Shown here: piece after piece, positions 1-64,000 of the stretch
Layout: each line of letters opens with the position of its first letter
How positions within the stretch are numbered: position 1 is the stretch's first letter
NCBI RefSeq assembly: GCF_020532725.1
Contig: NZ_JAJAVC010000003.1
Coordinates: forward strand, 248,001-312,000
Direction: 5' to 3'
Origin: Methylobacillus arboreus
Lineage (GTDB): Bacteria; Pseudomonadota; Gammaproteobacteria; Burkholderiales; Methylophilaceae
Length of the DNA: 64,000 nucleotides
The notes under the pieces: model-generated
Databases searched by the model: none
Told to the model about the DNA's origin: nothing
What the model saw: the letters and a program-made list of their open reading frames with translations, nothing else
Program-made: the position numbers and the translations under genes

Positions 1-463
1 CGCCAACCTCAAGGATGCCAATAGCACCGAGTTCAACCCCAATACCCCGCACCCCCTGGTTGGCCTGATCACCGAGTGGAAGAACGCCGACGGCAAGGTG
101 GAGCAGCGCAGCGAGGATTCCGACCTGGGCGGCACCATGCGCCTGGGCGCGCAAAAGTGTCCAATCGTGCCTGATACCAAGGCCTATGCCATTTACGGTG
201 CCGAAGTCAACGAGCGCCATCGTCACCGCTATGAGGTCAACAACAACTACGTTGGACAGCTTGAGAAGGCCGGCCTGGTTGTTTCAGCACGCACGCCTAC
301 CGAGCAGCTCTGTGAAATCATCGAGCTGCCTGCCGATGTGCATCCCTGGTTTGTCGCTTGCCAGTTCCACCCCGAGTTTACTTCCAACCCACGCAGCGGA
401 CACCCCTTGTTCAAGGCTTATATTGAGGCTGCCCTGGCAAACCAAGCGGCTAGAAAGGCATAA
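1..463 (+). CDS. pyrG: CTP synthase, C-terminal part (5' truncated by window edge)
   Basis: The open frame (codon phase starting at base 2) enters from the left edge and gives the last 153 residues of CTP synthase, which makes CTP from UTP and glutamine in the cytoplasm. What is visible is the C-terminal class I glutamine amidotransferase domain. The segment [16 protein letters not shown] carries the catalytic His and Glu and is highly characteristic of PyrG. The sequence stops at TAA 461-463, two bases before kdsA. The pyrG-kdsA-eno-ftsB order is a recurrent betaproteobacterial arrangement, so these genes are probably co-transcribed. The synthetase domain lies outside the window. Confidence 0.96.
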
Positions 464-465
464 CC

Positions 466-1305
466 ATGCAGCTTTGCGGTTTTGAGGTTGGCATCGACCA
501 ACCCTTGTTCCTGATTGCCGGCCCCTGTGTGATCGAGTCGCAGGAAATGGCGATCGAGACGGCTGGACAGTTGAAAGAGCTGACCACGGCCTTGGGCATC
601 AACTTCATCTACAAGTCATCCTATGACAAGGCCAACCGCAGTTCCAACAAGACCTTCCGCGGTTTTGGCATGGAAGAGGGCCTGAAGATCCTTGACGAAG
701 TGCGTCGCCAGATCGGCGTGCCTATCCTCACTGATGTGCATACTGAAGAGCAGGTGCCGCACGTGGCTGCGGTGGTGGATGTATTGCAGACGCCGGCATT
801 TCTCTGCCGCCAGACTGACTTCATCATCGCGTGTGCGAAATCCGGCAAGCCGGTGAATATCAAGAAGGGCCAGTTCCTGGCACCTGGCGATATGAAGCAG
901 GTAGTACAAAAGGCGAAAGAAGCCAACGGCGGCGCGGATACCATCATGGTGTGCGAGCGCGGCGCTTCTTTTGGCTACAATACGCTTGTATCGGATATGC
1001 GTGGACTCGCCATTATGCGCGAGACGAATTGCCCGGTGGTGTTCGATGCCACGCATTCGGTCCAGCAACCTGGCGGCCAGGGGGACAAGAGCGGCGGCCA
1101 GCGTGAGTTCGTGCCTGTGCTGGCGCGTGCCGCAGTAGCAAGCGGCGTGGCAGGGGTGTTCATGGAAACTCACCCAGACCCGGCCAAGGCGCTGTCCGAT
1201 GGACCGAACGCCTGGCCATTGTCCAAGATGAAGGCCTTGCTGGAAGTATTGGTCGACCTCGACCGCGTGGTGAAAAAAGCCGGGTTCATTGAACATACTG
1301 TGTAA
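466..1305 (+). CDS. kdsA: 3-deoxy-8-phosphooctulonate synthase
   Basis: 279 aa, full length for KdsA, which condenses phosphoenolpyruvate with arabinose 5-phosphate to KDO 8-phosphate for the lipopolysaccharide inner core. The N-terminus has IAGPCVIES, then KANRSS, DVHTEEQ, RQTDF and a late [12 protein letters not shown] segment, all typical of the DAHP/KDO-8-P synthase TIM barrel. The Cys in PCVIES replaces the Asn of the E. coli enzyme (GGMNVLES), which marks the metal-dependent class. ATG 466 lies two bases after the pyrG stop, so translation is probably coupled. The assignment is secure; the metal class is inferred from one residue. Confidence 0.97.
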
Positions 1306-1344
1306 GCCGGAACAAAAAATCCAAATCTAAAATTGAGGAAATAA

Positions 1345-2954
<1,610 letters not shown>

Positions 2955-2974
2955 TATCGACGGTCAAGGGTCTG

Positions 2975-4423
2975 ATGAATCGATACAAACTCATTCTGAT
3001 GATTACCGTTATCCTGACCACAGGGTTCATGGCCGCTTCCCTGCTCAGCTATCATGTTTCCCGCAAGTCCATTCATCAGGCCATCATCGATACGACGCTG
3101 CCGCTGACATCCGACAATATCTATTCCGAAATACAGAAAGACCTGGTGCATCCCATCGTCGTCTCGTCCATGATGGCGTCGGATACCTTTTTGCGGGACT
3201 GGCTGATTAACGATGAGGCAGACCTGGAGCCTATCAGCCGCTATTTGCAAGAAATCCAGGATGATCATGGCTTTTTTGTCAGCTTCCTGGTTTCCGAAAA
3301 GACTAGTAATTATTATTCCGCGCAGGGAATACTGAGGCGGATCAATGTGCATGAAAACCGCGATGCCTGGTATTACCGGGTTCGCAGCCTCAAGCAGCCG
3401 TATGAGATCAATGTCGACCGCGACGTGATGAATGGGGATGCGTTGACCATCTTCGTCAACTACCGTGTTCTGGACTACGAAAAGAAATACCTGGGCGCGG
3501 TCGGGGTAGGACTGGATGTGGCCTCTGTCCTGTCGCTTATCTCACAATACCAAGAAAAATACCGGCGCCATGTCTATTTCGTCAATGAGCAAGGCCAAAT
3601 CATGCTGTCGGGTACTTCCGAACATCGGGATGGCAGCCATATCAAGCAGGCTCGCGGCCTGGGAAGGATTTTCCCGGGGATCGTGAACAATAACGGCGGC
3701 TCGTACGAATATACGCATGACGAAATACACCGCCTGATCAATGTCAGGTTCATTCCCGAGTTGAAATGGTATTTATTCGTTGAGCAGGAAACGCAAGAGG
3801 CAACCACGGATATCAGGCAGGCATTATATGCAAATATCCTATTGTCCCTGCTGGTTACCGGCCTGGTGGTCTTGTTGACGCACCTCGCCCTGAGGCATTA
3901 CCAGTCCGAGCTCGAGACCATGGCAGTGACCGATACTTTGACAGGACTTCCCAACAGGCGGGCGTTTGATATTGTCATGCCGCTGTTCCAGAATGAAAGC
4001 TCGCGCATGCGCAGCAATATCGCCTTCATTATACTGGACCTGGATCATTTCAAGGCCGTCAACGACCAATACGGCCACTTGGGTGGCGATCATGTGCTGG
4101 CTGTGACGGCCAAAACCATCAAAGGCTGCATGCGAGCGGCCGACTTTGTCTGCCGCTGGGGCGGCGAAGAGTTTCTCATTGTGGTCAAGGGATCTGATGA
4201 GGATGGCGCCTTATTGCTTGCTGAAAAAATCCGCCTGGCGATAGAGAGTGAAAATATCGACTATAAAAACCAGAATATCCATGTGACGGCCAGCCTCGGG
4301 GTGGCCTTGATCAGTGCAGAGGAAGAGCCCGAGCGTGGCATAGAGCGCGCCGATGCCGCCTTGTACGAGGCCAAGAGGGGTGGGCGTAACCGCGTCAACC
4401 TTGGCCATGCCAAGGAAGTTTAG
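2975..4423 (+). CDS. Membrane diguanylate cyclase with periplasmic sensor domain
   Basis: 482 aa. Transmembrane helices at about 6-28 and 286-308 enclose a periplasmic region of roughly 255 residues that looks like a Cache-type ligand-binding domain (DVMNGDALTIFVNYRV, GAVGVGLDV). The cytoplasmic end is a GGDEF domain (about 320-478) with an intact active site GGEEF at 396-400. An RxxD inhibitory site (RAAD, 387-390) sits exactly five residues upstream, so the enzyme should make cyclic di-GMP from GTP and be product-inhibited. ATG 2975 has an AAGGG ribosome binding site. It ends tail to tail with the thioredoxin-like gene, with a four-base overlap. The ligand is unknown. Confidence 0.92.
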   Translation: MNRYKLILMITVILTTGFMAASLLSYHVSRKSIHQAIIDTTLPLTSDNIYSEIQKDLVHPIVVSSMMASDTFLRDWLINDEADLEPISRYLQEIQDDHGFFVSFLVSEKTSNYYSAQGILRRINVHENRDAWYYRVRSLKQPYEINVDRDVMNGDALTIFVNYRVLDYEKKYLGAVGVGLDVASVLSLISQYQEKYRRHVYFVNEQGQIMLSGTSEHRDGSHIKQARGLGRIFPGIVNNNGGSYEYTHDEIHRLINVRFIPELKWYLFVEQETQEATTDIRQALYANILLSLLVTGLVVLLTHLALRHYQSELETMAVTDTLTGLPNRRAFDIVMPLFQNESSRMRSNIAFIILDLDHFKAVNDQYGHLGGDHVLAVTAKTIKGCMRAADFVCRWGGEEFLIVVKGSDEDGALLLAEKIRLAIESENIDYKNQNIHVTASLGVALISAEEEPERGIERADAALYEAKRGGRNRVNLGHAKEV

Positions 4424-4878
4424 CGGCAATCTTTTTCGATCCTGCCCAGGTCTTCTTTGGCAAGCGCGCCAAGCTTGCGAAAACAGATTTCTTCACGCCG
4501 GTCCAGCACGACGGTAAAGGGCAGGGCGCCTAATGTGTTTCCCGCCTTGCGCATGAGTCCCGCTACATTCAAGCCCGGCCTTAGCACGGTGGATTGCACC
4601 GGGTACTGCTCGATAAAGCGTTGTGCCAGTGCTGCGCTGTCGGTATTGACCAGCAGCACGCTCCAGTCAGGATGCGTGCGGGAAAATTGATCCAGCATCG
4701 GCAGTTCGGCGACGCATGGCGGGCAGTCGACACCCCAGAAGTTTACCAAAGCAGGTTTTGCTACCTCCCGTAAGGCTACGAAGCCGCTGCCGTCCAATGC
4801 CGGCAGCCGGAAATCCCAGCCCGGCTCGGCAGCCAGGTTGCTGCTGATCAATAAGAGGATAGGGCCCAGGATACGCAT
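4420..4878 (-). CDS. TlpA-like periplasmic thioredoxin-fold protein
   Basis: 152 aa. A short signal peptide (about 1-17, ending NLAA) precedes a thioredoxin fold of the TlpA/ResA type, with FWGVDCPPCVAELPML carrying a CPPC active site at 52-55 and the cis-Pro region LGALPFTVVLD. Such proteins reduce disulfides, or in some cases metal-bound cysteines, in the periplasm. The start lies three bases after the end of the TonB-dependent receptor gene, so the two are almost certainly one Fur-controlled operon. The receptor has a CxxC in its plug, which could be a redox partner. The physiological substrate is unknown. Confidence 0.85.
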   Translation of the reverse strand: MRILGPILLLISSNLAAEPGWDFRLPALDGSGFVALREVAKPALVNFWGVDCPPCVAELPMLDQFSRTHPDWSVLLVNTDSAALAQRFIEQYPVQSTVLRPGLNVAGLMRKAGNTLGALPFTVVLDRREEICFRKLGALAKEDLGRIEKDCR

Positions 4879-4881
4879 ATG

Positions 4882-7020
4882 TCAGAACGTAAACTTGAGC
4901 CCGGCATAAAGGTAGCGGCCACGGCCCGGACCCCATAAATGGGTGAAGTCCACATTGCCTGCGCCGTCTATCCAAAGAAAGTTCTCCTTGTTTATCTGCT
5001 GGTAATCGAACAGATTGTCCGCTCCGGCATAAAACGCCACGGTCTTGTTGATCTGGTATTCCGTGCGCACGTCTGTGGTGGCGTAGGACGGGCTGCGATC
5101 CAGCTTGCGGCTGCCATCAAAGTTGTAGCGCGGGTTGTTGGCGTAATCATAGAACTTGGCGAGATCGTGCGGGCCAGTCCAGTTGACGCGCAGGTAGGCC
5201 GTCCATGGGCCTTGTTCGTAATCCACGGTGAAGAAGGCGCGCGCCTTGGGACGCGAGAACACCAGCGTGCCGGGCGTGAAGTCGTAATGGAAGCGCTCTC
5301 CACCCACACTGACCACGGTGCTGGGAGTAAGTTGGTAGGAGAGATTGATATCCACTCCCTGAACTACGACCTTGTCGGGTGAGTTCTCGAACAAGGTAAC
5401 CGTTCCAGTGCCACCGGCAGGGTCAGCCACGCCTGGCGTCAAGATCGCCATGTCGTGGATGCGGTTGTAGTTATAGGAGCCAACGACAGCCAGCCGTTCA
5501 TCTGCATAGCTCAATGCATAGCTCAGGTTGTCGGATTTTTCCGGCTTGCTCAGCAGGCGGATGATGCGGATATCATCGAGGATGCCGTGATCCTGCTCGA
5601 AAAAGCTGGTGGGAGCGCGAAAGCCACGACCCACACTGAAGCGGCTCGCGATTTCATCGGTGTGGTGGTAGAGCAGGTTCAGCCGTGGCGAGATGATAGT
5701 GCCGAACACATTGTGGTCATCCGCACGTACCGAGGCGTTGAGCTCCAGCTTTTCTTCAAGAAATGTGCGGTAGGCCTGCAGGAACAGGGCAGGGGTGCGG
5801 TAACGGTAATTGTCCACGCCTCTTACGTATTCATCCTGCGCCGCCGAATAGCCATGGCTGCGCAGGTCTTCGTAGCGGTAGTTGAGGCCGCCGGTCAGCA
5901 GCCAGTCTGCCAGCGGAAACTGGTAAGAGGCTTCCAGGTAGTATTGCTGCTGTTTGGCCTTGTAGGTGGTGATTTCGTAAAAGCTGTCCTGCTTGTGTTC
6001 CGCCGCGCCCAATGCCAAGCGCAGTTTCCCTTCGCCTATCTGTTTTTCTGCCGAGGTTGTCAGTTGCACCCGGTCGGTGAAGATGATTTCAGACAGGCCT
6101 GCGCGGCCATCGTTATATGCGACAAAGCTGCCATCATCGGGTGCAAACCAGCCGTTGCTGACCGCCGAACCATGCCGCCCGCGACTGAAATCGAAAGGGT
6201 TGCCGCTCTGGTCAGCCTTGATGGCGCTGTAGCTTTTGCCCAGGGCGCCGCCGTTACGCTTTTCATCCACGATATCCAGCCGTCCGCGAACCTTGAAGCC
6301 GCCCAGGTCATCGGCAAACCAGCCTATGCCCAGCATCTTGCGGTCAAAACCGGTATATTCCGAAACGCCCTCGCCGCTTGCATCCACGGCATCATGCCGG
6401 TTCTGGCTGAAGGTGGCGGTCAATGCGCCGGTTTCCAATGCTTTTGCCAGATAACCTTCATACAGCCTAGAACCAAAGCTGCCTCCCTGGATACGTAGCT
6501 TGGCCGCATCCTCCTGGGGGCGTTTGCTGACGATATTCACCGAGCCAGCGAGCGCTTCCGGCGCAATCAGGCTGGCCCCGGCGCCACGCGCGACATCAAT
6601 GCGTTCTATGCCCCATACGCTGATGCTGTCCAGCCCATAGGCGGACGATACCGAAGAGTAGATGGGGATGCCGTCTATCATCAATGTGGTATAGCGGCCT
6701 GGCAGGTTGTTGAGCAATATGTTGCGCACGTTACAGATGGAACATTCCACTTGCACCGAAATGCCGGGCTGTTTTTCCAGTGCCTCGGTCAGATTGATGG
6801 CACCGGATTGCTCGATGCGGCGCTCGCTGATGGATTCGGTTTTGACAATGTCGTCGCGCAGGGCGCCGGGCCTGGTCGAGCCCTGGTTCGTGCGGCTCTT
6901 GATGGTGATAGGGGCCAGTTGTATCTGGGTATTTTCTTCCTCTGCCTGCAGGTTTGAGAGCGGAAGCAGGCCCAGGCAAAAGGTGGCGGGCCATGCAGCA
7001 TAGAGTTTAGTGAGCGTCAT
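4882..7020 (-). CDS. TonB-dependent outer membrane receptor with CxxC in plug
   Basis: 712 aa outer-membrane active transporter. A signal peptide (about 1-26, ending NLQA) is followed by a TonB-box-like stretch, a plug domain (about 55-170, with GAGASLIAPEALAGSVNIVSKRP) and a beta barrel ending in the terminal aromatic signature YAGLKFTF. The plug contains VECSICNVRNI with cysteines at 93 and 96, a feature of one receptor subfamily. A near-consensus Fur box lies about 40 bp upstream of the start, so an iron-linked substrate (siderophore, haem or similar metal complex) is likely. A thioredoxin-like protein is encoded directly downstream. The exact substrate cannot be named from the sequence. 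Confidence 0.93.
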   Translation of the reverse strand: MTLTKLYAAWPATFCLGLLPLSNLQAEEENTQIQLAPITIKSRTNQGSTRPGALRDDIVKTESISERRIEQSGAINLTEALEKQPGISVQVECSICNVRNILLNNLPGRYTTLMIDGIPIYSSVSSAYGLDSISVWGIERIDVARGAGASLIAPEALAGSVNIVSKRPQEDAAKLRIQGGSFGSRLYEGYLAKALETGALTATFSQNRHDAVDASGEGVSEYTGFDRKMLGIGWFADDLGGFKVRGRLDIVDEKRNGGALGKSYSAIKADQSGNPFDFSRGRHGSAVSNGWFAPDDGSFVAYNDGRAGLSEIIFTDRVQLTTSAEKQIGEGKLRLALGAAEHKQDSFYEITTYKAKQQQYYLEASYQFPLADWLLTGGLNYRYEDLRSHGYSAAQDEYVRGVDNYRYRTPALFLQAYRTFLEEKLELNASVRADDHNVFGTIISPRLNLLYHHTDEIASRFSVGRGFRAPTSFFEQDHGILDDIRIIRLLSKPEKSDNLSYALSYADERLAVVGSYNYNRIHDMAILTPGVADPAGGTGTVTLFENSPDKVVVQGVDINLSYQLTPSTVVSVGGERFHYDFTPGTLVFSRPKARAFFTVDYEQGPWTAYLRVNWTGPHDLAKFYDYANNPRYNFDGSRKLDRSPSYATTDVRTEYQINKTVAFYAGADNLFDYQQINKENFLWIDGAGNVDFTHLWGPGRGRYLYAGLKFTF

Positions 7021-7056
7021 TGGTATTCACCACAGATAAGATTAATAAGATATTTT

Positions 7057-7075
7057 GTAAATGATAATCATTATC
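7057..7075 (-). promoter_or_regulatory. Fur box upstream of the TonB-dependent receptor
   Basis: The 19-mer GTAAATGATAATCATTATC differs from the classical Fur consensus GATAATGATAATCATTATC at two positions and has the core inverted repeat. It sits about 37 bp upstream of the receptor start, where a Fur dimer would block the promoter when iron is plentiful. Confidence 0.85.
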
Positions 7076-7133
7076 TTTTATTAATGCAATACCTTGGTCA
7101 AGATATGGTCTTGTACTGAATCTTGCGTACAAT

Positions 7134-8138
7134 TTATTTTTCCAAGGCATAAGGCAGTGGCGTAATCGTCAGTGGTTTGTCCTGCCAGCTCAGAGTGCCA
7201 GCCTCTACACTTTCAAGCCGTAGCTCGGCAAGTATATCCTGGCCACCATTGGGATTAGGAGCGCTACGCACCACCTGGCCTGCCGCAGTACCACTAGCAT
7301 CCAGGATATCATCGCCTGCTGCCGGCGTAGTGTCGCTGCTGATATGGGCAAGGTGAGTGCGGCGTTTGACCTTGCCGAGATAATGGGTGCGCGCGACGAT
7401 TTCCTGGCCGGTGTAGCAGCCTTTCTTGAAGTTGATGCCGTTCAGCAGGTCAAGATTGACCATTTGCGGGACAAATGCTTCCTGCGTGGCGGCCACAATC
7501 TCGGGAATGCCTGCCTGGATTTCGCGCCAGTCCCAATCTGCCTTGTTGGCAGGGGTAAGATGCTGGCTCAATGCTGTCCAGAGCTCGGTTGCCTGTTGCG
7601 CCGGGACGATGATCTCGTAGCGTGGCAGGCCGCCAGGCAGGCGGATCAGGCTAATATTATTTTCCTGCACCAGTTGGTACTCGGCTGCCGGTATTGCTTT
7701 GAAAAAGGTGCTGAGCGCTGCTTCAGTCTTATTGCCCGCTACGCCGATGCGCACGGTTTCATCGCTGAGGTCGGTAACCACCACCTTGGAGCGCAGGACA
7801 TACATGCGCAGGCGCTTGGCGATGGCTTCTACCAGGCCGCGGTCAAATTGCAGGTAAAGCTTGCCGTTACTGGCGAAGGCAAAGAACAGCGTCAGCAGGC
7901 GGCCCTTGGGCGAGCAATAGCCAGAATAATGGCTGCTGGTGCCATCCAGCTTCTTAACATCATTGGTCACCTGGCCTTGCAGGAAAGTGACGACATCTTC
8001 TCCCTCCAGTGACAACAGGCCATAATGCGACAGGTCGGTAATGATGCTGTCTTCAGCCTGGACAGCATTGGGAAAGCGGATATTGCCATCCTGCACTTCA
8101 GCGCCTTGCGCGGACAAGAATTGGTGCCACGGACTCAT
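7134..8138 (-). CDS. ygfZ: YgfZ/GcvT-domain folate-binding protein
   Basis: 334 aa. The family signature KGCYTGQE is present at 239-246, and the N-terminal half has the aminomethyltransferase-like folate fold (LSLEGEDVVTFLQGQVTND). YgfZ is a cytoplasmic tetrahydrofolate-binding protein that supports assembly or repair of certain iron-sulfur enzymes. It is transcribed away from ygfX with only 17 bp between the start codons, so each gene's promoter must overlap the other's coding region, or one start is annotated too early. Confidence 0.93.
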   Translation of the reverse strand: MSPWHQFLSAQGAEVQDGNIRFPNAVQAEDSIITDLSHYGLLSLEGEDVVTFLQGQVTNDVKKLDGTSSHYSGYCSPKGRLLTLFFAFASNGKLYLQFDRGLVEAIAKRLRMYVLRSKVVVTDLSDETVRIGVAGNKTEAALSTFFKAIPAAEYQLVQENNISLIRLPGGLPRYEIIVPAQQATELWTALSQHLTPANKADWDWREIQAGIPEIVAATQEAFVPQMVNLDLLNGINFKKGCYTGQEIVARTHYLGKVKRRTHLAHISSDTTPAAGDDILDASGTAAGQVVRSAPNPNGGQDILAELRLESVEAGTLSWQDKPLTITPLPYALEK

Positions 8139-8155
8139 GAATCATCCTCTCATGA

Positions 8156-8635
8156 ATGAATAGTATGCAAAAAACTCAGTACCATTATAGCGTGAAGACA
8201 GCCACCCTGATTCTGGAGCCATCACGTTGGCTTGCATGCCTGTTTGTATTGATGGGCATGGTCGCAGGTTTTGCAATTATGTTGTTGCCCTGGCCCTGGT
8301 GGCTCAAGGCCATGCTGCTGCCATGCATTATTGCTGTTACCGCTTGGCATATCTGGCGCGATGCCAGGCGCAGGCATCCGGCTTCTCCCGTGATGATCGA
8401 GCTGAATCATGAAGGCAAGCTGTGGCTGACCATGCGTAACGATACCCGCCATACCGCTGAAGTGCGGAGCAGTAGCCTGGTCACCCCCAGCCTGACCGTG
8501 CTCAACCTCAAGCTGGATCATGGCAAAGCCACGTGCCTGATTGTGCCGGATTCTGTTGACCCGGATGAGTTTCGGCGTTTGCGCGTCTGGTTGCGCTGGG
8601 GTGTGCATGAGGATATGGATGGGAGCCGGGTCTGA
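8156..8635 (+). CDS. YgfX-like small membrane protein
   Basis: 159 aa. Two hydrophobic helices (about 26-42 and 47-63) are followed by a soluble domain of about 90 residues ending in a W-L-R-W-G motif. The layout (N-terminal LILEPSRWL, tandem helices, then a beta-rich domain with a late DPDEFRRLRVWLRW) and its position next to ygfZ match the YgfX/CptA family, described in enterobacteria as inner-membrane proteins linked to SdhE. No sdhE neighbour is visible here. ATG 8156 is used; ATG 8165 in the same frame is a possible alternative. The family call is probable, the function unproven. Confidence 0.62.
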   Translation: MNSMQKTQYHYSVKTATLILEPSRWLACLFVLMGMVAGFAIMLLPWPWWLKAMLLPCIIAVTAWHIWRDARRRHPASPVMIELNHEGKLWLTMRNDTRHTAEVRSSSLVTPSLTVLNLKLDHGKATCLIVPDSVDPDEFRRLRVWLRWGVHEDMDGSRV

Positions 8636-8650
8636 TCAGCATAGCAAATG

Positions 8651-8692
8651 TGCGGCGCAATGCTCGTTGGGTATTACGCGCTACGTGGGTGG
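8651..8692 (+). repeat. Short dispersed repeat, copy A
   Basis: This stretch contains TGCGGCGCAATGCTCGTTGG followed by a GC-rich imperfect palindrome. Related copies occur at 10921-10950 (inverted) and 11061-11092 (direct), all sharing TGCGG(C/T)GCAATGC. The three copies flank the hipBA/secreted-protein patch. Confidence 0.55.
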
Positions 8693-8715
8693 CTCACCAT
8701 CACTACTTTTCAATT

Positions 8716-8736
8716 TTTGATTGATAACCAATCAAA
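8716..8736. promoter_or_regulatory. Candidate HipB operator (inverted repeat)
   Basis: TTTGATTG and CAATCAAA form a perfect 8-bp inverted repeat separated by five bases, about 75 bp upstream of the hipB start. It lies in a very AT-rich stretch that also holds the palindrome CAATTAATTG (8743-8752). HipB-type antitoxins bind such repeats to repress their own operon; this role is inferred from position only. Confidence 0.45.
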
Positions 8737-8809
8737 TATATTCAATTAATTGCATATTTAAATAAAATCAATATAATAATTTTTATATGGTATTAAATTT
8801 AATTTATTG

Positions 8810-9154
8810 ATGTCAAAACGCTCAAACTCTATTCTAGGCACCCATGATGAAGTATTGGCTTCCCTGGCGTTGCTCGGCCAGAGAATACATGCGCATCGCG
8901 TTGCGCAAGGCTGGACAATCAAGGATATGGCTGAGCGTTTGTTTTGCTCGCAGAATACCTATCGCGCCATTGAGGCCGGCAAGCCCACTGCCAGTATCGG
9001 CATTATTGCCAATGTATTATGGCTGTTTGGTCAAATCGATTCTCTCAATCATCTTGCGCCTCTTCCCTATCCGGCAACGGCTGCCAAGCGCGTCAGAAAA
9101 CCAGGCAGCCAGGCTGCACCTGGCACTATCAGCGAAGACGAACGTGAGTTCTGA
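8810..9154 (+). CDS. hipB: HipB-like antitoxin / XRE-family regulator
   Basis: 114 aa with a helix-turn-helix of the XRE/Cro type at about residues 18-62 (GQRIHAHRVAQGWTIKDMAE, then SQNTYRAIEAGKPTASIGII). ATG 8810 is chosen over the in-frame TTG one codon upstream; no strong ribosome binding site is seen. The C-terminus is a basic, Pro/Ala-rich tail. It overlaps the following hipA-like gene by 11 bases, the usual antitoxin-toxin arrangement. It would neutralise the kinase and repress the operon from the AT-rich region upstream. The symbol denotes the family, not orthology to E. coli hipB. Confidence 0.83.
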   Translation: MSKRSNSILGTHDEVLASLALLGQRIHAHRVAQGWTIKDMAERLFCSQNTYRAIEAGKPTASIGIIANVLWLFGQIDSLNHLAPLPYPATAAKRVRKPGSQAAPGTISEDEREF

Positions 9155-10388
9155 GCACAAACTGTATGTGGGGCTTGCTACCGCTGCCAAGCAGCCGCCA
9201 GTGGCCGTTGGGTTGCTGAAGATGTTACGCCGCGGCAATATCGAATCGGGGGAATACGCCTATGGCAAACAATACCTTGCTTCGCCATCCGCCATTGCAC
9301 TCAACCATGACTATCTGCCTTTAACATCGGGGATATTACCATTGCCCGGGCAGCGTCTGCGTGATGGGGGCGTCTTGCCCCTGACATTTAAAGATGCATT
9401 ACCTGATAGCTGGGGGCGACGAGTGCTTGAAGCTCAGCATGGCGGTCCTCTGGATGATCTTGATGTACTGCTAATGACCAATGAGGACCGGGTAGGCGCC
9501 CTGGTGTTCAGTGAAGCACTGCCGATCTCACTCGAGCATGACGAAGCTGCTCTGGTATCACTGGAGGCACTAGCCGACTCCGTGAGAAGTCTTGAGCTTG
9601 GCATGGAAGTGCCCCCCCAGATGCGCAGGCTGCTGCACAGGGGCGGTACGCTGGGAGGTGCCCGACCCAAGGCAACCTTCATTCATGATCAACGTCGATG
9701 GATTGCCAAGTTCCCTTCAGCAGCAGACACACACGATGTTGAGTTGCTGGAAATCGGCCTGCTGAAACTGGCATCCATGTGTGGCATAGAGGTATCTCCT
9801 GCACACCTGGTACCCATTCCCCATGGGCATGCCATCCTCATCCAGCGCTTTGATCGCCATGGGGCAATCGGGCAAGAAAGCCGACAGCATTATCTGTCGG
9901 CTGCGGCGTTGCTGAATGTATCTTATGAGACTGGCCTGGGCAGCTATGAAGAATTTGCGCAAGTGATTCGCAGGCTATCCATCAATCCACGCGAAGATCT
10001 GCACCAACTCTATCGTAGAATGATATTCAATCTGGTGGTGGACAATACAGACGATCACGTCAAGAATCATGGCATGCTGCATGTCGGCCATGGGCAATAT
10101 CGCCTTGCTCCGGCATTCGATATCGAAATGCAACTCAGGAACCTCGGTTACCAGGAACTTGCCATCACACCCGGTCAACAGCACTCCAGCATTCGCCTGG
10201 CATTGGAAGTATCACCAGCCTTCGGCATCAATCAACAGGATGCCGCAACCATCATTCAAGAGATTGAAACTACCGTACAGCAGCATCTCACTTCGATCGC
10301 TGCATCCTTTGGCGCAACACCCGAATTTCAATCAACAATTGGGCAATGCCTGAAACGGCAGCGTGAGATTATTCATGGCGTGGTGTAG
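9144..10388 (+). CDS. hipA: HipA-like serine/threonine kinase toxin
   Basis: 414 aa, close to E. coli HipA (440). The GTG at 9144 is chosen because homology begins there (SSEHKLYVGLA) and it overlaps the hipB end; the open frame extends further upstream only as an out-of-frame shadow of hipB. Visible motifs are the Gly-rich GGTLGGARPK (167-176), LIQRFDR, the catalytic loop NTDDHVKN (301-308) and the metal-binding PAFD (Asp 326). All key kinase residues appear present. E. coli HipA phosphorylates glutamyl-tRNA synthetase and causes growth arrest; the target here is unknown. Confidence 0.88.
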   Translation: MSSEHKLYVGLATAAKQPPVAVGLLKMLRRGNIESGEYAYGKQYLASPSAIALNHDYLPLTSGILPLPGQRLRDGGVLPLTFKDALPDSWGRRVLEAQHGGPLDDLDVLLMTNEDRVGALVFSEALPISLEHDEAALVSLEALADSVRSLELGMEVPPQMRRLLHRGGTLGGARPKATFIHDQRRWIAKFPSAADTHDVELLEIGLLKLASMCGIEVSPAHLVPIPHGHAILIQRFDRHGAIGQESRQHYLSAAALLNVSYETGLGSYEEFAQVIRRLSINPREDLHQLYRRMIFNLVVDNTDDHVKNHGMLHVGHGQYRLAPAFDIEMQLRNLGYQELAITPGQQHSSIRLALEVSPAFGINQQDAATIIQEIETTVQQHLTSIAASFGATPEFQSTIGQCLKRQREIIHGVV

Positions 10389-10430
10389 GTTAGGATTACG
10401 TAATGTCAAGGACACACAATAGCTAAAACA

Positions 10431-10450
10431 AAGCCCTCGCAATAGGGCTT
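10431..10450. terminator. Bidirectional hairpin terminator
   Basis: AAGCCCT and AGGGCTT form a perfect 7-bp stem with a six-base loop between the convergent hipA and small-secreted-protein genes. On the minus strand it is followed by TGTTTTAG. Confidence 0.65.
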
Positions 10451-10465
10451 AGTCATTTCCGAGGA

Positions 10466-10840
10466 TCATCTTATACTTGAGCAGCGGCGATCCCAATAGT
10501 TTTCGAATTGGTTCTTTTTGAACTCTTCTACTTCTGATAGGGCCTCACCCGGCTCTATCCATATCGAATTAAGATTTTCAGTTTCTTTATCGTAAATTTT
10601 GACGAAGCGAACCCATTCTGGTTCACCTGACTTATTGACCTCGCCGCAGAGGTTTAGGCTATCGCTGAATTCAGTTACAAGCAGCCCCCTGAATTGGATA
10701 TCTTCACGGCTGGACTGTTCTTTCAATATATCTTGCTTGGCATCCTCTTCGAATATTTTTTTATCCGTATATGAGTTTGCATTGGCTTGGCCTTGGAATG
10801 CCATCAGCCATATTGATAGGACAACTGCAACTAACTTCAT
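10466..10840 (-). CDS. Small secreted protein of unknown function
   Basis: 124 aa from ATG 10840, which has a CAGGAA ribosome binding site about eight bases upstream; a TTG five codons earlier is less likely. A signal peptide (about 1-21, ending GQANA) precedes a hydrophilic, acidic mature part rich in Glu, Asp and Lys. It has two Cys (one in LNLCGEV, one in DRRCSS near the end) that could form a disulfide. I do not recognise the family. It lies in the AT-rich accessory patch beside hipBA, converging on hipA, and looks acquired or strain-specific. Confidence 0.65.
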   Translation of the reverse strand: MKLVAVVLSIWLMAFQGQANANSYTDKKIFEEDAKQDILKEQSSREDIQFRGLLVTEFSDSLNLCGEVNKSGEPEWVRFVKIYDKETENLNSIWIEPGEALSEVEEFKKNQFENYWDRRCSSIR

Positions 10841-10920
10841 ACTATTTCCTGGCAATAAGAATAGGGGATGGATTGTAATGCATTGAGGAGGTAGCTTGGT
10901 TGCCTGGTGTTCCTACCAAG

Positions 10921-10950
10921 TAGGGCGCACCAACAGGCATTGCGCCGCAT
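10921..10950 (-). repeat. Short dispersed repeat, copy B (inverted)
   Basis: On the minus strand this reads ATGCGGCGCAATGCCTGTTGG followed by TGCGCCCTA. It shares TGCGGCGCAATGC with copy A at 8651 and is internally near-palindromic (TAGGGCGCA / TGCGCCGCA). Confidence 0.55.
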
Positions 10951-11060
10951 CTCTTATAAAGCACATTAATCTCTTGTGTCCTACGCAGGCTGAGGACAGA
11001 TCGAATCTCCATTGAGAGCATAGTCATAGTCTATGCCTGAGCAGGATGTCCTCTATGTAT

Positions 11061-11092
11061 TTGCGGTGCAATGCTCATTGATTATTGCTACC
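11061..11092 (+). repeat. Short dispersed repeat, copy C (degenerate)
   Basis: TTGCGGTGCAATGCTCATTG followed by ATTATTGCTACC aligns with copy A (TGCGGCGCAATGCTCGTTGG) with few mismatches. It marks the right side of the hipBA patch, just before the cbpM stop. Confidence 0.45.
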
Positions 11093-11103
11093 GGATTGGA
11101 AAC

Positions 11104-11424
11104 TCAAAACTGCGTCAGTTGCCGGCGCAGCGCCGCCACTTCTTCCATTAGATCGACGGTGAGAGCGGCCAGTTGCGGGTCGGCATCGAAGCTGTGCTCC
11201 AGGTTGGCAATGCGGCGGGCACGCAGCAGGGTGGCGCTGGCAAACCGCCATTCGGCGGCAGCCTGGCCGTGGGCGGGGTGGAGCACGCCGGCTTTGACGT
11301 GGGTAAGCACCCATTCGGGTGCCTGGCGCACGCCGCGGGCCAGTTGTTCCAGTGTCAGTGCGGCGTCGTCCAGCAGTTCGGTCAGTTCAGCGGGTACGGA
11401 GGTAGTAGGGATGTTGGTGGTCAT
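11104..11424 (-). CDS. cbpM: Chaperone modulator CbpM
   Basis: 106 aa. ATG 11424 is chosen because a GTGGAGC ribosome binding site precedes it and the upstream extension is a shadow of cbpA. CbpM is a MerR-like small protein that binds the J-domain of CbpA and inhibits its co-chaperone and DNA-binding activity. The helix-rich sequence with a late LMEEVAALRRQL coiled coil and the position 22 bp after cbpA fit the CbpA-CbpM pair. Sequence identity alone is modest, so the call leans on context. Confidence 0.8.
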   Translation of the reverse strand: MTTNIPTTSVPAELTELLDDAALTLEQLARGVRQAPEWVLTHVKAGVLHPAHGQAAAEWRFASATLLRARRIANLEHSFDADPQLAALTVDLMEEVAALRRQLTQF

Positions 11425-11446
11425 GGGATAGCTCCACAGGTAAGGT

Positions 11447-12448
11447 TCAGCGCGGATCGAAGCCGGGGTAGGCGGCGGCCAGGGCGCTCCAGGCTGCCTT
11501 CTGCGCATCAGTGATGGTGCCAGGCACGGCGATGTCCAGCTCCAGGTACAAATCGCCCGGGGCACTGGCCGAAGGAATGCCGCGCCCTTTCAGGCGCAAC
11601 TTGCGGCCGCTGCCGGAGCCGGCGGGCACGGTGACCTCGACCACGGCACCGTCGGGTGTAGTGACCTGTACGCTGCCGCCCAGCGAAGCTTCCCAGGGCG
11701 TGACGTATAAATTTCTCGTGACGTCGCGGCCATCGATGCGCCAGTGCGTGTCAGGACGGAAATGTACCTCCAGGAACAAGTCGCCCGCAGCGCCACCGCC
11801 GAAGCCGGGACTGCCTTGGCCCGTCAAGCGGATGAGTTGGCCTTCCTTCACGCCCTTCGGAATCTTGACTTGCAGCGTTCGCTCCTCGGGTACGGGGGGC
11901 TGGCCCTGTTCGTCCAGCCGTACGCCGTGCAGCGTGATGCTGCGCTCGGTGCCCTTGTAGGCGTCGATCAACTCCAGTTCAATACGGGCGTGGCGGTCCT
12001 CGCCGCGCATCTGGGTTGAGCCTTGGCCATGACGGCGGCCGGCTTGGAAGCGGCCGGCGCGGCCGAATAACTGCTCGAAGAAATCGCTGTATTCGCCGGC
12101 TTCGCTGCCGAACTGGCCATGAAAGGCGTGGCGGAAGGCCTCGGCATTCCCATCGCCGCCGGAGAACTCGAAGCCCTCGTTCCAGCCCGGGGGCGGCCGC
12201 ACATCGTCACCTGAGCGGGCGCCAGCCGCCCAGTTCTGCGCGCCCACGCTGTCGTAGGCCGCACGCTTCTCGGGGTCGGACAGTACGGTGTTGGCCTCGT
12301 TCACCTCGGCCATGCGCTCCGTGGCATCGGGTTCCTTGCTCACGTCGGGATGGTATTTGCGGGCCAGCCTGCGGAAGGCTTTCTTGATGTCGTCGGCGCT
12401 GGCTGATTTGTCCACGCCCAGGATCTGGTAGTAGTCCTTGAATTCCAT
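11447..12448 (-). CDS. cbpA: Curved DNA-binding protein / DnaJ-class co-chaperone CbpA
   Basis: 333 aa. The N-terminal J-domain (MEFKDYYQILGV...) has the HPD motif at 33-35. A Gly/Phe-rich linker (about 85-150) follows, then two C-terminal substrate-binding domains without the DnaJ zinc finger (IPKGVKEGQLIRLTGQG, LYVTPWEASLGG). It stimulates DnaK and binds curved DNA in E. coli. ATG 12448 has a GAGG ribosome binding site ten bases upstream; an in-frame upstream extension lacks support. It is followed by cbpM in the same operon. Confidence 0.94.
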   Translation of the reverse strand: MEFKDYYQILGVDKSASADDIKKAFRRLARKYHPDVSKEPDATERMAEVNEANTVLSDPEKRAAYDSVGAQNWAAGARSGDDVRPPPGWNEGFEFSGGDGNAEAFRHAFHGQFGSEAGEYSDFFEQLFGRAGRFQAGRRHGQGSTQMRGEDRHARIELELIDAYKGTERSITLHGVRLDEQGQPPVPEERTLQVKIPKGVKEGQLIRLTGQGSPGFGGGAAGDLFLEVHFRPDTHWRIDGRDVTRNLYVTPWEASLGGSVQVTTPDGAVVEVTVPAGSGSGRKLRLKGRGIPSASAPGDLYLELDIAVPGTITDAQKAAWSALAAAYPGFDPR

Positions 12449-12756
12449 AAAAACTTGCCTCGATGCGCTGCGGTGGATGGCTTTCCAGCCACACGGCAAC
12501 ATGCGTTGCGCGGAAAACAGCCTGGCCTAATCAAGGAACACCCAAATACCTATTCATGGATCTGGCTGTTACCTCAATAGCATGGCATTGGCCTGCAATG
12601 CATACAATTCGTCGCCTTTGCTTTAGGCCAGCCCTGACTTCCAGTTTCGCGCCTGTGCGCCGCGCTTGCCGTAAGGATGTGTCACTTCTGGATCGCTGCC
12701 GGTAGCATACTGGCCGAGGATGTGTTTGTCGAGGCTTGGGCGCAGTTGGCGGCTTA
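12449..12756. other. Gene-free spacer between mxaL and cbpA
   Basis: About 308 bp separating mxaL and cbpA, both on the minus strand. It should hold the mxaL 3' end and the cbpA promoter. I see no tRNA, no strong hairpin terminator and no convincing heat-shock promoter. An 80-codon plus-strand frame here has no recognisable features and looks spurious. Confidence 0.6.
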
Positions 12757-13731
12757 TTATGCCGCCTTGCGATGCAAGACGCGCTGGAGCAGCTTCCTCA
12801 ACCGTTGCGGGGTATAAGAGGCAAGCACCAATCCTCCAGCGACAAGCGCAAGCAGCCAGTCGATGTGCATGGGGGCGAAGTCGCGTCGGCTGGGCTTGAG
12901 TTTGTGCATGGCGGCTTTGACATCCTCGAAGCGGTCGCCGTTGACATAGGCAGCACCGATTTCATCGCTCAGCTCGAGCAGGTATTCCTCATCCAGCGTG
13001 GACTGGTAACGGTCGTTTTCTGTGGTCGCCGTGCCCTTGTCGCGCGTGCCGAGGTTTTGTTGTGAAATCTGGGCAACACCAGGTTGTAGTACGAAATTTT
13101 CTGCTGACCAGTAGCCCAATAGTTTGTTGTTTTCATCGTATTTCGGGATGGGGTGCGGTTGCTTGCTGCCGATGCCGACCAGCAGCCAGTCGCCGACTTT
13201 CTGGAAGTTGCTGAGTTCGCGGGTGTTGAAGGCATGCAGGCGCGGGGCTTCTTCGCCGTCGGTGAAGAAGATGGCCTGGGTGGGTTCGGGCATGGTGCGC
13301 AACAAGCGTCCCAGCGAGTCCACGCCTTCGCGCAGGCGGGTATTGCCGGACCAGGCTTGGCGCCATTCTGTGCGGGCGATGGTGTCCTGGATGGCGGCAT
13401 AGTTCTCGCAGACTTCGATCGGGGTGTAAAGCGCGGCGACACTGAGGCCGGAGAAAAAGGCCAGGCTGACACGGCTGCCGCAAGGCATGCTGGCAACAAG
13501 CTGATGTGCCAGGTGCTTGGTATATTCCAGGCGTGAAATATCCTCACCGCGCCACACCATGCCCTTGGTATTCATGCTCTGGCTGATGTCGATGACCAGC
13601 ATGGTGCTGTAGATATTGCGTGGCACGGGGATGGACGGCTTGAAGGCTGCAATCAGCAACAGTAGCAGCGCCAGCGCTGGCATTAGGGTGTCACGGTGGA
13701 GGAAGGGCCGTAGTCGCGTGAGTAGGCGCAT
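12757..13731 (-). CDS. mxaL: MxaL-like von Willebrand factor A protein
   Basis: 324 aa. An N-terminal membrane helix (about 16-34) leads into a VWA domain with the metal-binding motif DISQS (48-52), and a C-terminal helix (about 293-310) follows, so the domain faces the periplasm. As the last gene of an mxaR-S-A-C-K-L run it is assigned as MxaL, one of the accessory proteins for maturation or calcium insertion of PQQ methanol dehydrogenase in methylotrophs. It starts eight bases after mxaK. No mxaD/E/H gene follows; the next gene on this strand is cbpA. Confidence 0.85.
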   Translation of the reverse strand: MRLLTRLRPFLHRDTLMPALALLLLLIAAFKPSIPVPRNIYSTMLVIDISQSMNTKGMVWRGEDISRLEYTKHLAHQLVASMPCGSRVSLAFFSGLSVAALYTPIEVCENYAAIQDTIARTEWRQAWSGNTRLREGVDSLGRLLRTMPEPTQAIFFTDGEEAPRLHAFNTRELSNFQKVGDWLLVGIGSKQPHPIPKYDENNKLLGYWSAENFVLQPGVAQISQQNLGTRDKGTATTENDRYQSTLDEEYLLELSDEIGAAYVNGDRFEDVKAAMHKLKPSRRDFAPMHIDWLLALVAGGLVLASYTPQRLRKLLQRVLHRKAA

Positions 13732-13739
13732 GATGATGT

Positions 13740-14276
13740 TTATGGCAGCCCGACTGGAATGTTGCCCATGATCAGGCCGGGAGAATCTGACTCGCCAACG
13801 CCAGGCGTGGGGCTGGCAGGCAGCATGCTCAGCACGCGGTCCAGATTGTGGCGCGCATCCCAGAAGCTGTTGTCCAGACGCAGGGATTGCTCGTAGGCCG
13901 TGCGCGCCTGATTCAGGAGATATTCGGTCTCGTCGCGCACCGTGATGTCGCGGCCGTTGACTGCCAGCCCTCGCAGGAAGAAGATATTGCCGGTGTTGAA
14001 TTGCACCGCGGATTTCTGCGCGTCATCACCTTTCTCCAGCAATTGGCCGAATAGCTGTGTTGCCTCCTGGTATCGCCCATTGTGCGCTTGCCAGTAGGCC
14101 ACGGAAAATTTCGCTTCATAACTGTCCTGGCGCGTGGCGGGTGTCTTGCCTTCCTGGATTGCCTGGTTGAAAGCGCGGATGTCCTGGATTTGATAGGCCT
14201 GCCATGCGGCAACTCCGGCAGAGGCAAGCGCCAGGAGTGCCAGCCCCTGGGTCAGTTTCTTGGTGCTCAGTGCCAT
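13740..14276 (-). CDS. mxaK: MxaK-like membrane-anchored TPR protein
   Basis: 178 aa. One N-terminal membrane helix (about 9-26) is followed by a helical TPR-like region (AKFSVAYWQAHNGRYQEATQLF, then a repeat around AYEQSLRLDNSFWDARHNLDR). Position between two VWA proteins identifies it as MxaK, a methanol-oxidation accessory protein of unknown biochemical role. It overlaps the end of mxaC by ten bases, which suggests translational coupling. The conserved part ends near residue 155 and the tail is Pro/Gly-rich. Confidence 0.85.
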   Translation of the reverse strand: MALSTKKLTQGLALLALASAGVAAWQAYQIQDIRAFNQAIQEGKTPATRQDSYEAKFSVAYWQAHNGRYQEATQLFGQLLEKGDDAQKSAVQFNTGNIFFLRGLAVNGRDITVRDETEYLLNQARTAYEQSLRLDNSFWDARHNLDRVLSMLPASPTPGVGESDSPGLIMGNIPVGLP

Positions 14277-15247
14277 GTTCTTACCTCAATGAGTTTTGCC
14301 AACAACAGCAATGACAGCAGCGCTGCTGCAAGCAGATAGCAATAGGGTGAGAAATCACGTCCGGGAATTTCCTCTTGATAGCGGATGGGTTTCTTTTCCT
14401 TGCGGTTGATATCTTCAATTGCAGCAGCCAGCGATTTCGGGTCTTCGGCTTCATAGGCCTGGTAACCGGTACGCAGCGTCTTGAAGAAATCGTTAAGCTC
14501 AAGGGCTGCGGGCAGCGGTTGGTCTTCAGGCGGTTTGTAGCTTGTATCGAAGATACTGGTTGCGCCAGGCTGGCGCAGCACGATCCAGTACAAGGTCACG
14601 TTCATGCGTTCAAGCCAGTCGCGGATTTTCTGCTGGGTATTGGCGCCAATGCGTCCACCGCCATCGGAAAGCAGGATGATGGCACGCGAGCCTGAGTCCG
14701 GCGTTTTGTCGAATTGCGCTAAACCTGTGGTGAGGCCGCTGCCGATATTGGTCTGGAACAGGGCGGATCCGCCTGCCGCACGGATTGCGGCAAGGATGGC
14801 CTCACGGTTGTCCGTGAGCGGCAGCGCATGCATGGCCGAGTTGCTGAAGGTGACCATGCCGAACATGTCGTTGCTGCGCTCTTGCACAAATCGCGTGATG
14901 AGACGCTCTGCCGCTGCTGCCTTCGATTCACCGGCGACGCCGCTGGTTTCCGCGCCCGCGAACGGGTCGTCCATACTGGCGCTGCGGTCTATGACCAGCA
15001 CCAGTTGGGCACCCTGGCCGATGCGCTCGATGTATTGGGCATCGGTGGCCGGTCCGGCAGCACCCAGCAGCATGAAGCACAAGGCCAGCGCCGCGAGTAT
15101 CTTGAGCAATATGCCCAGCCATTCCGAAAGCCGGTCGCGTGGCAGCAGGCCGAGCCATGAGTAACTGCGGCTATGCCGACGGTCCAGCAGCAAAGGCACC
15201 AGGCTGAGTGGTAGCAGCATAAGCAGCCAGGCATGCGTGAAGTTCAC
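14267..15247 (-). CDS. mxaC: MxaC-like von Willebrand factor A protein
   Basis: 326 aa. The membrane helices at about 7-21 and 46-64, a VWA domain with DRSAS (87-91) and downstream metal-site residues (TNIGSGLTTG, LLSDGGGRIG), and a C-terminal helix (about 303-320) give the BatA/BatB-like layout. In methylotrophs MxaC is needed for active methanol dehydrogenase. The start codon directly abuts the mxaA stop. It forms a pair with the second VWA protein MxaL. Confidence 0.88.
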   Translation of the reverse strand: MNFTHAWLLMLLPLSLVPLLLDRRHSRSYSWLGLLPRDRLSEWLGILLKILAALALCFMLLGAAGPATDAQYIERIGQGAQLVLVIDRSASMDDPFAGAETSGVAGESKAAAAERLITRFVQERSNDMFGMVTFSNSAMHALPLTDNREAILAAIRAAGGSALFQTNIGSGLTTGLAQFDKTPDSGSRAIILLSDGGGRIGANTQQKIRDWLERMNVTLYWIVLRQPGATSIFDTSYKPPEDQPLPAALELNDFFKTLRTGYQAYEAEDPKSLAAAIEDINRKEKKPIRYQEEIPGRDFSPYCYLLAAALLSLLLLAKLIEVRTWH

Positions 15248-16201
15248 TTACTTCATCCCTCGCTCAATGTCGCGGCAGCGGCGGCTGAACTGGCGTAACC
15301 ATGGATTAGGATTGTCTGGCGTGCCTTGTTCGGCGCTATCGAAAAACACTGCCCGCGACAGCCGGAAGAAGCGTTCGATATCATCCTTGAGTGGAGTGAA
15401 TGCAGGCTTGAGTTGGATGATCTCGTCGGCGCTGAATACGCTTTGACCGCAGCTTTGCTTGAAGGCCTGGTGTAGCCTGCTGATTGCTGTTTCCAGGCCA
15501 GTGTTATCCGCGCTGGTTTTCCTGACCTCCCGGTAGGCTCTGGCAAACGGCCCGCCCATGCGCGGCAGCCATGCACGGTTGCCCAGAATATATAACAAGC
15601 CCAGCAGGCTGAGACTTAGTATGGCAAGTGCTGCAACCATGGTCTGGCGGTGCTTGTCAGCGCTGATGAGTAATGGGCCGCGTAGTGGGCTCATGTCTTT
15701 GCTGACATTGACTGAGCCATAGACCGCAAGCGGCGAGATGCGGAAATTCCAGCTGGGGATGCGCACCTGGAACTGTTTGCCATTGCCTGAAAATTTCACG
15801 AATTCGGGAGGCAGCGCGGCCGGTTTGGCGACGATGCTGGAGGTAAATACCTGGTAGCTCAGTTCCAGCGTGTAGATATTCTGGCCGTCGCGGTGCGACT
15901 CGCTGAGCTTGCTGGCATAGATCTCTATGCCTTGCTCCTTGTTGCGGTAGCGCTTCTGGTTGCCGGGGATGGGCAGGGAGGTCGGCAAAATCTGGTATTG
16001 GTCGGAGACCTTGAGCGTGACTGTGCGCGTCAGGATGTCGCCGATGTGGTAGCCAACCTCGCGCGCCGGGTTGTTCGCGGTGATAGTGACTGGCGGCAGT
16101 TCTGCGGCCTTGCCGGTTTCATCGGCAGACCATGCCAGGGGACTGGCCAGGCAGAGTACCAGCAGCAATATGTTCAATCTATGGTATCCAAGCATGATCA
16201 T
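15248..16201 (-). CDS. mxaA: MxaA, methanol dehydrogenase calcium-insertion accessory protein
   Basis: 317 aa. A signal peptide (about 8-25, ending LAWSA) precedes a periplasmic beta-rich domain, one membrane helix (about 207-225) and a cytoplasmic helical tail. MxaA is reported to help calcium insertion into methanol dehydrogenase. ATG 16201 overlaps the mxaS stop by four bases (ATGA); ATG 16195 is also possible. The name rests mostly on cluster order and topology. Confidence 0.84.
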   Translation of the reverse strand: MIMLGYHRLNILLLVLCLASPLAWSADETGKAAELPPVTITANNPAREVGYHIGDILTRTVTLKVSDQYQILPTSLPIPGNQKRYRNKEQGIEIYASKLSESHRDGQNIYTLELSYQVFTSSIVAKPAALPPEFVKFSGNGKQFQVRIPSWNFRISPLAVYGSVNVSKDMSPLRGPLLISADKHRQTMVAALAILSLSLLGLLYILGNRAWLPRMGGPFARAYREVRKTSADNTGLETAISRLHQAFKQSCGQSVFSADEIIQLKPAFTPLKDDIERFFRLSRAVFFDSAEQGTPDNPNPWLRQFSRRCRDIERGMK

Positions 16202-17058
16202 TTCCTGACAAACTGGTAGAAATATTCGGTCAGGGCATCCGCATCGAAGCCTTGCTCAATGAAGAATGGCGGCAGGTCGTAGCGCATGAACAGTTGGTTG
16301 AGCGCTTCATGGCGTTCTGCAAATGCAGCCTGGATGCGGGCATGGGTGGCTTTGCGCAATAACAAGGTGCGTTTCTCGCCGCTTTCGCTATCGGTGACAT
16401 GGGTCAGGCCGAATTCAGGGATGGCTTTGTATTCAGCTGTATCCCACAGCACAACCGGCACCACGTGGTGCCGTTGCAGGGAGATCAGCGCTTCTTCCAG
16501 AATGTCCAGCGGCATGTGGAAATCCGACACCAGCAGCACCAGGGAACGTTCGCGGGGCAGGTGATGGCTGATTTGGAGGATGCCGTTGCCGCCAACATGC
16601 GGGGGGCGATAGTGTTGCAGCCTTTCTGCCAGCATGTAGGCACTTTGAACCCTGACACTGGAGGGGCTCAGCCATTCCTCGAGGATATCCTCGTCAAAGC
16701 CGATAAAACCGAACGGATCGTGGACGCGTGAAGCAGACTGTGCAGCAGATGCAGTGATTTCTGCGGCAATCGCCAGTTTGTTGAAGTGGCCGGAAAATCC
16801 CATGGAGCCTGACAAGTCACAGGCGACAAAAATGGGAACGGCACTGCGCTGGTTGTAGATGCGCACATAGACCTGCTCCATCGGGTCGCGCAGGCTGAGA
16901 CGCATATCGATACGGCGCGGGTCGGGGTAAGCGATCAAGGGGGCGTGCCCGACAAAATCCATCCCCAGCCCGCGCTGGGAGCTGGCATGGCGGCCAGGAT
17001 GGCGGCCGCGTGAGCGCCAGCCGATCTGGTAGGTGAATTCCTTGGCAAGCGCATTCAT
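16198..17058 (-). CDS. mxaS: MxaS, DUF58-type protein
   Basis: 286 aa from ATG 17058; a longer in-frame extension is rejected because it would run back through the end of mxaR. The soluble protein has a DUF58/VWA-like core with DLSGS (81-85) and FHMPLDILEEAL. In MoxR-type systems such proteins act together with the AAA+ ATPase (here MxaR) and the VWA proteins. The start is four bases after the mxaR stop and the end overlaps mxaA by four. Confidence 0.88.
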   Translation of the reverse strand: MNALAKEFTYQIGWRSRGRHPGRHASSQRGLGMDFVGHAPLIAYPDPRRIDMRLSLRDPMEQVYVRIYNQRSAVPIFVACDLSGSMGFSGHFNKLAIAAEITASAAQSASRVHDPFGFIGFDEDILEEWLSPSSVRVQSAYMLAERLQHYRPPHVGGNGILQISHHLPRERSLVLLVSDFHMPLDILEEALISLQRHHVVPVVLWDTAEYKAIPEFGLTHVTDSESGEKRTLLLRKATHARIQAAFAERHEALNQLFMRYDLPPFFIEQGFDADALTEYFYQFVRK

Positions 17059-17062
17059 GGGG

Positions 17063-18079
17063 TCAGGCCGCACTGATGGTGCGGATGGTCTGGCTGAGCA
17101 GCTCGCGCGCGATTTCGGTACGGCGCATTTCATAGATGGGATTGAATACCATGCGGTGCGCAATGGTTTCGTGGAACACGGTATGAATATCCTCCGGCAG
17201 TACTGCCTCGCGCCCGTTGAGCCAGGCGTTCACGCGCGCGGCACGCATCATCATGGCAATGCCGCGCGGGCTGGCGCCTGCAATCACCAGGCGCTTGATG
17301 TCCACGCCTTCCACCTTGAGCCCGTAATCGGCCGGGCTGCGGGTTGCCAGCCACAAATCCAGTGTGTAGCGGCGCAAGGTGGGGCTGGCCTGGATGCTGG
17401 ACTGGATCAGAGCGGCTACTTCGTTGAGGCCGTCAAACTGCAGGATCCCAGGCGCAACCTTGTCCACCAGGGCATCCACGTCATGGAAGCGGGTATCAAA
17501 AATCAGGGATTCCATCGTGTCGATATTGGCAGGCACCACGATGGGGATTTCCATCATGAAGCGGTCGCGCGCTGCTGAAGGAATTTCAAAGGTTTCTTCT
17601 TTTTCCACCTGGTTGCGGTCTGCAAACACCAGCATATGCGGAAAATGATGTTCACGGTTGAAGGCCGATAGCGTGCGTTCAGCCATCACGCGCAGTAGCA
17701 GCGAGTGTACTTGCGGACGGGCGCGGTTGATTTCGTTGAAGAAAAATACCGACAGGTTGGTGCCGTGTGACAACAATGGCCCTGGGCTCACATGCGGGCG
17801 TCCGTCATCGCCGAGGTAGGTATGGTAGACCAGGTCGTTGGGCATCAGGTCTATGGTGCCTTCCACCCGCTGGTAACCGCCACCGATGCCGCGCGTGAAT
17901 GCGCGTAACAGTGTGGTCTTGCCCACGCCGACATCGCCTTCCAGCAGTACATGGCCACGCGCAAAGATGGCCGTGGTGATCAGGCGTACCGCGCCAGCCT
18001 GGCCGACAACAACCTGATTGACTTCATTTTCCAGTTGCAATGCCTGCGCACGCCAGTCGTCCAGTTGACGGTCACTCAT
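17063..18079 (-). CDS. mxaR: MxaR, MoxR-family AAA+ ATPase
   Basis: 338 aa. Walker A is GDVGVGKT (48-55). The Walker B region reads VFFFNEINRA, with Asn 115 where MoxR proteins usually have Asp before the catalytic Glu 116. RNQVEKEETFEIPSAARDRF forms the sensor/arginine-finger region and SPRGIAMMMRAARV the sensor 2. MoxR ATPases act as chaperones; MxaR heads the accessory operon for periplasmic PQQ methanol dehydrogenase. The promoter should lie in the 249-bp gap shared with the divergent fabA. Confidence 0.92.
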   Translation of the reverse strand: MSDRQLDDWRAQALQLENEVNQVVVGQAGAVRLITTAIFARGHVLLEGDVGVGKTTLLRAFTRGIGGGYQRVEGTIDLMPNDLVYHTYLGDDGRPHVSPGPLLSHGTNLSVFFFNEINRARPQVHSLLLRVMAERTLSAFNREHHFPHMLVFADRNQVEKEETFEIPSAARDRFMMEIPIVVPANIDTMESLIFDTRFHDVDALVDKVAPGILQFDGLNEVAALIQSSIQASPTLRRYTLDLWLATRSPADYGLKVEGVDIKRLVIAGASPRGIAMMMRAARVNAWLNGREAVLPEDIHTVFHETIAHRMVFNPIYEMRRTEIARELLSQTIRTISAA

Positions 18080-18328
18080 GTGGTCGATTCCAGTAGTTAA
18101 GGTTGGGTTGGTGGGGAAAATTTCCCGTATGGTATGGGTTTTAATTCATAGTGTAAACAGATCTGTATAGTTTGAGTGCAGGTCTGATGTATTAGCATTA
18201 AAGGCATACTACAATCATGGAAATAGGGGTGAACTTGGCGAGATTTCTTAACACTTTCTTTGCTTAGGGCTTTTGTTAAATAGCAATTCAGGCGAAAATA
18301 ACGGGATTGATAAGTACAGAATAACTAA
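18080..18328. promoter_or_regulatory. Divergent promoter region mxaR / fabA
   Basis: A 249-bp intergenic region that must drive mxaRSACKL leftward and fabAB rightward. It contains the perfect palindrome ACAGATCTGT (18157-18166), which could be an operator, and AT-rich stretches. No individual -35/-10 pair can be assigned with confidence. Confidence 0.5.
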
Positions 18329-18844
18329 ATGCAAAAACAGAATAGTTTTACCTTTGAAGAGTTGCTTTCCTGTGGGCGTGGCGAAATGTTCGGCGAAGGT
18401 AATGCGCAATTGCCCTTGCCACCGATGTTGATGTTTGACCGTATCGTCTCCATTACAGAAGATGGAGGCCAATATGGTCACGGGCAGATCGTGGCTGAGC
18501 TTGATGTCAGGCCGGATCTCTGGTTCTTTAACTGTCATTTCGAGGGCGACCCCGTGATGCCGGGTTGCCTGGGTCTTGACGCTATGTGGCAACTGGTAGG
18601 TTTCTATCTGGGCTGGATGGGCGGTAAGGGCCGTGGACGCGCATTGGGCTCGGGCGAGGTAAAATTTACCGGCCAGGTATTGCCAACCGGCAAGCTGATT
18701 ACCTACCGCATCGATTTGAAACGCGTGATCATGCGCAAACTGGTAATGGGTATTGCCGATGCCCATATGGAAATTGACGGGCGTGAGATTTACGCTGCCA
18801 ATGATCTACGGGTTGGCCTGTTTACACGCACCGATAATTTCTAG
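18329..18844 (+). CDS. fabA: 3-hydroxydecanoyl-ACP dehydratase/isomerase
   Basis: 171 aa, the length of E. coli FabA, which dehydrates 3-hydroxydecanoyl-ACP and isomerises the product to start unsaturated fatty acid synthesis. The catalytic His 70 ([15 protein letters not shown]) and Asp 84 (LGLDAMWQL) are present at the E. coli numbering. fabB follows 58 bp downstream, giving the classical anaerobic unsaturated fatty acid pair. Confidence 0.97.
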
Positions 18845-18902
18845 CAGTCATATTCTGCTGATAGCATATTGGTATTGATGAATTAATGTAGGAGAGCACG
18901 CA

Positions 18903-20126
18903 ATGCGTCGTGTCGTCGTCACCGGGATGGGCGTGGTGTCCAGTCTTGGTAACAACAAATCTGAAGTCCTGGATAGCCTGAAAACAGGCCGTTCAGGCAT
19001 TCGCTTTCAACAGGAATATGTTGATCAGGGCCTGCGCTCGCATGTCGCTGGCTCGATTGAGAACCTTGACCTGGAAGCCCTCATTGACCGCAAGCTGTTG
19101 CGCTTTATGGGCAATGGGCATGCCTATGCCTGGCTGGCCATGCAGGAAGCCATTGCAGATGCCAACTTGCCGCCCGAACTGGTCTCGAATGTGCGCACTG
19201 GCCTGATCGTGGGCCAGGGCGGCGCTTCACATGAGAATATCCTGTCTGGAGTTGATACTCTGCGTGCCAAAGGCGTGCGCCGTGTCGGCCCCTATATGGT
19301 GACCAAGGCGATGGCAAGCGGTGTTTCCGCATGTCTCGCGACCGGTGCCAAAATCAAGGGTATCAACTATGGCATCAGCTCTGCCTGCGCTACCAGTGCC
19401 CACTGTATTGGTGCTGCCGTGGAGCAGATCCAGCTTGGTAAGCAGGATATTGTCTTTGCCGGTGGTGGTGAAGAAGAGCATTGGACCTTGTCCTTCATGT
19501 TCGATGCGATGGGCGCATTGTCGAGCAAGTACAATGACGCGCCTGAAAAAGCCTCGCGTACTTACGATGTGGATCGCGATGGTTTCGTGATTTCTGGCGG
19601 TGGCGGCATTGTGGTGGTTGAGGAGTACGAGCATGCCAAGGCGCGTGGTGCAAAGATCTATGCCGAAATCGTCGGTTATGGCGCCACCTCTGATGGCTAC
19701 GATATGGTAGCGCCTAGCGGAGAAGGCGCAGAGCGTTGCATGCGCTTGGCCTTGCAGGATGTTGAGGGCCCGGTGGATTACATCAATACCCATGGCACCA
19801 GCACACCTGTCGGCGATGTGAAGGAGCTGGAGGCGATTCGTGCCGTGTTTGGCGGTAGCGATGTTGCGATTGCTTCGACCAAGTCGCTATCCGGCCATGC
19901 GCTGGGGGCGGCTGGCGTCAATGAAGCAATTTATACCTTGCTGATGATGGAGCACAATTTCATTGCGGCTTCAGCCAATATCGAGAATCTCGACCCCGCA
20001 GCCGAAGGGCTCAATATAGTGCGCGAGCGCATTGATAATGCCAATATCCAGACCGCTGTTTCCAACAGTTTCGGTTTTGGCGGTACCAATGCCACGCTGA
20101 CGTTCTCGCGCCGGCAGCTTGATTGA
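18903..20126 (+). CDS. fabB: 3-oxoacyl-ACP synthase I
   Basis: 407 aa condensing enzyme that elongates cis-3-decenoyl-ACP. The catalytic triad is visible: Cys 162 in SSACATSAH, His in [11 protein letters not shown] and His in [12 protein letters not shown], plus the C-terminal [15 protein letters not shown] 18903 follows a GGAGAG ribosome binding site. A strong terminator follows, so fabA-fabB form one unit. Confidence 0.97.
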
Positions 20127-20133
20127 TCTGAAA

Positions 20134-20162
20134 AACGGGGCCTGGTGCCCCGTTGTCGTTTT
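20134..20162 (+). terminator. Rho-independent terminator after fabB
   Basis: AACGGGGC and GCCCCGTT form a perfect 8-bp stem with a five-base loop, followed by GTCGTTTT. It lies 8 bp after the fabB stop and before the MocR gene. Confidence 0.85.
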
Positions 20163-20195
20163 GGCTTCTGGAACAATGTACGAATGGCAGCCGGC

Positions 20196-21614
20196 ATGAA
20201 ACTTTATGAAAAACTGGTGCATGACGTTGCGACTGCCATTCGCTCCGGCGTGTTGGCACCTGGAGAAAAACTACCTTCTGTGCGTCAGGCCTGCCTCAAC
20301 CACAAGCTGAGTCCGGCAACTGTCTTCAGGGCTTATTACGAACTGGAAAACCTCGGCCTTATCCGCGCCCAGCCCAAATCCGGCTATTACGTCAGCAATC
20401 ATGCGATCAGGCAGCTGGCATCAAAAAGCACCCCTTTGCCAGAACAGGAAAGTACCGCGGTCAGTATTTCTGACTTGGTGTTCTCCATCCTGGGCTCGAT
20501 CAAGGACCCCGATACCGTACCGCTGGGTTCAGCCTTCCCCTGGCCTGCATTGTTCCCACTTGAACGCCTCTCGCGCTCGTTGGCGCATGTCACGCGGGAT
20601 ATGGGGCCGGCCGCTATTGTCGAGTCCCTGCCGCCTGGCAACCACGACCTGCGCAGGCAGATTGCACGGCGCTATCTCATGCAGGGTATCGAGGCTGATA
20701 TTGATAGCATCGTCATTACCAATGGTGCATTCGAGGCGCTGAATTTGTGCCTGGAGGCGGTGACCAAGCCAGGTGACTTGGTGGCAATAGAGTCGCCGGC
20801 ATTCTATGGCTGCTTACAGGCGCTGGAACGCTTGCAGCTCAAGGCTGTGGAAATTCCGGTGGACCCGGTGTTAGGCATGGACCTGGATTATTTGCAGCAA
20901 ATGCTGGAGAAATGCCCGATACGCGCCTGCTGGAGCATGACCAGCTTCCAGAACCCCATGGGGGTTTCCATGCCGGCTGAACGTAAACAGACGCTGGTCG
21001 AACTGGTGACGCGCTACCAGATTCCGTTGATCGAGGATGACGTCTATGGCGAGCTGTATTTTGGCACCCAGGAGCATAAGCCCGCCAAAGCCTATGACAG
21101 CGAAGGCTATGTCATGCATTGCAGTTCATTCTCCAAAACCCTGGCGCCGGGTTACCGCATAGGCTGGACATTGCTGCCGCAGCGCTTTGAGCGTGAAGTC
21201 GAGCGGCTCAAGGTAATCACCTCATTGTCGACCAGCACGATTGCCCAGGCGGCGATTGCCGATTTCCTGCAGCATGGCGGCTATGACCGCCATTTGCGCA
21301 AGCTGCGCACGCGCTTTGAGTTGCAGCAGCACCAATATTTGCACTTGGTTGCGCAATATTTCCCGCCGGAAACGCAGGTGACGCGTCCCAATGGCGGTTA
21401 TTTCCTCTGGGTGGCATTACCGGACTATGTCGATGCGCTAGCCTTGTTCCAGCAGGCGTTGGAGCAGGGAGTCAGCATTGCGCCAGGCCCGATTTTCTCT
21501 GCCAGGCACCAATGCTGCCATTGCATTCGCATCAATTACAGCAAGCCGGTTGATGCAGACGTGGAACAGGCATTCAGGACCCTGGGGCGCCTGATAGCCA
21601 CAATGCAGCCCTAA
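20196..21614 (+). CDS. MocR-family regulator (GntR HTH plus aminotransferase-like domain)
   Basis: 472 aa from ATG 20196; ATG 20184 is also possible, but a still earlier start would lie inside the fabB terminator. The N-terminus is a GntR winged helix (GEKLPSVRQACLNHKLSPATVFRAYYELE, about 15-75). The rest is a fold-type I aminotransferase domain with the PLP lysine at about 314 (SSFSKTLAPGYRIGW). The domain order matches the YdcR-like branch of MocR regulators. It may sense an amino acid or PLP-related effector; the target genes are unknown. It stands alone between fabB and the convergent ppiA. Confidence 0.88.
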   Translation: MKLYEKLVHDVATAIRSGVLAPGEKLPSVRQACLNHKLSPATVFRAYYELENLGLIRAQPKSGYYVSNHAIRQLASKSTPLPEQESTAVSISDLVFSILGSIKDPDTVPLGSAFPWPALFPLERLSRSLAHVTRDMGPAAIVESLPPGNHDLRRQIARRYLMQGIEADIDSIVITNGAFEALNLCLEAVTKPGDLVAIESPAFYGCLQALERLQLKAVEIPVDPVLGMDLDYLQQMLEKCPIRACWSMTSFQNPMGVSMPAERKQTLVELVTRYQIPLIEDDVYGELYFGTQEHKPAKAYDSEGYVMHCSSFSKTLAPGYRIGWTLLPQRFEREVERLKVITSLSTSTIAQAAIADFLQHGGYDRHLRKLRTRFELQQHQYLHLVAQYFPPETQVTRPNGGYFLWVALPDYVDALALFQQALEQGVSIAPGPIFSARHQCCHCIRINYSKPVDADVEQAFRTLGRLIATMQP

Positions 21615-21669
21615 AGCCTGTTCAGGTAATGAAATGCTTGCTCTTGTTTGTTGCAGGCAAGCGGACGGG

Positions 21670-22227
21670 TTATTCCTTGATCGTGACCGATTCGATGATG
21701 ATGTTCTGGAAGGGCGCATCGCCGCCATCGGTCGGCATCAGCGCGATACGCTGCACCACATCCATGCCCTTGACCACGCGGCCGAATACCGTGTAGCCCC
21801 AGCCGGTTTCCGAACGTTCGCTGAAATTGAGCGACGCATTGTTGGAAACATTGATGAAGAACTGGTCTGTAGCCGAGTGCGGGTCGCCAGTACGCGCCAT
21901 GGCAATTGTGCCGGTGGCATGGGTAAGGCCGTTGTCGGCCTCGTTCCTGATCGGCGGGTGGGTAGGCTTGAGTTCGAAGTTGGTATCCATGCCGCCGCCC
22001 TGGATCATGAAGCCTGCAATCACGCGGTGGAAGATGGTGCCTTCGTAGTGGCCCTCCTTGGCATAGCGGATGAAGTTCGCAACGCTGTTGGGGGCTTTCT
22101 CGCTATTGAGGTCTACCACAATCAATCCCTGATTGGTCTGGATTTCGGCTAGCGGTTGCGCCATGGCGGAGATGGAACCCGCCAGCAGCATCAAGAGTGT
22201 TGGCAGGCGCAGTAGTTTTGACAACAT
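21670..22227 (-). CDS. ppiA: Periplasmic cyclophilin-type peptidyl-prolyl isomerase
   Basis: 185 aa from ATG 22227; the longer open frame runs back into serB and is rejected. A signal peptide (about 1-23, ending ISAMA) precedes a short cyclophilin domain with the active-site segments FHRVIAGFMIQGG and TGTIAMART...SATDQFFINV. It catalyses cis-trans isomerisation of proline bonds in exported proteins. The gap to the serB stop is 10 bp, so the two genes may share a transcript. Confidence 0.92.
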   Translation of the reverse strand: MLSKLLRLPTLLMLLAGSISAMAQPLAEIQTNQGLIVVDLNSEKAPNSVANFIRYAKEGHYEGTIFHRVIAGFMIQGGGMDTNFELKPTHPPIRNEADNGLTHATGTIAMARTGDPHSATDQFFINVSNNASLNFSERSETGWGYTVFGRVVKGMDVVQRIALMPTDGGDAPFQNIIIESVTIKE

Positions 22228-22237
22228 AGACAATTCC

Positions 22238-23113
22238 TTAATGACAAGTTTGAGCTGAAGACGCGGACAATGGAGTAAACAAATACACCAGTCCTTCCAG
22301 GTTGACATGATTGAGGGCATAGGTAGCCTGTTGCTGGACAACGGGCTTGGCATGATAGGCAACCCCGCAGCCTGCGGCTGACATCATCTTGAGGTCGTTG
22401 GCCCCGTCGCCGATGGCGACCACCTGGTCATGCCTGAGACCGAGTTCCTGGCGGAAGCGTTCCAGGTAATCGGCCTTGGCCTGGGCATCGACGATATTGC
22501 CGAGTAAACGGCCAGTCAGCTTGTCATCTACGATCTCAAGTGAGTTGGCCCGGGCAACGTCCAGGCCCAGCATTGCCTTGACGCGATCGGCAAAGAAGTC
22601 AAAGCCGCCTGAGACCAGCATGGTCTTGATATTGTGCTGCTTGCAGGCGGCAATCCAGGCCTGGGCGCCGGGGGTCAATTGAAGGCGTTCATCAATCACG
22701 TGTTGCAATGCCGATGCATCCAGCCCCTGTAGCAGTGCCACGCGGCGGCGTAGGCTCTCGGCAAATTCGATCTCGCCACGCATGGCGCTTTCAGTAATCG
22801 CAGCGACTTGCGGCTTGAGGCCCTGCATGTCGGCAATCTCGTCTATGCATTCTATGGTGATCAGGGTGGAATCCATGTCCATCACGGCCAGGCCCAGGTT
22901 ATTCAGCGTGTGCCTGTCGTCCACCAGGGCTATATCGATATTTTGTTCCAGGCAGAAAGCATGCAGTTCCCGGGGAATTTCCTGCTGGTTGGGCAGGGTG
23001 TAGGCATGCTCGCCGGTCTGGATGAACTGCTGGTGGTGGCTGGCGCTTGTAAGCTGGTGAATGTGGGCTAGCTGCTGGAAGCTGATAACTGGGCCCTGAA
23101 TGACGAGGCGCAT
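22238..23113 (-). CDS. serB: Phosphoserine phosphatase
   Basis: 291 aa. The haloacid dehalogenase motif I reads DMDST (79-83), followed by VSGGFDFFADRV (motif II) and GDGANDLKMM (motif III/IV). This is the SerB arrangement, with an N-terminal extension of about 70 residues resembling the ACT-like region of proteobacterial SerB. It makes L-serine from phosphoserine, the last step of serine biosynthesis. It diverges from sucC with a 149-bp gap. Confidence 0.96.
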   Translation of the reverse strand: MRLVIQGPVISFQQLAHIHQLTSASHHQQFIQTGEHAYTLPNQQEIPRELHAFCLEQNIDIALVDDRHTLNNLGLAVMDMDSTLITIECIDEIADMQGLKPQVAAITESAMRGEIEFAESLRRRVALLQGLDASALQHVIDERLQLTPGAQAWIAACKQHNIKTMLVSGGFDFFADRVKAMLGLDVARANSLEIVDDKLTGRLLGNIVDAQAKADYLERFRQELGLRHDQVVAIGDGANDLKMMSAAGCGVAYHAKPVVQQQATYALNHVNLEGLVYLFTPLSASSAQTCH

Positions 23114-23262
23114 ATGAGAAACTGTCGGGATGGAAAAAGTTGGACTTAATTATACATGGCCTGGCGTATTGCCGGACTTCATCTTGCTGCCGGCCAGCCA
23201 AGCTGGCGCAATAAGGGGATTTGCGCGAAAATACGCTATTAGTCCATCACAAAAGTAGAAAC

Positions 23263-24426
23263 ATGAATCTGCATGAGTATCAGGCCAAGGCTTTATTGCA
23301 GCGTTACGGTGTTACCGTGCCGCGCAGCCAGGTGGCGGAAACGGCCCAGGCAGCGGTGGAAGCTGCAAGAGCCCTGGAAGGGGATGCCTGGGTGGTCAAG
23401 GCCCAGGTGCATGCCGGCGGGCGCGGCAAGGCGGGTGGGGTCAAGCTGGTACGCAATCTGGATGAGGTGCAGGATATTGCCGTCAGTTTGCTTGGCAAGC
23501 GTTTGGTCACCTATCAAAATGCTCCGGATGGCCAACCTGTAGAGAAAGTGCTGGTGGAGGAAACCCTGCCGATTGCACGTGAGCTTTATGTATCCATGCT
23601 GGTCGACCGTTCTCTGGAACGCGTGGTGCTGGTGGCCTCTGCGGCCGGCGGCATGGAGATCGAGGAGATTGCCAAGGACAGCCCTGAGAAAATTCTGCAG
23701 GAGGTCTGTGATCCGCTCAATGGGCTGGTGGATTACCAGGCGCGCAATATCGCTTTTGCACTTGGCCTGGCAGGCGACCAGATTGCAGCATTCACCCGTC
23801 TTGCTAAGGGGCTGTACCGTTTGTTCAAGGAAAATGACCTGGCCTTGCTTGAGATCAATCCCTTGATCGTGACCGCGGAAGGCGCATTGGTGGCGCTGGA
23901 TTGCAAGATGAGCGTGGACGACAACGCGCTCTACCGTCGCCGCGAGCTTGCGGAGCAGCGCGACTGGAGCCAGGATGATGCCAAGGAGGCAGAGGCTCAC
24001 AACGCCGGGCTCAACTATATCGCACTCAACGGTAATATCGGCTGTATGGTGAATGGCGCCGGTCTGGCGATGGCGACCATGGACCTCATCAAATTGCATG
24101 GTGGCGCGCCAGCCAACTTCCTCGATGTGGGAGGTGGCGCGACCGCGACCACAGTAGCGCGCGCATTCAAGATCATTCTCGCCGATCCCAATGTCAAGGC
24201 CATCCTGGTCAATATCTTCGGCGGCATTATGCGCTGCGACATCATTGCCGAAGGCATCATTACTGCGGTCAGGGAAGTCGGCATCCAGATTCCTGTCGTG
24301 GTGCGCCTGGAAGGCACCAATGTTGAACTTGGCCGCAAGATGCTGAGTGAAAGCGGTTTATCGATTATCTCTGCTGCCGGGCTGACCGATGCTGCCCAGC
24401 AGGCAGTTGCAGCAGTAAAGGCGTAA
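23263..24426 (+). CDS. sucC: Succinate-CoA ligase (ADP-forming) subunit beta
   Basis: 387 aa from ATG 23263 ([12 protein letters not shown]); an upstream in-frame TTG lacks homology. The N-terminal ATP-grasp domain ([31 protein letters not shown]) and the C-terminal CoA-ligase domain ([16 protein letters not shown]) are complete. With SucD it interconverts succinyl-CoA and succinate with substrate-level phosphorylation. The related malate thiokinase MtkA of serine-cycle methylotrophs is the main alternative; no other serine-cycle gene is nearby. It is followed by sucD after three bases. Confidence 0.9.
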
Positions 24427-24429
24427 ATA

Positions 24430-25308
24430 ATGGCAATACTGGTCAATAACAATACCAAGGTGCTGTGCCAGGGCTTTACCGGCAAGCAGGGCACATTCCA
24501 CTCCGAACAGGCGCTGGCCTATGGCACCAAGATGGTGGGCGGCGTCACGCCGGGCAAGGGCGGTCAACGCCATCTCGACTTGCCCGTTTTCAATACCATG
24601 CGGGCAGCGGTGAGTGAAACCGGTGCCAATGCCTCGGTGATTTATGTACCGCCTGCATTTGCGGCGGATTCCATCCTGGAAGCCTGTGATGCAGGCATTG
24701 AACTGATTGTCTGTATCACGGAAGGCATTCCGGTGCTGGACATGCTCAACGTCAAGGCGGCGCTCAAGGCCAACGGTGCGCGCCTGGTAGGGCCCAATTG
24801 CCCAGGCGTGATCACACCGGATGAATGCAAGATCGGCATCATGCCCGGCAGCATCCACTTGCGTGGCAAGGTCGGCATCGTGTCCCGTTCCGGCACGTTG
24901 ACTTATGAAGCTGTGCACCAGACGACAGCGCTGGGCCTGGGGCAATCCACCTGCGTCGGTATTGGCGGCGACCCGATTCGCGGCATGAATTTCATCGACT
25001 GCCTGGAATTGTTCGAGGCTGATGCGGAAACCGAGGCCATCATCATGGTGGGCGAGATCGGCGGCAGCGATGAAGAGGCGGCGGCTGAATACATCAAGCA
25101 GCATGTCACCAAGCCGGTGGCAGGTTATATTGCCGGGCAGACTGCGCCTGCAGGTAAGCGCATGGGCCATGCTGGTGCGATTATTTCCGGCGGTAGCGGC
25201 AAGGCGGCAGACAAGATCAGGGCGCTGGAGCAGGCCGGGGTCGTGGTGGCAAGCTCGCCGGCAGGACTGGGCGAGGCAGTGCAGGCCGCCATCAAGGCCA
25301 AGCAGTAA
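24430..25308 (+). CDS. sucD: Succinate-CoA ligase subunit alpha
   Basis: 292 aa. The CoA-binding Rossmann domain ([27 protein letters not shown]) and the ligase domain with the phosphorylated His at 247 ([14 protein letters not shown]) match SucD at E. coli-like length (289). It forms the catalytic partner of the upstream beta subunit. The [11 protein letters not shown] motif is also typical. MtkB is a less likely alternative. Confidence 0.93.
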
Positions 25309-25351
25309 GCAGGACAATGCGGGTTCAATCTTTATCAGCCATGGAAACATT

Positions 25352-26305
25352 ATGTTGCGTCATTTAACTGCTGTGGTGCTCTGTAGTGCCTTACTGGGTA
25401 TGGCTGGCATGCCAGCCGTTGCGCAGGACCAGGTGCCTTATCTGCTGACGGTTTCGTCAAAGGGGGACGTGGCAACCGTCAAGTCGCTCCTCAACAGCGG
25501 CGTGAACCCCAACACCCGGGATGCAGAGGGTATCACCGCCCTGATGTATGCGGCGCGCAAGGATAAGGCAGATGTGGCGCGGGCCTTGCTGGAGAAGGGT
25601 GCCGATATCAACGCCAAGGATGAAGGCGGCTGGACGGCCCTGATGTTTGCAGCCAAGAAGAATTTTGTTGCCACGGCCAAGGTGCTGCTTGAGCATGGCG
25701 CCGATGCCAGAGTGCGCGACGAATCCGGTTGGAGCGCGCTCGGCATGGCGGCGACGTCAGGCTATAGCGAAATGGTCGGCCTGCTGGTGCAACATGGCAT
25801 TGACCCAAGCAGCAAGAGTGATGACGGCAAGAGCATTCTCATGTATGCCGCAAGAAATGGCGATCTTGGCACGATCAATACCCTGTTGACAGAGGGTGCC
25901 GATATCGCGGCACGCGATCGTTTCGGCCTGACTGCGCTGATGTATGCTGCGCGTGAGGGCAATACCGAGGCAACAGGGTTATTGCTCGATAAAGGTGCCA
26001 AGGTGGATGACCAGGACAAGACAAAATGGACGGCGCTGGCCTGGGCGGTGAAGAAATCCCAAACCAATGTTGCCAAGCTGTTGCTTGACAGGGGGGCCAA
26101 TGTCAATCACAAGGATTCCGAGGGCACGCCTATCCTGCAATACGCGGTGAGCGATGGCAATGTTGAACTGGTCAAGTTGCTGCTCACCAGTGGGGCGGAT
26201 GTCAAGGTGCGGGATCAATATGGTCTGACCGCCCTGGTGTATGCCTTGAAAGGCAAGAAGCCTGAAATTGTGCAGCTGATCAAGGATGCGGGTGGCAGCT
26301 ATTAA
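25352..26305 (+). CDS. Secreted ankyrin-repeat protein
   Basis: 317 aa from ATG 25352 (MLRHLTAVVLCS), which gives a clean signal peptide (about 1-24, ending PAVAQ); the longer frame is a shadow of sucD. The mature part is about eight ankyrin repeats of 33 residues (for example GITALMYAARKDKADVARAL and GLTALMYAAREGNTEATGLL). Ankyrin arrays mediate protein-protein contacts; here they would act in the periplasm or outside. The gene starts 43 bp after sucD and may be co-transcribed. The partner protein is unknown. Confidence 0.88.
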   Translation: MLRHLTAVVLCSALLGMAGMPAVAQDQVPYLLTVSSKGDVATVKSLLNSGVNPNTRDAEGITALMYAARKDKADVARALLEKGADINAKDEGGWTALMFAAKKNFVATAKVLLEHGADARVRDESGWSALGMAATSGYSEMVGLLVQHGIDPSSKSDDGKSILMYAARNGDLGTINTLLTEGADIAARDRFGLTALMYAAREGNTEATGLLLDKGAKVDDQDKTKWTALAWAVKKSQTNVAKLLLDRGANVNHKDSEGTPILQYAVSDGNVELVKLLLTSGADVKVRDQYGLTALVYALKGKKPEIVQLIKDAGGSY

Positions 26306-26349
26306 GCGCAGCAGCTTTTCATTTGTACCTACTGAGTGGCAAGCCTGAA

Positions 26350-27957
26350 ATGAAGATTGCGATTGCTCAAATCAATGCCACGGCAGGTGATCTTGCAGGT
26401 AACTGTGCCAAGATCATCGACTATGCCAGGCGTGCCGAGGCTGCGGGGGCCAGCTTGCTGCTTTGCCCGGAACTGGTGTTGTCCGGTTATTCGCCTGAGG
26501 ATCTTTTGCTGCGCAATGATTTCAACCTGTCCTGTGAGCGTGCACTGCAAGCATTGGCGCTTGCGCTTCCTCCGCAGCTAACCGTAGTGGTTGGCCATCC
26601 GCGCAAACATCTTGGCAATTGTTATAACGCAGCCTCGGTAATTGAAGGGGGCAAGGTCTCTCATACCTACCACAAGGAACTGTTGCCCAATGACAGCGTA
26701 TTTGATGAAGTGCGCTATTTCAGTGAGGGCAGCGAAGCCCTGGTCATTGAGCACCAGGGACACAAACTGGGTATTGTGATCTGCGCCGATGTCTGGGGGC
26801 CGGAGCCGGCGCGGCGCGCGCGCGATGCCGGGGCAAAGTTGCTGTTAGTGCTGAATGCCTCGCCTTATCATATCGACAAACAGAAAGAGCGTTACGAGGT
26901 TGTGCGCGACCGCATCAAGGAAACCGGCTTGCCTGTTATCTATGCCAACCTGGTGGGTGGGCAGGATGAATTGGTGTTTGATGGTGCTTCCTTCGTCATG
27001 AATGATGAGGGCGCATTGACCCAGCAGTTGCCGTCTTTTGCAGAGGCATTAGGCATTGTGACTTTCAGCAATGGCGCTCCCGAGCCCGCTCAAATCAGCC
27101 TGGTGCCTGAATTGGAACCCGCGGTTTACCAGGCGTTGAGCCTGGGCTTGCGGGATTATGTGTTGAAGAATAATTTTCCTGGCGTGCTGCTGGGCCTGTC
27201 CGGCGGAATCGATTCTGCCCTGACGCTTGCCGTTGCCGTGGATGCGCTTGGCGCAGACAGGGTGCAGGCAGTGATGATGCCTTCAGAGTTTACTGCACCC
27301 ATCAGCCTGGATGATGCCCGTACCATGGCGGCCAATCTCAATATTCGCTATAGCGAAATGGAGATAGACACATTATTTGAAGCGTTTTGCGCTACATTAG
27401 CCCCTGCGTTTGCAGGCAAGCCATTCGACACTGCCGAGGAAAACCTGCAGGCACGCATTCGCGGCACGCTGTTGATGGCGCTTTCCAACAAGTTTGGCGG
27501 TATTGTGCTGACGACCGGTAACAAGAGTGAGATTGCGGTTGGATATTCCACCTTGTATGGTGATATGGCGGGTGGTTTTTCCCTGCTCAAGGATGTGTCC
27601 AAGACGCTGGTTTATCAACTTGCCAATTACCGCAATACGATCAGCCGGGTGATTCCCGAGCGCATCATCCTGCGTCCGCCATCAGCAGAATTGCGCCACG
27701 GGCAGACCGATCAGGACAGCCTGCCAGACTATGCCGTGCTGGATGCAATCATGGAGGCGTACGTCGAGCATGATTATGGCTGGGAAGAAATTATTGGTCT
27801 GGGATACCGCGAGCAGGATGTCATACGGGTCACCAGGCTGATTGACAGAAATGAGTACAAGCGGCGCCAGGCACCCGTGGGCGTAAGGGTGACCCAGCGC
27901 GGTTTTGGCAAGGATAGGCGCTATCCATTGACCAATAAGTATGTGTTCAATGAATAG
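26350..27957 (+). CDS. nadE: Glutamine-dependent NAD(+) synthetase
   Basis: 535 aa from ATG 26350. The N-terminal carbon-nitrogen hydrolase (glutaminase) domain has Glu 41 in LLLCPELVLSGY, the Lys in TYHKELLPN and the Cys in GIVICADVWG. The C-terminal synthetase domain has the P-loop LGLSGGIDSALTLAV. It amidates deamido-NAD using ammonia from glutamine, the last step of NAD synthesis. It is followed by a PII gene 45 bp downstream, in line with a link to nitrogen status. Confidence 0.97.
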   Translation: MKIAIAQINATAGDLAGNCAKIIDYARRAEAAGASLLLCPELVLSGYSPEDLLLRNDFNLSCERALQALALALPPQLTVVVGHPRKHLGNCYNAASVIEGGKVSHTYHKELLPNDSVFDEVRYFSEGSEALVIEHQGHKLGIVICADVWGPEPARRARDAGAKLLLVLNASPYHIDKQKERYEVVRDRIKETGLPVIYANLVGGQDELVFDGASFVMNDEGALTQQLPSFAEALGIVTFSNGAPEPAQISLVPELEPAVYQALSLGLRDYVLKNNFPGVLLGLSGGIDSALTLAVAVDALGADRVQAVMMPSEFTAPISLDDARTMAANLNIRYSEMEIDTLFEAFCATLAPAFAGKPFDTAEENLQARIRGTLLMALSNKFGGIVLTTGNKSEIAVGYSTLYGDMAGGFSLLKDVSKTLVYQLANYRNTISRVIPERIILRPPSAELRHGQTDQDSLPDYAVLDAIMEAYVEHDYGWEEIIGLGYREQDVIRVTRLIDRNEYKRRQAPVGVRVTQRGFGKDRRYPLTNKYVFNE

Positions 27958-28341
<384 letters not shown>

Positions 28342-28357
28342 CCGCTGAGCCTGCCAT

Positions 28358-28702
28358 ATGCCGGTGGTGTTGAAGACAGTGTTGCTGCTGAGCGTTTCCA
28401 ATGTCTTCATGACATTTGCCTGGTATGCCCACCTGAAGAACCTTAACGACAAGCCCTGGTATATCGCAGCTTTATTAAGCTGGGGCATTGCGCTAGTGGA
28501 GTATCTTTTTCAGGTGCCTGCCAACCGCATTGGCTATACGGCTTTATCTTTGCCGCAGCTCAAAATATTGCAGGAAGTGATTTCGCTGACGGTGTTCCTG
28601 CCGTTTGCGATATTTTATATGCAGCAGCCAGTCAAGCTCGACTTTCTCTGGGCCGGATTATGCTTGGTGGGTGCTGTCTATTTCATGTTCCGTACGATTT
28701 AA
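28358..28702 (+). CDS. DUF486 (DMT-like) small membrane protein
   Basis: 114 aa with four predicted membrane helices (about 4-22, 32-50, 65-85, 94-111). The N-terminus LKTVLLLSVSNVFMTFAWYAHLK and the NDKPWYIAALLSWGIAL segment are typical of the DUF486 family, related to small drug/metabolite transporters. Function is unknown. It begins 16 bp after the PII gene and is probably co-transcribed. Confidence 0.88.
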   Translation: MPVVLKTVLLLSVSNVFMTFAWYAHLKNLNDKPWYIAALLSWGIALVEYLFQVPANRIGYTALSLPQLKILQEVISLTVFLPFAIFYMQQPVKLDFLWAGLCLVGAVYFMFRTI

Positions 28703-28732
28703 ACCGGAATGGTTGCTTGACAGGAGGCTAAT

Positions 28733-29113
28733 ATGATCAAGGTCAACCGGATGCTGCACACTGGCATCATCGTTGCTGATATCCAGCGTTCACGCGCTTT
28801 TTACGAAGGCCTGCTTGGTTTTGTGCCTAGCGACAAACGTCCTCCCCTGAGTTTTGAAGGGGTTTGGTACGACATTGGCGCCAATCAATTGCACCTGATG
28901 GTAGTGCCCAACCCATATTCTGACGCGGTGCTTCCCGAACATGGCGGTCGTGATTACCATGTGGCGTTTTCCGTCGATGACGTGATGGAAATCAAGCAGG
29001 CGTTTGATGCGGCCGGCGTGGAATACACCATGAGCATGTCTGGCCGCGCCGCCTTGTTCTGCCGTGACCCGGATGGGAATGCGCTGGAATTCTCTGCGGT
29101 CAAGATGGATTAG
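28733..29113 (+). CDS. VOC-superfamily (glyoxalase/bleomycin-resistance-like) protein
   Basis: 126 aa with paired beta-alpha-beta-beta-beta modules of the vicinal oxygen chelate fold. Candidate metal ligands are His 7 (MLHTGIIV), His 45 (NQLHLMV), His 65 (DYHVAFSV) and Glu 121 (NALEF). These proteins use a divalent metal for isomerisation, dioxygenation or resistance functions; the substrate cannot be told. A GGAGG ribosome binding site precedes ATG 28733 and a terminator follows. Confidence 0.88.
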   Translation: MIKVNRMLHTGIIVADIQRSRAFYEGLLGFVPSDKRPPLSFEGVWYDIGANQLHLMVVPNPYSDAVLPEHGGRDYHVAFSVDDVMEIKQAFDAAGVEYTMSMSGRAALFCRDPDGNALEFSAVKMD

Positions 29114-29140
29114 GGATCAAGTAAACCGACAAGTAAACAG

Positions 29141-29165
29141 AAAAGCCTGGCACTGCCAGGCTTTT
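29141..29165. terminator. Bidirectional terminator between VOC gene and FTR1 gene
   Basis: AAAAGCCTGGC and GCCAGGCTTTT form a perfect 11-bp stem with a three-base loop and terminal T-runs on both strands, between convergent genes. Confidence 0.92.
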
Positions 29166-29177
29166 CGTTTGCGAGTG

Positions 29178-31115
29178 CTAGCGTTTTTCTTGTTCCCTGC
29201 TTAGCAACATGCCAGCCAGGATAAGGGCAATCACAATGCCTTGCGCAGTCAGCGTCTGGATGGTTGGGTGTATGCCCAGCAAAGGCGCGCTGATGAAATG
29301 GACGCGCTCCGCCGTAATCACGCCGGCCTCTTGCAGCGCGGCAATGCCATTGCCCGCAAAGATAACGGCCAGCAGCGCCAGCAAACCTGCGGTAGTGGCA
29401 AAGAACTTGCCTAATGGCAACCGGACGCTGTACTTGAGGATGGCCCAGGACAGAATAGCCAGCAGTACCGCTGCAGCCACAATGCCTGCAACCACGGCTC
29501 CCTGGCCTTCAGGTCCCGCTTGCGCCCAGAGCGCCTGGTAGAACAGGATGACTTCAAACAGTTCGCGGTAAACCGCGAGGAATGAAACGCCGGCAATGGC
29601 CCACCAGGTACGCTTGTTTAGGGCTGCCGTTACATGGCTGCTGATGAATTGCTGCCAGGCGTGGGCGTGCGATTTGCTGTGCAGCCAGTAGCCCACGTAA
29701 AGCAGCATGGCTGCGGCAACCAATGCGGTGATGCCTTCGGTCATTTCGCGGCCTGCGCCGGAGATGGTGAGCAGGTAGCTCGCCACAAACCAGGTGACAC
29801 CGCCCAGCACTACGGCAAAAATCCAGCCCAGGTGGAAATAGGGCAGGGCATCGCGCCTGCCGGTCTTGCTGATAAAGGCGCTTAACGCTGCGAGAATCAG
29901 GATGGCTTCCAGGCCTTCGCGCAGCAGGATCAGGAGTGAGCTGACAAACGCAGTAGCGCCGGTAAGACTGCCTGCGCCAAGCTTCTCATCGGCCTCGTCC
30001 AGCAGGTCATTGATCTTGGCGATCTGTGCCGTGATTTCGTCTGTGCTGGCGTTCTTGGCAATTGCGCTGCGCAGGTCCATCATTTCGCGCTCAACTTCCA
30101 GGCGCAACGCCTTGTCTACATTGTTGAGGCTGTTTTCCACTAGTTCAAAGCCTTCAAGATAGGCGCTGATCGCATGCTGGCGCGCGCTGGCATAGTCGCC
30201 TTCGCGGTAGGATTCCAGCGTGGCGGTAAGCTTGCTGCGTGAAATATTGAGCGGATTGCCTGCCAAGGCCTGTAATGCAGAAGGCTGTGCAGCGAGATAA
30301 GTTTGCACATCGGCAAGGCCTGCTGTTTCCAGTTCGGCAGGCGCCTGCATGACCAGTTGCTTTAGATTGCCAAGTTCTGCCTTGCCCCGGCCCTGTTGCC
30401 ATAATTGCTCGCCGGCGGTTTTCTGCTCTCCGGTGGCACGCAGGGTGCTGACGTAAAAAGCCAGGCTCCAGCGGTCGGTTTCGGGCAGTTGCGCATAGGA
30501 CTGCATAGGAGTGCCATTCACGCCCAGCGTGATGGTGTTGTAAAGGCCATAGATGCTGCGCATGCGCATGCGGTCCTGGTCGTGGAAGTTGCTGGGTTCA
30601 GGTTCCAGCCCTTTTGCCAGCGGGCCGTCGCCATGGCCAGTGGCGCCGTGGCAGGCGGCGCAGGTTTCGCCGAAAAGCTGGGCGCCGCGGTTGAGGTCGG
30701 GGATGTCCTTGGGCGCCACGGTGATCTTGTATGCCTGGATGACAGCGAGGCGCAGGCTGTTGGCGGTCGCGGATACGGCTTCGCCTGCTGCCTTGGCCAA
30801 TATCTGTTGCCGCAGTTTCTCCGCCTGTTTTAAAAGTTCTGCTTGCTGGTCAACGGCGGGCAGTTCCGCAATCAGGCTGGCTGACTGGGTGGCAAACTCA
30901 AGCTGTTCCTCATACTCCTCGGGGTTGAGCACCTCGCCATTCTGCACAAATTCGGGATAGTCCACGCTGACATAGTCCAGCATGTGCACGGCGGTCTGGG
31001 CTTTTTCCTCGTCTGTAACGGCGAAGGCAGGGGTGAAACCAGCCAGCCATATGAGGCTGCCCAGCGCAATTGCGCGTACGGGCGTGAGCAGGCGGGACAG
31101 GGAAGTTGGCGTCAT
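29178..31115 (-). CDS. FTR1-family iron permease fused to a cytochrome c domain
   Basis: 645 aa. A signal peptide (about 1-32) leads into a periplasmic half with a haem c motif CAACH (152-156) and Met-containing C-terminal cytochrome segments, followed by a helical region (about 290-380). From about 388 there are seven membrane helices of the FTR1/EfeU family with two REXXE iron-binding motifs, REGLE (399-403) and RELFE (517-521). FTR1 permeases move iron after oxidation, and the attached cytochrome could supply the redox step. It starts 44 bp beyond the end of the M61 peptidase gene. No Fur box was seen in the short gap upstream. Confidence 0.92.
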   Translation of the reverse strand: MTPTSLSRLLTPVRAIALGSLIWLAGFTPAFAVTDEEKAQTAVHMLDYVSVDYPEFVQNGEVLNPEEYEEQLEFATQSASLIAELPAVDQQAELLKQAEKLRQQILAKAAGEAVSATANSLRLAVIQAYKITVAPKDIPDLNRGAQLFGETCAACHGATGHGDGPLAKGLEPEPSNFHDQDRMRMRSIYGLYNTITLGVNGTPMQSYAQLPETDRWSLAFYVSTLRATGEQKTAGEQLWQQGRGKAELGNLKQLVMQAPAELETAGLADVQTYLAAQPSALQALAGNPLNISRSKLTATLESYREGDYASARQHAISAYLEGFELVENSLNNVDKALRLEVEREMMDLRSAIAKNASTDEITAQIAKINDLLDEADEKLGAGSLTGATAFVSSLLILLREGLEAILILAALSAFISKTGRRDALPYFHLGWIFAVVLGGVTWFVASYLLTISGAGREMTEGITALVAAAMLLYVGYWLHSKSHAHAWQQFISSHVTAALNKRTWWAIAGVSFLAVYRELFEVILFYQALWAQAGPEGQGAVVAGIVAAAVLLAILSWAILKYSVRLPLGKFFATTAGLLALLAVIFAGNGIAALQEAGVITAERVHFISAPLLGIHPTIQTLTAQGIVIALILAGMLLSREQEKR

Positions 31116-31159
31116 GGGTGTCAGAACCTTGTGCGGTGCAATTGCGATTGTCTATTTTA

Positions 31160-32917
31160 TCAATTTGCGGCCAGCCAGTCCTGCCGCAATGCATCTTGTT
31201 CCGGCTTGCGCCTGGCGCTGGTAGTCAGCGCATAGCTTGCAAGGTCGTGGTCACGCGGCTGGATTTCGGCTGTCATGAGCTCATCGCGCCGGAAGAAATG
31301 CAAGGCCATGGTCTTGCGTCCGCGCTTTAGCTGCTGCTTCAGGCTCTTGGCACTGGCCTTGAGGCTATCATGGGCAACAATCACGTCTCCCGCGGCCAGG
31401 CCTGCCTGCTCAGCGGCGCTGCCATTGAAAACATGGGCGATGCGGGTTTCGTCATTCGCGAGTTGCAAGCCCAGCCATTGACGCACCAGGTCGGCATCGC
31501 CTGTCGCTGAGGGCGCAAGGTCAATACCAAAACTAGACAGCAGTTTTTTCAAGGGAGGATCATCGCTGCCTTGCACGCAATCGCGGAAGAGGTTCGCAAG
31601 CCTTTCTCCGCAAACCTCCTTGATTAGGGCTTGCATGCTGCCTTCATCAACCAGTTGTCCATGATCGCTGTAGCGTTGCCATAATGCATGCATGACTTCA
31701 TCCAGCGAGCGGCCCTTGAGACGCAGGCTCAAATCCATTGCCAATGCAACCAATGAGCCCTTGAGGTAGTAGCTGATCTGGCTATTGGGTGTGTTTTCAT
31801 CCGGCTTGTAGAGCTTGATCCAGGCATCGAAGCTGGATTCTTCCAGTGCCTGCACCTGCCGGCCCGGAGTGCGCAGGAAGCGGTTGATATCCTTGCTCAA
31901 TGCAGCTAGATATTCCTGTTCGTTCATGAGGCCGCAACGCACCAGGGCAAGGGTGTCGTAATACGCGGTGAAGCCCTCGAAAACCCAGAGCAGACGGGTA
32001 TAAGCCTCGCGGCTCAAGTCCGGGCTGGCAAAGGCGCTGGGGCGGATGCGCTTGACGTGCCAAGCGTGGAAATATTCATGGCTGCACAGGCCGAGGAAGT
32101 CCTGGTATTGCTGCTTATCGTGTTTTTCATGCTTGACCGGCAGCCAGCTGCGCGGGCAGATCAGGCTGGTGGAGTCGCTATGCTCCAGGCCGCCGTACTG
32201 GTTGTCTGCCGCGGCATAAAGCAGGAAGTCGTAACGCTGGAACGGGGCTGTGCCGAAAAAGCGGATATGGTGTTCGCATAGAGTCTTGAGGTCGCGGCTT
32301 ATAGCCTTGACGTCGGCGTTATGACTGCCGGAAATCACCAGCCGGTGCGGCACGCCCATGGCCTTGAATTCTGCAATCGCCAGCGTGCCGATTTCTACAG
32401 GATAGTCTATCAGTGCCTGATAGTTTTCTGCCTCATATAAGCTAAAACCATGTTTGCCGGTCTTGCGTGCCGGCAGGGTAGTGGCGATCTGCCAGTCGGC
32501 GTAGGCCTTGCCTGGATGGTGGATTTCCACGCTGCAAGCGGCATGCTCTTGCCCTGCCACTTGCAGGAACAGGCTGCTGCCGTTGAAATAGGCACGGGTA
32601 TGGTCCAGATAGGCGGTACGCACCGAGAGGTCATAGGCATAGACCTGGTAGCGGATGGCCAGCGGCCCTTTGCAAGGGGCGGCCTGCCAGCTGCTTTTAT
32701 CAAGCTTTTGCAGCGTTACCGGCTTGCCATTGGCGCTGGCACTGATACTGACGATATGGCGCGCAAAATCCCGCACGAGATAGCTGCCGGGCAGCCAGGC
32801 GGGAAGCGATACATGCTGGCCTTCGTTCGCTGGGTTGGCAATATGGCATTCCAGCTCGAACACATGGGTTTGCGGCGCATTGAAACGCACGTCATAGTGG
32901 ATGTGGTGTGGCTTCAT
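31160..32917 (-). CDS. M61-family metallopeptidase with PDZ domain
   Basis: 585 aa from ATG 32917. The zinc motif HEYFHAW (near residue 284) with the following VKRIRP is the M61 glycyl-aminopeptidase signature, and a downstream Glu in LWVFEGFTAYYD fits the third ligand. A PDZ domain occupies about residues 490-560 (IAHVFNGSAAEQAGLAAGDVI). No signal peptide is seen, so it may act in the cytoplasm. Substrates are unknown. It sits between FTR1 and parvulin genes, with no functional link evident. Confidence 0.92.
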   Translation of the reverse strand: MKPHHIHYDVRFNAPQTHVFELECHIANPANEGQHVSLPAWLPGSYLVRDFARHIVSISASANGKPVTLQKLDKSSWQAAPCKGPLAIRYQVYAYDLSVRTAYLDHTRAYFNGSSLFLQVAGQEHAACSVEIHHPGKAYADWQIATTLPARKTGKHGFSLYEAENYQALIDYPVEIGTLAIAEFKAMGVPHRLVISGSHNADVKAISRDLKTLCEHHIRFFGTAPFQRYDFLLYAAADNQYGGLEHSDSTSLICPRSWLPVKHEKHDKQQYQDFLGLCSHEYFHAWHVKRIRPSAFASPDLSREAYTRLLWVFEGFTAYYDTLALVRCGLMNEQEYLAALSKDINRFLRTPGRQVQALEESSFDAWIKLYKPDENTPNSQISYYLKGSLVALAMDLSLRLKGRSLDEVMHALWQRYSDHGQLVDEGSMQALIKEVCGERLANLFRDCVQGSDDPPLKKLLSSFGIDLAPSATGDADLVRQWLGLQLANDETRIAHVFNGSAAEQAGLAAGDVIVAHDSLKASAKSLKQQLKRGRKTMALHFFRRDELMTAEIQPRDHDLASYALTTSARRKPEQDALRQDWLAAN

Positions 32918-32977
32918 CGGCAAGTATCTTCAATCAGGTGTTAACGGCAACAGTAACGCGGATGGCGATGGCGCATG

Positions 32978-33007
32978 AAAAAAAGCCCGCCGCAGGACGG
33001 GCTTTTT
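32978..33007 (-). terminator. Terminator after the parvulin gene
   Basis: AAAAAGCCCG and CGGGCTTTTT form a perfect 10-bp stem with an eight-base loop and a T-run on the minus strand, directly downstream of the parvulin stop. Confidence 0.88.
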
Positions 33008-33022
33008 CCTCAAGCCAGTATC

Positions 33023-33844
33023 TTATTTACCAGCGGCGGCTGTACCGGCAGGCGCCTCGATCTTGGCCTTGCTGCGCAACTCGGTCAGGAGCTTTTCCAG
33101 GTTGCGTTGCTGCAATTGCTTTTGCAGGCCTTCCTTGACGTCGTCATAGGATGGCGGCTGGGTGTTGCGGGTGTCTTCTAGTTTGATGACGTGCCAGCCG
33201 AACTGGGTTTGCACGGGGGCTGTGGTGTATTTGCCCTTTTGCAGCTTGCTCACGGCATCGCTGAACGGCTTGACCATGCCAGCGGGGGCAAACCAGCCCA
33301 GGTCGCCGCCTTTTTCCTGTGAGCCTGGATCCTTGGATTTTTCCTTGGCGAGCTTGGCAAAGTCGCCGCCCTTGCCGAGCTGGGCAATGATGTCCTTGGC
33401 TTCAGCTTCTGTCGGCACCAGGATGTGGCGGGCGTTGTATTCCTTGTCGCCCAGTTCCTGCTTGTATTTCTCGTAGGCCAGCTTGGTGTCGGCCTCGCTG
33501 ACGGGATGTTTCTTGATGTAGTCCTGCAGGAAGGAATTGACCAGCAGTTCGCGGCGGGTCAGCTCTTCCTTGGCGATGTAGTCAGGTTGCTTGTCCAGGC
33601 CGGTGCGCTGGGCTTCCTGGTAGATCAGCTCGCTGCCGATCAGCTTGTTGATGATGACATTCTTGACGTTGTCATCCACGGTCTGGCCACGCGAGGATGC
33701 TTCTTTTGCGATGTAATCGTAAAGGGATTGCTTGATGGGCTTGCCGTTGACTGTGGCAACGCCGCCATTTGCGCCAGCAGCGAAAGCTGGTTGCAGAACA
33801 CCGAAGGCGACCGTGGCAATCAGGGCGCTGGTAGTGAGTTTCAT
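33023..33844 (-). CDS. Periplasmic parvulin-type peptidyl-prolyl isomerase
   Basis: 273 aa from ATG 33844. A signal peptide (about 1-22, ending PAFAA) is followed by a SurA-like helical N-domain and a rotamase domain (about 135-235) with NARHILVPTEAEAKD, GGDLGWFAPAGMVKPF and TQFGWHVIKLED. It assists folding of exported proteins, like PpiC/PrsA/SurA. The C-terminus is a charged, Ala-rich tail. It is the last gene of a minus-strand run (yciB-yciI-bolA-parvulin) and is followed by a good terminator. Confidence 0.92.
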   Translation of the reverse strand: MKLTTSALIATVAFGVLQPAFAAGANGGVATVNGKPIKQSLYDYIAKEASSRGQTVDDNVKNVIINKLIGSELIYQEAQRTGLDKQPDYIAKEELTRRELLVNSFLQDYIKKHPVSEADTKLAYEKYKQELGDKEYNARHILVPTEAEAKDIIAQLGKGGDFAKLAKEKSKDPGSQEKGGDLGWFAPAGMVKPFSDAVSKLQKGKYTTAPVQTQFGWHVIKLEDTRNTQPPSYDDVKEGLQKQLQQRNLEKLLTELRSKAKIEAPAGTAAAGK

Positions 33845-33896
33845 GAGAATTCCTTGGCTGGTTAAAATTGATGTCATAAAAACATGCGCTAACGTA

Positions 33897-34175
33897 TCAG
33901 GCAATTGTGACAGGACGTGGTTCATCCGTGGCAAAAGCCTGAATGCTCAGCGCATGTATCCTCCCCGGGATAAGGTCGCCCAATGCCGCATAAACCTGGC
34001 GGTGACGCATGATGTGAGACTTGCCGCAAAATGTTGCGCTGGTGATGGCCAGAAAAAAATGGCCACCGCCATTATTGCCCGCATGGCCCCGGTGCAAGGC
34101 GCTGTCATCGCGGATATCCAGCTGGGCTGGCTCCAATACCGAGAGTCTGTTGCGGATTTCTTCTATCAGGGTCAT
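33897..34175 (-). CDS. bolA: BolA-family protein
   Basis: 92 aa from ATG 34175; an in-frame TTG six codons upstream overlaps the yciI stop and is possible. The BolA fold is recognisable from HRGHAGNNGGGHFFLAITS, SHIMRHRQVYAAL and the late HALSIQAFATDE. BolA proteins work with monothiol glutaredoxins in iron-sulfur trafficking or affect cell shape and stress responses. It lies directly after yciI in an apparent yciB-yciI-bolA-parvulin operon. Confidence 0.93.
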   Translation of the reverse strand: MTLIEEIRNRLSVLEPAQLDIRDDSALHRGHAGNNGGGHFFLAITSATFCGKSHIMRHRQVYAALGDLIPGRIHALSIQAFATDEPRPVTIA

Positions 34176-34189
34176 GCGGTTTTCAACAG

Positions 34190-34492
34190 TCAAGCTGGCA
34201 ATGTTTTGCGAAAAGGTTTGACTGTGACAGCAGAATAGACGCCTGCGTTCACGAAAGGGTCATCATTGGCCCAGGCTTGTGCGGCTTCCAAACTCGTAAA
34301 CTCCGCTACGATCAGGCTGCCAGTGAACCCTGCCGGGCCCGGGTCGGTACTGTCGATGGCGGGAAACGGGCCTGCCAGCAACAGCCGGCCTTCCTCCTGC
34401 AGTGCCTGCAAGCGTGCAAGATGAGGCGGCCGCGCTGCCAGGCGTTTTTCCAGGCTGTTGGGATGATCTTCGGCAATGATGGCGTACCACAT
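34190..34492 (-). CDS. yciI: YciI-family protein
   Basis: 100 aa with the YciI fold signature: N-terminal [25 protein letters not shown] with the conserved His, and [18 protein letters not shown]. The ferredoxin-like alpha/beta family has a conserved His-Asp pair and no firmly known reaction. The start shares one base with the yciB stop, and bolA follows closely, an arrangement common in Proteobacteria. Confidence 0.93.
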
Positions 34493-35031
34493 TATTGTTT
34501 ATCCTGTTCGGCAATGTGCTTGTTGAGCAACAGGGTCTGGCCGATCACAAAAATAAACATCAGGCCCATGGTGCCGAACAGCTTGAAGTCAACCCAAAGG
34601 TCGGTGGAATAGTTGAACGCGACATAAAGATTGAGAAAGCCAAGCAACAGGAAGAAGATAGCCCAGGCCAGGTTGAGACGGCCCCAGATCGGCTCTGGCA
34701 GGGAAATCTGTTTTTCCATGAAACTGCGAATTAGGTTGCGCTTGAACAGCCACGGGCTGACGAGCAGGCCGATGGTAAACAGCCAGTAGAGGATGGTGGG
34801 TTTCCATTTGATGAAGCTTTCGTCATGCAGCCAGAGCGTTGCGCCGCCGAACAGCACGATAATGACGCCACTCATGATCAGGGCGCCATCCACCTTGCCC
34901 TTGGTGACCTTGGCCCAGACGATCTGGCCTATGGTGGCGACAATGGCGGCGGCGGTAGCCTCGTAGATGCCGAAAAACTTGTAAACGATGAAAAACAGGA
35001 TGACCGGGAATAAGTCGTAAAGAAACTTCAT
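34492..35031 (-). CDS. yciB: YciB/septation protein A family membrane protein
   Basis: 179 aa from ATG 35031 ([14 protein letters not shown]). There are about five membrane helices and the family signatures [28 protein letters not shown] and the terminal [10 protein letters not shown]. YciB acts in cell-envelope synthesis and septation at the inner membrane. It heads the yciB-yciI-bolA run and diverges from the PHP gene. Confidence 0.95.
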
Positions 35032-35144
35032 GTTGATGTCCGCAGACCGCGCGCTTTGGTTGCGCCGGGGGTTAGGTTTTAGTTGATACGGTATTTTGCT
35101 ATGATTCGGCAAGACTAACAAGCCGTTCTTCTTCCTTACCCTTT

Positions 35145-35999
35145 ATGCCTTCCCTTATTGATCTGCATAGTCACTCCACGGTTTCCGATGGATTGCTGGC
35201 ACCAGAAGCCCTGGTGCAGCATGCGGCCGCGCATGGCGTCAAGATGCTGGCGCTGACCGACCATGATGACACGGCCGGCCTGGCAGCCGCAACCAGGGTG
35301 GCGGCAGAGCATGGCATGCAGTTTATCAATGGTGTGGAAATTTCCGTTACCTGGCGCAGGCGTACCATCCATGTGGTGGGGCTGAGGGTGGATACGGACT
35401 ATGAGCCCCTGCGCAGCGGGCTTGAAAAAATCCGCGCGGGACGCCATGTACGCGCTGAAGGCATCGCGGCAAGCCTGGAAAAATTCGGCATCGAAGGCAG
35501 CCTGGAAGGCGCCTATGCCCATGCCAAGCAGGGCATCATCAGCAGGGCGCATTTTGCGCGCTATCTCATGGAAAAGGGCTACGCCTCGAATATCAAGAGT
35601 ATATTCAAGCGTTACCTGGTCAAGGGCAAGCCCGGTTATTTCGAACATGAATGGGCCACGCTCGAGGAAGTGGTTGCCTGGATCAATGGCAGCGGCGGTG
35701 TGGCGGTGCTCGCGCATCCCGGCCGCTACGATATCGGGCGCAGCAATATGCTGTTGCTGCTGGAAGAGTTCCGCAACCTGGGTGGTGCCGCCATCGAAGT
35801 AGTGACCGGTAGCCATACGGTAGAGCAGTTCCAGGAATATGCGCGGCTTGCGCATATGTTCGGGCTGAAATCTTCCATGGGATCGGATTACCATGGCCCG
35901 GGCCATGGTTATATGGAAATGGGGCGACTGCCCGACTTGCCACGTGGCTGTACGCCAGTGTGGCAAGACTGGCCGGAAGTCCGCTTACTTAACAGTTAA
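35145..35999 (+). CDS. PHP-domain phosphoesterase (RNase AM / TrpH-like)
   Basis: 284 aa. The PHP metal site is visible as DLHSHST (6-12), ALTDHDDTAG, GVEISV, a late AVLAHPGRYD and GSDYHG, matching the E. coli YciV (RNase AM) family, which trims 5' ends of RNA or hydrolyses phosphonucleotides. The start is 113 bp from the yciB start on the opposite strand. yciO follows after 12 bp and the two are probably co-transcribed, as in E. coli. Confidence 0.93.
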   Translation: MPSLIDLHSHSTVSDGLLAPEALVQHAAAHGVKMLALTDHDDTAGLAAATRVAAEHGMQFINGVEISVTWRRRTIHVVGLRVDTDYEPLRSGLEKIRAGRHVRAEGIAASLEKFGIEGSLEGAYAHAKQGIISRAHFARYLMEKGYASNIKSIFKRYLVKGKPGYFEHEWATLEEVVAWINGSGGVAVLAHPGRYDIGRSNMLLLLEEFRNLGGAAIEVVTGSHTVEQFQEYARLAHMFGLKSSMGSDYHGPGHGYMEMGRLPDLPRGCTPVWQDWPEVRLLNS

Positions 36000-36011
36000 G
36001 GTAGAGTCAAT

Positions 36012-36641
36012 TTGGCGCAATATTTTGTTATTCATCCTGAAAACCCGCAGACACGCCTGATTAATCAGGCGGCGGCTATTTTGCGTAATGGCGGCGTGAT
36101 CGCGTATCCAACCGATTCCAGCTATGCATTGGGCTGCATGTTGGGCAACAAGGACGCACAGGACCGCATTCGTGCCATTCGCGGCGTGGATGACGACCAC
36201 CATTTCACCCTGGTATGCCGCAATCTCGCGGAACTGGCAACTTATGCCCAGGTGGATAACAGCCAGTTCCGCCTGCTGAAGGCCAATACGCCGGGCCAAT
36301 ACACCTTCATCCTCAAGGCGACGCGCGAGGTGCCGCGCCGTTTGCAGCATCCCAAGCGCAGTACTGTCGGGCTGCGTGTACCCCTGCATGCAGTAACCTT
36401 GGCATTGCTGGAAGAACTCAATGAGCCCATGCTCAGCATGACCCTGCAACTGCCTGGTGATGAAGCGCCTCTGAACGAGGCGTGGGAAATCCGCGACCGG
36501 TTGGAGCACCAACTGGACTTGGTCATTGATGCTGGCGCTTGCTCGATTGAGCCGACGACAGTAATCGACCTCACAGGGGACACGCCTAGCCTGATCAGGC
36601 TAGGCGCGGGCGATCCCGCTCCGTTCGGATTGGAGGCATGA
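36012..36641 (+). CDS. yciO: YciO/Sua5/YrdC-family protein
   Basis: 209 aa starting with TTG 36012 (MAQYFVIHPENPQ), preceded by AAGGT; no upstream ATG is possible because the previous gene ends 12 bp earlier. The YrdC fold is seen in GGVIAYPTDSSYALGC, HHFTLVCRNL and the C-terminal SIEPTTVIDLTGD. Relatives make threonylcarbamoyl-AMP for tRNA t6A; YciO itself is a paralogue with uncertain activity. The end overlaps the M50 gene start by four bases. Confidence 0.92.
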   Translation: MAQYFVIHPENPQTRLINQAAAILRNGGVIAYPTDSSYALGCMLGNKDAQDRIRAIRGVDDDHHFTLVCRNLAELATYAQVDNSQFRLLKANTPGQYTFILKATREVPRRLQHPKRSTVGLRVPLHAVTLALLEELNEPMLSMTLQLPGDEAPLNEAWEIRDRLEHQLDLVIDAGACSIEPTTVIDLTGDTPSLIRLGAGDPAPFGLEA

Positions 36642-37282
36642 TGGAACTGACGCTGATCCAGAAAATTGCCATCTACGCCTTGCCGGTGATTTTCGCCATT
36701 ACCGTGCATGAGGCAGCGCACGGCTACATTGCCCGCTATTTCGGCGATACCACGGCGGAAAGCTTGGGCCGCATCACGCTCAACCCGATCAAGCACATTG
36801 ACCCGATAGGCACCATCCTGGTCCCGGCCCTGCTGGTGCTGTCCGGCACCGGGTTCCTGTTCGGTTGGGCCAAGCCGGTGCCGGTGGATTATGCGCGCTT
36901 GCGCAATCCCAAGCAGGACATGCGCTGGGTGGCGGCCGCAGGGCCTGCCTCCAATTTCCTCATGGCGATCTTCTGGGCGATGGTTTATAAATTTTCCACC
37001 ACGCTATCGGGTGATTTTGCCATGCCACTCAGCCTGATGGGGCAGGCGGGCATCCTCGTCAACGTGGTGTTGATGGTGCTCAACCTGCTGCCATTGCCGC
37101 CATTGGATGGCGGCCGGATAGCCGTCAGCTTGATGCCCAACCAGATGGCGTACAAATTTGCCCAGGTCGAGCGTTATGGCTTTATCATTCTGCTGGTACT
37201 GATGTTCACCGGCGTCTTGTCCAAGATTATTATGCCGTTCATCATGCTGCTGCTGGCGATGTTTGCCGGCATTTTCAGCTGA
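36638..37282 (+). CDS. Site-2 protease-type M50 membrane peptidase
   Basis: 214 aa with about five membrane helices. Zinc ligands are HEAAH (24-28) and LDGGR (155-159), the standard S2P pair for an intramembrane metalloprotease. It lacks a PDZ domain, unlike RseP, and belongs to the small YwhC/YdiL-like group. The substrate is unknown. It overlaps yciO and precedes scpA, an order common in Betaproteobacteria. Confidence 0.92.
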   Translation: MMELTLIQKIAIYALPVIFAITVHEAAHGYIARYFGDTTAESLGRITLNPIKHIDPIGTILVPALLVLSGTGFLFGWAKPVPVDYARLRNPKQDMRWVAAAGPASNFLMAIFWAMVYKFSTTLSGDFAMPLSLMGQAGILVNVVLMVLNLLPLPPLDGGRIAVSLMPNQMAYKFAQVERYGFIILLVLMFTGVLSKIIMPFIMLLLAMFAGIFS

Positions 37283-37313
37283 CTTCACTTTAATATCTGG
37301 TTTTACTGGGGAT

Positions 37314-37394
37314 ATGGCTATGAAAATGCAGGTTGTCAATCGTGTGCGGACTCAATCTCTCGTGGCGATAGTGCGCCTGCATTCCGTTCTCTAA
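37314..37394 (+). CDS. Possible 26-codon leader peptide upstream of scpA
   Basis: ATG 37314 to TAA 37392-37394 reads MAMKMQVVNRVRTQSL and continues to 26 residues, with CTGGGG as a weak ribosome binding site. It ends two bases before the scpA start, so it could couple translation to scpA. Nothing else supports it and it may be chance. Confidence 0.2.
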   Translation: MAMKMQVVNRVRTQSLVAIVRLHSVL

Positions 37395-37396
37395 CC

Positions 37397-38197
37397 ATGT
37401 CCACCCAGCTTGCATTCGATGTCCGCATCTATGGTGAACAGCTGGATACCATCCCGCAGGATCTCTATATTCCGCCCGATGCGCTGGAAGTGTACCTGGA
37501 AGCTTTTGAAGGCCCGCTGGACCTGTTGCTTTACCTCATCCGCAAGCACAATCTCGATATCCTCGATATTCCCATGGCGCAGCTGACCAGCCAGTACATG
37601 GTGTATGTGGAGAAAATGCGCGAAAGCAGGCTGGAGCTGGCTGCCGACTATTTGCTCATGTCGGCCATGCTGATCGAGATCAAGTCCCGCATGTTGCTGC
37701 CCAAGCCTGAGGCCATGGAGCAGGAGGAAGACCCGCGTGCAGAGCTGGTCAGGCGCCTGATGGAGTACGAGGCGATCAAGCTCGCGGCAGAGCGGCTGGA
37801 CACCTTGCCGCAAGCAGGGCGGGAAATCCAGGTGGCGCGGGCGTATTACGAGCATATTGCCGAGACGAGCTGGCCCGAGGTCAGCTTTGATGAATTGATG
37901 GCGGCCTGGCAATCCGTGCTCAAGCGCGCGAGCCATTTTCAGCATCACAAGGTGGGGCGTGCCGAGCTTTCCGTGCGCGAACATATGAGCCTGGTGCTGC
38001 GCAGGTTGCAACAGGAGTCGCTCGTGGAGTTTACCGGCCTGTTCGATGTGATAAATGAAGGCCTGCCCAAGCTGGTGGTGTATTTTCTTGCCATTCTTGA
38101 ACTGGCGCGCGAGGGCCTGGTACGCATCACCCAGCAGGAACCGTTCAGCCCGATTTACCTGCAGGCGGCGGATGCGCCGCTGCTGGCAGCAAGCTGA
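37397..38197 (+). CDS. scpA: Segregation and condensation protein A
   Basis: 266 aa. The kleisin N-terminus EAFEGPLDLLLYLIRKHNLD and the segment LAADYLLMSAMLIEIKSRMLL are diagnostic of ScpA, which with ScpB and Smc forms the bacterial condensin for chromosome compaction. The C-terminal winged helix (SVREHMSLVLRRLQQ) is present. scpB follows, and rluB after that, the usual order. Confidence 0.95.
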   Translation: MSTQLAFDVRIYGEQLDTIPQDLYIPPDALEVYLEAFEGPLDLLLYLIRKHNLDILDIPMAQLTSQYMVYVEKMRESRLELAADYLLMSAMLIEIKSRMLLPKPEAMEQEEDPRAELVRRLMEYEAIKLAAERLDTLPQAGREIQVARAYYEHIAETSWPEVSFDELMAAWQSVLKRASHFQHHKVGRAELSVREHMSLVLRRLQQESLVEFTGLFDVINEGLPKLVVYFLAILELAREGLVRITQQEPFSPIYLQAADAPLLAAS

Positions 38198-38204
38198 GTT
38201 TGCC

Positions 38205-38759
38205 ATGAGCGAGATGCAAAACATCGATGAAATAAAGCAGGTGCTCGAAGCCGTATTGCTCACGGCAGGCGAGCCCTTGTCATTGGACATGCTGCTGCGG
38301 CCATTTGACGGGCGCATGGAACGCGCCACCTTGCGCATGCTGCTCGACGAACTGCGCCAGGAGTGGCAGGGCCGCAGTATGGAGCTGGTGCAGGTGGCCA
38401 GCGGTTGGCGCTTCCAGGCCCGCGCCGACCTAGCCCCCTTCATTGCGCGACTCACTCCTGAGCGGCCCGCGCGTTATTCGCGCGCGGCGCTGGAAACGCT
38501 GGCGATCATCGCCTACCGCCAGCCGGTGACGCGGGGCGATATTGAAGAAATACGCGGCGTCGCGGTCAATCCCAACATCATGCGTCAGTTCATCGAGCGC
38601 AACTGGATAGATGTCGTGGGCCAGCGGGACGTGCCGGGCCGGCCTTCGCTCTATGCCACCACCAAGACTTTCCTCGACGACCTGGGCCTGCGCTCCCTGT
38701 CCGAGCTGCCGCCCATCCAGCATTTCACTCAGCAGGAAATCCCACTCGATATTGGATAA
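38205..38759 (+). CDS. scpB: Segregation and condensation protein B
   Basis: 184 aa from ATG 38205; an upstream open frame is a shadow of scpA. Two winged-helix domains are recognised by LEAVLLTAGEPLSLDML and YSRAALETLAIIAYRQPVTR, followed by GRPSLYATTKTFLDDLGL. ScpB dimerises and binds ScpA in the condensin complex. It starts eight bases after scpA. Confidence 0.95.
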   Translation: MSEMQNIDEIKQVLEAVLLTAGEPLSLDMLLRPFDGRMERATLRMLLDELRQEWQGRSMELVQVASGWRFQARADLAPFIARLTPERPARYSRAALETLAIIAYRQPVTRGDIEEIRGVAVNPNIMRQFIERNWIDVVGQRDVPGRPSLYATTKTFLDDLGLRSLSELPPIQHFTQQEIPLDIG

Positions 38760-38828
38760 TCTGAACTAGCGCGGCGGAACAGGGGCGCTCTGGCTTATAA
38801 TACGCGCAATATCCTCAAGGTTTACTTC

Positions 38829-39995
38829 ATGGCACGCCCATTCAAGCAACAGCAAAATCCACGTAATCCCCGTCCCAGCAAGGTTGTGGCGGTCGATCCC
38901 AATGCCGTGCCTCAGCGGCTGCACAAGCTGCTGGCGCTGGCAGGGCTGGGGTCACGCCGCGAGATGGAAACGCTGATTGCCGGCGGGCGCATCACGATCA
39001 ATGGCAAGACCGCCGCAGTGGGGGCAAGCGTCGTGCCCAGCGACGTGGTCAGGCTGGATAGCCGTCCCCTGAACCTGCCGTTTGAGCCTGAGTTGCCGCA
39101 AGTCTTGCTGTATCACAAACCCGAAGGCGAAATTGTGAGCCAGGACGACCCGGAAAAACGCGCGTCCGTGTTCGACAAGCTGCCGCGCATCCGCAACGGC
39201 AAATGGATTGCCATAGGCCGCCTGGACATGAACACTTCTGGCCTGCTGATTTTTACTACCTCGGGCGAACTTGCCAACCGCTTCATGCATCCGCGCTATG
39301 AAGTGGAGCGCGAGTATGCCGTGCGCATTTTCGGCGAGCTGACCGAAGGTGAGATGGCGCAACTGACCTATGGCATCGAGTTGGACGATGGCCCGGCCAA
39401 CTTCGATAGCATACGCCCGCAAGGCGGCGAGGGCGCCAACCACTGGTACGAAGTCATCCTGCGCGAAGGCCGCAACCGCGAAGTGCGCCGCCTGTTCGAG
39501 GCATTCCAGAAACCCGTAAGCCGCCTGATCCGCGTGCGTTTCGGCCCGGTCAACCTGCCGCCGCGCCTCAAGCGCGGGCAGATGCTGCATCTGGATCCCA
39601 AGGAAGTGACCGGACTGATGGAGTGGGCGGAGCTGGAGCTGCCCAAAGGGCCGCTGCGCCAACTAAGTCCACGCGAAAAGGAAAAGTTGGGCCAAGTCTT
39701 TACTCCCAAAGCCCACAGATCACGCTTTGATGTAGAAGCGACGCTGGAAAGCCGCGGGCCACGTCGAGTGACCAAGACACGGGAGGAAAACGTCAGGCAG
39801 GAATTAGGCCGGCAATCTCAAGGGCGTCCATCAGGGCGTAACGTCAACAGCAGGCAAGGTATAGAGGTGGAGTCTGGTGATGCGCGACGCTCCAAACGAC
39901 AGCCTGCCAAGCCAGTAGCACGCAAACCGGCAAATCGCCGTATCCGCCAGGCTGAAGATATACCAGTACCCAGCAAAACGCGCCGTAAAAAATAA
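38829..39995 (+). CDS. rluB: 23S rRNA pseudouridine synthase (RluB-type)
   Basis: 388 aa. An N-terminal basic arm is followed by an S4 RNA-binding domain (about 30-75), the catalytic motif GRLDMNTSGLL (Asp 133) and EGRNREVRRLFEAF. The C-terminal 110 residues are a basic, low-complexity tail (KRQPAKPVARKPANRR), as in RluB. It converts U2605 of 23S rRNA to pseudouridine in E. coli. It ends the scpA-scpB-rluB run and adjoins the restriction island. Confidence 0.92.
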   Translation: MARPFKQQQNPRNPRPSKVVAVDPNAVPQRLHKLLALAGLGSRREMETLIAGGRITINGKTAAVGASVVPSDVVRLDSRPLNLPFEPELPQVLLYHKPEGEIVSQDDPEKRASVFDKLPRIRNGKWIAIGRLDMNTSGLLIFTTSGELANRFMHPRYEVEREYAVRIFGELTEGEMAQLTYGIELDDGPANFDSIRPQGGEGANHWYEVILREGRNREVRRLFEAFQKPVSRLIRVRFGPVNLPPRLKRGQMLHLDPKEVTGLMEWAELELPKGPLRQLSPREKEKLGQVFTPKAHRSRFDVEATLESRGPRRVTKTREENVRQELGRQSQGRPSGRNVNSRQGIEVESGDARRSKRQPAKPVARKPANRRIRQAEDIPVPSKTRRKK

Positions 39996-40104
39996 GCAGT
40001 AGCAATTCTAATTTTTATAGAACTCATGATTTTGGTCCCGATAGTAATTACTGGGAATCTATTGCATAGTGTGAGTTGGGATTGGTAACTGTGATATTCA
40101 AATC
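39996..40104. other. AT-rich left boundary of the restriction island
   Basis: 109 bp between rluB and hsdR, clearly richer in A+T than its flanks. It must hold the hsdR promoter. No tRNA, direct repeat or integrase remnant was seen. Confidence 0.5.
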
Positions 40105-42495
40105 ATGAACAAGAAAAATCTCTCTGAAAGAGATATTTGCACCAAGTTCATCACGCCGGCTCTGGAAAAATCCGGATGGGATGTTCTTACCCAAGTACGA
40201 GAAGAGTTCCAGCTAACCAAGGGGCGCATCATCGTGCGCGGCAAACTGCACATACGTGGTCAGCACAAGCGCGCCGACTATGTGCTGTTCCACAAGCCCA
40301 ACCTGCCCATTGCTGTCATCGAAGCAAAGGACAACAAGCATGCCATCGGTTCGGGCATGCAACAGGCCCTCGGCTATGCCGAAATGCTGCAAGTGCCTTT
40401 CGTATTCAGCAGCAATGGAGATGGCTTCCTGTTCCACAACAAGATCGCCAAGGACGGTGTTATCGAGCGCGAACTGAGCCTGGATGAGTTCCCCAGTGCC
40501 GATACGCTGTGGCAATGGTGGGCAGAGCATCAAGGGCTGAGCACGCAGCAACAGGCCTTGGTAGCCCAAGACTACTACAGCGATGGCAGCAACAAGACGC
40601 CTCGCTACTACCAGTTGCTCGCCATCAACAAGACCATCGAGGCGATTGCCAAAGGGCAAAAGCGCATTCTGCTGGTGATGGCCACAGGCACAGGCAAGAC
40701 CTATACCGCCTTCCAGATCATCTGGCGGTTGTGGAAGTCGCGTGCCAAGAAACGCATCCTGTTCCTGGCGGACCGCAACATCCTGGTCGATCAGACCATG
40801 ACCAACGACTTCAAGCCGTTCGGCGCAGCGATGACCAAGATCCAGAAGCGGCAGGCCAACAAGTCGTATGAGATCTACCTGTCGCTTTACCAGGCCGTCA
40901 CCGGTAACGAAGAAGAACGGAACATCTACAAGCAGTTCAGTCCGGAATTCTTCGATCTGATCGTGATCGACGAATGCCACCGAGGCAGCGCCGCCGAAGA
41001 TTCGGCCTGGCGCGAGATCCTGACGTATTTCCATTCCGCCACACAGATTGGCCTGACCGCTACGCCCAAGGAAACTAAGGACGTTTCTAACATAGACTAC
41101 TTCGGCGAGCCCATCTACACCTACTCGCTACGCCAGGGCATCGACGATGGCTTTCTCGCGCCCTACAAGGTGGTGCGCATTGACCTGGACAAAGACCTGG
41201 CCGGCTGGCGTCCCGACAAGGGCATGCTCGACAAGCACGGCAACGAGATCGAAGACCGCATCTACAATCAGCGTGATTTTGACAAGACGCTGGTACTGGA
41301 ACAGCGCACGCACGTGGTGGCGCGCAAGATCAGTGAATACCTGAAAGCCAGCAACCGCTTCGACAAGACCATCGTCTTCTGCGACAACATCGACCATGCC
41401 GAACGCATGCGCCAGGCGCTGGTCAACGAAAACGCCGACCTGGTGGCGCAGAACCACCGCTATGTCGTGCGCATCACCGGCGACAACGAAGAAGGCAAGA
41501 TGGAGTTGGACAACTTCATCTTCCCGGAAAGCAAATACCCCGTCATCGCGACCACTTCCAAGCTGATGACCACGGGCGTCGATGCCCAGACCTGCAAGCT
41601 CATCGTGCTGGATCAACGTATCCAGTCCATGACCGAATTCAAGCAGATCATCGGTCGCGGAACGCGCATCAACGAGGACTTCGACAAGTACTGGTTCACC
41701 ATCCTCGACTTCAAGAAAGCGACCGAACTGTTCGCCGATCCGGCTTTCGACGGCGATCCCGTGCAGATCTATGAGCCAGGCCCAGGCGAGCCACCGCTTC
41801 CTCCAGATGAAGAAGATGGGGAGGCGTCGCCTGACGATGAATTCACCTATCCCACGCCGGACGACAACCCCACGTCCCCCGGCGGCGTAGCCGAACCGCT
41901 GCCAGGTGAGGAAGGCAGCAATGTACGCCGTTACGTTGTCGCCAACGTCGAGGTCAAGGTGGTGGCCGAGCGGGTGCAGTACTTCGACGCCAACGGCAAA
42001 CTGATCACCGAGTCCCTGAAGGACTACACCCGCAACACCCTGGCCAAGGAGTTCGCATCGCTCGACGATTTCCTGCGCCATTGGAGCAAGGCCGAGAAGA
42101 AGCAGGCCATCATCGACGAGCTGGCCCATCAAGGCATCTTCTTCGAGGCTTTGGCCGACGAGGTGGACAAGCAAGCCGGCAAGGATTTCGACCCTTTCGA
42201 TCTGCTGTGCCACGTGGCCTGGGATCAACCCCCGCTCACGCGCAAGGAGCGGGCCGAACAGGTCAAGAAGCGCCATTACTTCGCCAAGTACGGCGCGCAG
42301 GCGCAGAAGGTGCTCGAAGCCCTGCTCGACAAGTATGCCGACGAAGGCGTGGCCGCCATCGAGGAAACGCAAATCCTCGCCATCGCCCCCTTCAACCGCA
42401 TGGGCACACCGATCGAACTGGTGCGTGCCTTTGGCGGCAAGACCCAATACCAACAGGCCGTTGGCGAGCTCGAGCGTGAGCTCTACCGCGCCTGA
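40105..42495 (+). CDS. hsdR: Type I restriction enzyme, R subunit (EcoEI-like)
   Basis: 796 aa. The N-terminal PD-(D/E)xK nuclease has Asp 58 (KRADYVLF) and Glu 73/Lys 75 (AVIEAKDNK). The SF2 translocase follows with ATGTGKT (193-199), DECH (289-292), LTATPKET and [10 protein letters not shown] Pro/Asp/Glu-rich linker (about 550-610) precedes the C-terminal domain that docks onto the methylase. Length and order fit the short EcoEI (type IB) HsdR. It is the first gene of a four-gene operon and cuts DNA lacking the cognate methylation. Confidence 0.96.
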
Positions 42496-42520
42496 CCAGA
42501 ACTAGACCCAGGAAGTATTC

Positions 42521-43999
42521 ATGTCACTTGCAACTCTTATCAAAGCCATCCAGGACATCATGCGCAAGGATGTCGGCGTCGATGGCGATGCCCAGCGCAT
42601 CAGCCAGATCTGCTGGCTGTTGTTCCTGAAGATCTTCGACGACAAGGAACAGGAGTGGGAACTCACCCAGTCCAGCTACCGTTCGCCGCTGCAAAGCTGC
42701 TTTCGCTGGAGCAACTGGGCCAAGGATCCGGAAGGCATGACCGGCGAAGAGCTGATCGACTTCGTCAACAACGACCTCTTTCCTGCCTTGAAACAGCTTG
42801 CCACCAAGGCGGGCGTGTCCGCGCAAGGCTGGGTGATCGGCTCGGTGTTCGAGGATGCCTACAACTACATGAAGTCCGGCACGCTGCTGCGCCAGGTGAT
42901 CAACACCATCGAAGAGGACGTGGATTTCAACTCGTCCAGCGACCGGCACTTGTTCAACGACATCTACGAGAAAATCCTCGCCGACCTGCAGTCGGCCGGC
43001 AACGCGGGCGAGTACTACACGCCACGCGCGGTCACGCAGTTCATGGTCGATATCCTCGACCCGAAACTCGGCGAGAGCATTCTCGACCCGGCCTGCGGCA
43101 CGGGCGGCTTCCTGACCTGCGCCATCGAACACCTCAGGAAGCAGGTCAAGACGCCAGATGACAACCGGCTGTTGCAAGAGAACATCCACGGTGTCGAGAA
43201 GAAGCCTCTGCCGCACATGCTGGCTTTGACCAACACGATGCTGCACGGCATCGACGTGCCTACCCGTATCCGCCACGACAACACGCTCTCTCGCCCCTTC
43301 AAGGACTATGGCCCACGCGATCGGGTGGACATCATCCTCACCAACCCACCGTTCGGCGGCATGGAAGAGGATGGCATCGAGAAGAACTTCCTCGCCAAGC
43401 ACCAGACCCGCGAGACCGCCGACCTGTTCATGGCGTTGATCATGCACCTGCTCAGGCACGATACCGGGCGCGCCGCCGTGGTGCTGCCAGATGGCTTCCT
43501 GTTCGGCGAGGGGGTGAAAACCACGCTCAAGCGCGAACTGCTGGAAGAGTTCAACCTGCACACCATCGTGCGTCTGCCCAAAGGCGTGTTCGCCCCTTAC
43601 ACCAGCATCGCCACCAACATCCTGTTCTTCGAAAAGGGCGGCCCCACCAAGGACGTATGGTTCTTCGAGCACCCCTACCCGGCAGGCTACAAGAGCTATT
43701 CCCGTTCCAAGCCGTTGACCATTGAGGAATTCGATCTTGAGAAAACCTGGTGGGGCGGCCCGCAACGCAAGGGGCGCAAGACCACCGAGCATGCCTGGAA
43801 GGTCTCTGCCAAGGATCTGGCTGCTCGCAACTACAACCTGGACTGCAAGAACCCGCACGAGGTGGCTGTCGAACTGGGTGACCCGGACGAACTGATGGCG
43901 GAGTACCAGGACATCACCCGCCAGTTGCAGGCCGCTCAGCAAGCGCTGAAAACCGAACTGCTGGCCGCGCTCAAGGCCACCAGCGGGGGAGCGGAATGA
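42521..43999 (+). CDS. hsdM: Type I restriction enzyme, M subunit
   Basis: 492 aa N6-adenine methyltransferase. The HsdM N-terminal helical domain is followed by YYTPRAVTQFMVDIL, the SAM-binding DPACGTGG (189-196) and the catalytic NPPF (275-278). The start follows hsdR after 25 bp and the end overlaps the DUF1016 gene by four bases (ATGA). It methylates the target when joined to HsdS. Confidence 0.97.
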   Translation: MSLATLIKAIQDIMRKDVGVDGDAQRISQICWLLFLKIFDDKEQEWELTQSSYRSPLQSCFRWSNWAKDPEGMTGEELIDFVNNDLFPALKQLATKAGVSAQGWVIGSVFEDAYNYMKSGTLLRQVINTIEEDVDFNSSSDRHLFNDIYEKILADLQSAGNAGEYYTPRAVTQFMVDILDPKLGESILDPACGTGGFLTCAIEHLRKQVKTPDDNRLLQENIHGVEKKPLPHMLALTNTMLHGIDVPTRIRHDNTLSRPFKDYGPRDRVDIILTNPPFGGMEEDGIEKNFLAKHQTRETADLFMALIMHLLRHDTGRAAVVLPDGFLFGEGVKTTLKRELLEEFNLHTIVRLPKGVFAPYTSIATNILFFEKGGPTKDVWFFEHPYPAGYKSYSRSKPLTIEEFDLEKTWWGGPQRKGRKTTEHAWKVSAKDLAARNYNLDCKNPHEVAVELGDPDELMAEYQDITRQLQAAQQALKTELLAALKATSGGAE

Positions 44000-45036
44000 G
44001 CGACAAGCCGATATCCCTCGTTCCAGCCCCGGAAGGCTACGCCAACTGGTTGGGCGAGCTGAAGAACCGCATCCATGGTGCCCAGCAACGGGCCGCGCTG
44101 GCCGTCAACCGCGAACTGGTGCTGCTCTACTGGCAGATCGGCCGTGACATCCTGCAACGGCAGGCCGAGCAGGGCTGGGGGGCCAAGGTCATCGAGCGGC
44201 TGGCGCACGACCTCAGGACAGCCTTTCCCGAGATGAAGGGCTTTTCCCGCGCCAACCTGATGTACATGCGCTCCTTCGCCGACGCCTGGCCGGACGCGGC
44301 AATTGTCCAACAGGCTGTTGGACAATTGCCCTGGGGCCACAACCTGGTGTTGCTGGCCAAGCTGAAGCAACCAGAACAACGCCTGGCCTATGCTCAGCGC
44401 GCCGTGGGACACGGCTGGTCTCGCGCCACACTGGAAATCCATATCGAATCCCGCCTGCTGGAGCGGGAAGGCCAGGCGATCACCAACTTCGCCGACCGCC
44501 TCCCCGCGCCGGGAACCGATCTGGCCCGGCAATCCCTCAAGGATCCCTACCTGTTCGACTTCCTGGATGTTGGCCAGGAAGCCAACGAGCGGGAAATCGA
44601 GTCAGCGCTGGTCAAGCACATCACCCAGTTCCTGCTGGAACTGGGTGCGGGCTTCGCCTTCGTCGGCCGCCAGATCCATCTGGAAGTGGGTGGTGACGAC
44701 TTCTATATCGACCTGTTGTTCTACCACCTCAAGCTGCGCTGCTACGTGATCATCGAGCTGAAAGCCGAGAAGTTCAAACCAGAACACCTCGGCCAGTTGA
44801 GCTTCTACCTCACCGCTGTCGATATGCAGGTCAAGGCCGAACAGGACAACCCCACCATCGGCCTGTTGCTGTGCAAGAGCAAGAACACCGTGGTGGCCGA
44901 ATACGCGTTGCGCGACAAGACCCAGCCCATCGGCGTGGCGGAATACCAATTGATCGAATCCCTGCCTGAAGAACTGCAAACCAGCCTGCCCAGCATCGAA
45001 CAGATCGAGCGCGAACTGGGAGGCGGGCATGAATAA
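43996..45036 (+). CDS. DUF1016/YhcG-family PDDEXK nuclease inside the hsd operon
   Basis: 346 aa. The N-terminal DUF1016_N region (VNRELVLLYWQIGRDILQRQ, SRANLMYMRSFA) is followed by a C-terminal PD-(D/E)xK nuclease core with Asp 239 (FYIDLLFYH) and Glu 254/Lys 256 (VIIELK). YhcG-family proteins are common near restriction and mobile loci, but their role is not settled. It overlaps hsdM by four bases and hsdS by eight, so it is made together with the restriction enzyme. Codons 102-113 are built on a perfect 33-bp palindrome. It may be an accessory nuclease, a regulator or an independent defence component. Confidence 0.9.
   Translation: MSDKPISLVPAPEGYANWLGELKNRIHGAQQRAALAVNRELVLLYWQIGRDILQRQAEQGWGAKVIERLAHDLRTAFPEMKGFSRANLMYMRSFADAWPDAAIVQQAVGQLPWGHNLVLLAKLKQPEQRLAYAQRAVGHGWSRATLEIHIESRLLEREGQAITNFADRLPAPGTDLARQSLKDPYLFDFLDVGQEANEREIESALVKHITQFLLELGAGFAFVGRQIHLEVGGDDFYIDLLFYHLKLRCYVIIELKAEKFKPEHLGQLSFYLTAVDMQVKAEQDNPTIGLLLCKSKNTVVAEYALRDKTQPIGVAEYQLIESLPEELQTSLPSIEQIERELGGGHE
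44298..44330. repeat. Perfect 33-bp palindrome within the DUF1016 gene
   Basis: GGCAATTGTCCAACAG, one central G, then its exact reverse complement CTGTTGGACAATTGCC. It encodes the stretch around AIVQQAVGQLPWG. The mRNA could form a very stable hairpin. Confidence 0.9.
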
Positions 45037-47380
45037 GCACACCGCCGAACTACTGGAAAAGTACTTCGATACCGCCTTTACCGCCCCCGATGGCATTAAA
45101 AAACTCCGCGAGCTGATCTTGACGCTGGCCATGCAGGGCAAGCTAGTTCCGCAAGATCCGAACGACCAACCCGCCAGCGAGCTGCTGCAAGAGATTGAAG
45201 CCGAGAAACAGCGACTGGTGCAAGAAGATCAGATCAAGAAACCCAAGCCCCTGCTGCCGGTGGCGGAAGAAGAAAAGCCGTATGTGTTGCCGCAAGGGTG
45301 GGAATGGGTGCGATTGCGCGATATTTGTCATGATTGGGGTCAAAGAGTTCCTAACAGTCGTTTCACATATATAGATGTTAGTGCGATTGACAATAAATTC
45401 GGCAGGATCACTGAAGCACAAATAATTGCCGCCTCTGATGCACCTTCCCGAGCAAGAAAGATAGTTCAGCCAGGGGATGTTATTTATTCGACAGTACGCC
45501 CGTACTTGTTGAACGTTGCCATTATTGAACGTGAATATGAGCCTGAGCCCATTGCAAGTACTGCATTCGCAGTTCTGCATTCTTATAATGGAGTGCTCAA
45601 TAGGTTTGTCTTTCGTTACCTGCGCTCGCCAATTTTTATCGGCTATGTTGAGCGGACTCAAAAGGGTGTTGCATACCCAGCAATAAATGATGGTGACTTC
45701 TTCTCGGGACTATTCCCTCTGCCGCCGTCAGACGAGCAACATCGGATCATCGCCAAAATCGACGAACTGATGGCGCGTTGCGATGAACTGGAGAAACTGC
45801 GTACTGCACAGCAGGGAGCGCGCCTGACCGTTCATGCAGCAGCCATCAAGCAACTGCTGAACATCGCCAAACCCGACCAGCACCAGCGCGCCCAAGCCTT
45901 CCTAGCCAAACACTTCGGCGAGCTCTACACCGTCAAGGAAAACGTCGCCGAACTGCGCAAGGCCATCCTGCAACTGGCGGTGATGGGAAAACTCGTCCCA
46001 CAAAACCCGGACGACCAGCCCGCCAGTAAACTGTTAAAGGAAATAAATGCTGTAAAGAGAACGCTTGAAGAAAAAGAAGGACTACGCACCTCAGCGGCGC
46101 CCTTTGTTAGTCAATCGGAAGAGCTTTACGGAAAGCCTGAAGGATGGTCATATTGCAGACTCGGCAATATCGGGAAATTTATCGACTATCGGGGAAAAAC
46201 TCCGACGAAGGTCGAGACCGGAGTTCCTCTAATCACAGCTAAGAATGTGCGATTCGGCTATATAAATCGAGAACCAAAAGAATACGTCACTTCCGAAGAA
46301 TATATTCGATGGATGACCAGAGGATTTCCGAGAGTTGGGGACATGCTGTTTACAACAGAAGCTCCACTCGGAAATATCGCAATAATTGATATTGAAGAAA
46401 AATTTGCACTTGCCCAGCGAGTAATTTGCTTCCAGCTTCACATGCCTGGGATTGCCGCATGGCTTAAAAACTTCATGATGTCGGATTCGTTTCAAGAAAG
46501 GCTTCTGTTAGAAGCAACAGGCATGACTGCGACCGGAATTAAAGCGTCGAAGCTTAAGGAAATGCCTGTTCCTATTCCCCCACTAGAAGAGCAATATCGC
46601 ATCGTCGCCAAAGTGGACCAACTGGTGGCATTGTGCGACTCACTAGATCAACAGATTGATGCCGCAACCGGCAAGCAGGCCGAATTACTAAGCACTCTGA
46701 TTAACGCCCAATCACATGGTGAAACCGAGAAAGAACTCCGGCCAGCATCGCTTTCAAAATTCCAAGTCATTGATCTGGCTGCCTACCGTGCCGCCATTGG
46801 CTGCTATGCGATCAACAAACTCGCTAACGCCCAATACTTCGGCCGAACCGCTGCCGCGAAGGTGATGTACCTGGCGCAAGCGCATATTGGCCTGGAGCTG
46901 GGTCTGAAACCCGAACGTGAAGCTGCCGGGCCGCTGGATACCTGGATTTATGATTTCGAGCGGCAAGGTCAAGGCAAGAGCTGGTTCGAGGTCAATGAAA
47001 AGACCTTGGCCAACGGCAGGAAAAAGACGGAGTACCGCTGCTTGTCAGGCTTGTCGGAGCCTGCGGCGAACGCAGAAACCCTGATGACGCCCGACCAGAA
47101 GACTGAATTTGACCGTCTAATCTACGCCTTGGCAGACAAGAAGACCGAAGAAGTCGAGATCATCGCCACACTTTTCGCAGTCTGGAACGATTTTCTGATC
47201 GATGGTGTTCAACCGACAGAGGTGCAGATTATCTCCGATGTTCGCGAAAATTGGCATTTCAGTAAAGCGAGGTTTAAATCAGAAGAGCTTAATCAATGGC
47301 TCGAATGGTTGCGTATGCACCAGTTTGTACCTCAAGGCAGGTTGCCAAGAACCATACAGCAAGGGCAGATCGCTTTCTGA
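45029..47380 (+). CDS. hsdS: Type I restriction enzyme, specificity subunit, with C-terminal extension
   Basis: 783 aa, much longer than usual HsdS (about 400-600). Two target recognition domains (about 95-265 and 375-540) are separated by repeated conserved helices: LRELILTLAMQGKLVPQ near 30 and LRKAILQLAVMGKLVPQ near 310. Both recognition domains are visibly richer in A+T than the rest, as expected for exchanged modules. About 190 further residues (about 590-783, NKLANAQYFGRTAAAKVMYLAQ onward) form an extra domain also found in some EcoEI-type HsdS; I suspect a SocA/Panacea-like fold but cannot confirm it. It sets the DNA target, which cannot be read from the sequence. Confidence 0.93.
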   Translation: MNKHTAELLEKYFDTAFTAPDGIKKLRELILTLAMQGKLVPQDPNDQPASELLQEIEAEKQRLVQEDQIKKPKPLLPVAEEEKPYVLPQGWEWVRLRDICHDWGQRVPNSRFTYIDVSAIDNKFGRITEAQIIAASDAPSRARKIVQPGDVIYSTVRPYLLNVAIIEREYEPEPIASTAFAVLHSYNGVLNRFVFRYLRSPIFIGYVERTQKGVAYPAINDGDFFSGLFPLPPSDEQHRIIAKIDELMARCDELEKLRTAQQGARLTVHAAAIKQLLNIAKPDQHQRAQAFLAKHFGELYTVKENVAELRKAILQLAVMGKLVPQNPDDQPASKLLKEINAVKRTLEEKEGLRTSAAPFVSQSEELYGKPEGWSYCRLGNIGKFIDYRGKTPTKVETGVPLITAKNVRFGYINREPKEYVTSEEYIRWMTRGFPRVGDMLFTTEAPLGNIAIIDIEEKFALAQRVICFQLHMPGIAAWLKNFMMSDSFQERLLLEATGMTATGIKASKLKEMPVPIPPLEEQYRIVAKVDQLVALCDSLDQQIDAATGKQAELLSTLINAQSHGETEKELRPASLSKFQVIDLAAYRAAIGCYAINKLANAQYFGRTAAAKVMYLAQAHIGLELGLKPEREAAGPLDTWIYDFERQGQGKSWFEVNEKTLANGRKKTEYRCLSGLSEPAANAETLMTPDQKTEFDRLIYALADKKTEEVEIIATLFAVWNDFLIDGVQPTEVQIISDVRENWHFSKARFKSEELNQWLEWLRMHQFVPQGRLPRTIQQGQIAF

Positions 47381-47452
47381 TTGGTTAAACTGCCCGCGTT
47401 AGCGCATTCCTGTTTGATTACAGAATCTTATGCTCCTACTTACAGGCTGGGT

Positions 47453-47815
47453 TCAGAACAGCATGAGGTCAATCATGAGCAAAAGCCCGGCAATGGACAC
47501 TGCGATAGTCAATACCGATGACACCCAGGGCAACGCCAGTTGCGGTACGTCTTCTGACGGCAGGGTGCGCACATAACGCTGGTGGTTGTATTGCGCGCCC
47601 AGGATCACGGCGGCGCCAGTCAGCACCAGCAGAATACCCAGCAGGTCGGAAAGCCAGCGATGGGAATTGAGATGGTCCACCTGCCCAGGCGCCAGCAATG
47701 TCAGGAATAGGCCAAAGCGTGCCACGACAAATCCCAGTGCCATCAAGGTAAGGCCGGAGCGCAGCCAGGCCAGCATGGTGCGTTCTGCAGCGAAGAATAC
47801 TCTAGGATCTGACAT
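47453..47815 (-). CDS. DUF202 (YidH-like) membrane protein
   Basis: 120 aa with three membrane helices (about 22-40, 55-74, 95-116). The N-terminus VFFAAERTMLAWLRSGLTLMALGFVVARF is the DUF202/YidH signature. The function is unknown. It is the last gene of the minus-strand group DUF202-prmB-dapE-yffB and marks the end of the restriction island. Confidence 0.9.
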   Translation of the reverse strand: MSDPRVFFAAERTMLAWLRSGLTLMALGFVVARFGLFLTLLAPGQVDHLNSHRWLSDLLGILLVLTGAAVILGAQYNHQRYVRTLPSEDVPQLALPWVSSVLTIAVSIAGLLLMIDLMLF

Positions 47816-47829
47816 GGGCTGTGCCTGCG

Positions 47830-50200
<2,371 letters not shown>

Positions 50201-50235
50201 GTGCGCTGATCTTCATGACTGTCGATTCACGCATT

Positions 50236-52380
50236 TTACACTAGCGGGCTGGAGGTGACGCCGCTGAGTGTAGCGTGGTGCGAGAGCCAGGCACTTTCTC
50301 TGCTATTAGATTTATCTTTTTGCGATGAGAGCTTGGTTGAGATCAGCAGATCAAGCAATTGTTCCTGGTGTATGGGGTTGGCACAGAAAAACCCTTGAAT
50401 TTCATTGCATTCAAGTGACAGGAGTGCATTACGTTCGTCTTCATTGCTTACATTCTCGGCGGCCACCTTCAAGTTCTGTGCGTGTGCCAGTTCGATGATG
50501 GCGCCTGCAATCGCACGGGATTTCTGGTTGGTAATCAGTTCCTGGGTAAAGCTGCGGTCAAGCTTGAGCAACTTCAGGTTCAAGTGCTGCAGATAAGGCA
50601 GACTGGAAAAGCGGGTGCCAAAATTCTCCAGGCTGATTTTGAGACTGACTGCAGGCAAGCGTTCCAGAAAGTCCACATAATGTTCCGGCTGCTGCATAAA
50701 GGCCGACTCGGCAACTTCCAGGATCAGTGCGTCTGCTGGCAGGGAAAACTGGTTGGCCAGGGCTGCAATGCGTTGTTCTAGACCTGACGAGCGTAGTTGT
50801 GCCGGCATGAGTGGCAGGTACATCGGCAAATGAATTTGCTGTTGGTGAAGCTGCTGAATAGTGCGATAGCTTTGTTCCAGTATCCAGTCGCTGATATCCT
50901 CGATCAGGCCCAGATTTTCTGCCATGGGAGCAAATGTAGCGGCTGGGATTGCGCCCTTGGTCGGGTGCAGCCAGCGGACTTGAATTTCCAGGCCGGTGAT
51001 GGTGTTGCCGAGGATATCCATGCGTGGTTCGAAGTACAGTGCCATTTCCTGATTCGTCAGGGCATGGCGTAGCGCTTGCTGAATTTCAAGCAGGTCGAAG
51101 GAAGATGTCTCCAGCCTGTTGTCAAACAGGCGGAAACCATGGTTGTCATCGGCTTGCACGCGATGCATGGCGGCTTCGGCATAGGTCAACAGGCGGTCAG
51201 CATCGCCATGCTTGGGGTATAAGGAGATACCAGCCCTGACATCAAGCGTGATGTCGTGCCTATCGATCCGGAACGTGGCATTCAGGGACTGCATGATTCT
51301 TTCCATGACAGGCAATATGTCATCTTCATGCTGGATATCTTCAAACAGCACGAGAAACTCTTCAGTGCCGTTATAAGCCGCCATATCACAGCCGCGAATC
51401 GTGTCCTGAATCCGTTTTGCGGCGGTACGAAGCACTTCATCGCTGATATGCTGGCCCAGGCTTTGTTTGACCGATTTCAGATTGTCGAGCTTGATGATGG
51501 CGACAGCCAGCGCAGTGCCCAGCCTTGAGGTGCGGCGGATGCCGATACTGAGATGTTGCTGGAAGTAACGGTGATTTGGCAGCTGGGTCAGGGTGTCGAG
51601 CATGTTCATGCGGCTTAGCTTGCCCTGCGTATCTGCAAGCAACCAATTGGCACGGTCATCATTGCGTGAATCTATGATGGCCAGGATGGAAGCGATCAGG
51701 ATCAAGGTGCAGATTCCCAGTGCGATAATCACTGAAAACAAACCGGGCTGTAATGTAGAAACACTGGTGCAGACGGCATTAGGGTGGATCTCGGCGGCTG
51801 CCATGCCGGTAAAGTGTGTGCCGGCAATGCCACCAGTCATCACTGCGGCAGCAAACAGTTGAGAGCCAATACTATGCTTTTTGGCGTGGTTGCCAGCCTG
51901 GAACATGAATGCCAGCGCTAATATGGAGGCAATAATTGCAACACCGACTGACAAGGCAAGCATTGTTCTATCGTAACTAATTTCAGGGAACATCTGCATG
52001 GCATGCATGCCACTGTAATGCATGCCGCTGATGCCCAATCCCATCACAATTCCGGCAGCAAGCAGAACCTGCCAATTGAGGCCGGGCCTGCTGGCGATGT
52101 CCAGTGCCAGCCAGGAAACGCTGACTGCAATCAGCCATGACAATGCAGTGTCATCCAGCATGTAGCCCATGGGGGTGGGCAGAGACCATGCCATCATGCT
52201 GATGAAATGCATGGCCCAGATGCCTGAACCCATGGTAACAGCGCCAAGCGCCATCCATGCCTTGGCCGAGCCGCCTTGGTTGCGCGCCACGCGGTTTGTG
52301 AACATAAATGCGGCCAGCGATGAGATGAACGCAATCGCAATTGAAAGTAGCACCAGTCTGTAATCGTAACTGCCCGTCAT
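50236..52380 (-). CDS. MHYT-GGDEF-EAL signalling protein with degenerate output domains
   Basis: 714 aa. An MHYT sensor of about seven helices (1-235) has metal-ligand motifs MHF (57-59), MHY (120-122) and a divergent THF (188-190), a family thought to sense oxygen, CO or NO through copper. The GGDEF pentad reads GTEEF (338-342). In the EAL domain the signature is GLEIQVRW (463-470) instead of EALVRW, and DDFGTGYSS is replaced by ENFGTRFSS (585-593). Synthesis and hydrolysis of cyclic di-GMP are therefore both doubtful, and a binding or scaffold role is more likely. It stands alone upstream of yffB. Confidence 0.9.
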   Translation of the reverse strand: MTGSYDYRLVLLSIAIAFISSLAAFMFTNRVARNQGGSAKAWMALGAVTMGSGIWAMHFISMMAWSLPTPMGYMLDDTALSWLIAVSVSWLALDIASRPGLNWQVLLAAGIVMGLGISGMHYSGMHAMQMFPEISYDRTMLALSVGVAIIASILALAFMFQAGNHAKKHSIGSQLFAAAVMTGGIAGTHFTGMAAAEIHPNAVCTSVSTLQPGLFSVIIALGICTLILIASILAIIDSRNDDRANWLLADTQGKLSRMNMLDTLTQLPNHRYFQQHLSIGIRRTSRLGTALAVAIIKLDNLKSVKQSLGQHISDEVLRTAAKRIQDTIRGCDMAAYNGTEEFLVLFEDIQHEDDILPVMERIMQSLNATFRIDRHDITLDVRAGISLYPKHGDADRLLTYAEAAMHRVQADDNHGFRLFDNRLETSSFDLLEIQQALRHALTNQEMALYFEPRMDILGNTITGLEIQVRWLHPTKGAIPAATFAPMAENLGLIEDISDWILEQSYRTIQQLHQQQIHLPMYLPLMPAQLRSSGLEQRIAALANQFSLPADALILEVAESAFMQQPEHYVDFLERLPAVSLKISLENFGTRFSSLPYLQHLNLKLLKLDRSFTQELITNQKSRAIAGAIIELAHAQNLKVAAENVSNEDERNALLSLECNEIQGFFCANPIHQEQLLDLLISTKLSSQKDKSNSRESAWLSHHATLSGVTSSPLV

Positions 52381-52653
52381 GGTTTTTCCTTAATCCTGCA
52401 AAATAAAATGTGGATTTATTGTGTATATGGCAACTTTTATGCCGCAGAATAAAGGGACGGTGGATTGAAGATAGCTTAATTGCGATATTTTAAATTTATT
52501 ATTTAAAACAGTAGGTTATTTATATTTTTATGCTGCGGAGGTTTAGCGGGAGTAGAAAATAAAAAAACCTGCCAGCGGCAGGTTTTGTTGGAGCTTCGAC
52601 GCCAGTGTCAGAATTATGACAGTTTTGGCATTTGACCTTGTACGGGACGCCAG
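52381..52653. other. AT-rich intergenic region between MHYT and dapD genes
   Basis: 273 bp. The right part carries the dapD terminator (52564-52586); the left part is AT-rich and should contain the MHYT-gene promoter. No gene or RNA was recognised. Confidence 0.6.
52564..52586 (-). terminator. Terminator after dapD
   Basis: AAAACCTGCC and GGCAGGTTTT form a perfect 10-bp stem with loop AGC. On the minus strand a run of T follows, about 70 bp after the dapD stop. Confidence 0.9.
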
Positions 52654-53478
52654 TTAAATCCCACGCAGCAGTTCGTTGATGCCAACCTTGCCCAGTGTCT
52701 TTGCATCGACTTTCTTGACGATGACGGCGCAATACAGGCTGTAGCTGCCATCCTTGGACGGCAGGTTGCCGGACACCACTACGGAGCCGGCGGGAACGCG
52801 CCCATAAGTGATCTCGCCGGTTTCACGGTCATAGATCTTGGTGCTCTGGCCGATATAAACACCCATGGAGATGACGGAGTTGTCTTCAACAATCACGCCT
52901 TCTACCACCTCTGAGCGTGCACCGATGAAGCAGTTGTCACCAATGATGGTCGGGCCAGCCTGTACAGGTTCCAGTACGCCGCCGATGCCCACACCGCCGG
53001 AGAGGTGCACATTCTTGCCGATCTGGGCGCAGGAGCCGACTGTGGCCCAGGTATCCACCATGGTGCCTTCACCGACATAAGCGCCGATATTGACGTAGGA
53101 AGGCATGAGAACCGCATTCTTGGCGATAAAGGAGCCACGGCGCACGATAGCGTTTGGTACAACGCGGAAGCCACCAGCCTTGAAGTCGGCTTCGGTGTAG
53201 TTGGCAAACTTTGGCGGTACCTTGTCGAAATACTTGGTGACGCCATCGTCGAGCAGGACGTTGTCTTCGAGGCGGAAGGAGAGCAATACTGCCTTCTTGA
53301 TCCATTGATGGGTGACCCAGTTCTGGCCATCGGTGCGTTCTGCCACGCGCAGTTTGCCGCTATCAAGGTCTGTAAGCACGCTGAATACGGCGTCCTTGAT
53401 TTCTGCGCTGGCAGTGGCTGGGGTAATGTCGGCACGACGCTCGAACGCGTCTTCAATAATGGTTTGCAAATTGCTCAT
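52654..53478 (-). CDS. dapD: Tetrahydrodipicolinate N-succinyltransferase
   Basis: 274 aa, the E. coli length. The left-handed beta-helix hexapeptide repeats are evident ([55 protein letters not shown]), with RIVPN-like and NGQN-type motifs of DapD near the start. It succinylates tetrahydrodipicolinate in the lysine/diaminopimelate pathway, feeding DapE. It stands as a single gene with its own terminator. Confidence 0.97.
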
Positions 53479-53575
53479 CTAAGATTCCTAATGGGTCGCT
53501 TCAGACAAAACCGCTATTTTACCTGAAAACGCCTCACAGGTTCCGGCAGGCATTTGAGTTGATTTAGAGCGGCTA

Positions 53576-53622
53576 ACAAAACTCAGTGAGCGATCCTGGC
53601 TAAGCGCTCGCCAGAAGAGTTT
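53576..53622. repeat. Nested inverted repeat downstream of the M48 gene
   Basis: ACAAAACTC and GAGTTTTGT form a 9-bp outer arm, with GAGCG and CGCTC nested inside. It lies just after the M48 gene stop (minus strand) and may serve as its terminator, although no T-run follows. Confidence 0.4.
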
Positions 53623-53634
53623 TGTCTGCCGTTC

Positions 53635-54477
53635 TTATTTACCCTGCTTCTTGGCTTCTTCATATAATGGCATGACGGCGGGAATCAGCCGCTTGATATC
53701 TGCTATGCGCGAAGCATCGGATGGGTGGGTGCTGAGGATTTCGGGCGGTTTCTCGCCGCCAATTGCGCCCATCTTTTCCCACAGCGTGATGGCTGCATTC
53801 GGGTTGTAGCCCGCGCGAGCAGCAAGCTCCAGGCCTATTTCGTCGGCTTCATGCTCGGCGGTGCGACTGTTGGGCAGGGTAAGGGCCACGGCAGCCAGGG
53901 TGCCGCCTAGGGCAAGTGTTTGCACAGCATTGTCGGCATTTTTGGAGCTGATACCTACCACGGCAGCCAATCCAAGCAATCCATATTGCTGGGCCTTGGC
54001 GCGTGACATTTGCTCGCGTACATGTTCGCGCAAGGCATGGGCGATTTCATGCCCCATGACTGCTGCCAGTTCGTCATCGCTAGGCTTGATCTGGTCCAGC
54101 AGCCCGGTATAGACCATGATCTTGCCGCCGGCCATACAATAGGCATTGATCTCCTTGCTTTCCTGCACATTGACTTCCCATTTCCAGCTGGGGGCATCAG
54201 AGCGGAATACACCGACATGGGCGATGAGCTTGTCGGCAATAGTACGCACGCGCTTGGTTTCAGCACTGTTCGTATTCAAGAGTTTCTTGGATTGGGCTTC
54301 CTTGACGGTTTGCTGGTAGGCCAGGGCAGACTGTTCCACGGCTTCTTGCTCGGAAACCAGTCCCACGTATTGTTTGCGGGTGACGCCTGCATTGCTGCTA
54401 TTCGTCGTACTGACCGTGGTGCAGCTCGCCAGCTGGGTCAGTACCAGCGCAGTGAAAATCAGTCTGATGGGTTTCAT
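53635..54477 (-). CDS. M48-family metalloprotease lipoprotein
   Basis: 280 aa from ATG 54477 (AAGGTG ribosome binding site five bases upstream). A lipobox LASC places the lipid-anchored Cys at 19. The zinc motif HEIAH (143-147) with the downstream EHEADEIGLELAARAGYNP is the M48 signature of LoiP/YcaL/BepA-like periplasmic proteases. It probably degrades misfolded outer-membrane proteins at the envelope. No regulator or operon partner is adjacent. Confidence 0.92.
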   Translation of the reverse strand: MKPIRLIFTALVLTQLASCTTVSTTNSSNAGVTRKQYVGLVSEQEAVEQSALAYQQTVKEAQSKKLLNTNSAETKRVRTIADKLIAHVGVFRSDAPSWKWEVNVQESKEINAYCMAGGKIMVYTGLLDQIKPSDDELAAVMGHEIAHALREHVREQMSRAKAQQYGLLGLAAVVGISSKNADNAVQTLALGGTLAAVALTLPNSRTAEHEADEIGLELAARAGYNPNAAITLWEKMGAIGGEKPPEILSTHPSDASRIADIKRLIPAVMPLYEEAKKQGK

Positions 54478-54716
54478 GTAAATCACCTTTAAATGGCCTT
54501 GTGACAGTAACCGAGATGCAATTCTAGACTGGTCGGTGCCGATTCAACAATCCTTAGACGGTGGCCCGGGCACCCAGTTCAATGACGTGATTAGATGGTC
54601 GCTTGCTTGGCTGGTCATGCTGTCTGTATTGCGTGAACATGCCGCCAACAACGTGTTGCCATTCTATGCTTGCAGGTACATGGGTAGTGCATACAAGGTA
54701 TTGTTTTTCTATATAT

Positions 54717-55052
54717 TTATCTTTTGGGTTTCCGCGCGCGCAGTGCCGCGGCATAGGCAAGGCGCGCCCAGTAGGCTGCCTCCGTTGGTGCTTCCAGCAT
54801 GTCGGCGGGTGCCTGGGTGTAGGACATGGAGATTTCCTTCCCTTGCTTCTGGTAGCGGAATGCTGGCAATCCCAGTGTCTCGAACGCAGCGCGATTTTGT
54901 TCGTCGGTTTTGAGGTATAAGGTGTCGTCCGCAATCAGGGCAAACATCAGGCCGTCATGGTAAATACCATAGCCGCCAAACATGCGCCTGGCATGGATGG
55001 GGCCAAAATCCTGCAGCAGTTCCTCCAGGTAGCTGATGAATTCTTCGCTCAT
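54717..55052 (-). CDS. TfoX N-terminal domain protein
   Basis: 111 aa. The TfoX_N domain is seen in FGPIHARRMFGGYGIYHDGLMFALI and DDTLYLKTDEQNRAAFE. The C-terminal domain of full TfoX/Sxy is absent, so it is a single-domain relative. TfoX is a competence regulator in Haemophilus and Vibrio; the short forms have unknown roles. It starts 12 bp after the xseA stop and may be co-transcribed. Confidence 0.9.
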   Translation of the reverse strand: MSEEFISYLEELLQDFGPIHARRMFGGYGIYHDGLMFALIADDTLYLKTDEQNRAAFETLGLPAFRYQKQGKEISMSYTQAPADMLEAPTEAAYWARLAYAAALRARKPKR

Positions 55053-55064
55053 GATGCGATAGCT

Positions 55065-56261
55065 TTATTGATGGGTGTCCTGGATTTCTGCCTGGGCGCT
55101 GCCCTTGCCTAGGGTGAGTTTTACCTTGTCCCCTGGGGTCAACTGGTCACTATGCTGCACCAATTCGCCGTTCATTTTCTCGACCAGGGCATAGCCGCGT
55201 TGCAGTACGGCATTGGGGTTCAGGTGTGCCAGGCTTTGTTGTACTGCCAGCAGATGCTGGCGTTGCCTTTGCAGCTGCCGTGACATGGCATGCGTAAGCC
55301 GCAGGCTCAATTGGGCAAGATGCTGCCCTCGATGTTCAACCTGTTGCATGGGCGAAAGCAGCCTGCGGCTGAGATAATCGAGTTGCTGGCTGCGTTGCTG
55401 GATGCGGGTCTGCATGATGCGTGACAACCGGTCGCGGATTTGCTGCAGGCTTTGCAGCAGGCCCAGGCGATCCGGTGTTGCGAGCTCTGCCGCCGCGGTG
55501 GGAGTCGGGGCACGCACGTCCGCCACAAAATCGGCAATCGTGAAATCCGTTTCATGCCCCACTGCACTGATGACCGGAAGCCGACAGGCATGGATGGCGC
55601 GGGCCACGACTTCTTCGTTGAATTGCCACAGGTCCTCGATGCTGCCACCGCCCCGGCACACAATCAGCACATCGCACTCAGCCCGCTGGTCGGCGTTGCG
55701 TATGGCAGCGGCAATCAAGGCGGCCGCTCCCTTGCCCTGTACCGGTGTGGGGTAGATCACTACATTGACGCCAGACATGCGGCGGCGCAATGTCGTCAAT
55801 ACATCCCGCAGCGCGGCCGCATCTGGCGACGTCACAATCCCGATTTGTCGCGGATGCGGGGGAATCGCAAGCTTGTGTTCTGTGGCAAACAGGCCTTCTG
55901 CTGCGAGTTGGGCCTTGAGTTTTTCATAGGCCTCGAACAGGCTGCCTAGCCCGGCGCGTTGCAGGAATTCAATCGTGAGCTGGAAATCCCCGCGCGCCTC
56001 GTAAAGAGTGACTACTGCACGGGCTTCTACCTTGTCGCCTTCGCGCGGCGCCCAGTCAATATAGCTGTTGCGGCCGCGGAACATCACACAGCGCACCTGC
56101 GCTCCTTGGTCCTTGAGCGAGAAATACCAGTGGCCCGATGCCGCGCGGGTCATATTGGAGATTTCGCCGCTGATCCAGAATAATGGAAAACTCTGCTCCA
56201 GCAGTTCGCGCGCCATGCGGTTGAGCTCGCTGACGCTGATTACACGTTGGGGGTCTGTCAT
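55065..56261 (-). CDS. xseA: Exodeoxyribonuclease VII large subunit
   Basis: 398 aa, somewhat shorter than E. coli XseA (456). The N-terminal OB fold (FPLFWISGEISNMTRAASGHWYFSLKDQ) and the catalytic region (IGIVTSPDAAALRDVL, CRGGGSIEDLWQFN, SAVGHETDFTIADFVADVRAPTP) are complete. Coiled-coil helices form the rest; the shortness is in the C-terminal coiled-coil part. It digests single-stranded DNA together with XseB, whose gene is not nearby. Confidence 0.94.
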   Translation of the reverse strand: MTDPQRVISVSELNRMARELLEQSFPLFWISGEISNMTRAASGHWYFSLKDQGAQVRCVMFRGRNSYIDWAPREGDKVEARAVVTLYEARGDFQLTIEFLQRAGLGSLFEAYEKLKAQLAAEGLFATEHKLAIPPHPRQIGIVTSPDAAALRDVLTTLRRRMSGVNVVIYPTPVQGKGAAALIAAAIRNADQRAECDVLIVCRGGGSIEDLWQFNEEVVARAIHACRLPVISAVGHETDFTIADFVADVRAPTPTAAAELATPDRLGLLQSLQQIRDRLSRIMQTRIQQRSQQLDYLSRRLLSPMQQVEHRGQHLAQLSLRLTHAMSRQLQRQRQHLLAVQQSLAHLNPNAVLQRGYALVEKMNGELVQHSDQLTPGDKVKLTLGKGSAQAEIQDTHQ

Positions 56262-56382
56262 GGTTGCTTGTCTGTTATGCCGGAGACCGTGGGCTATGCA
56301 TGTCGATACGCATGAATAGTGTGAACAGGGGTCTATCCGTTACAATTGCGAGTGTTTCATTATAAGCGCTGGAACTTTACTT

Positions 56383-56883
56383 ATGTTCAACAAACTATTT
56401 GCTGGCCGTCGCGGCTACCTGCTGGGCTTTATCGTCAGTTTCGGCTTGGTGGGCTTTGCCTTGTATATTCAGCAAAAGCACAATCTGGAGCCGTGTCCGC
56501 TTTGCATTTCGCAGCGGATTGCCTTCATGGCGCTTGGTGTGTTGTTCCTGCTCGCGGCCTTGCATAACCCGGCTGCGCTTGGCCGCAAGGTTTACGGCCT
56601 GCTGCATTTCATCGCTGCAGGCATTGGTATCGGTATTGCCGCGCGCCATATCTGGATCCAGGCCAACCCGGACAAGGTGATGGCCGAATGCGGCGCGGGA
56701 TTCGACTACATCATGGAAACCTTTCCGCTGAAAAAGGCCCTGGACCTGATCTTCAAGGGCACGGGCGAATGCTCGGCGATTGACTGGACCCTGTTCGGGC
56801 TGACGATTCCCCAGCTTTCGCTGATTGCGTTTGCCGGACTGGCCTTGTATGCCATCGCGCTGGCATTCCTGAAAAAAGCATGA
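56383..56883 (+). CDS. dsbB: Disulfide bond formation protein B
   Basis: 166 aa inner-membrane protein with four helices. The first periplasmic pair Cys 38/Cys 41 (EPCPLCISQR) and the second pair Cys 103/Cys 130 (AECGAGFDYI, GTGECSAIDW) are all present, so it can reoxidise DsbA and pass electrons to quinones. It is followed by cysM after 46 bp, with a weak hairpin between them. Confidence 0.95.
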   Translation: MFNKLFAGRRGYLLGFIVSFGLVGFALYIQQKHNLEPCPLCISQRIAFMALGVLFLLAALHNPAALGRKVYGLLHFIAAGIGIGIAARHIWIQANPDKVMAECGAGFDYIMETFPLKKALDLIFKGTGECSAIDWTLFGLTIPQLSLIAFAGLALYAIALAFLKKA

Positions 56884-56889
56884 CTGACT

Positions 56890-56907
56890 CCCGGCGCTCA
56901 AGCCGGG
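56890..56907 (+). terminator. Weak hairpin between dsbB and cysM
   Basis: CCCGGC and GCCGGG form a 6-bp stem with loop GCTCAA. No T-run follows, so it may be an attenuator or mRNA-stabilising hairpin rather than a true terminator. Confidence 0.35.
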
Positions 56908-56929
56908 CTAATGGATAACTGAGAATTTA

Positions 56930-57817
56930 ATGTACAAGACACTGGACGATTTCGTAGGCAATACCCCGCTGGTCAAACTGCAACGCATGGCAGGCAAGAC
57001 CAGCAACACCATCCTGCTCAAGCTGGAAGGCAACAATCCCGCAGGCTCGGTCAAGGACCGGCCCGCGCTTTCCATGATCAGGCGTGCCGAGGCGCGCGGC
57101 GATATCAAGCCTGGCGATACCCTGATTGAGGCCACATCTGGCAACACCGGCATTGCGCTCGCAATGGCGGCTGCCATGCGCGGCTACAAGATGGTGCTGG
57201 TGATGCCGGACAACCAGAGCATAGAACGGCGCCAGACCATGAAGGCCTTCGGAGCGGAACTGGTGCTGACCCCGCAGGATGGCAGCATGGAACTGGCGCG
57301 CGATGTCGCGCTCAAATTGCAAGCGGAGGGCGAGGGCATCGTGCTCGACCAGTTCGGCAACCAGGACAATCCGCTGGCCCACTACGAAGGTACCGGCCCG
57401 GAAATCTGGCGTGATACCGAGGGTAAGGTCACGCATTTCGTTTCCAGCATGGGGACGACCGGCACCATCATGGGCACTTCGCGCTATCTGAAAGAACAGA
57501 ATCCGGATATCAAGATTATCGGCGTGCAGCCGGAAGAAGGCGCGCAAATTCCCGGCATACGCAAGTGGCCGGAGGAATACCTGCCCAAGATTTACGATGC
57601 CAAGCGTGTCGACGAGCTGCTCTACGTCAGCCAGGCAGATGCTGAGAAAACCACGCGCAAGCTAGCCGAGCAGGAAGGCATTTTTGCCGGTATTTCTTCC
57701 GGTGGCGCGCTTTATGCTGCTTTGCAGTTATCCAAGAAGCTTGAAAATGCGGTGATTGTCTCGATTGTCTGCGACCGCGGCGACCGCTATCTCTCCACCG
57801 GGGTGTTTCCTGCGTAA
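56930..57817 (+). CDS. cysM: Cysteine synthase B
   Basis: 295 aa PLP enzyme of the O-acetylserine sulfhydrylase family. The PLP lysine lies in NNPAGSVKDRPA (Lys 42), the substrate loop is EATSGNTGIAL and the phosphate loop SSMGTTGTIMG. The RKWPEEYLPKI segment favours CysM over CysK. It makes cysteine from O-acetylserine with sulfide or thiosulfate. The following large envelope gene overlaps its 3' end. Confidence 0.94.
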   Translation: MYKTLDDFVGNTPLVKLQRMAGKTSNTILLKLEGNNPAGSVKDRPALSMIRRAEARGDIKPGDTLIEATSGNTGIALAMAAAMRGYKMVLVMPDNQSIERRQTMKAFGAELVLTPQDGSMELARDVALKLQAEGEGIVLDQFGNQDNPLAHYEGTGPEIWRDTEGKVTHFVSSMGTTGTIMGTSRYLKEQNPDIKIIGVQPEEGAQIPGIRKWPEEYLPKIYDAKRVDELLYVSQADAEKTTRKLAEQEGIFAGISSGGALYAALQLSKKLENAVIVSIVCDRGDRYLSTGVFPA

Positions 57818-59660
57818 GGCAGTCGACAACTTCCGTTTTGCCGGGCGGCAAGCCCAGAATGACCTTGCCGCCTTTCCTTTCTTTCTTCCGATCTTTATTT
57901 TGTTATTGGGCCTGGTATTGGCTTCGCAGGCCTATGCTGTCAGCAGCATCACGATAGAAGCTGATAGCGTTGAAACGCCATTTGCAAGCCTGCGCAAAGT
58001 GCATGGTGAATTGAACCTGGATGGCGCAGTGCGCTTACAGGCCGAGGTCAAGATGGAGAGTGACGCTTCCTGGCAAAGCGTCAGCCTGGGTTGCGCGCAG
58101 CTTGCCAATCCTGCCATAGAAGAATGGCAGTGTGAGCGCGGAGAGTTCAATGCAACCGGCATTCAGCTTCCATTCAACTTTTCAATAAAACAAAGCGTTA
58201 ACTCCTCACCGCATTACCAGCTTGCGCTTAACCTCAATGATGCTGCATTCAGCAACCAGGCCGGCACGCGGGCCGCGGAAAAACTGCATGCGAGCTTGAA
58301 GCTGGACGCCACGCATCAGGCTGCGGGCTGGCAGTGGCAGGCGATGCTGGATTGGCAGCAAGGCGAGCTCTTTTGGCAGCCCTGGTATTTCGCCGAGGGC
58401 GGCCATCAACTCACTGCAAGCGGGCGCTATGCCGGCGATGAGCTTGCCGTGGATTCGGCAAAGCTCAAGCTGGCCAAGGTGGGCGAAGCCGATATGAAAG
58501 GTCGCTGGCAGGCAGGTCAATTGCAGGATTTGGCGCTTGATGCGCAGAACCTGGAACTCTCAGCCCTTTATCCATTGCTATTGCAGCCGGTGTTGATGGA
58601 TAGCGCATTGAATAAGCTTGAGCTTGCGGGGCAGGCCAGCGTGAAATTCGAGTTGCGGCAGGGCGAGCCGGTTTCTGGCTTGCTTTCCCTCAAAAACGTG
58701 GACCTTGAGGACCAAGATGGCCGGTTTGCACTCTACAAGCTCAACAGCCATATTCCGTGGTCGTATGACGAAGCGCATGTCGTGCAACTGGCTTATGCAG
58801 GCGGGCACCTGCTGAAAATCCCGCTGGGCGAGGCGAGCGTGCTGGCCGATCTCAACCGCTACTCGCTGACCATGTCCCAGCTTTACCTGCCCGTGCTTGA
58901 TGGCGCGCTCAGCCTGACCGATGTTTCCGCCACGTGCGCAGGCGGTGAGTGGCATTGGCATTTGCGCGCCAACCTCGTGCCCATTTCCATGCCGGCGCTT
59001 AGCCAGGCCCTTGGCTGGCCGCGTATGGAAGGCAAGGTGGCAGCGGCAATTCCACTGGTGACATACAGCGGCGGCAACCTCACTGCGCACGGCGATATGC
59101 TGTTCCAGTTGTTCAATGGCAGCATCTCCGTCAGCGGACTGGGCATGCAGACACCTTTGGGCGCCGCGTCCAGGTTGCAGGCCAACCTTGAGGTGCGCGA
59201 CCTGGACCTGGGGGATATCACGCGCACTTTCTCTTTTGGCGCGATTGAAGGCAAGCTGGATGGCAGTGTGAAAGGCCTGGAGCTTTCCAATTGGCAACCG
59301 GTGGGTTTCGATGCGGATTTCCACAGCAGCCCTGGGCGCTACCGCAAGAAAATCTCGCAGCGCGCAGTGGAGAATATCACCGCCCTCGGCGGTGCTGGCG
59401 CTGCGGCGGCAATACAGCGCAGTGTGCTGCGATTCTTCAGTGAGTTCAACTACGAGAAGATCGGCTGGCGCTGCCAGCTAAGCAATGATGTCTGCAAGAT
59501 GAGCGGTGTGGAATACACGCCGCAGGGCTATGTCATCGTCAAGGGCAGCGGCATTCCTGCCATCACCGTGATGGGCTACAACCACAACGTCGGCTGGAGC
59601 GATTTCCTGTCGCGCCTCAAGCGGGTCACGGATGGCAATAGCAATCCGGTTATCCAGTAG
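57756..59660 (+). CDS. Large envelope protein, AsmA/YdbH-like (function unknown)
   Basis: Up to 634 aa. A hydrophobic segment (about 42-60, FFLPIFILLLGLVLASQAYA) is a signal or anchor near the N-terminus, so the mature domain is periplasmic. The rest is beta-rich with repeated LEL/LDL strand patterns, as in AsmA, TamB and YdbH proteins that span the envelope; four Cys occur near 97, 110, 373 and 573-580. The true start is uncertain: TTG 57756 would overlap cysM by 62 bases, and no ATG or GTG with a ribosome binding site lies upstream of the hydrophobic segment. I suggest an AsmA/YdbH-like role in lipid handling with low certainty. Confidence 0.7.
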   Translation: MSRLSATAATAISPPGCFLRKAVDNFRFAGRQAQNDLAAFPFFLPIFILLLGLVLASQAYAVSSITIEADSVETPFASLRKVHGELNLDGAVRLQAEVKMESDASWQSVSLGCAQLANPAIEEWQCERGEFNATGIQLPFNFSIKQSVNSSPHYQLALNLNDAAFSNQAGTRAAEKLHASLKLDATHQAAGWQWQAMLDWQQGELFWQPWYFAEGGHQLTASGRYAGDELAVDSAKLKLAKVGEADMKGRWQAGQLQDLALDAQNLELSALYPLLLQPVLMDSALNKLELAGQASVKFELRQGEPVSGLLSLKNVDLEDQDGRFALYKLNSHIPWSYDEAHVVQLAYAGGHLLKIPLGEASVLADLNRYSLTMSQLYLPVLDGALSLTDVSATCAGGEWHWHLRANLVPISMPALSQALGWPRMEGKVAAAIPLVTYSGGNLTAHGDMLFQLFNGSISVSGLGMQTPLGAASRLQANLEVRDLDLGDITRTFSFGAIEGKLDGSVKGLELSNWQPVGFDADFHSSPGRYRKKISQRAVENITALGGAGAAAAIQRSVLRFFSEFNYEKIGWRCQLSNDVCKMSGVEYTPQGYVIVKGSGIPAITVMGYNHNVGWSDFLSRLKRVTDGNSNPVIQ

Positions 59661-59734
59661 TTCCCTCCTGTTACATTCATTCTTCGTTTTTTTGGCTTGA
59701 TGGGCTAAGGCCGTTTGTCTCATTTTGGTGCCTG

Positions 59735-59751
59735 GGCACGATGTGGGCGCA
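59735..59751 (+). promoter_or_regulatory. Candidate NtrC-type activator site
   Basis: GGCACGATGTGGGCGCA matches the NtrC consensus TGCACC-N5-GGTGCA at nine of twelve defined positions. It lies about 115 bp upstream of the sigma-54 promoter, the usual activator distance. A single site with three mismatches is weak evidence. Confidence 0.35.
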
Positions 59752-59849
59752 TTTCTATAGGCAAAGACGTTTGCCTGCTCCTTGATTTTCCTTATCTGTA
59801 AAGTAAATCAATTGTTTGAATATATAGAATAATTTAGTTTATTTTTATA

Positions 59850-59866
59850 TTGGCACACAACCTGCT
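59850..59866 (+). promoter_or_regulatory. Sigma-54 (RpoN) promoter
   Basis: TTGGCACACAACCTGCT has the invariant GG (59852-59853) and GC (59864-59865) with the required 10-bp spacing, and TGGCAC matches the -24 box exactly. Transcription would start near 59877. It sits 48 bp upstream of the GTG start of the substrate-binding protein gene. Confidence 0.8.
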
Positions 59867-59868
59867 TA

Positions 59869-59898
59869 AGTATTACTGATTTTAATTTTAGTAATACT
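59869..59898 (+). promoter_or_regulatory. Leader inverted repeat before the ABC operon
   Basis: AGTATTACT and AGTAATACT form a perfect 9-bp inverted repeat with a 12-base AT-rich loop, ending five bases before the GGAGG ribosome binding site (59903-59907). It overlaps the expected transcription start, so it could be an operator or an RNA hairpin affecting translation. Confidence 0.65.
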
Positions 59899-59913
59899 AA
59901 TTGGAGGTTTATC

Positions 59914-60906
59914 GTGACATCAATATTCAGTATTGCCGGATTTAAGCGTGCCATGGCTGCAACCATGATGACAGCCGCTCTCTGTTATGCCGCCGCTGCA
60001 GAGGCGGCTCCCTTGCGCATAGGCTATAGCGATTGGCCCGGCTGGGTAGCCTGGCAGGTGGCGATAGAGAAGGGATGGTTCAAGGAGGCCGGGGTGGATG
60101 TCAAGTTCGACTGGTTCGACTATTCAGCCTCCATGAATGCCTTTACGGCCGGCAAGATAGACGCGGTGACCGTGACCAATGGCGATGCGCTGGTCACAGC
60201 CGCCAGCGGCGCCAAGAACGTGATGATCATCGTCACCGACTACTCCAACGGCAACGACATGATTGTAGCCAAGCCCGGCATCAAGACCCTGGCCCAGCTC
60301 AAGGGCAAGAAGGTGGGCCTGGAAACCGGGTTCGTGATCCACCTGCTGCTGCTCAACGGCCTGGAGAAAGCTGGCCTCAAGGAAAGCGACATCACCATCG
60401 TCAATACCTTGACCAATGAAACTCCGCAGGCATTGGCTTCGGGCGATCTTGCCGCGATCGGCGCCTGGCAGCCCAACTCGGGGGAGGCCATGAAGCGTGT
60501 GCCCGGCGCCAAGCCCATCTACACCTCGGCTGACGAGCCAGGACTCATCTATGATGTGCTGACGGTGAACCCGGCCAGCCTTTCCAGCCGCCGCGCCGAT
60601 TGGGAAAAGGTGGTCAAGGTCTGGGACAAGGTGGTGAGCTATATCAACGATCCCAAGACCCAGCCGGATGCGGTGAAGATCATGGCGGCCCGTGTCGGCA
60701 TCAAGCCGGAAGCCTACCTGCCATTGCTCAAGGGCACCCGCCTGTTGAGCCTGGAGGAGGGCAAGGCGGTGATGGTCAAGGGTGATGGCTTCAAGTCGCT
60801 CTATGGATCATCCAAGATCGTGGATGACTTCAATATCAAGTATGGCATCTACAAAAAGCCGCAAGACCTGGGCCGTGCCATTGATCCCACCCTGGTCAAC
60901 AAGTAG
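59914..60906 (+). CDS. ABC transporter substrate-binding protein (SsuA/TauA/NMT1-like)
   Basis: 330 aa, GTG start with GGAGG seven bases upstream. A signal peptide (about 1-31) is followed by a periplasmic type II binding protein: [21 protein letters not shown] is typical of the SsuA/TauA/ThiY group. The mature sequence has a Trp-rich pocket region ([18 protein letters not shown]). It delivers an unknown small, probably nitrogen-containing ligand to the permease. It is the first gene of a sigma-54 operon with permease, ATPase, creatininase-like hydrolase and a GS-like enzyme. Confidence 0.92.
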
Positions 60907-60921
60907 GGATAGGGGGACGCG

Positions 60922-61887
60922 ATGGAGTTGTCCAGCTGGTTTGCGGTCAGGCAAGAGCTTTCGCCCAGGCGGCGCAAGCTGTTGTCGGTGGCATCCTTCC
61001 TGTTGCCCTTGCTCGTGTGGTGCGCGGTCAGTTATGCGCCCTTCATCTGGCACCCCATGATGAAGGTGACAGCGCCGGGGGACGTGGATTATTTCCAGGT
61101 GGATATGCTGGTGAGCAAGAGCGTGTTCCAGCAGGAATCCGCCAGCATGGGCGAGGAGGGCAGGACGCAGCCGGCCGGCTTGCCCTCCAACCCGATCTAC
61201 CTCCCGCCGCCGCACTTGGTGGCAGAAGCGCTTTATACTGCCTTTACCACGCCGCCTGCGCAGCGCGATGGTCTCTGGCTGCACCAGAGCCTGTGGCAGA
61301 GCATACAGGTGATTTTTTTTGCCTTTGCCATATCTTCATTGATCGGCGTGCCGTTGGGCATTATGGCGGGCACCTACAGCGTGGTCGGCCGCTTGTTCCT
61401 GCCTTTCATCGAGTTTTTCCGCTATCTGCCCGCGCCGGCTTTCGGCGCGCTGGCAGTGGCGATCCTCGGCATATATGAAGGGCCCAAGATTGCCATCATC
61501 GTCATCGGCACTTTTTTCCAGCAGGTGCTCATCATCGCCAATACCACACGCAAGCTCGACTACTCGCTGCTTGAGGCTGCCATGACCCTGGGCACCAGCC
61601 GCTGGAAATTGCTGCGCCACGTGGTGATTCCCGGCGTGCTGCCAGAGCTTTACCGCGACCAGCGCATCCTGCTGGGCTGGGCCTGGACCTACCTGATCGT
61701 GGCGGAGTTGATTGGCACATCTTCCGGCATCACCTGGTTTATCACCCAGCAGGCGCGCTATGAGCATTTCGAGAATGTCTACGCCGCCATCCTCATCATT
61801 GGCATTATCGGCCTTAGCACCGATATGTTACTGGCCTGGATAGGCAAGAAGCTGTTCCCCTGGGACAAGCCTGCCAACAAGGAGTAA
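60922..61887 (+). CDS. ABC transporter permease
   Basis: 321 aa. A first helix (about 22-43) is followed by an unusually long external segment (about 45-105), then five helices of the BPD-type permease with the EAA loop [21 protein letters not shown] contacting the ATPase. It belongs to the SsuC/TauC-like family. It starts 15 bp after the binding-protein gene and precedes the ATPase by four bases. Confidence 0.93.
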
Positions 61888-61891
61888 GTGC

Positions 61892-62803
61892 ATGAACCAA
61901 GACCTTGATAATACGCTGCCAAGCTACCTGGACCAGTCTGATGCAGTCAGGGCGCGCTTTGACAAGCTCAAGCAGCGTGACGTGATCCTGGAGGTGCAGG
62001 GCCTGCACAAGGTGTACCAAGGCGCAAAAGGGCAAACCGCCGCGCTCAAGGATGTCAGCTTTAAGACCCACAGGCGCGAGTTTGTCTGCGTCATCGGCCC
62101 TTCTGGTTGCGGCAAGTCTACCTTGATCCGTATCCTGGCCGGGCTGGAAAAGTCCAGCGGCGGCCAAGTGTTTTTGGACGGCAAGCCCGTCACCGGTCCC
62201 GGGCGAGACCGCGGCATGGTGTTCCAGGGCTACACCCTGTTTCCCTGGCTTACGGTCAAGCGCAACGTCATGTTCGGCCTGGAGATGAACAATGTCTCGC
62301 GGGGCGAGGCTGCGCGGGAAGTGGACATGTGGCTGGAACTGGTGGGGCTGGAGAAGTTTGCCCATGCCTACCCGCATGAACTTTCGGGCGGCATGAAGCA
62401 GCGCGTGGCGATTGCGCGGGCGCTGGTCAACCAGCCGCGCATCCTGCTCATGGACGAGCCCTTCGGCGCGCTGGATGCGCAGACCCGCGCCCGCATGCAG
62501 TCCCACCTGCTCGATATCTGGCGCAACATCGATATCACCATCGTCTTCATTACCCATGACCTGGACGAGGCCATCTACCTGGCTGACCGCATCCTGGTGT
62601 TGAAGGCGCATCCAGGCGAGGTGCAGGAGCTGATTGAAGTGCCCGTGCCCAGGCCGCGCTCGGCGGAACAGTTCAATAGCCCCGAATTCCTTGCCACCAA
62701 GGCCAGGCTGGAGGCCCTGATCCATCCGCCGCAGGCTGAGCCGGAAACAACGCCGCAGGGCCATATGATCCGGTTCGTCAATGTCAAAGATAACGTGGAG
62801 TAA
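61892..62803 (+). CDS. ABC transporter ATP-binding protein
   Basis: 303 aa. Walker A is GPSGCGKS (69-76), the signature LSGGM (164-168), Walker B ILLMDEP (184-190) and the switch His in [10 protein letters not shown]. It energises the importer. An N-terminal extension of about 30 residues precedes the nucleotide-binding domain, and a C-terminal tail of about 50 residues follows. The end is two bases before the creatininase-like gene, so translation is likely coupled. Confidence 0.95.
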
Positions 62804-62805
62804 AC

Positions 62806-63588
62806 ATGGCAAGCCCAAGCAATAGCCAATGGTCGCAGGCCACCTGGCAGGAAATACCCGCCCTGATTTCGCAGGCAGATAAATCCGCCATCCTGCCGGT
62901 GGGCGCAACCGAACAGCATGGCCCGCATATGGGCTGCGGTATGGATACGGTGCTGGCCGACGTGCTGTGCCGCGCAGTGGCCGACGCGCTCAAGGTGCCC
63001 ATGCTGCCGGTGCTCCCTTATGGCTGTTCCCTGGGGCACAGCCGCCGCTGGCCCGGCACCATCGCGCTGAACCCCGTGACGTTGATCAACGTGGTGAAGG
63101 AAATCGGCGACTGGGCCTATTACAGCGGCGTGCGCAGGCTGTTTATCGTCAACAGTCATGTCACCAACGCCGCCCCTTTGCGCTGCGCGCTGGAAATGCT
63201 GCGCAGCGAGTATGACGACATGATGGTGAGCGTCATCAATACCGCCACCATGAGCCCGCGCGTGAAACAGTTCCACCATGCCGATGGCGATGACTGGCAT
63301 GCCAATGACGCTGAAACCTCGTTGATGCTGGCGCAAGCGCCGGAAATGGTGCGGGAGGACCAACTGGATTATGCCGATGATCCTGACCGCACCGGCGGCC
63401 TGGTGTTTTCCCACCCGGTCAACCGCACCAGCCTCAACGGGGTGACCGGCCGTCCCAGCATCTCCAGTGCGGAAAAAGGCAGTAACTGGTTCGAGTGGAT
63501 GGTGGAGGACTTGAGCCAGATCATCAGCAAGGGGCGCAAGGAGCAGCCGCCGCTTGTGCATTCCTATTCCAGCCGGGCACCGGCCTGA
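62806..63588 (+). CDS. Creatininase-family amidohydrolase
   Basis: 260 aa. Metal ligands of the creatininase fold are recognisable: Glu 36 and His 38 in PVGATEQHGPHM, Asp 47, His 118 in NSHVTN and Glu 170 in HANDAETSLML. The usual NGHGGN/NGHYEN loop is altered to NSHVTN. The family includes creatinine amidohydrolase, mycofactocin factor MftE and formamide-cleaving enzymes, so it most likely opens a C-N amide bond. Neighbours (ABC importer, GS-like enzyme) suggest it processes the imported compound. The substrate is unknown. Confidence 0.9.
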   Translation: MASPSNSQWSQATWQEIPALISQADKSAILPVGATEQHGPHMGCGMDTVLADVLCRAVADALKVPMLPVLPYGCSLGHSRRWPGTIALNPVTLINVVKEIGDWAYYSGVRRLFIVNSHVTNAAPLRCALEMLRSEYDDMMVSVINTATMSPRVKQFHHADGDDWHANDAETSLMLAQAPEMVREDQLDYADDPDRTGGLVFSHPVNRTSLNGVTGRPSISSAEKGSNWFEWMVEDLSQIISKGRKEQPPLVHSYSSRAPA

Positions 63589-63626
63589 GTTTTTTAATAC
63601 AGATTTTTTAAAAAGGCAGTCAGAAA

Positions 63627-64000
63627 ATGAAATCAAGCGCAGAAATCGCAACAATCCAGGATGAAATGAAGCAGAAAGGCATCAAATACTGCATAGGGGC
63701 CTATGTGGACATCCACGGCGTGCCCAAGGCCAAGGTGGTGCCGATTGAGCACCTGCCGCAGATGGCGGCCGGTTCCGAGCGTTACACCGGCTATGCGCTG
63801 GACGGACTGGGCCAGGCGCCCAGTGACGACGAGCTGACCTCCATTCCCGACCTGGACCATATCATCCAGCTGCCATGGGAACCCAAGGTGGCCTGGATGC
63901 CGGCGGATAACGGTTTCCAGGGCCAGCCTTACGCGCTCAATACCCGTGTGGCGCTGAAGAACGTGCTGGCACAGGCGGCAGAAATGGGGTTTGGCATGAA
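63627..64000 (+). CDS. Type III glutamine-synthetase-like ligase, N-terminal part (3' truncated)
   Basis: 124 codons visible, running off the window. The N-terminal beta-grasp region ([44 protein letters not shown]) is the start of the GlnT/gamma-glutamylmethylamide-synthetase (GmaS) branch of the glutamine synthetase family. Such enzymes ligate glutamate to ammonia or to an amine. ATG 63627 follows the creatininase-like gene by 38 bp. Whether it is a glutamine synthetase or a gamma-glutamylamide synthetase cannot be told without the C-terminal domain. Confidence 0.85.

Follow-up and report, generated by a model that had tools for sequence, protein, structure and literature searches.

Which enzyme is served by an mxaRSACKL accessory operon that stands apart from any methanol dehydrogenase gene? 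The question is raised by a locus in the window, the 64,000-nucleotide stretch of Methylobacillus arboreus DNA analysed here. According to a review, the lanthanide enzyme XoxF does not require mxaACKLD or mxaRSEH (PMC11845868), and an excerpt on M. extorquens AM1 describes the whole mxa cluster as falling together with mxaF (PMC6414531).

An accessory operon between fabAB and cbpA

The window carries intact, tightly packed mxaR, S, A, C, K and L genes on the minus strand (12757-18079; Table 1), adjacent genes overlapping by up to 10 bases or lying up to 8 bases apart, in keeping with the six tightly overlapping accessory genes originally noted. Upstream of mxaR, fabA and fabB diverge, and cbpA follows mxaL on the shared strand. 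The original observation that no methanol dehydrogenase structural genes precede mxaR and no mxaD follows mxaL was borne out, and the operon possesses neither of the features, mxaFJGI linkage and mxaD, of a set dedicated to MxaFI.

Table 1 Features of the mxaRSACKL locus (window coordinates)
Feature	Position	Strand	Basis
cbpA, after mxaL	11447..12502	-	
mxaL, VWA	12757..13731	-	PF13519
mxaK, weak TPR	13740..14276	-	PF07719 below cut-off; homology and gene order
mxaC, VWA, BatA-like	14267..15247	-	PF13519
mxaA	15248..16201	-	homology and gene order
mxaS, DUF58	16198..17058	-	PF01882
mxaR, MoxR-type AAA+ ATPase, window ('core') clade	17063..18079	-	PF07726 and AAA lid
Predicted mxaR promoter, TTTACA-17-TACCAT	18129..18157	-	consensus scan
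18-bp inverted repeat, proposed operator, CTATACAGATCTGTTTAC on the mxaR strand	18153..18170	-	alignment, PWM, clade counts
fabA, divergent neighbour of mxaR, marks the conserved clade site	18329..18844	+	TIGR01749 over cut-off

Genes were named by homology to the complete mxaFJGIRSACKLD cluster of the same genome, in which the order is identical. The mxaS start was set to agree with relatives; the open reading frame list holds longer starts. MxaR possesses AAA_3/MoxR and AAA lid domains in Pfam, MxaA gave zero Pfam matches, and a specific NCBIfam model was found for none of the six proteins. An AlphaFold2 model of MxaA (mean pLDDT 81, pTM 0.41) predicts a beta-rich part, a long probable membrane helix and a helical C-terminal part; a Foldseek search with this model returned weak matches alone, with a TM-score by query of at most 0.23 among the 50 matches listed.

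Three paralogous operons and their clades

The genome search called for by the original prediction revealed a complete mxaFJGIRSACKLD cluster and five XoxF-type genes. Since the mxaFJGI genes (C11:79795-83405) have a complete RSACKLD set of their own downstream, about 170 kb from the window operon, the window set is a paralogue, an outcome the original prediction had allowed for. Its suggestion that the window copy might serve an unlinked mxaFI thereby loses its force and was rejected. A third intact RSACKL operon lies on another contig (C3), and gene order is identical and the main motifs are intact in all three. Identity between the window and mxaFI-linked proteins is 58% for R, 36% for S, 23% for A, 38% for C, 24% for K and 28% for L; window MxaR is 63% identical to that of the third copy.

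To place these copies, 140 operon loci (not all copies) were fetched from 100 Methylophilaceae genomes and typed by best BLAST hit to the three copies of the window genome, the assignments being checked by tree. In a rooted tree of R and S (SH-aLRT values taken after re-rooting in a script), the window clade comprises 88 tips (support 99), the third clade 37 (100) and the mxa clade 17 (96). The window and third clades together are supported at 100, with the mxa clade apart. Two loci (L081 and L088) typed to the window clade group next to the third clade in the tree and were left out wherever 87 loci are counted. All 17 mxa-clade operons are preceded by mxaI, J and G and followed by mxaD; in one genome (G053), one operon of each clade was typed (L044-L046). 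The fabA gene diverges from mxaR at 70 of the 89 loci typed to the window clade (87 without those two). This three-clade scheme enables annotators to distinguish the sets.

All six genes are present at 86 of the 89 loci typed to the window clade, the other three being cut by contig ends; thus, the window operon is not a chance arrangement. The MxaR Walker A motif GDVGVGKT is found at 87/89 and the MxaS DxSxS motif at 89/89 of these loci, the MxaC DxSxS motif in 87/87 and the first VWA metal motif of MxaL in 86/86; for the later VWA metal motif, a looser pattern matched part of the rows. The Walker B motif of MxaR reads FFFNEIN in all three clades, the usual residue at the position of its Asn being Asp. 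Intact motifs and a dN/dS well below 1 rule out a decayed duplicate. With three copies in one genome, the window operon might also be a redundant copy of the mxaFI-linked one that contributes little. We consider this highly improbable, given that identities of 23-58% exclude a recent duplication, that the window-clade copy is retained in genomes of 1.1-1.4 Mb, and that dN/dS against two congeners is 0.06-0.19 (a rough estimate, as many pairs have dS close to 1 or higher).

The existence of extra mxaRSACKL clusters in Methylophilaceae is already published. The available part of Beck et al. 2014 (PMC4109929) reports two to four copies per genome, with mxaD confined to the mxaFJGI-linked copy, two strains that lack mxaFJGI yet carry two RSACKL copies, and RSACKL placed in the family core along with XoxF; Methylotenera mobilis JLW8 has two sets and no mxaFJGI; the window operon is one of these extra clusters. 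Whereas that part describes no strict conservation of location, one clade with a conserved fabAB site emerges here, and the clades, the repeat described below and the order-wide pattern go beyond it. Literature searches found no printed account of the clade structure, fixed site or repeat. Relative to the Methylorubrum extorquens AM1-type mxaRSACKL(D) that follows mxaFJGI, the window operon is alike in its six genes and their order, and its domains and main motifs are those of its own genome's mxaFI-linked set. It differs in having neither mxaFJGI nor mxaD, in forming a separate clade with an operator-like repeat of its own, and in being kept where MxaI is absent.

An inverted repeat upstream of mxaR

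The repeat upstream of mxaR (Table 1) was first visible in an alignment of five Methylobacillus-type loci. Its PWM score in the window is 27.8, while five shuffles of the window contained zero sites scoring 12 or more; the scan of the organism's own genome covered 218 kb. The -35 element of the predicted mxaR promoter overlaps the repeat, the promoter itself being weak alone (one found by consensus scan against 0.9 expected). The repeat occurs at 66/87 window-clade, 9/37 third-clade and 0/17 mxa-clade loci, and is thus missing at 21/87 window-clade loci and most third-clade loci. One third-clade site (L035, score 29.9) falls outside the nine because its open reading frame start was called too far upstream, and one further locus scored 14-20. 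We infer that one regulator controls both the window and the third operons, and the common repeat offers a handle on it.

Three lines rule out the repeat as an element of fabA alone: it is found in the third clade; it is kept at 10 of 17 window-clade loci without detected fabA, some of which (for example L136 and L144) extend at most about 0.6 kb beyond R on its upstream side and may hide the gene; and it is absent at 14 of the 70 window-clade loci having fabA. A literature text search with the first 14 bases of the repeat found no paper. One xoxF has a repeat-like site 166 bp upstream (L021:9984), which at a score of 9.8 is too weak to use.

Distribution and the probable client

Among the 100 family genomes, 81 of them of good quality, MxaS was found in 97 (81/81 good-quality), PQQ-MDH in 99 (81/81) and MxaI in 31 (29/81). 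It follows that 52 of the 81 good-quality genomes possess MxaS without MxaI, and 40 of these 52 hold a single MxaS. Of 53 single-MxaS genomes, 47 could be typed (the remaining six all belong to one genus, and two of 44 multi-copy genomes were likewise untyped for the window clade); 46 carry the window clade and one (G021) the mxa clade. With the window clade present in 88/89 typed family genomes, it is the core clade of the family and usually the sole copy where MxaI is absent.

Beyond the family, a sample of 300 genomes from the order contained MxaS in 27, of which 18 lie outside Methylophilaceae. None of these 18 has MxaI, so that a set dedicated to MxaFI, expected only where MxaI is present, fits the distribution neither inside nor outside the family. 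All 18 carry a PQQ alcohol dehydrogenase (TIGR03075), which 65/291 have (p 2e-13, kinship uncorrected). In 7 of the 18, from three genera, RSACKL and xoxF are about 10 kb apart or less, and all six xoxF whose motif was read among these seven have the lanthanide Asp, which we take to be the metal-site signature of XoxF. Within the family, the third-clade operon of one locus (L065) directly follows a xoxF with this Asp, and in two others (L282 and L283) xoxF lies about 10 kb beyond fabB. In the R and S tree, 17 of the 18 order-level operons group with the window and third clades rather than with the mxa clade.

Distribution, tree and xoxF linkage together favour XoxF as the client, and we consider that the window operon most likely matures this enzyme, as the original prediction had raised for a separate copy. 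Weighing against such a role, besides the two published statements cited at the outset, the order-level grouping has a support of 74, the repeat is patchy, and the five xoxF-type genes of M. arboreus lie on other contigs. Furthermore, PQQ-ADH loci were read in 18 MxaS-negative order genomes (of 47 such in the sample), and 8 of the 18 have a clear xoxF with xoxJ; thus XoxF does not need RSACKL everywhere, and an invariable requirement is ruled out. Those eight genomes would also suit a client other than a methanol dehydrogenase, such as another periplasmic or membrane complex, as would the fixed fabAB neighbours and the varied clients of MoxR/VWA systems described in the available part of PMC3893208. 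We regard such a client as improbable, since MxaS accompanies a PQQ alcohol (methanol/ethanol) dehydrogenase in 27/27 genomes of the order sample and 96/97 of the family sample, and given the physical linkage of RSACKL to xoxF. The exception, G039, has MxaS and no PQQ-MDH at the cut-off used, in a broken assembly (85% complete, 480 contigs).

A general or backup set that matures MxaFI as well as XoxF, and is retained for dosage or for differing growth conditions, is rather unlikely in our estimation. The common gene order and intact motifs of the three operons would accord with it, and G021 copes with an mxa-clade operon alone despite two non-mxa PQQ-MDH matches. Against it stand the separate branch formed by the window and third operons, the repeat common to both and absent from mxa-linked loci, and the predominance of one copy, nearly always of the window clade, where MxaI is absent. 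Also in favour of XoxF, among the 52 MxaI-less good-quality genomes those with extra RSACKL copies have more PQQ-MDH matches (4.58 vs 1.85, p 1e-5; partial correlation given genome size 0.39); these counts are match rows in which fragments may count twice, and the test ignores kinship.

The window operon is the MxaRSACKL paralogue that forms the core of the family. If MoxR/VWA chaperone systems are a guide, MxaR would hydrolyse ATP in the cytoplasm, and the VWA metal sites of MxaS, C and L, together with MxaA and K, would link this activity to the membrane and periplasm. The assembly may help a methanol dehydrogenase to acquire its metal, its PQQ or both. One of the three operons would act for MxaFI; the window and C3 operons, with their separate branch and common operator-like repeat, would most likely act for XoxF. 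RavA-ViaA and other MoxR/VWA pairs, in the part of PMC3893208 available, similarly join a MoxR ATPase to a partner in chaperone-like maturation of enzyme complexes; unlike them, the window operon unites two VWA proteins with DUF58, TPR and MxaA proteins. In Sphaerotilus, the accessible part of PMC13300288 places mxa accessory genes beside an XoxF5-type MDH with MxaFI genes absent, a likeness to the window operon; there the set is reported as mxa-cluster fragments, and that part gives no clade or operator analysis.

Should a dedicated RSACKL set mature XoxF in Methylophilaceae, the standard attribution of these genes to the calcium enzyme would be in error for a group that is both large and abundant. 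Genetic analysis would be cleanest in strains lacking mxaFI. More tentatively, and with the odds somewhat against it, RSACKL could be at root a XoxF maturation machine in this order, with Methylophilaceae having two XoxF-side operons under one GTATACAGATCTGTATAC-binding regulator and a separately regulated third set for the calcium enzyme. This would overturn the idea that XoxF can dispense with Mxa accessory proteins, at least for this family's XoxF. In a phylum sample, MxaS stands beside MxaI in 9/9 MxaI genomes, which makes the MxaFI association the wider rule.

One genome, three mxaRSACKL operons

The six RSACKL genes were confirmed as an intact, closely packed operon with fabAB divergent upstream and cbpA downstream, as claimed. 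The original prediction had further read this operon as a separate copy that could serve an unlinked mxaFI or a lanthanide XoxF enzyme. The first option falls away, by the refuting observation that the prediction itself had named: mxaFJGI lies elsewhere in the genome (3.05 Mb, 17 contigs) with a full RSACKL set of its own, and the window operon is therefore a paralogue of the mxaFI-linked set. The genome encodes a single MxaI and a single MxaF, the latter distinguished from other PQQ dehydrogenases by its neighbours and metal-site motif. In the mxaF region of contig C11, mxaF-J-G-I-R-S-A-C-K-L-D runs uninterrupted; the first long ORF beyond mxaD is on the opposite strand. A third RSACKL operon resides on contig C3, and a fourth MoxR match has only 32% identity. 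Identities of the window copy were 63 (MxaR), 42 (MxaS), 47 (MxaC) and 38% (MxaL) to the third copy, and 58, 36, 38 and 28% to the mxa copy; by this measure the window operon is nearer to the third copy. Judged by MxaS, the closest relatives that carry a name belong to Methylobacillus, at 83-85% identity.

Five further PQQ dehydrogenases above the cut-off carry a metal-site Asp in place of the Ala of MxaF (DEWDFAG in MxaF; DEWDYDG, DEWDFDA or DLYDYDG in the five), which we take to be the lanthanide signature. The PQQ dehydrogenase gene at L022 is adjoined by xoxJ and a cytochrome match, that at L019 by a cytochrome match alone.

Coordinates of the features discussed (C, contig of the genome; L, fetched locus; otherwise window positions)
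Feature	Coordinates	Remarks
Window	C11:248001-312000
Window RSACKL operon	12757-18079	Minus strand
mxaF	C11:79864
mxaI	C11:83148
Third RSACKL operon	C3:255529-260813	Flanked by a PEP-CTERM protein and a likely sodium/solute symporter
Shared 18-bp inverted repeat	18153-18170; L020:10498	Upstream of window and third RSACKL
xoxF with third-clade RSACKL	L065:197-7831	Genome G060
Second strong repeat	L095:373; L097:10442	Methylovorus-type loci
Tandem weaker repeat sites	L099:583-602
Weak repeat-like site	L021:9984	Score 9.8
Overlapping ORF pair	8807-10388

Operon clades, neighbourhoods and motifs

For the family, 140 operon loci were fetched and assigned to a clade by best hit, giving 89 window, 37 third and 17 mxa loci (own copies included). 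A rooted tree of MxaR plus MxaS from 170 operons (treekit 'quick', SH-aLRT support) recovered the window clade (88 tips, support 99), the third clade (37 tips, support 100) and the mxa clade (17 tips, support 96), and united window and third at 100; it shifts two typed window loci to the third clade, leaving 87. Among order-level operons, 17/18 group with window and third, apart from mxa, with a support of just 74. By this tree, then, the window set did not arise through recent copying of the mxaFI-linked one. The divergent operons at L081 and L088, sisters of the third clade, may be a fourth type.

Upstream mxaI, J and G together with mxaD were present in 17/17 mxa loci. fabA diverges from the window-clade operon in 70 of the 89 loci so typed, 1.3-Mb genomes included, a placement at odds with an earlier report, in which the additional clusters are said to keep to no strictly fixed position (PMC4109929). 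cbpA lies downstream in 1/89, the window alone (1-3 kb of downstream DNA fetched). In G060, xoxF is directly upstream of a third-clade RSACKL on the same strand.

Nearly all rows of the three clades retain both Walker motifs (A and B) as well as the first metal motif of the VWA domain, of DxSxS type (minimum 87/89). The later VWA metal motif, scored with a looser pattern, was found in window, third and mxa rows respectively in 89/89, 37/37 and 15/17 for MxaS, 68/87, 35/37 and 17/17 for MxaC, and 39/86, 37/37 and 9/17 for MxaL. A diagnostic Gly marks the third-clade Walker A (GGVGVGKT in 37/37, versus GDVGVGKT). The MxaR Walker B reads FFFNEIN in L017, L020 and the window, with Asn in all three clades; the usual residue there is Asp. 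Among congeners, dN/dS was 0.015-0.19 across the three operons, with dS often near or above 1.

Distribution within and beyond the family

The family sample of 100 genomes yielded MxaS in 97, MxaI in 31 and PQQ-MDH in 99; the 81 of good quality gave 81, 29 and 81. The three genomes lacking MxaS are 48-87% complete, and G039 (85% complete) has MxaS with no PQQ-MDH match. Of 53 single-MxaS genomes 47 were typed, 46 to the window clade and one (G021) to the mxa clade; a window-clade copy was present in 42 of 44 multi-MxaS genomes, the other two being untyped for that clade. Within the 52 MxaI-less good-quality genomes, PQQ-MDH matches averaged 4.58 with at least two MxaS (n=12) and 1.85 with one (n=40); the association with extra MxaS (p 1e-5; partial correlation 0.39, p 0.005, after allowing for genome size) is uncorrected for kinship. 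Of the typed family genomes, only G021 (L114) lacks a window-clade operon; despite having the mxaFI-linked RSACKL alone, it has two PQQ-MDH matches besides MxaF.

A 300-genome sample of the order contained MxaS in 27, nine of them inside the family. The 18 outside matched TIGR03075 in 18/18 (background 65/291) and MxaI in 0/18. In 7/18, a xoxF is found no more than about 10 kb away from RSACKL: five, of a single genus, have xoxF-xoxJ-mxaD convergent to RSACKL, one has xoxF directly downstream of mxaL, and the remaining one has it about 9 kb off. The L264 xoxF is cut by a contig end, its metal motif falling outside what was read, and a number of the 11 loci without such a xoxF stop close to the operon. 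Counter-evidence to a xoxF-RSACKL link comes from MxaS-negative genomes of the order, where clear xoxF plus xoxJ occurred in 8/18 (19 PQQ-ADH loci read; 47 such genomes). Across a 393-genome phylum sample, MxaI occurred in nine, all with MxaS within 2 kb; only two genomes, both of the window's order, had MxaS without MxaI.

The simplest account, short of proof, makes the window operon the maturation set that the family uses on its XoxF side. Parts of the literature run contrary: a review takes the opposite view of XoxF as a whole (PMC11845868), the mxa cluster is described as falling together with mxaF in M. extorquens AM1 (PMC6414531), and several Mxa proteins are described as dropping with lanthanide in a Methylosinus-type methanotroph (PMC12482762). 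M. extorquens and that methanotroph lie outside Methylophilaceae. Within it, Methylotenera JLW8 and 301 are described as lacking mxaFJGI, keeping two RSACKL sets and growing on methanol plates with lanthanum (PMC4109929), and pelagic members as having XoxF4-1 only (PMC6794327); both agree with the XoxF-side reading. Our literature search found no paper on RSACKL clades, the fixed fabA site or the repeat described below.

A shared operator-like repeat

Alignment of the fabA-mxaR gap from the window and four congeners revealed a block in which an 18-bp inverted repeat sits 74-91 bp ahead of mxaR. The sole promoter-like site there, weak by itself, shares its -35 box with the repeat. A matrix built from such sites (consensus GTATACAGATCTGTATAC) was scanned over 400 bp upstream of mxaR, and scored at least 20 in 66/89 typed window, 9/37 third and 0/17 mxa loci; one third-clade locus scored 14-20, and no site in shuffled regions reached 14. 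With window-clade sites alone in the matrix, third remained at 9/37 (scores 23-28) and mxa at 0/17. Across the 218 kb scanned from the own genome, sites of at least 12 occurred at the window and third operons only. Over 3.59 Mb of all loci (overlapping fetches included), 157/178 classed sites of at least 14 were at an mxaR gene; three further sites had no ORF start in reach. The repeat was not found in 11/11 window-clade loci with upstream DNA from groups g13 and g15, whose genomes are small, nor in 18 order-level and eight outgroup loci (best 8.3; outgroup flanks short). On the simplest account, window and third operons would be co-controlled where both bear the repeat, and the mxaFI-linked set would be controlled separately.

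In Methylovorus-type loci, a second strong repeat lies at the start of a small membrane-like protein gene about 2 kb from the third-clade operon; L099 has tandem weaker sites near a similar-looking gene. In L021 the weak site precedes a xoxF by 166 bp; it could be chance, or might place xoxF under the regulator of the repeat. Elsewhere in the window, a helix-turn-helix-like ORF overlaps one for a protein resembling HipA (PF07804), and the two may form a HipBA toxin-antitoxin pair.
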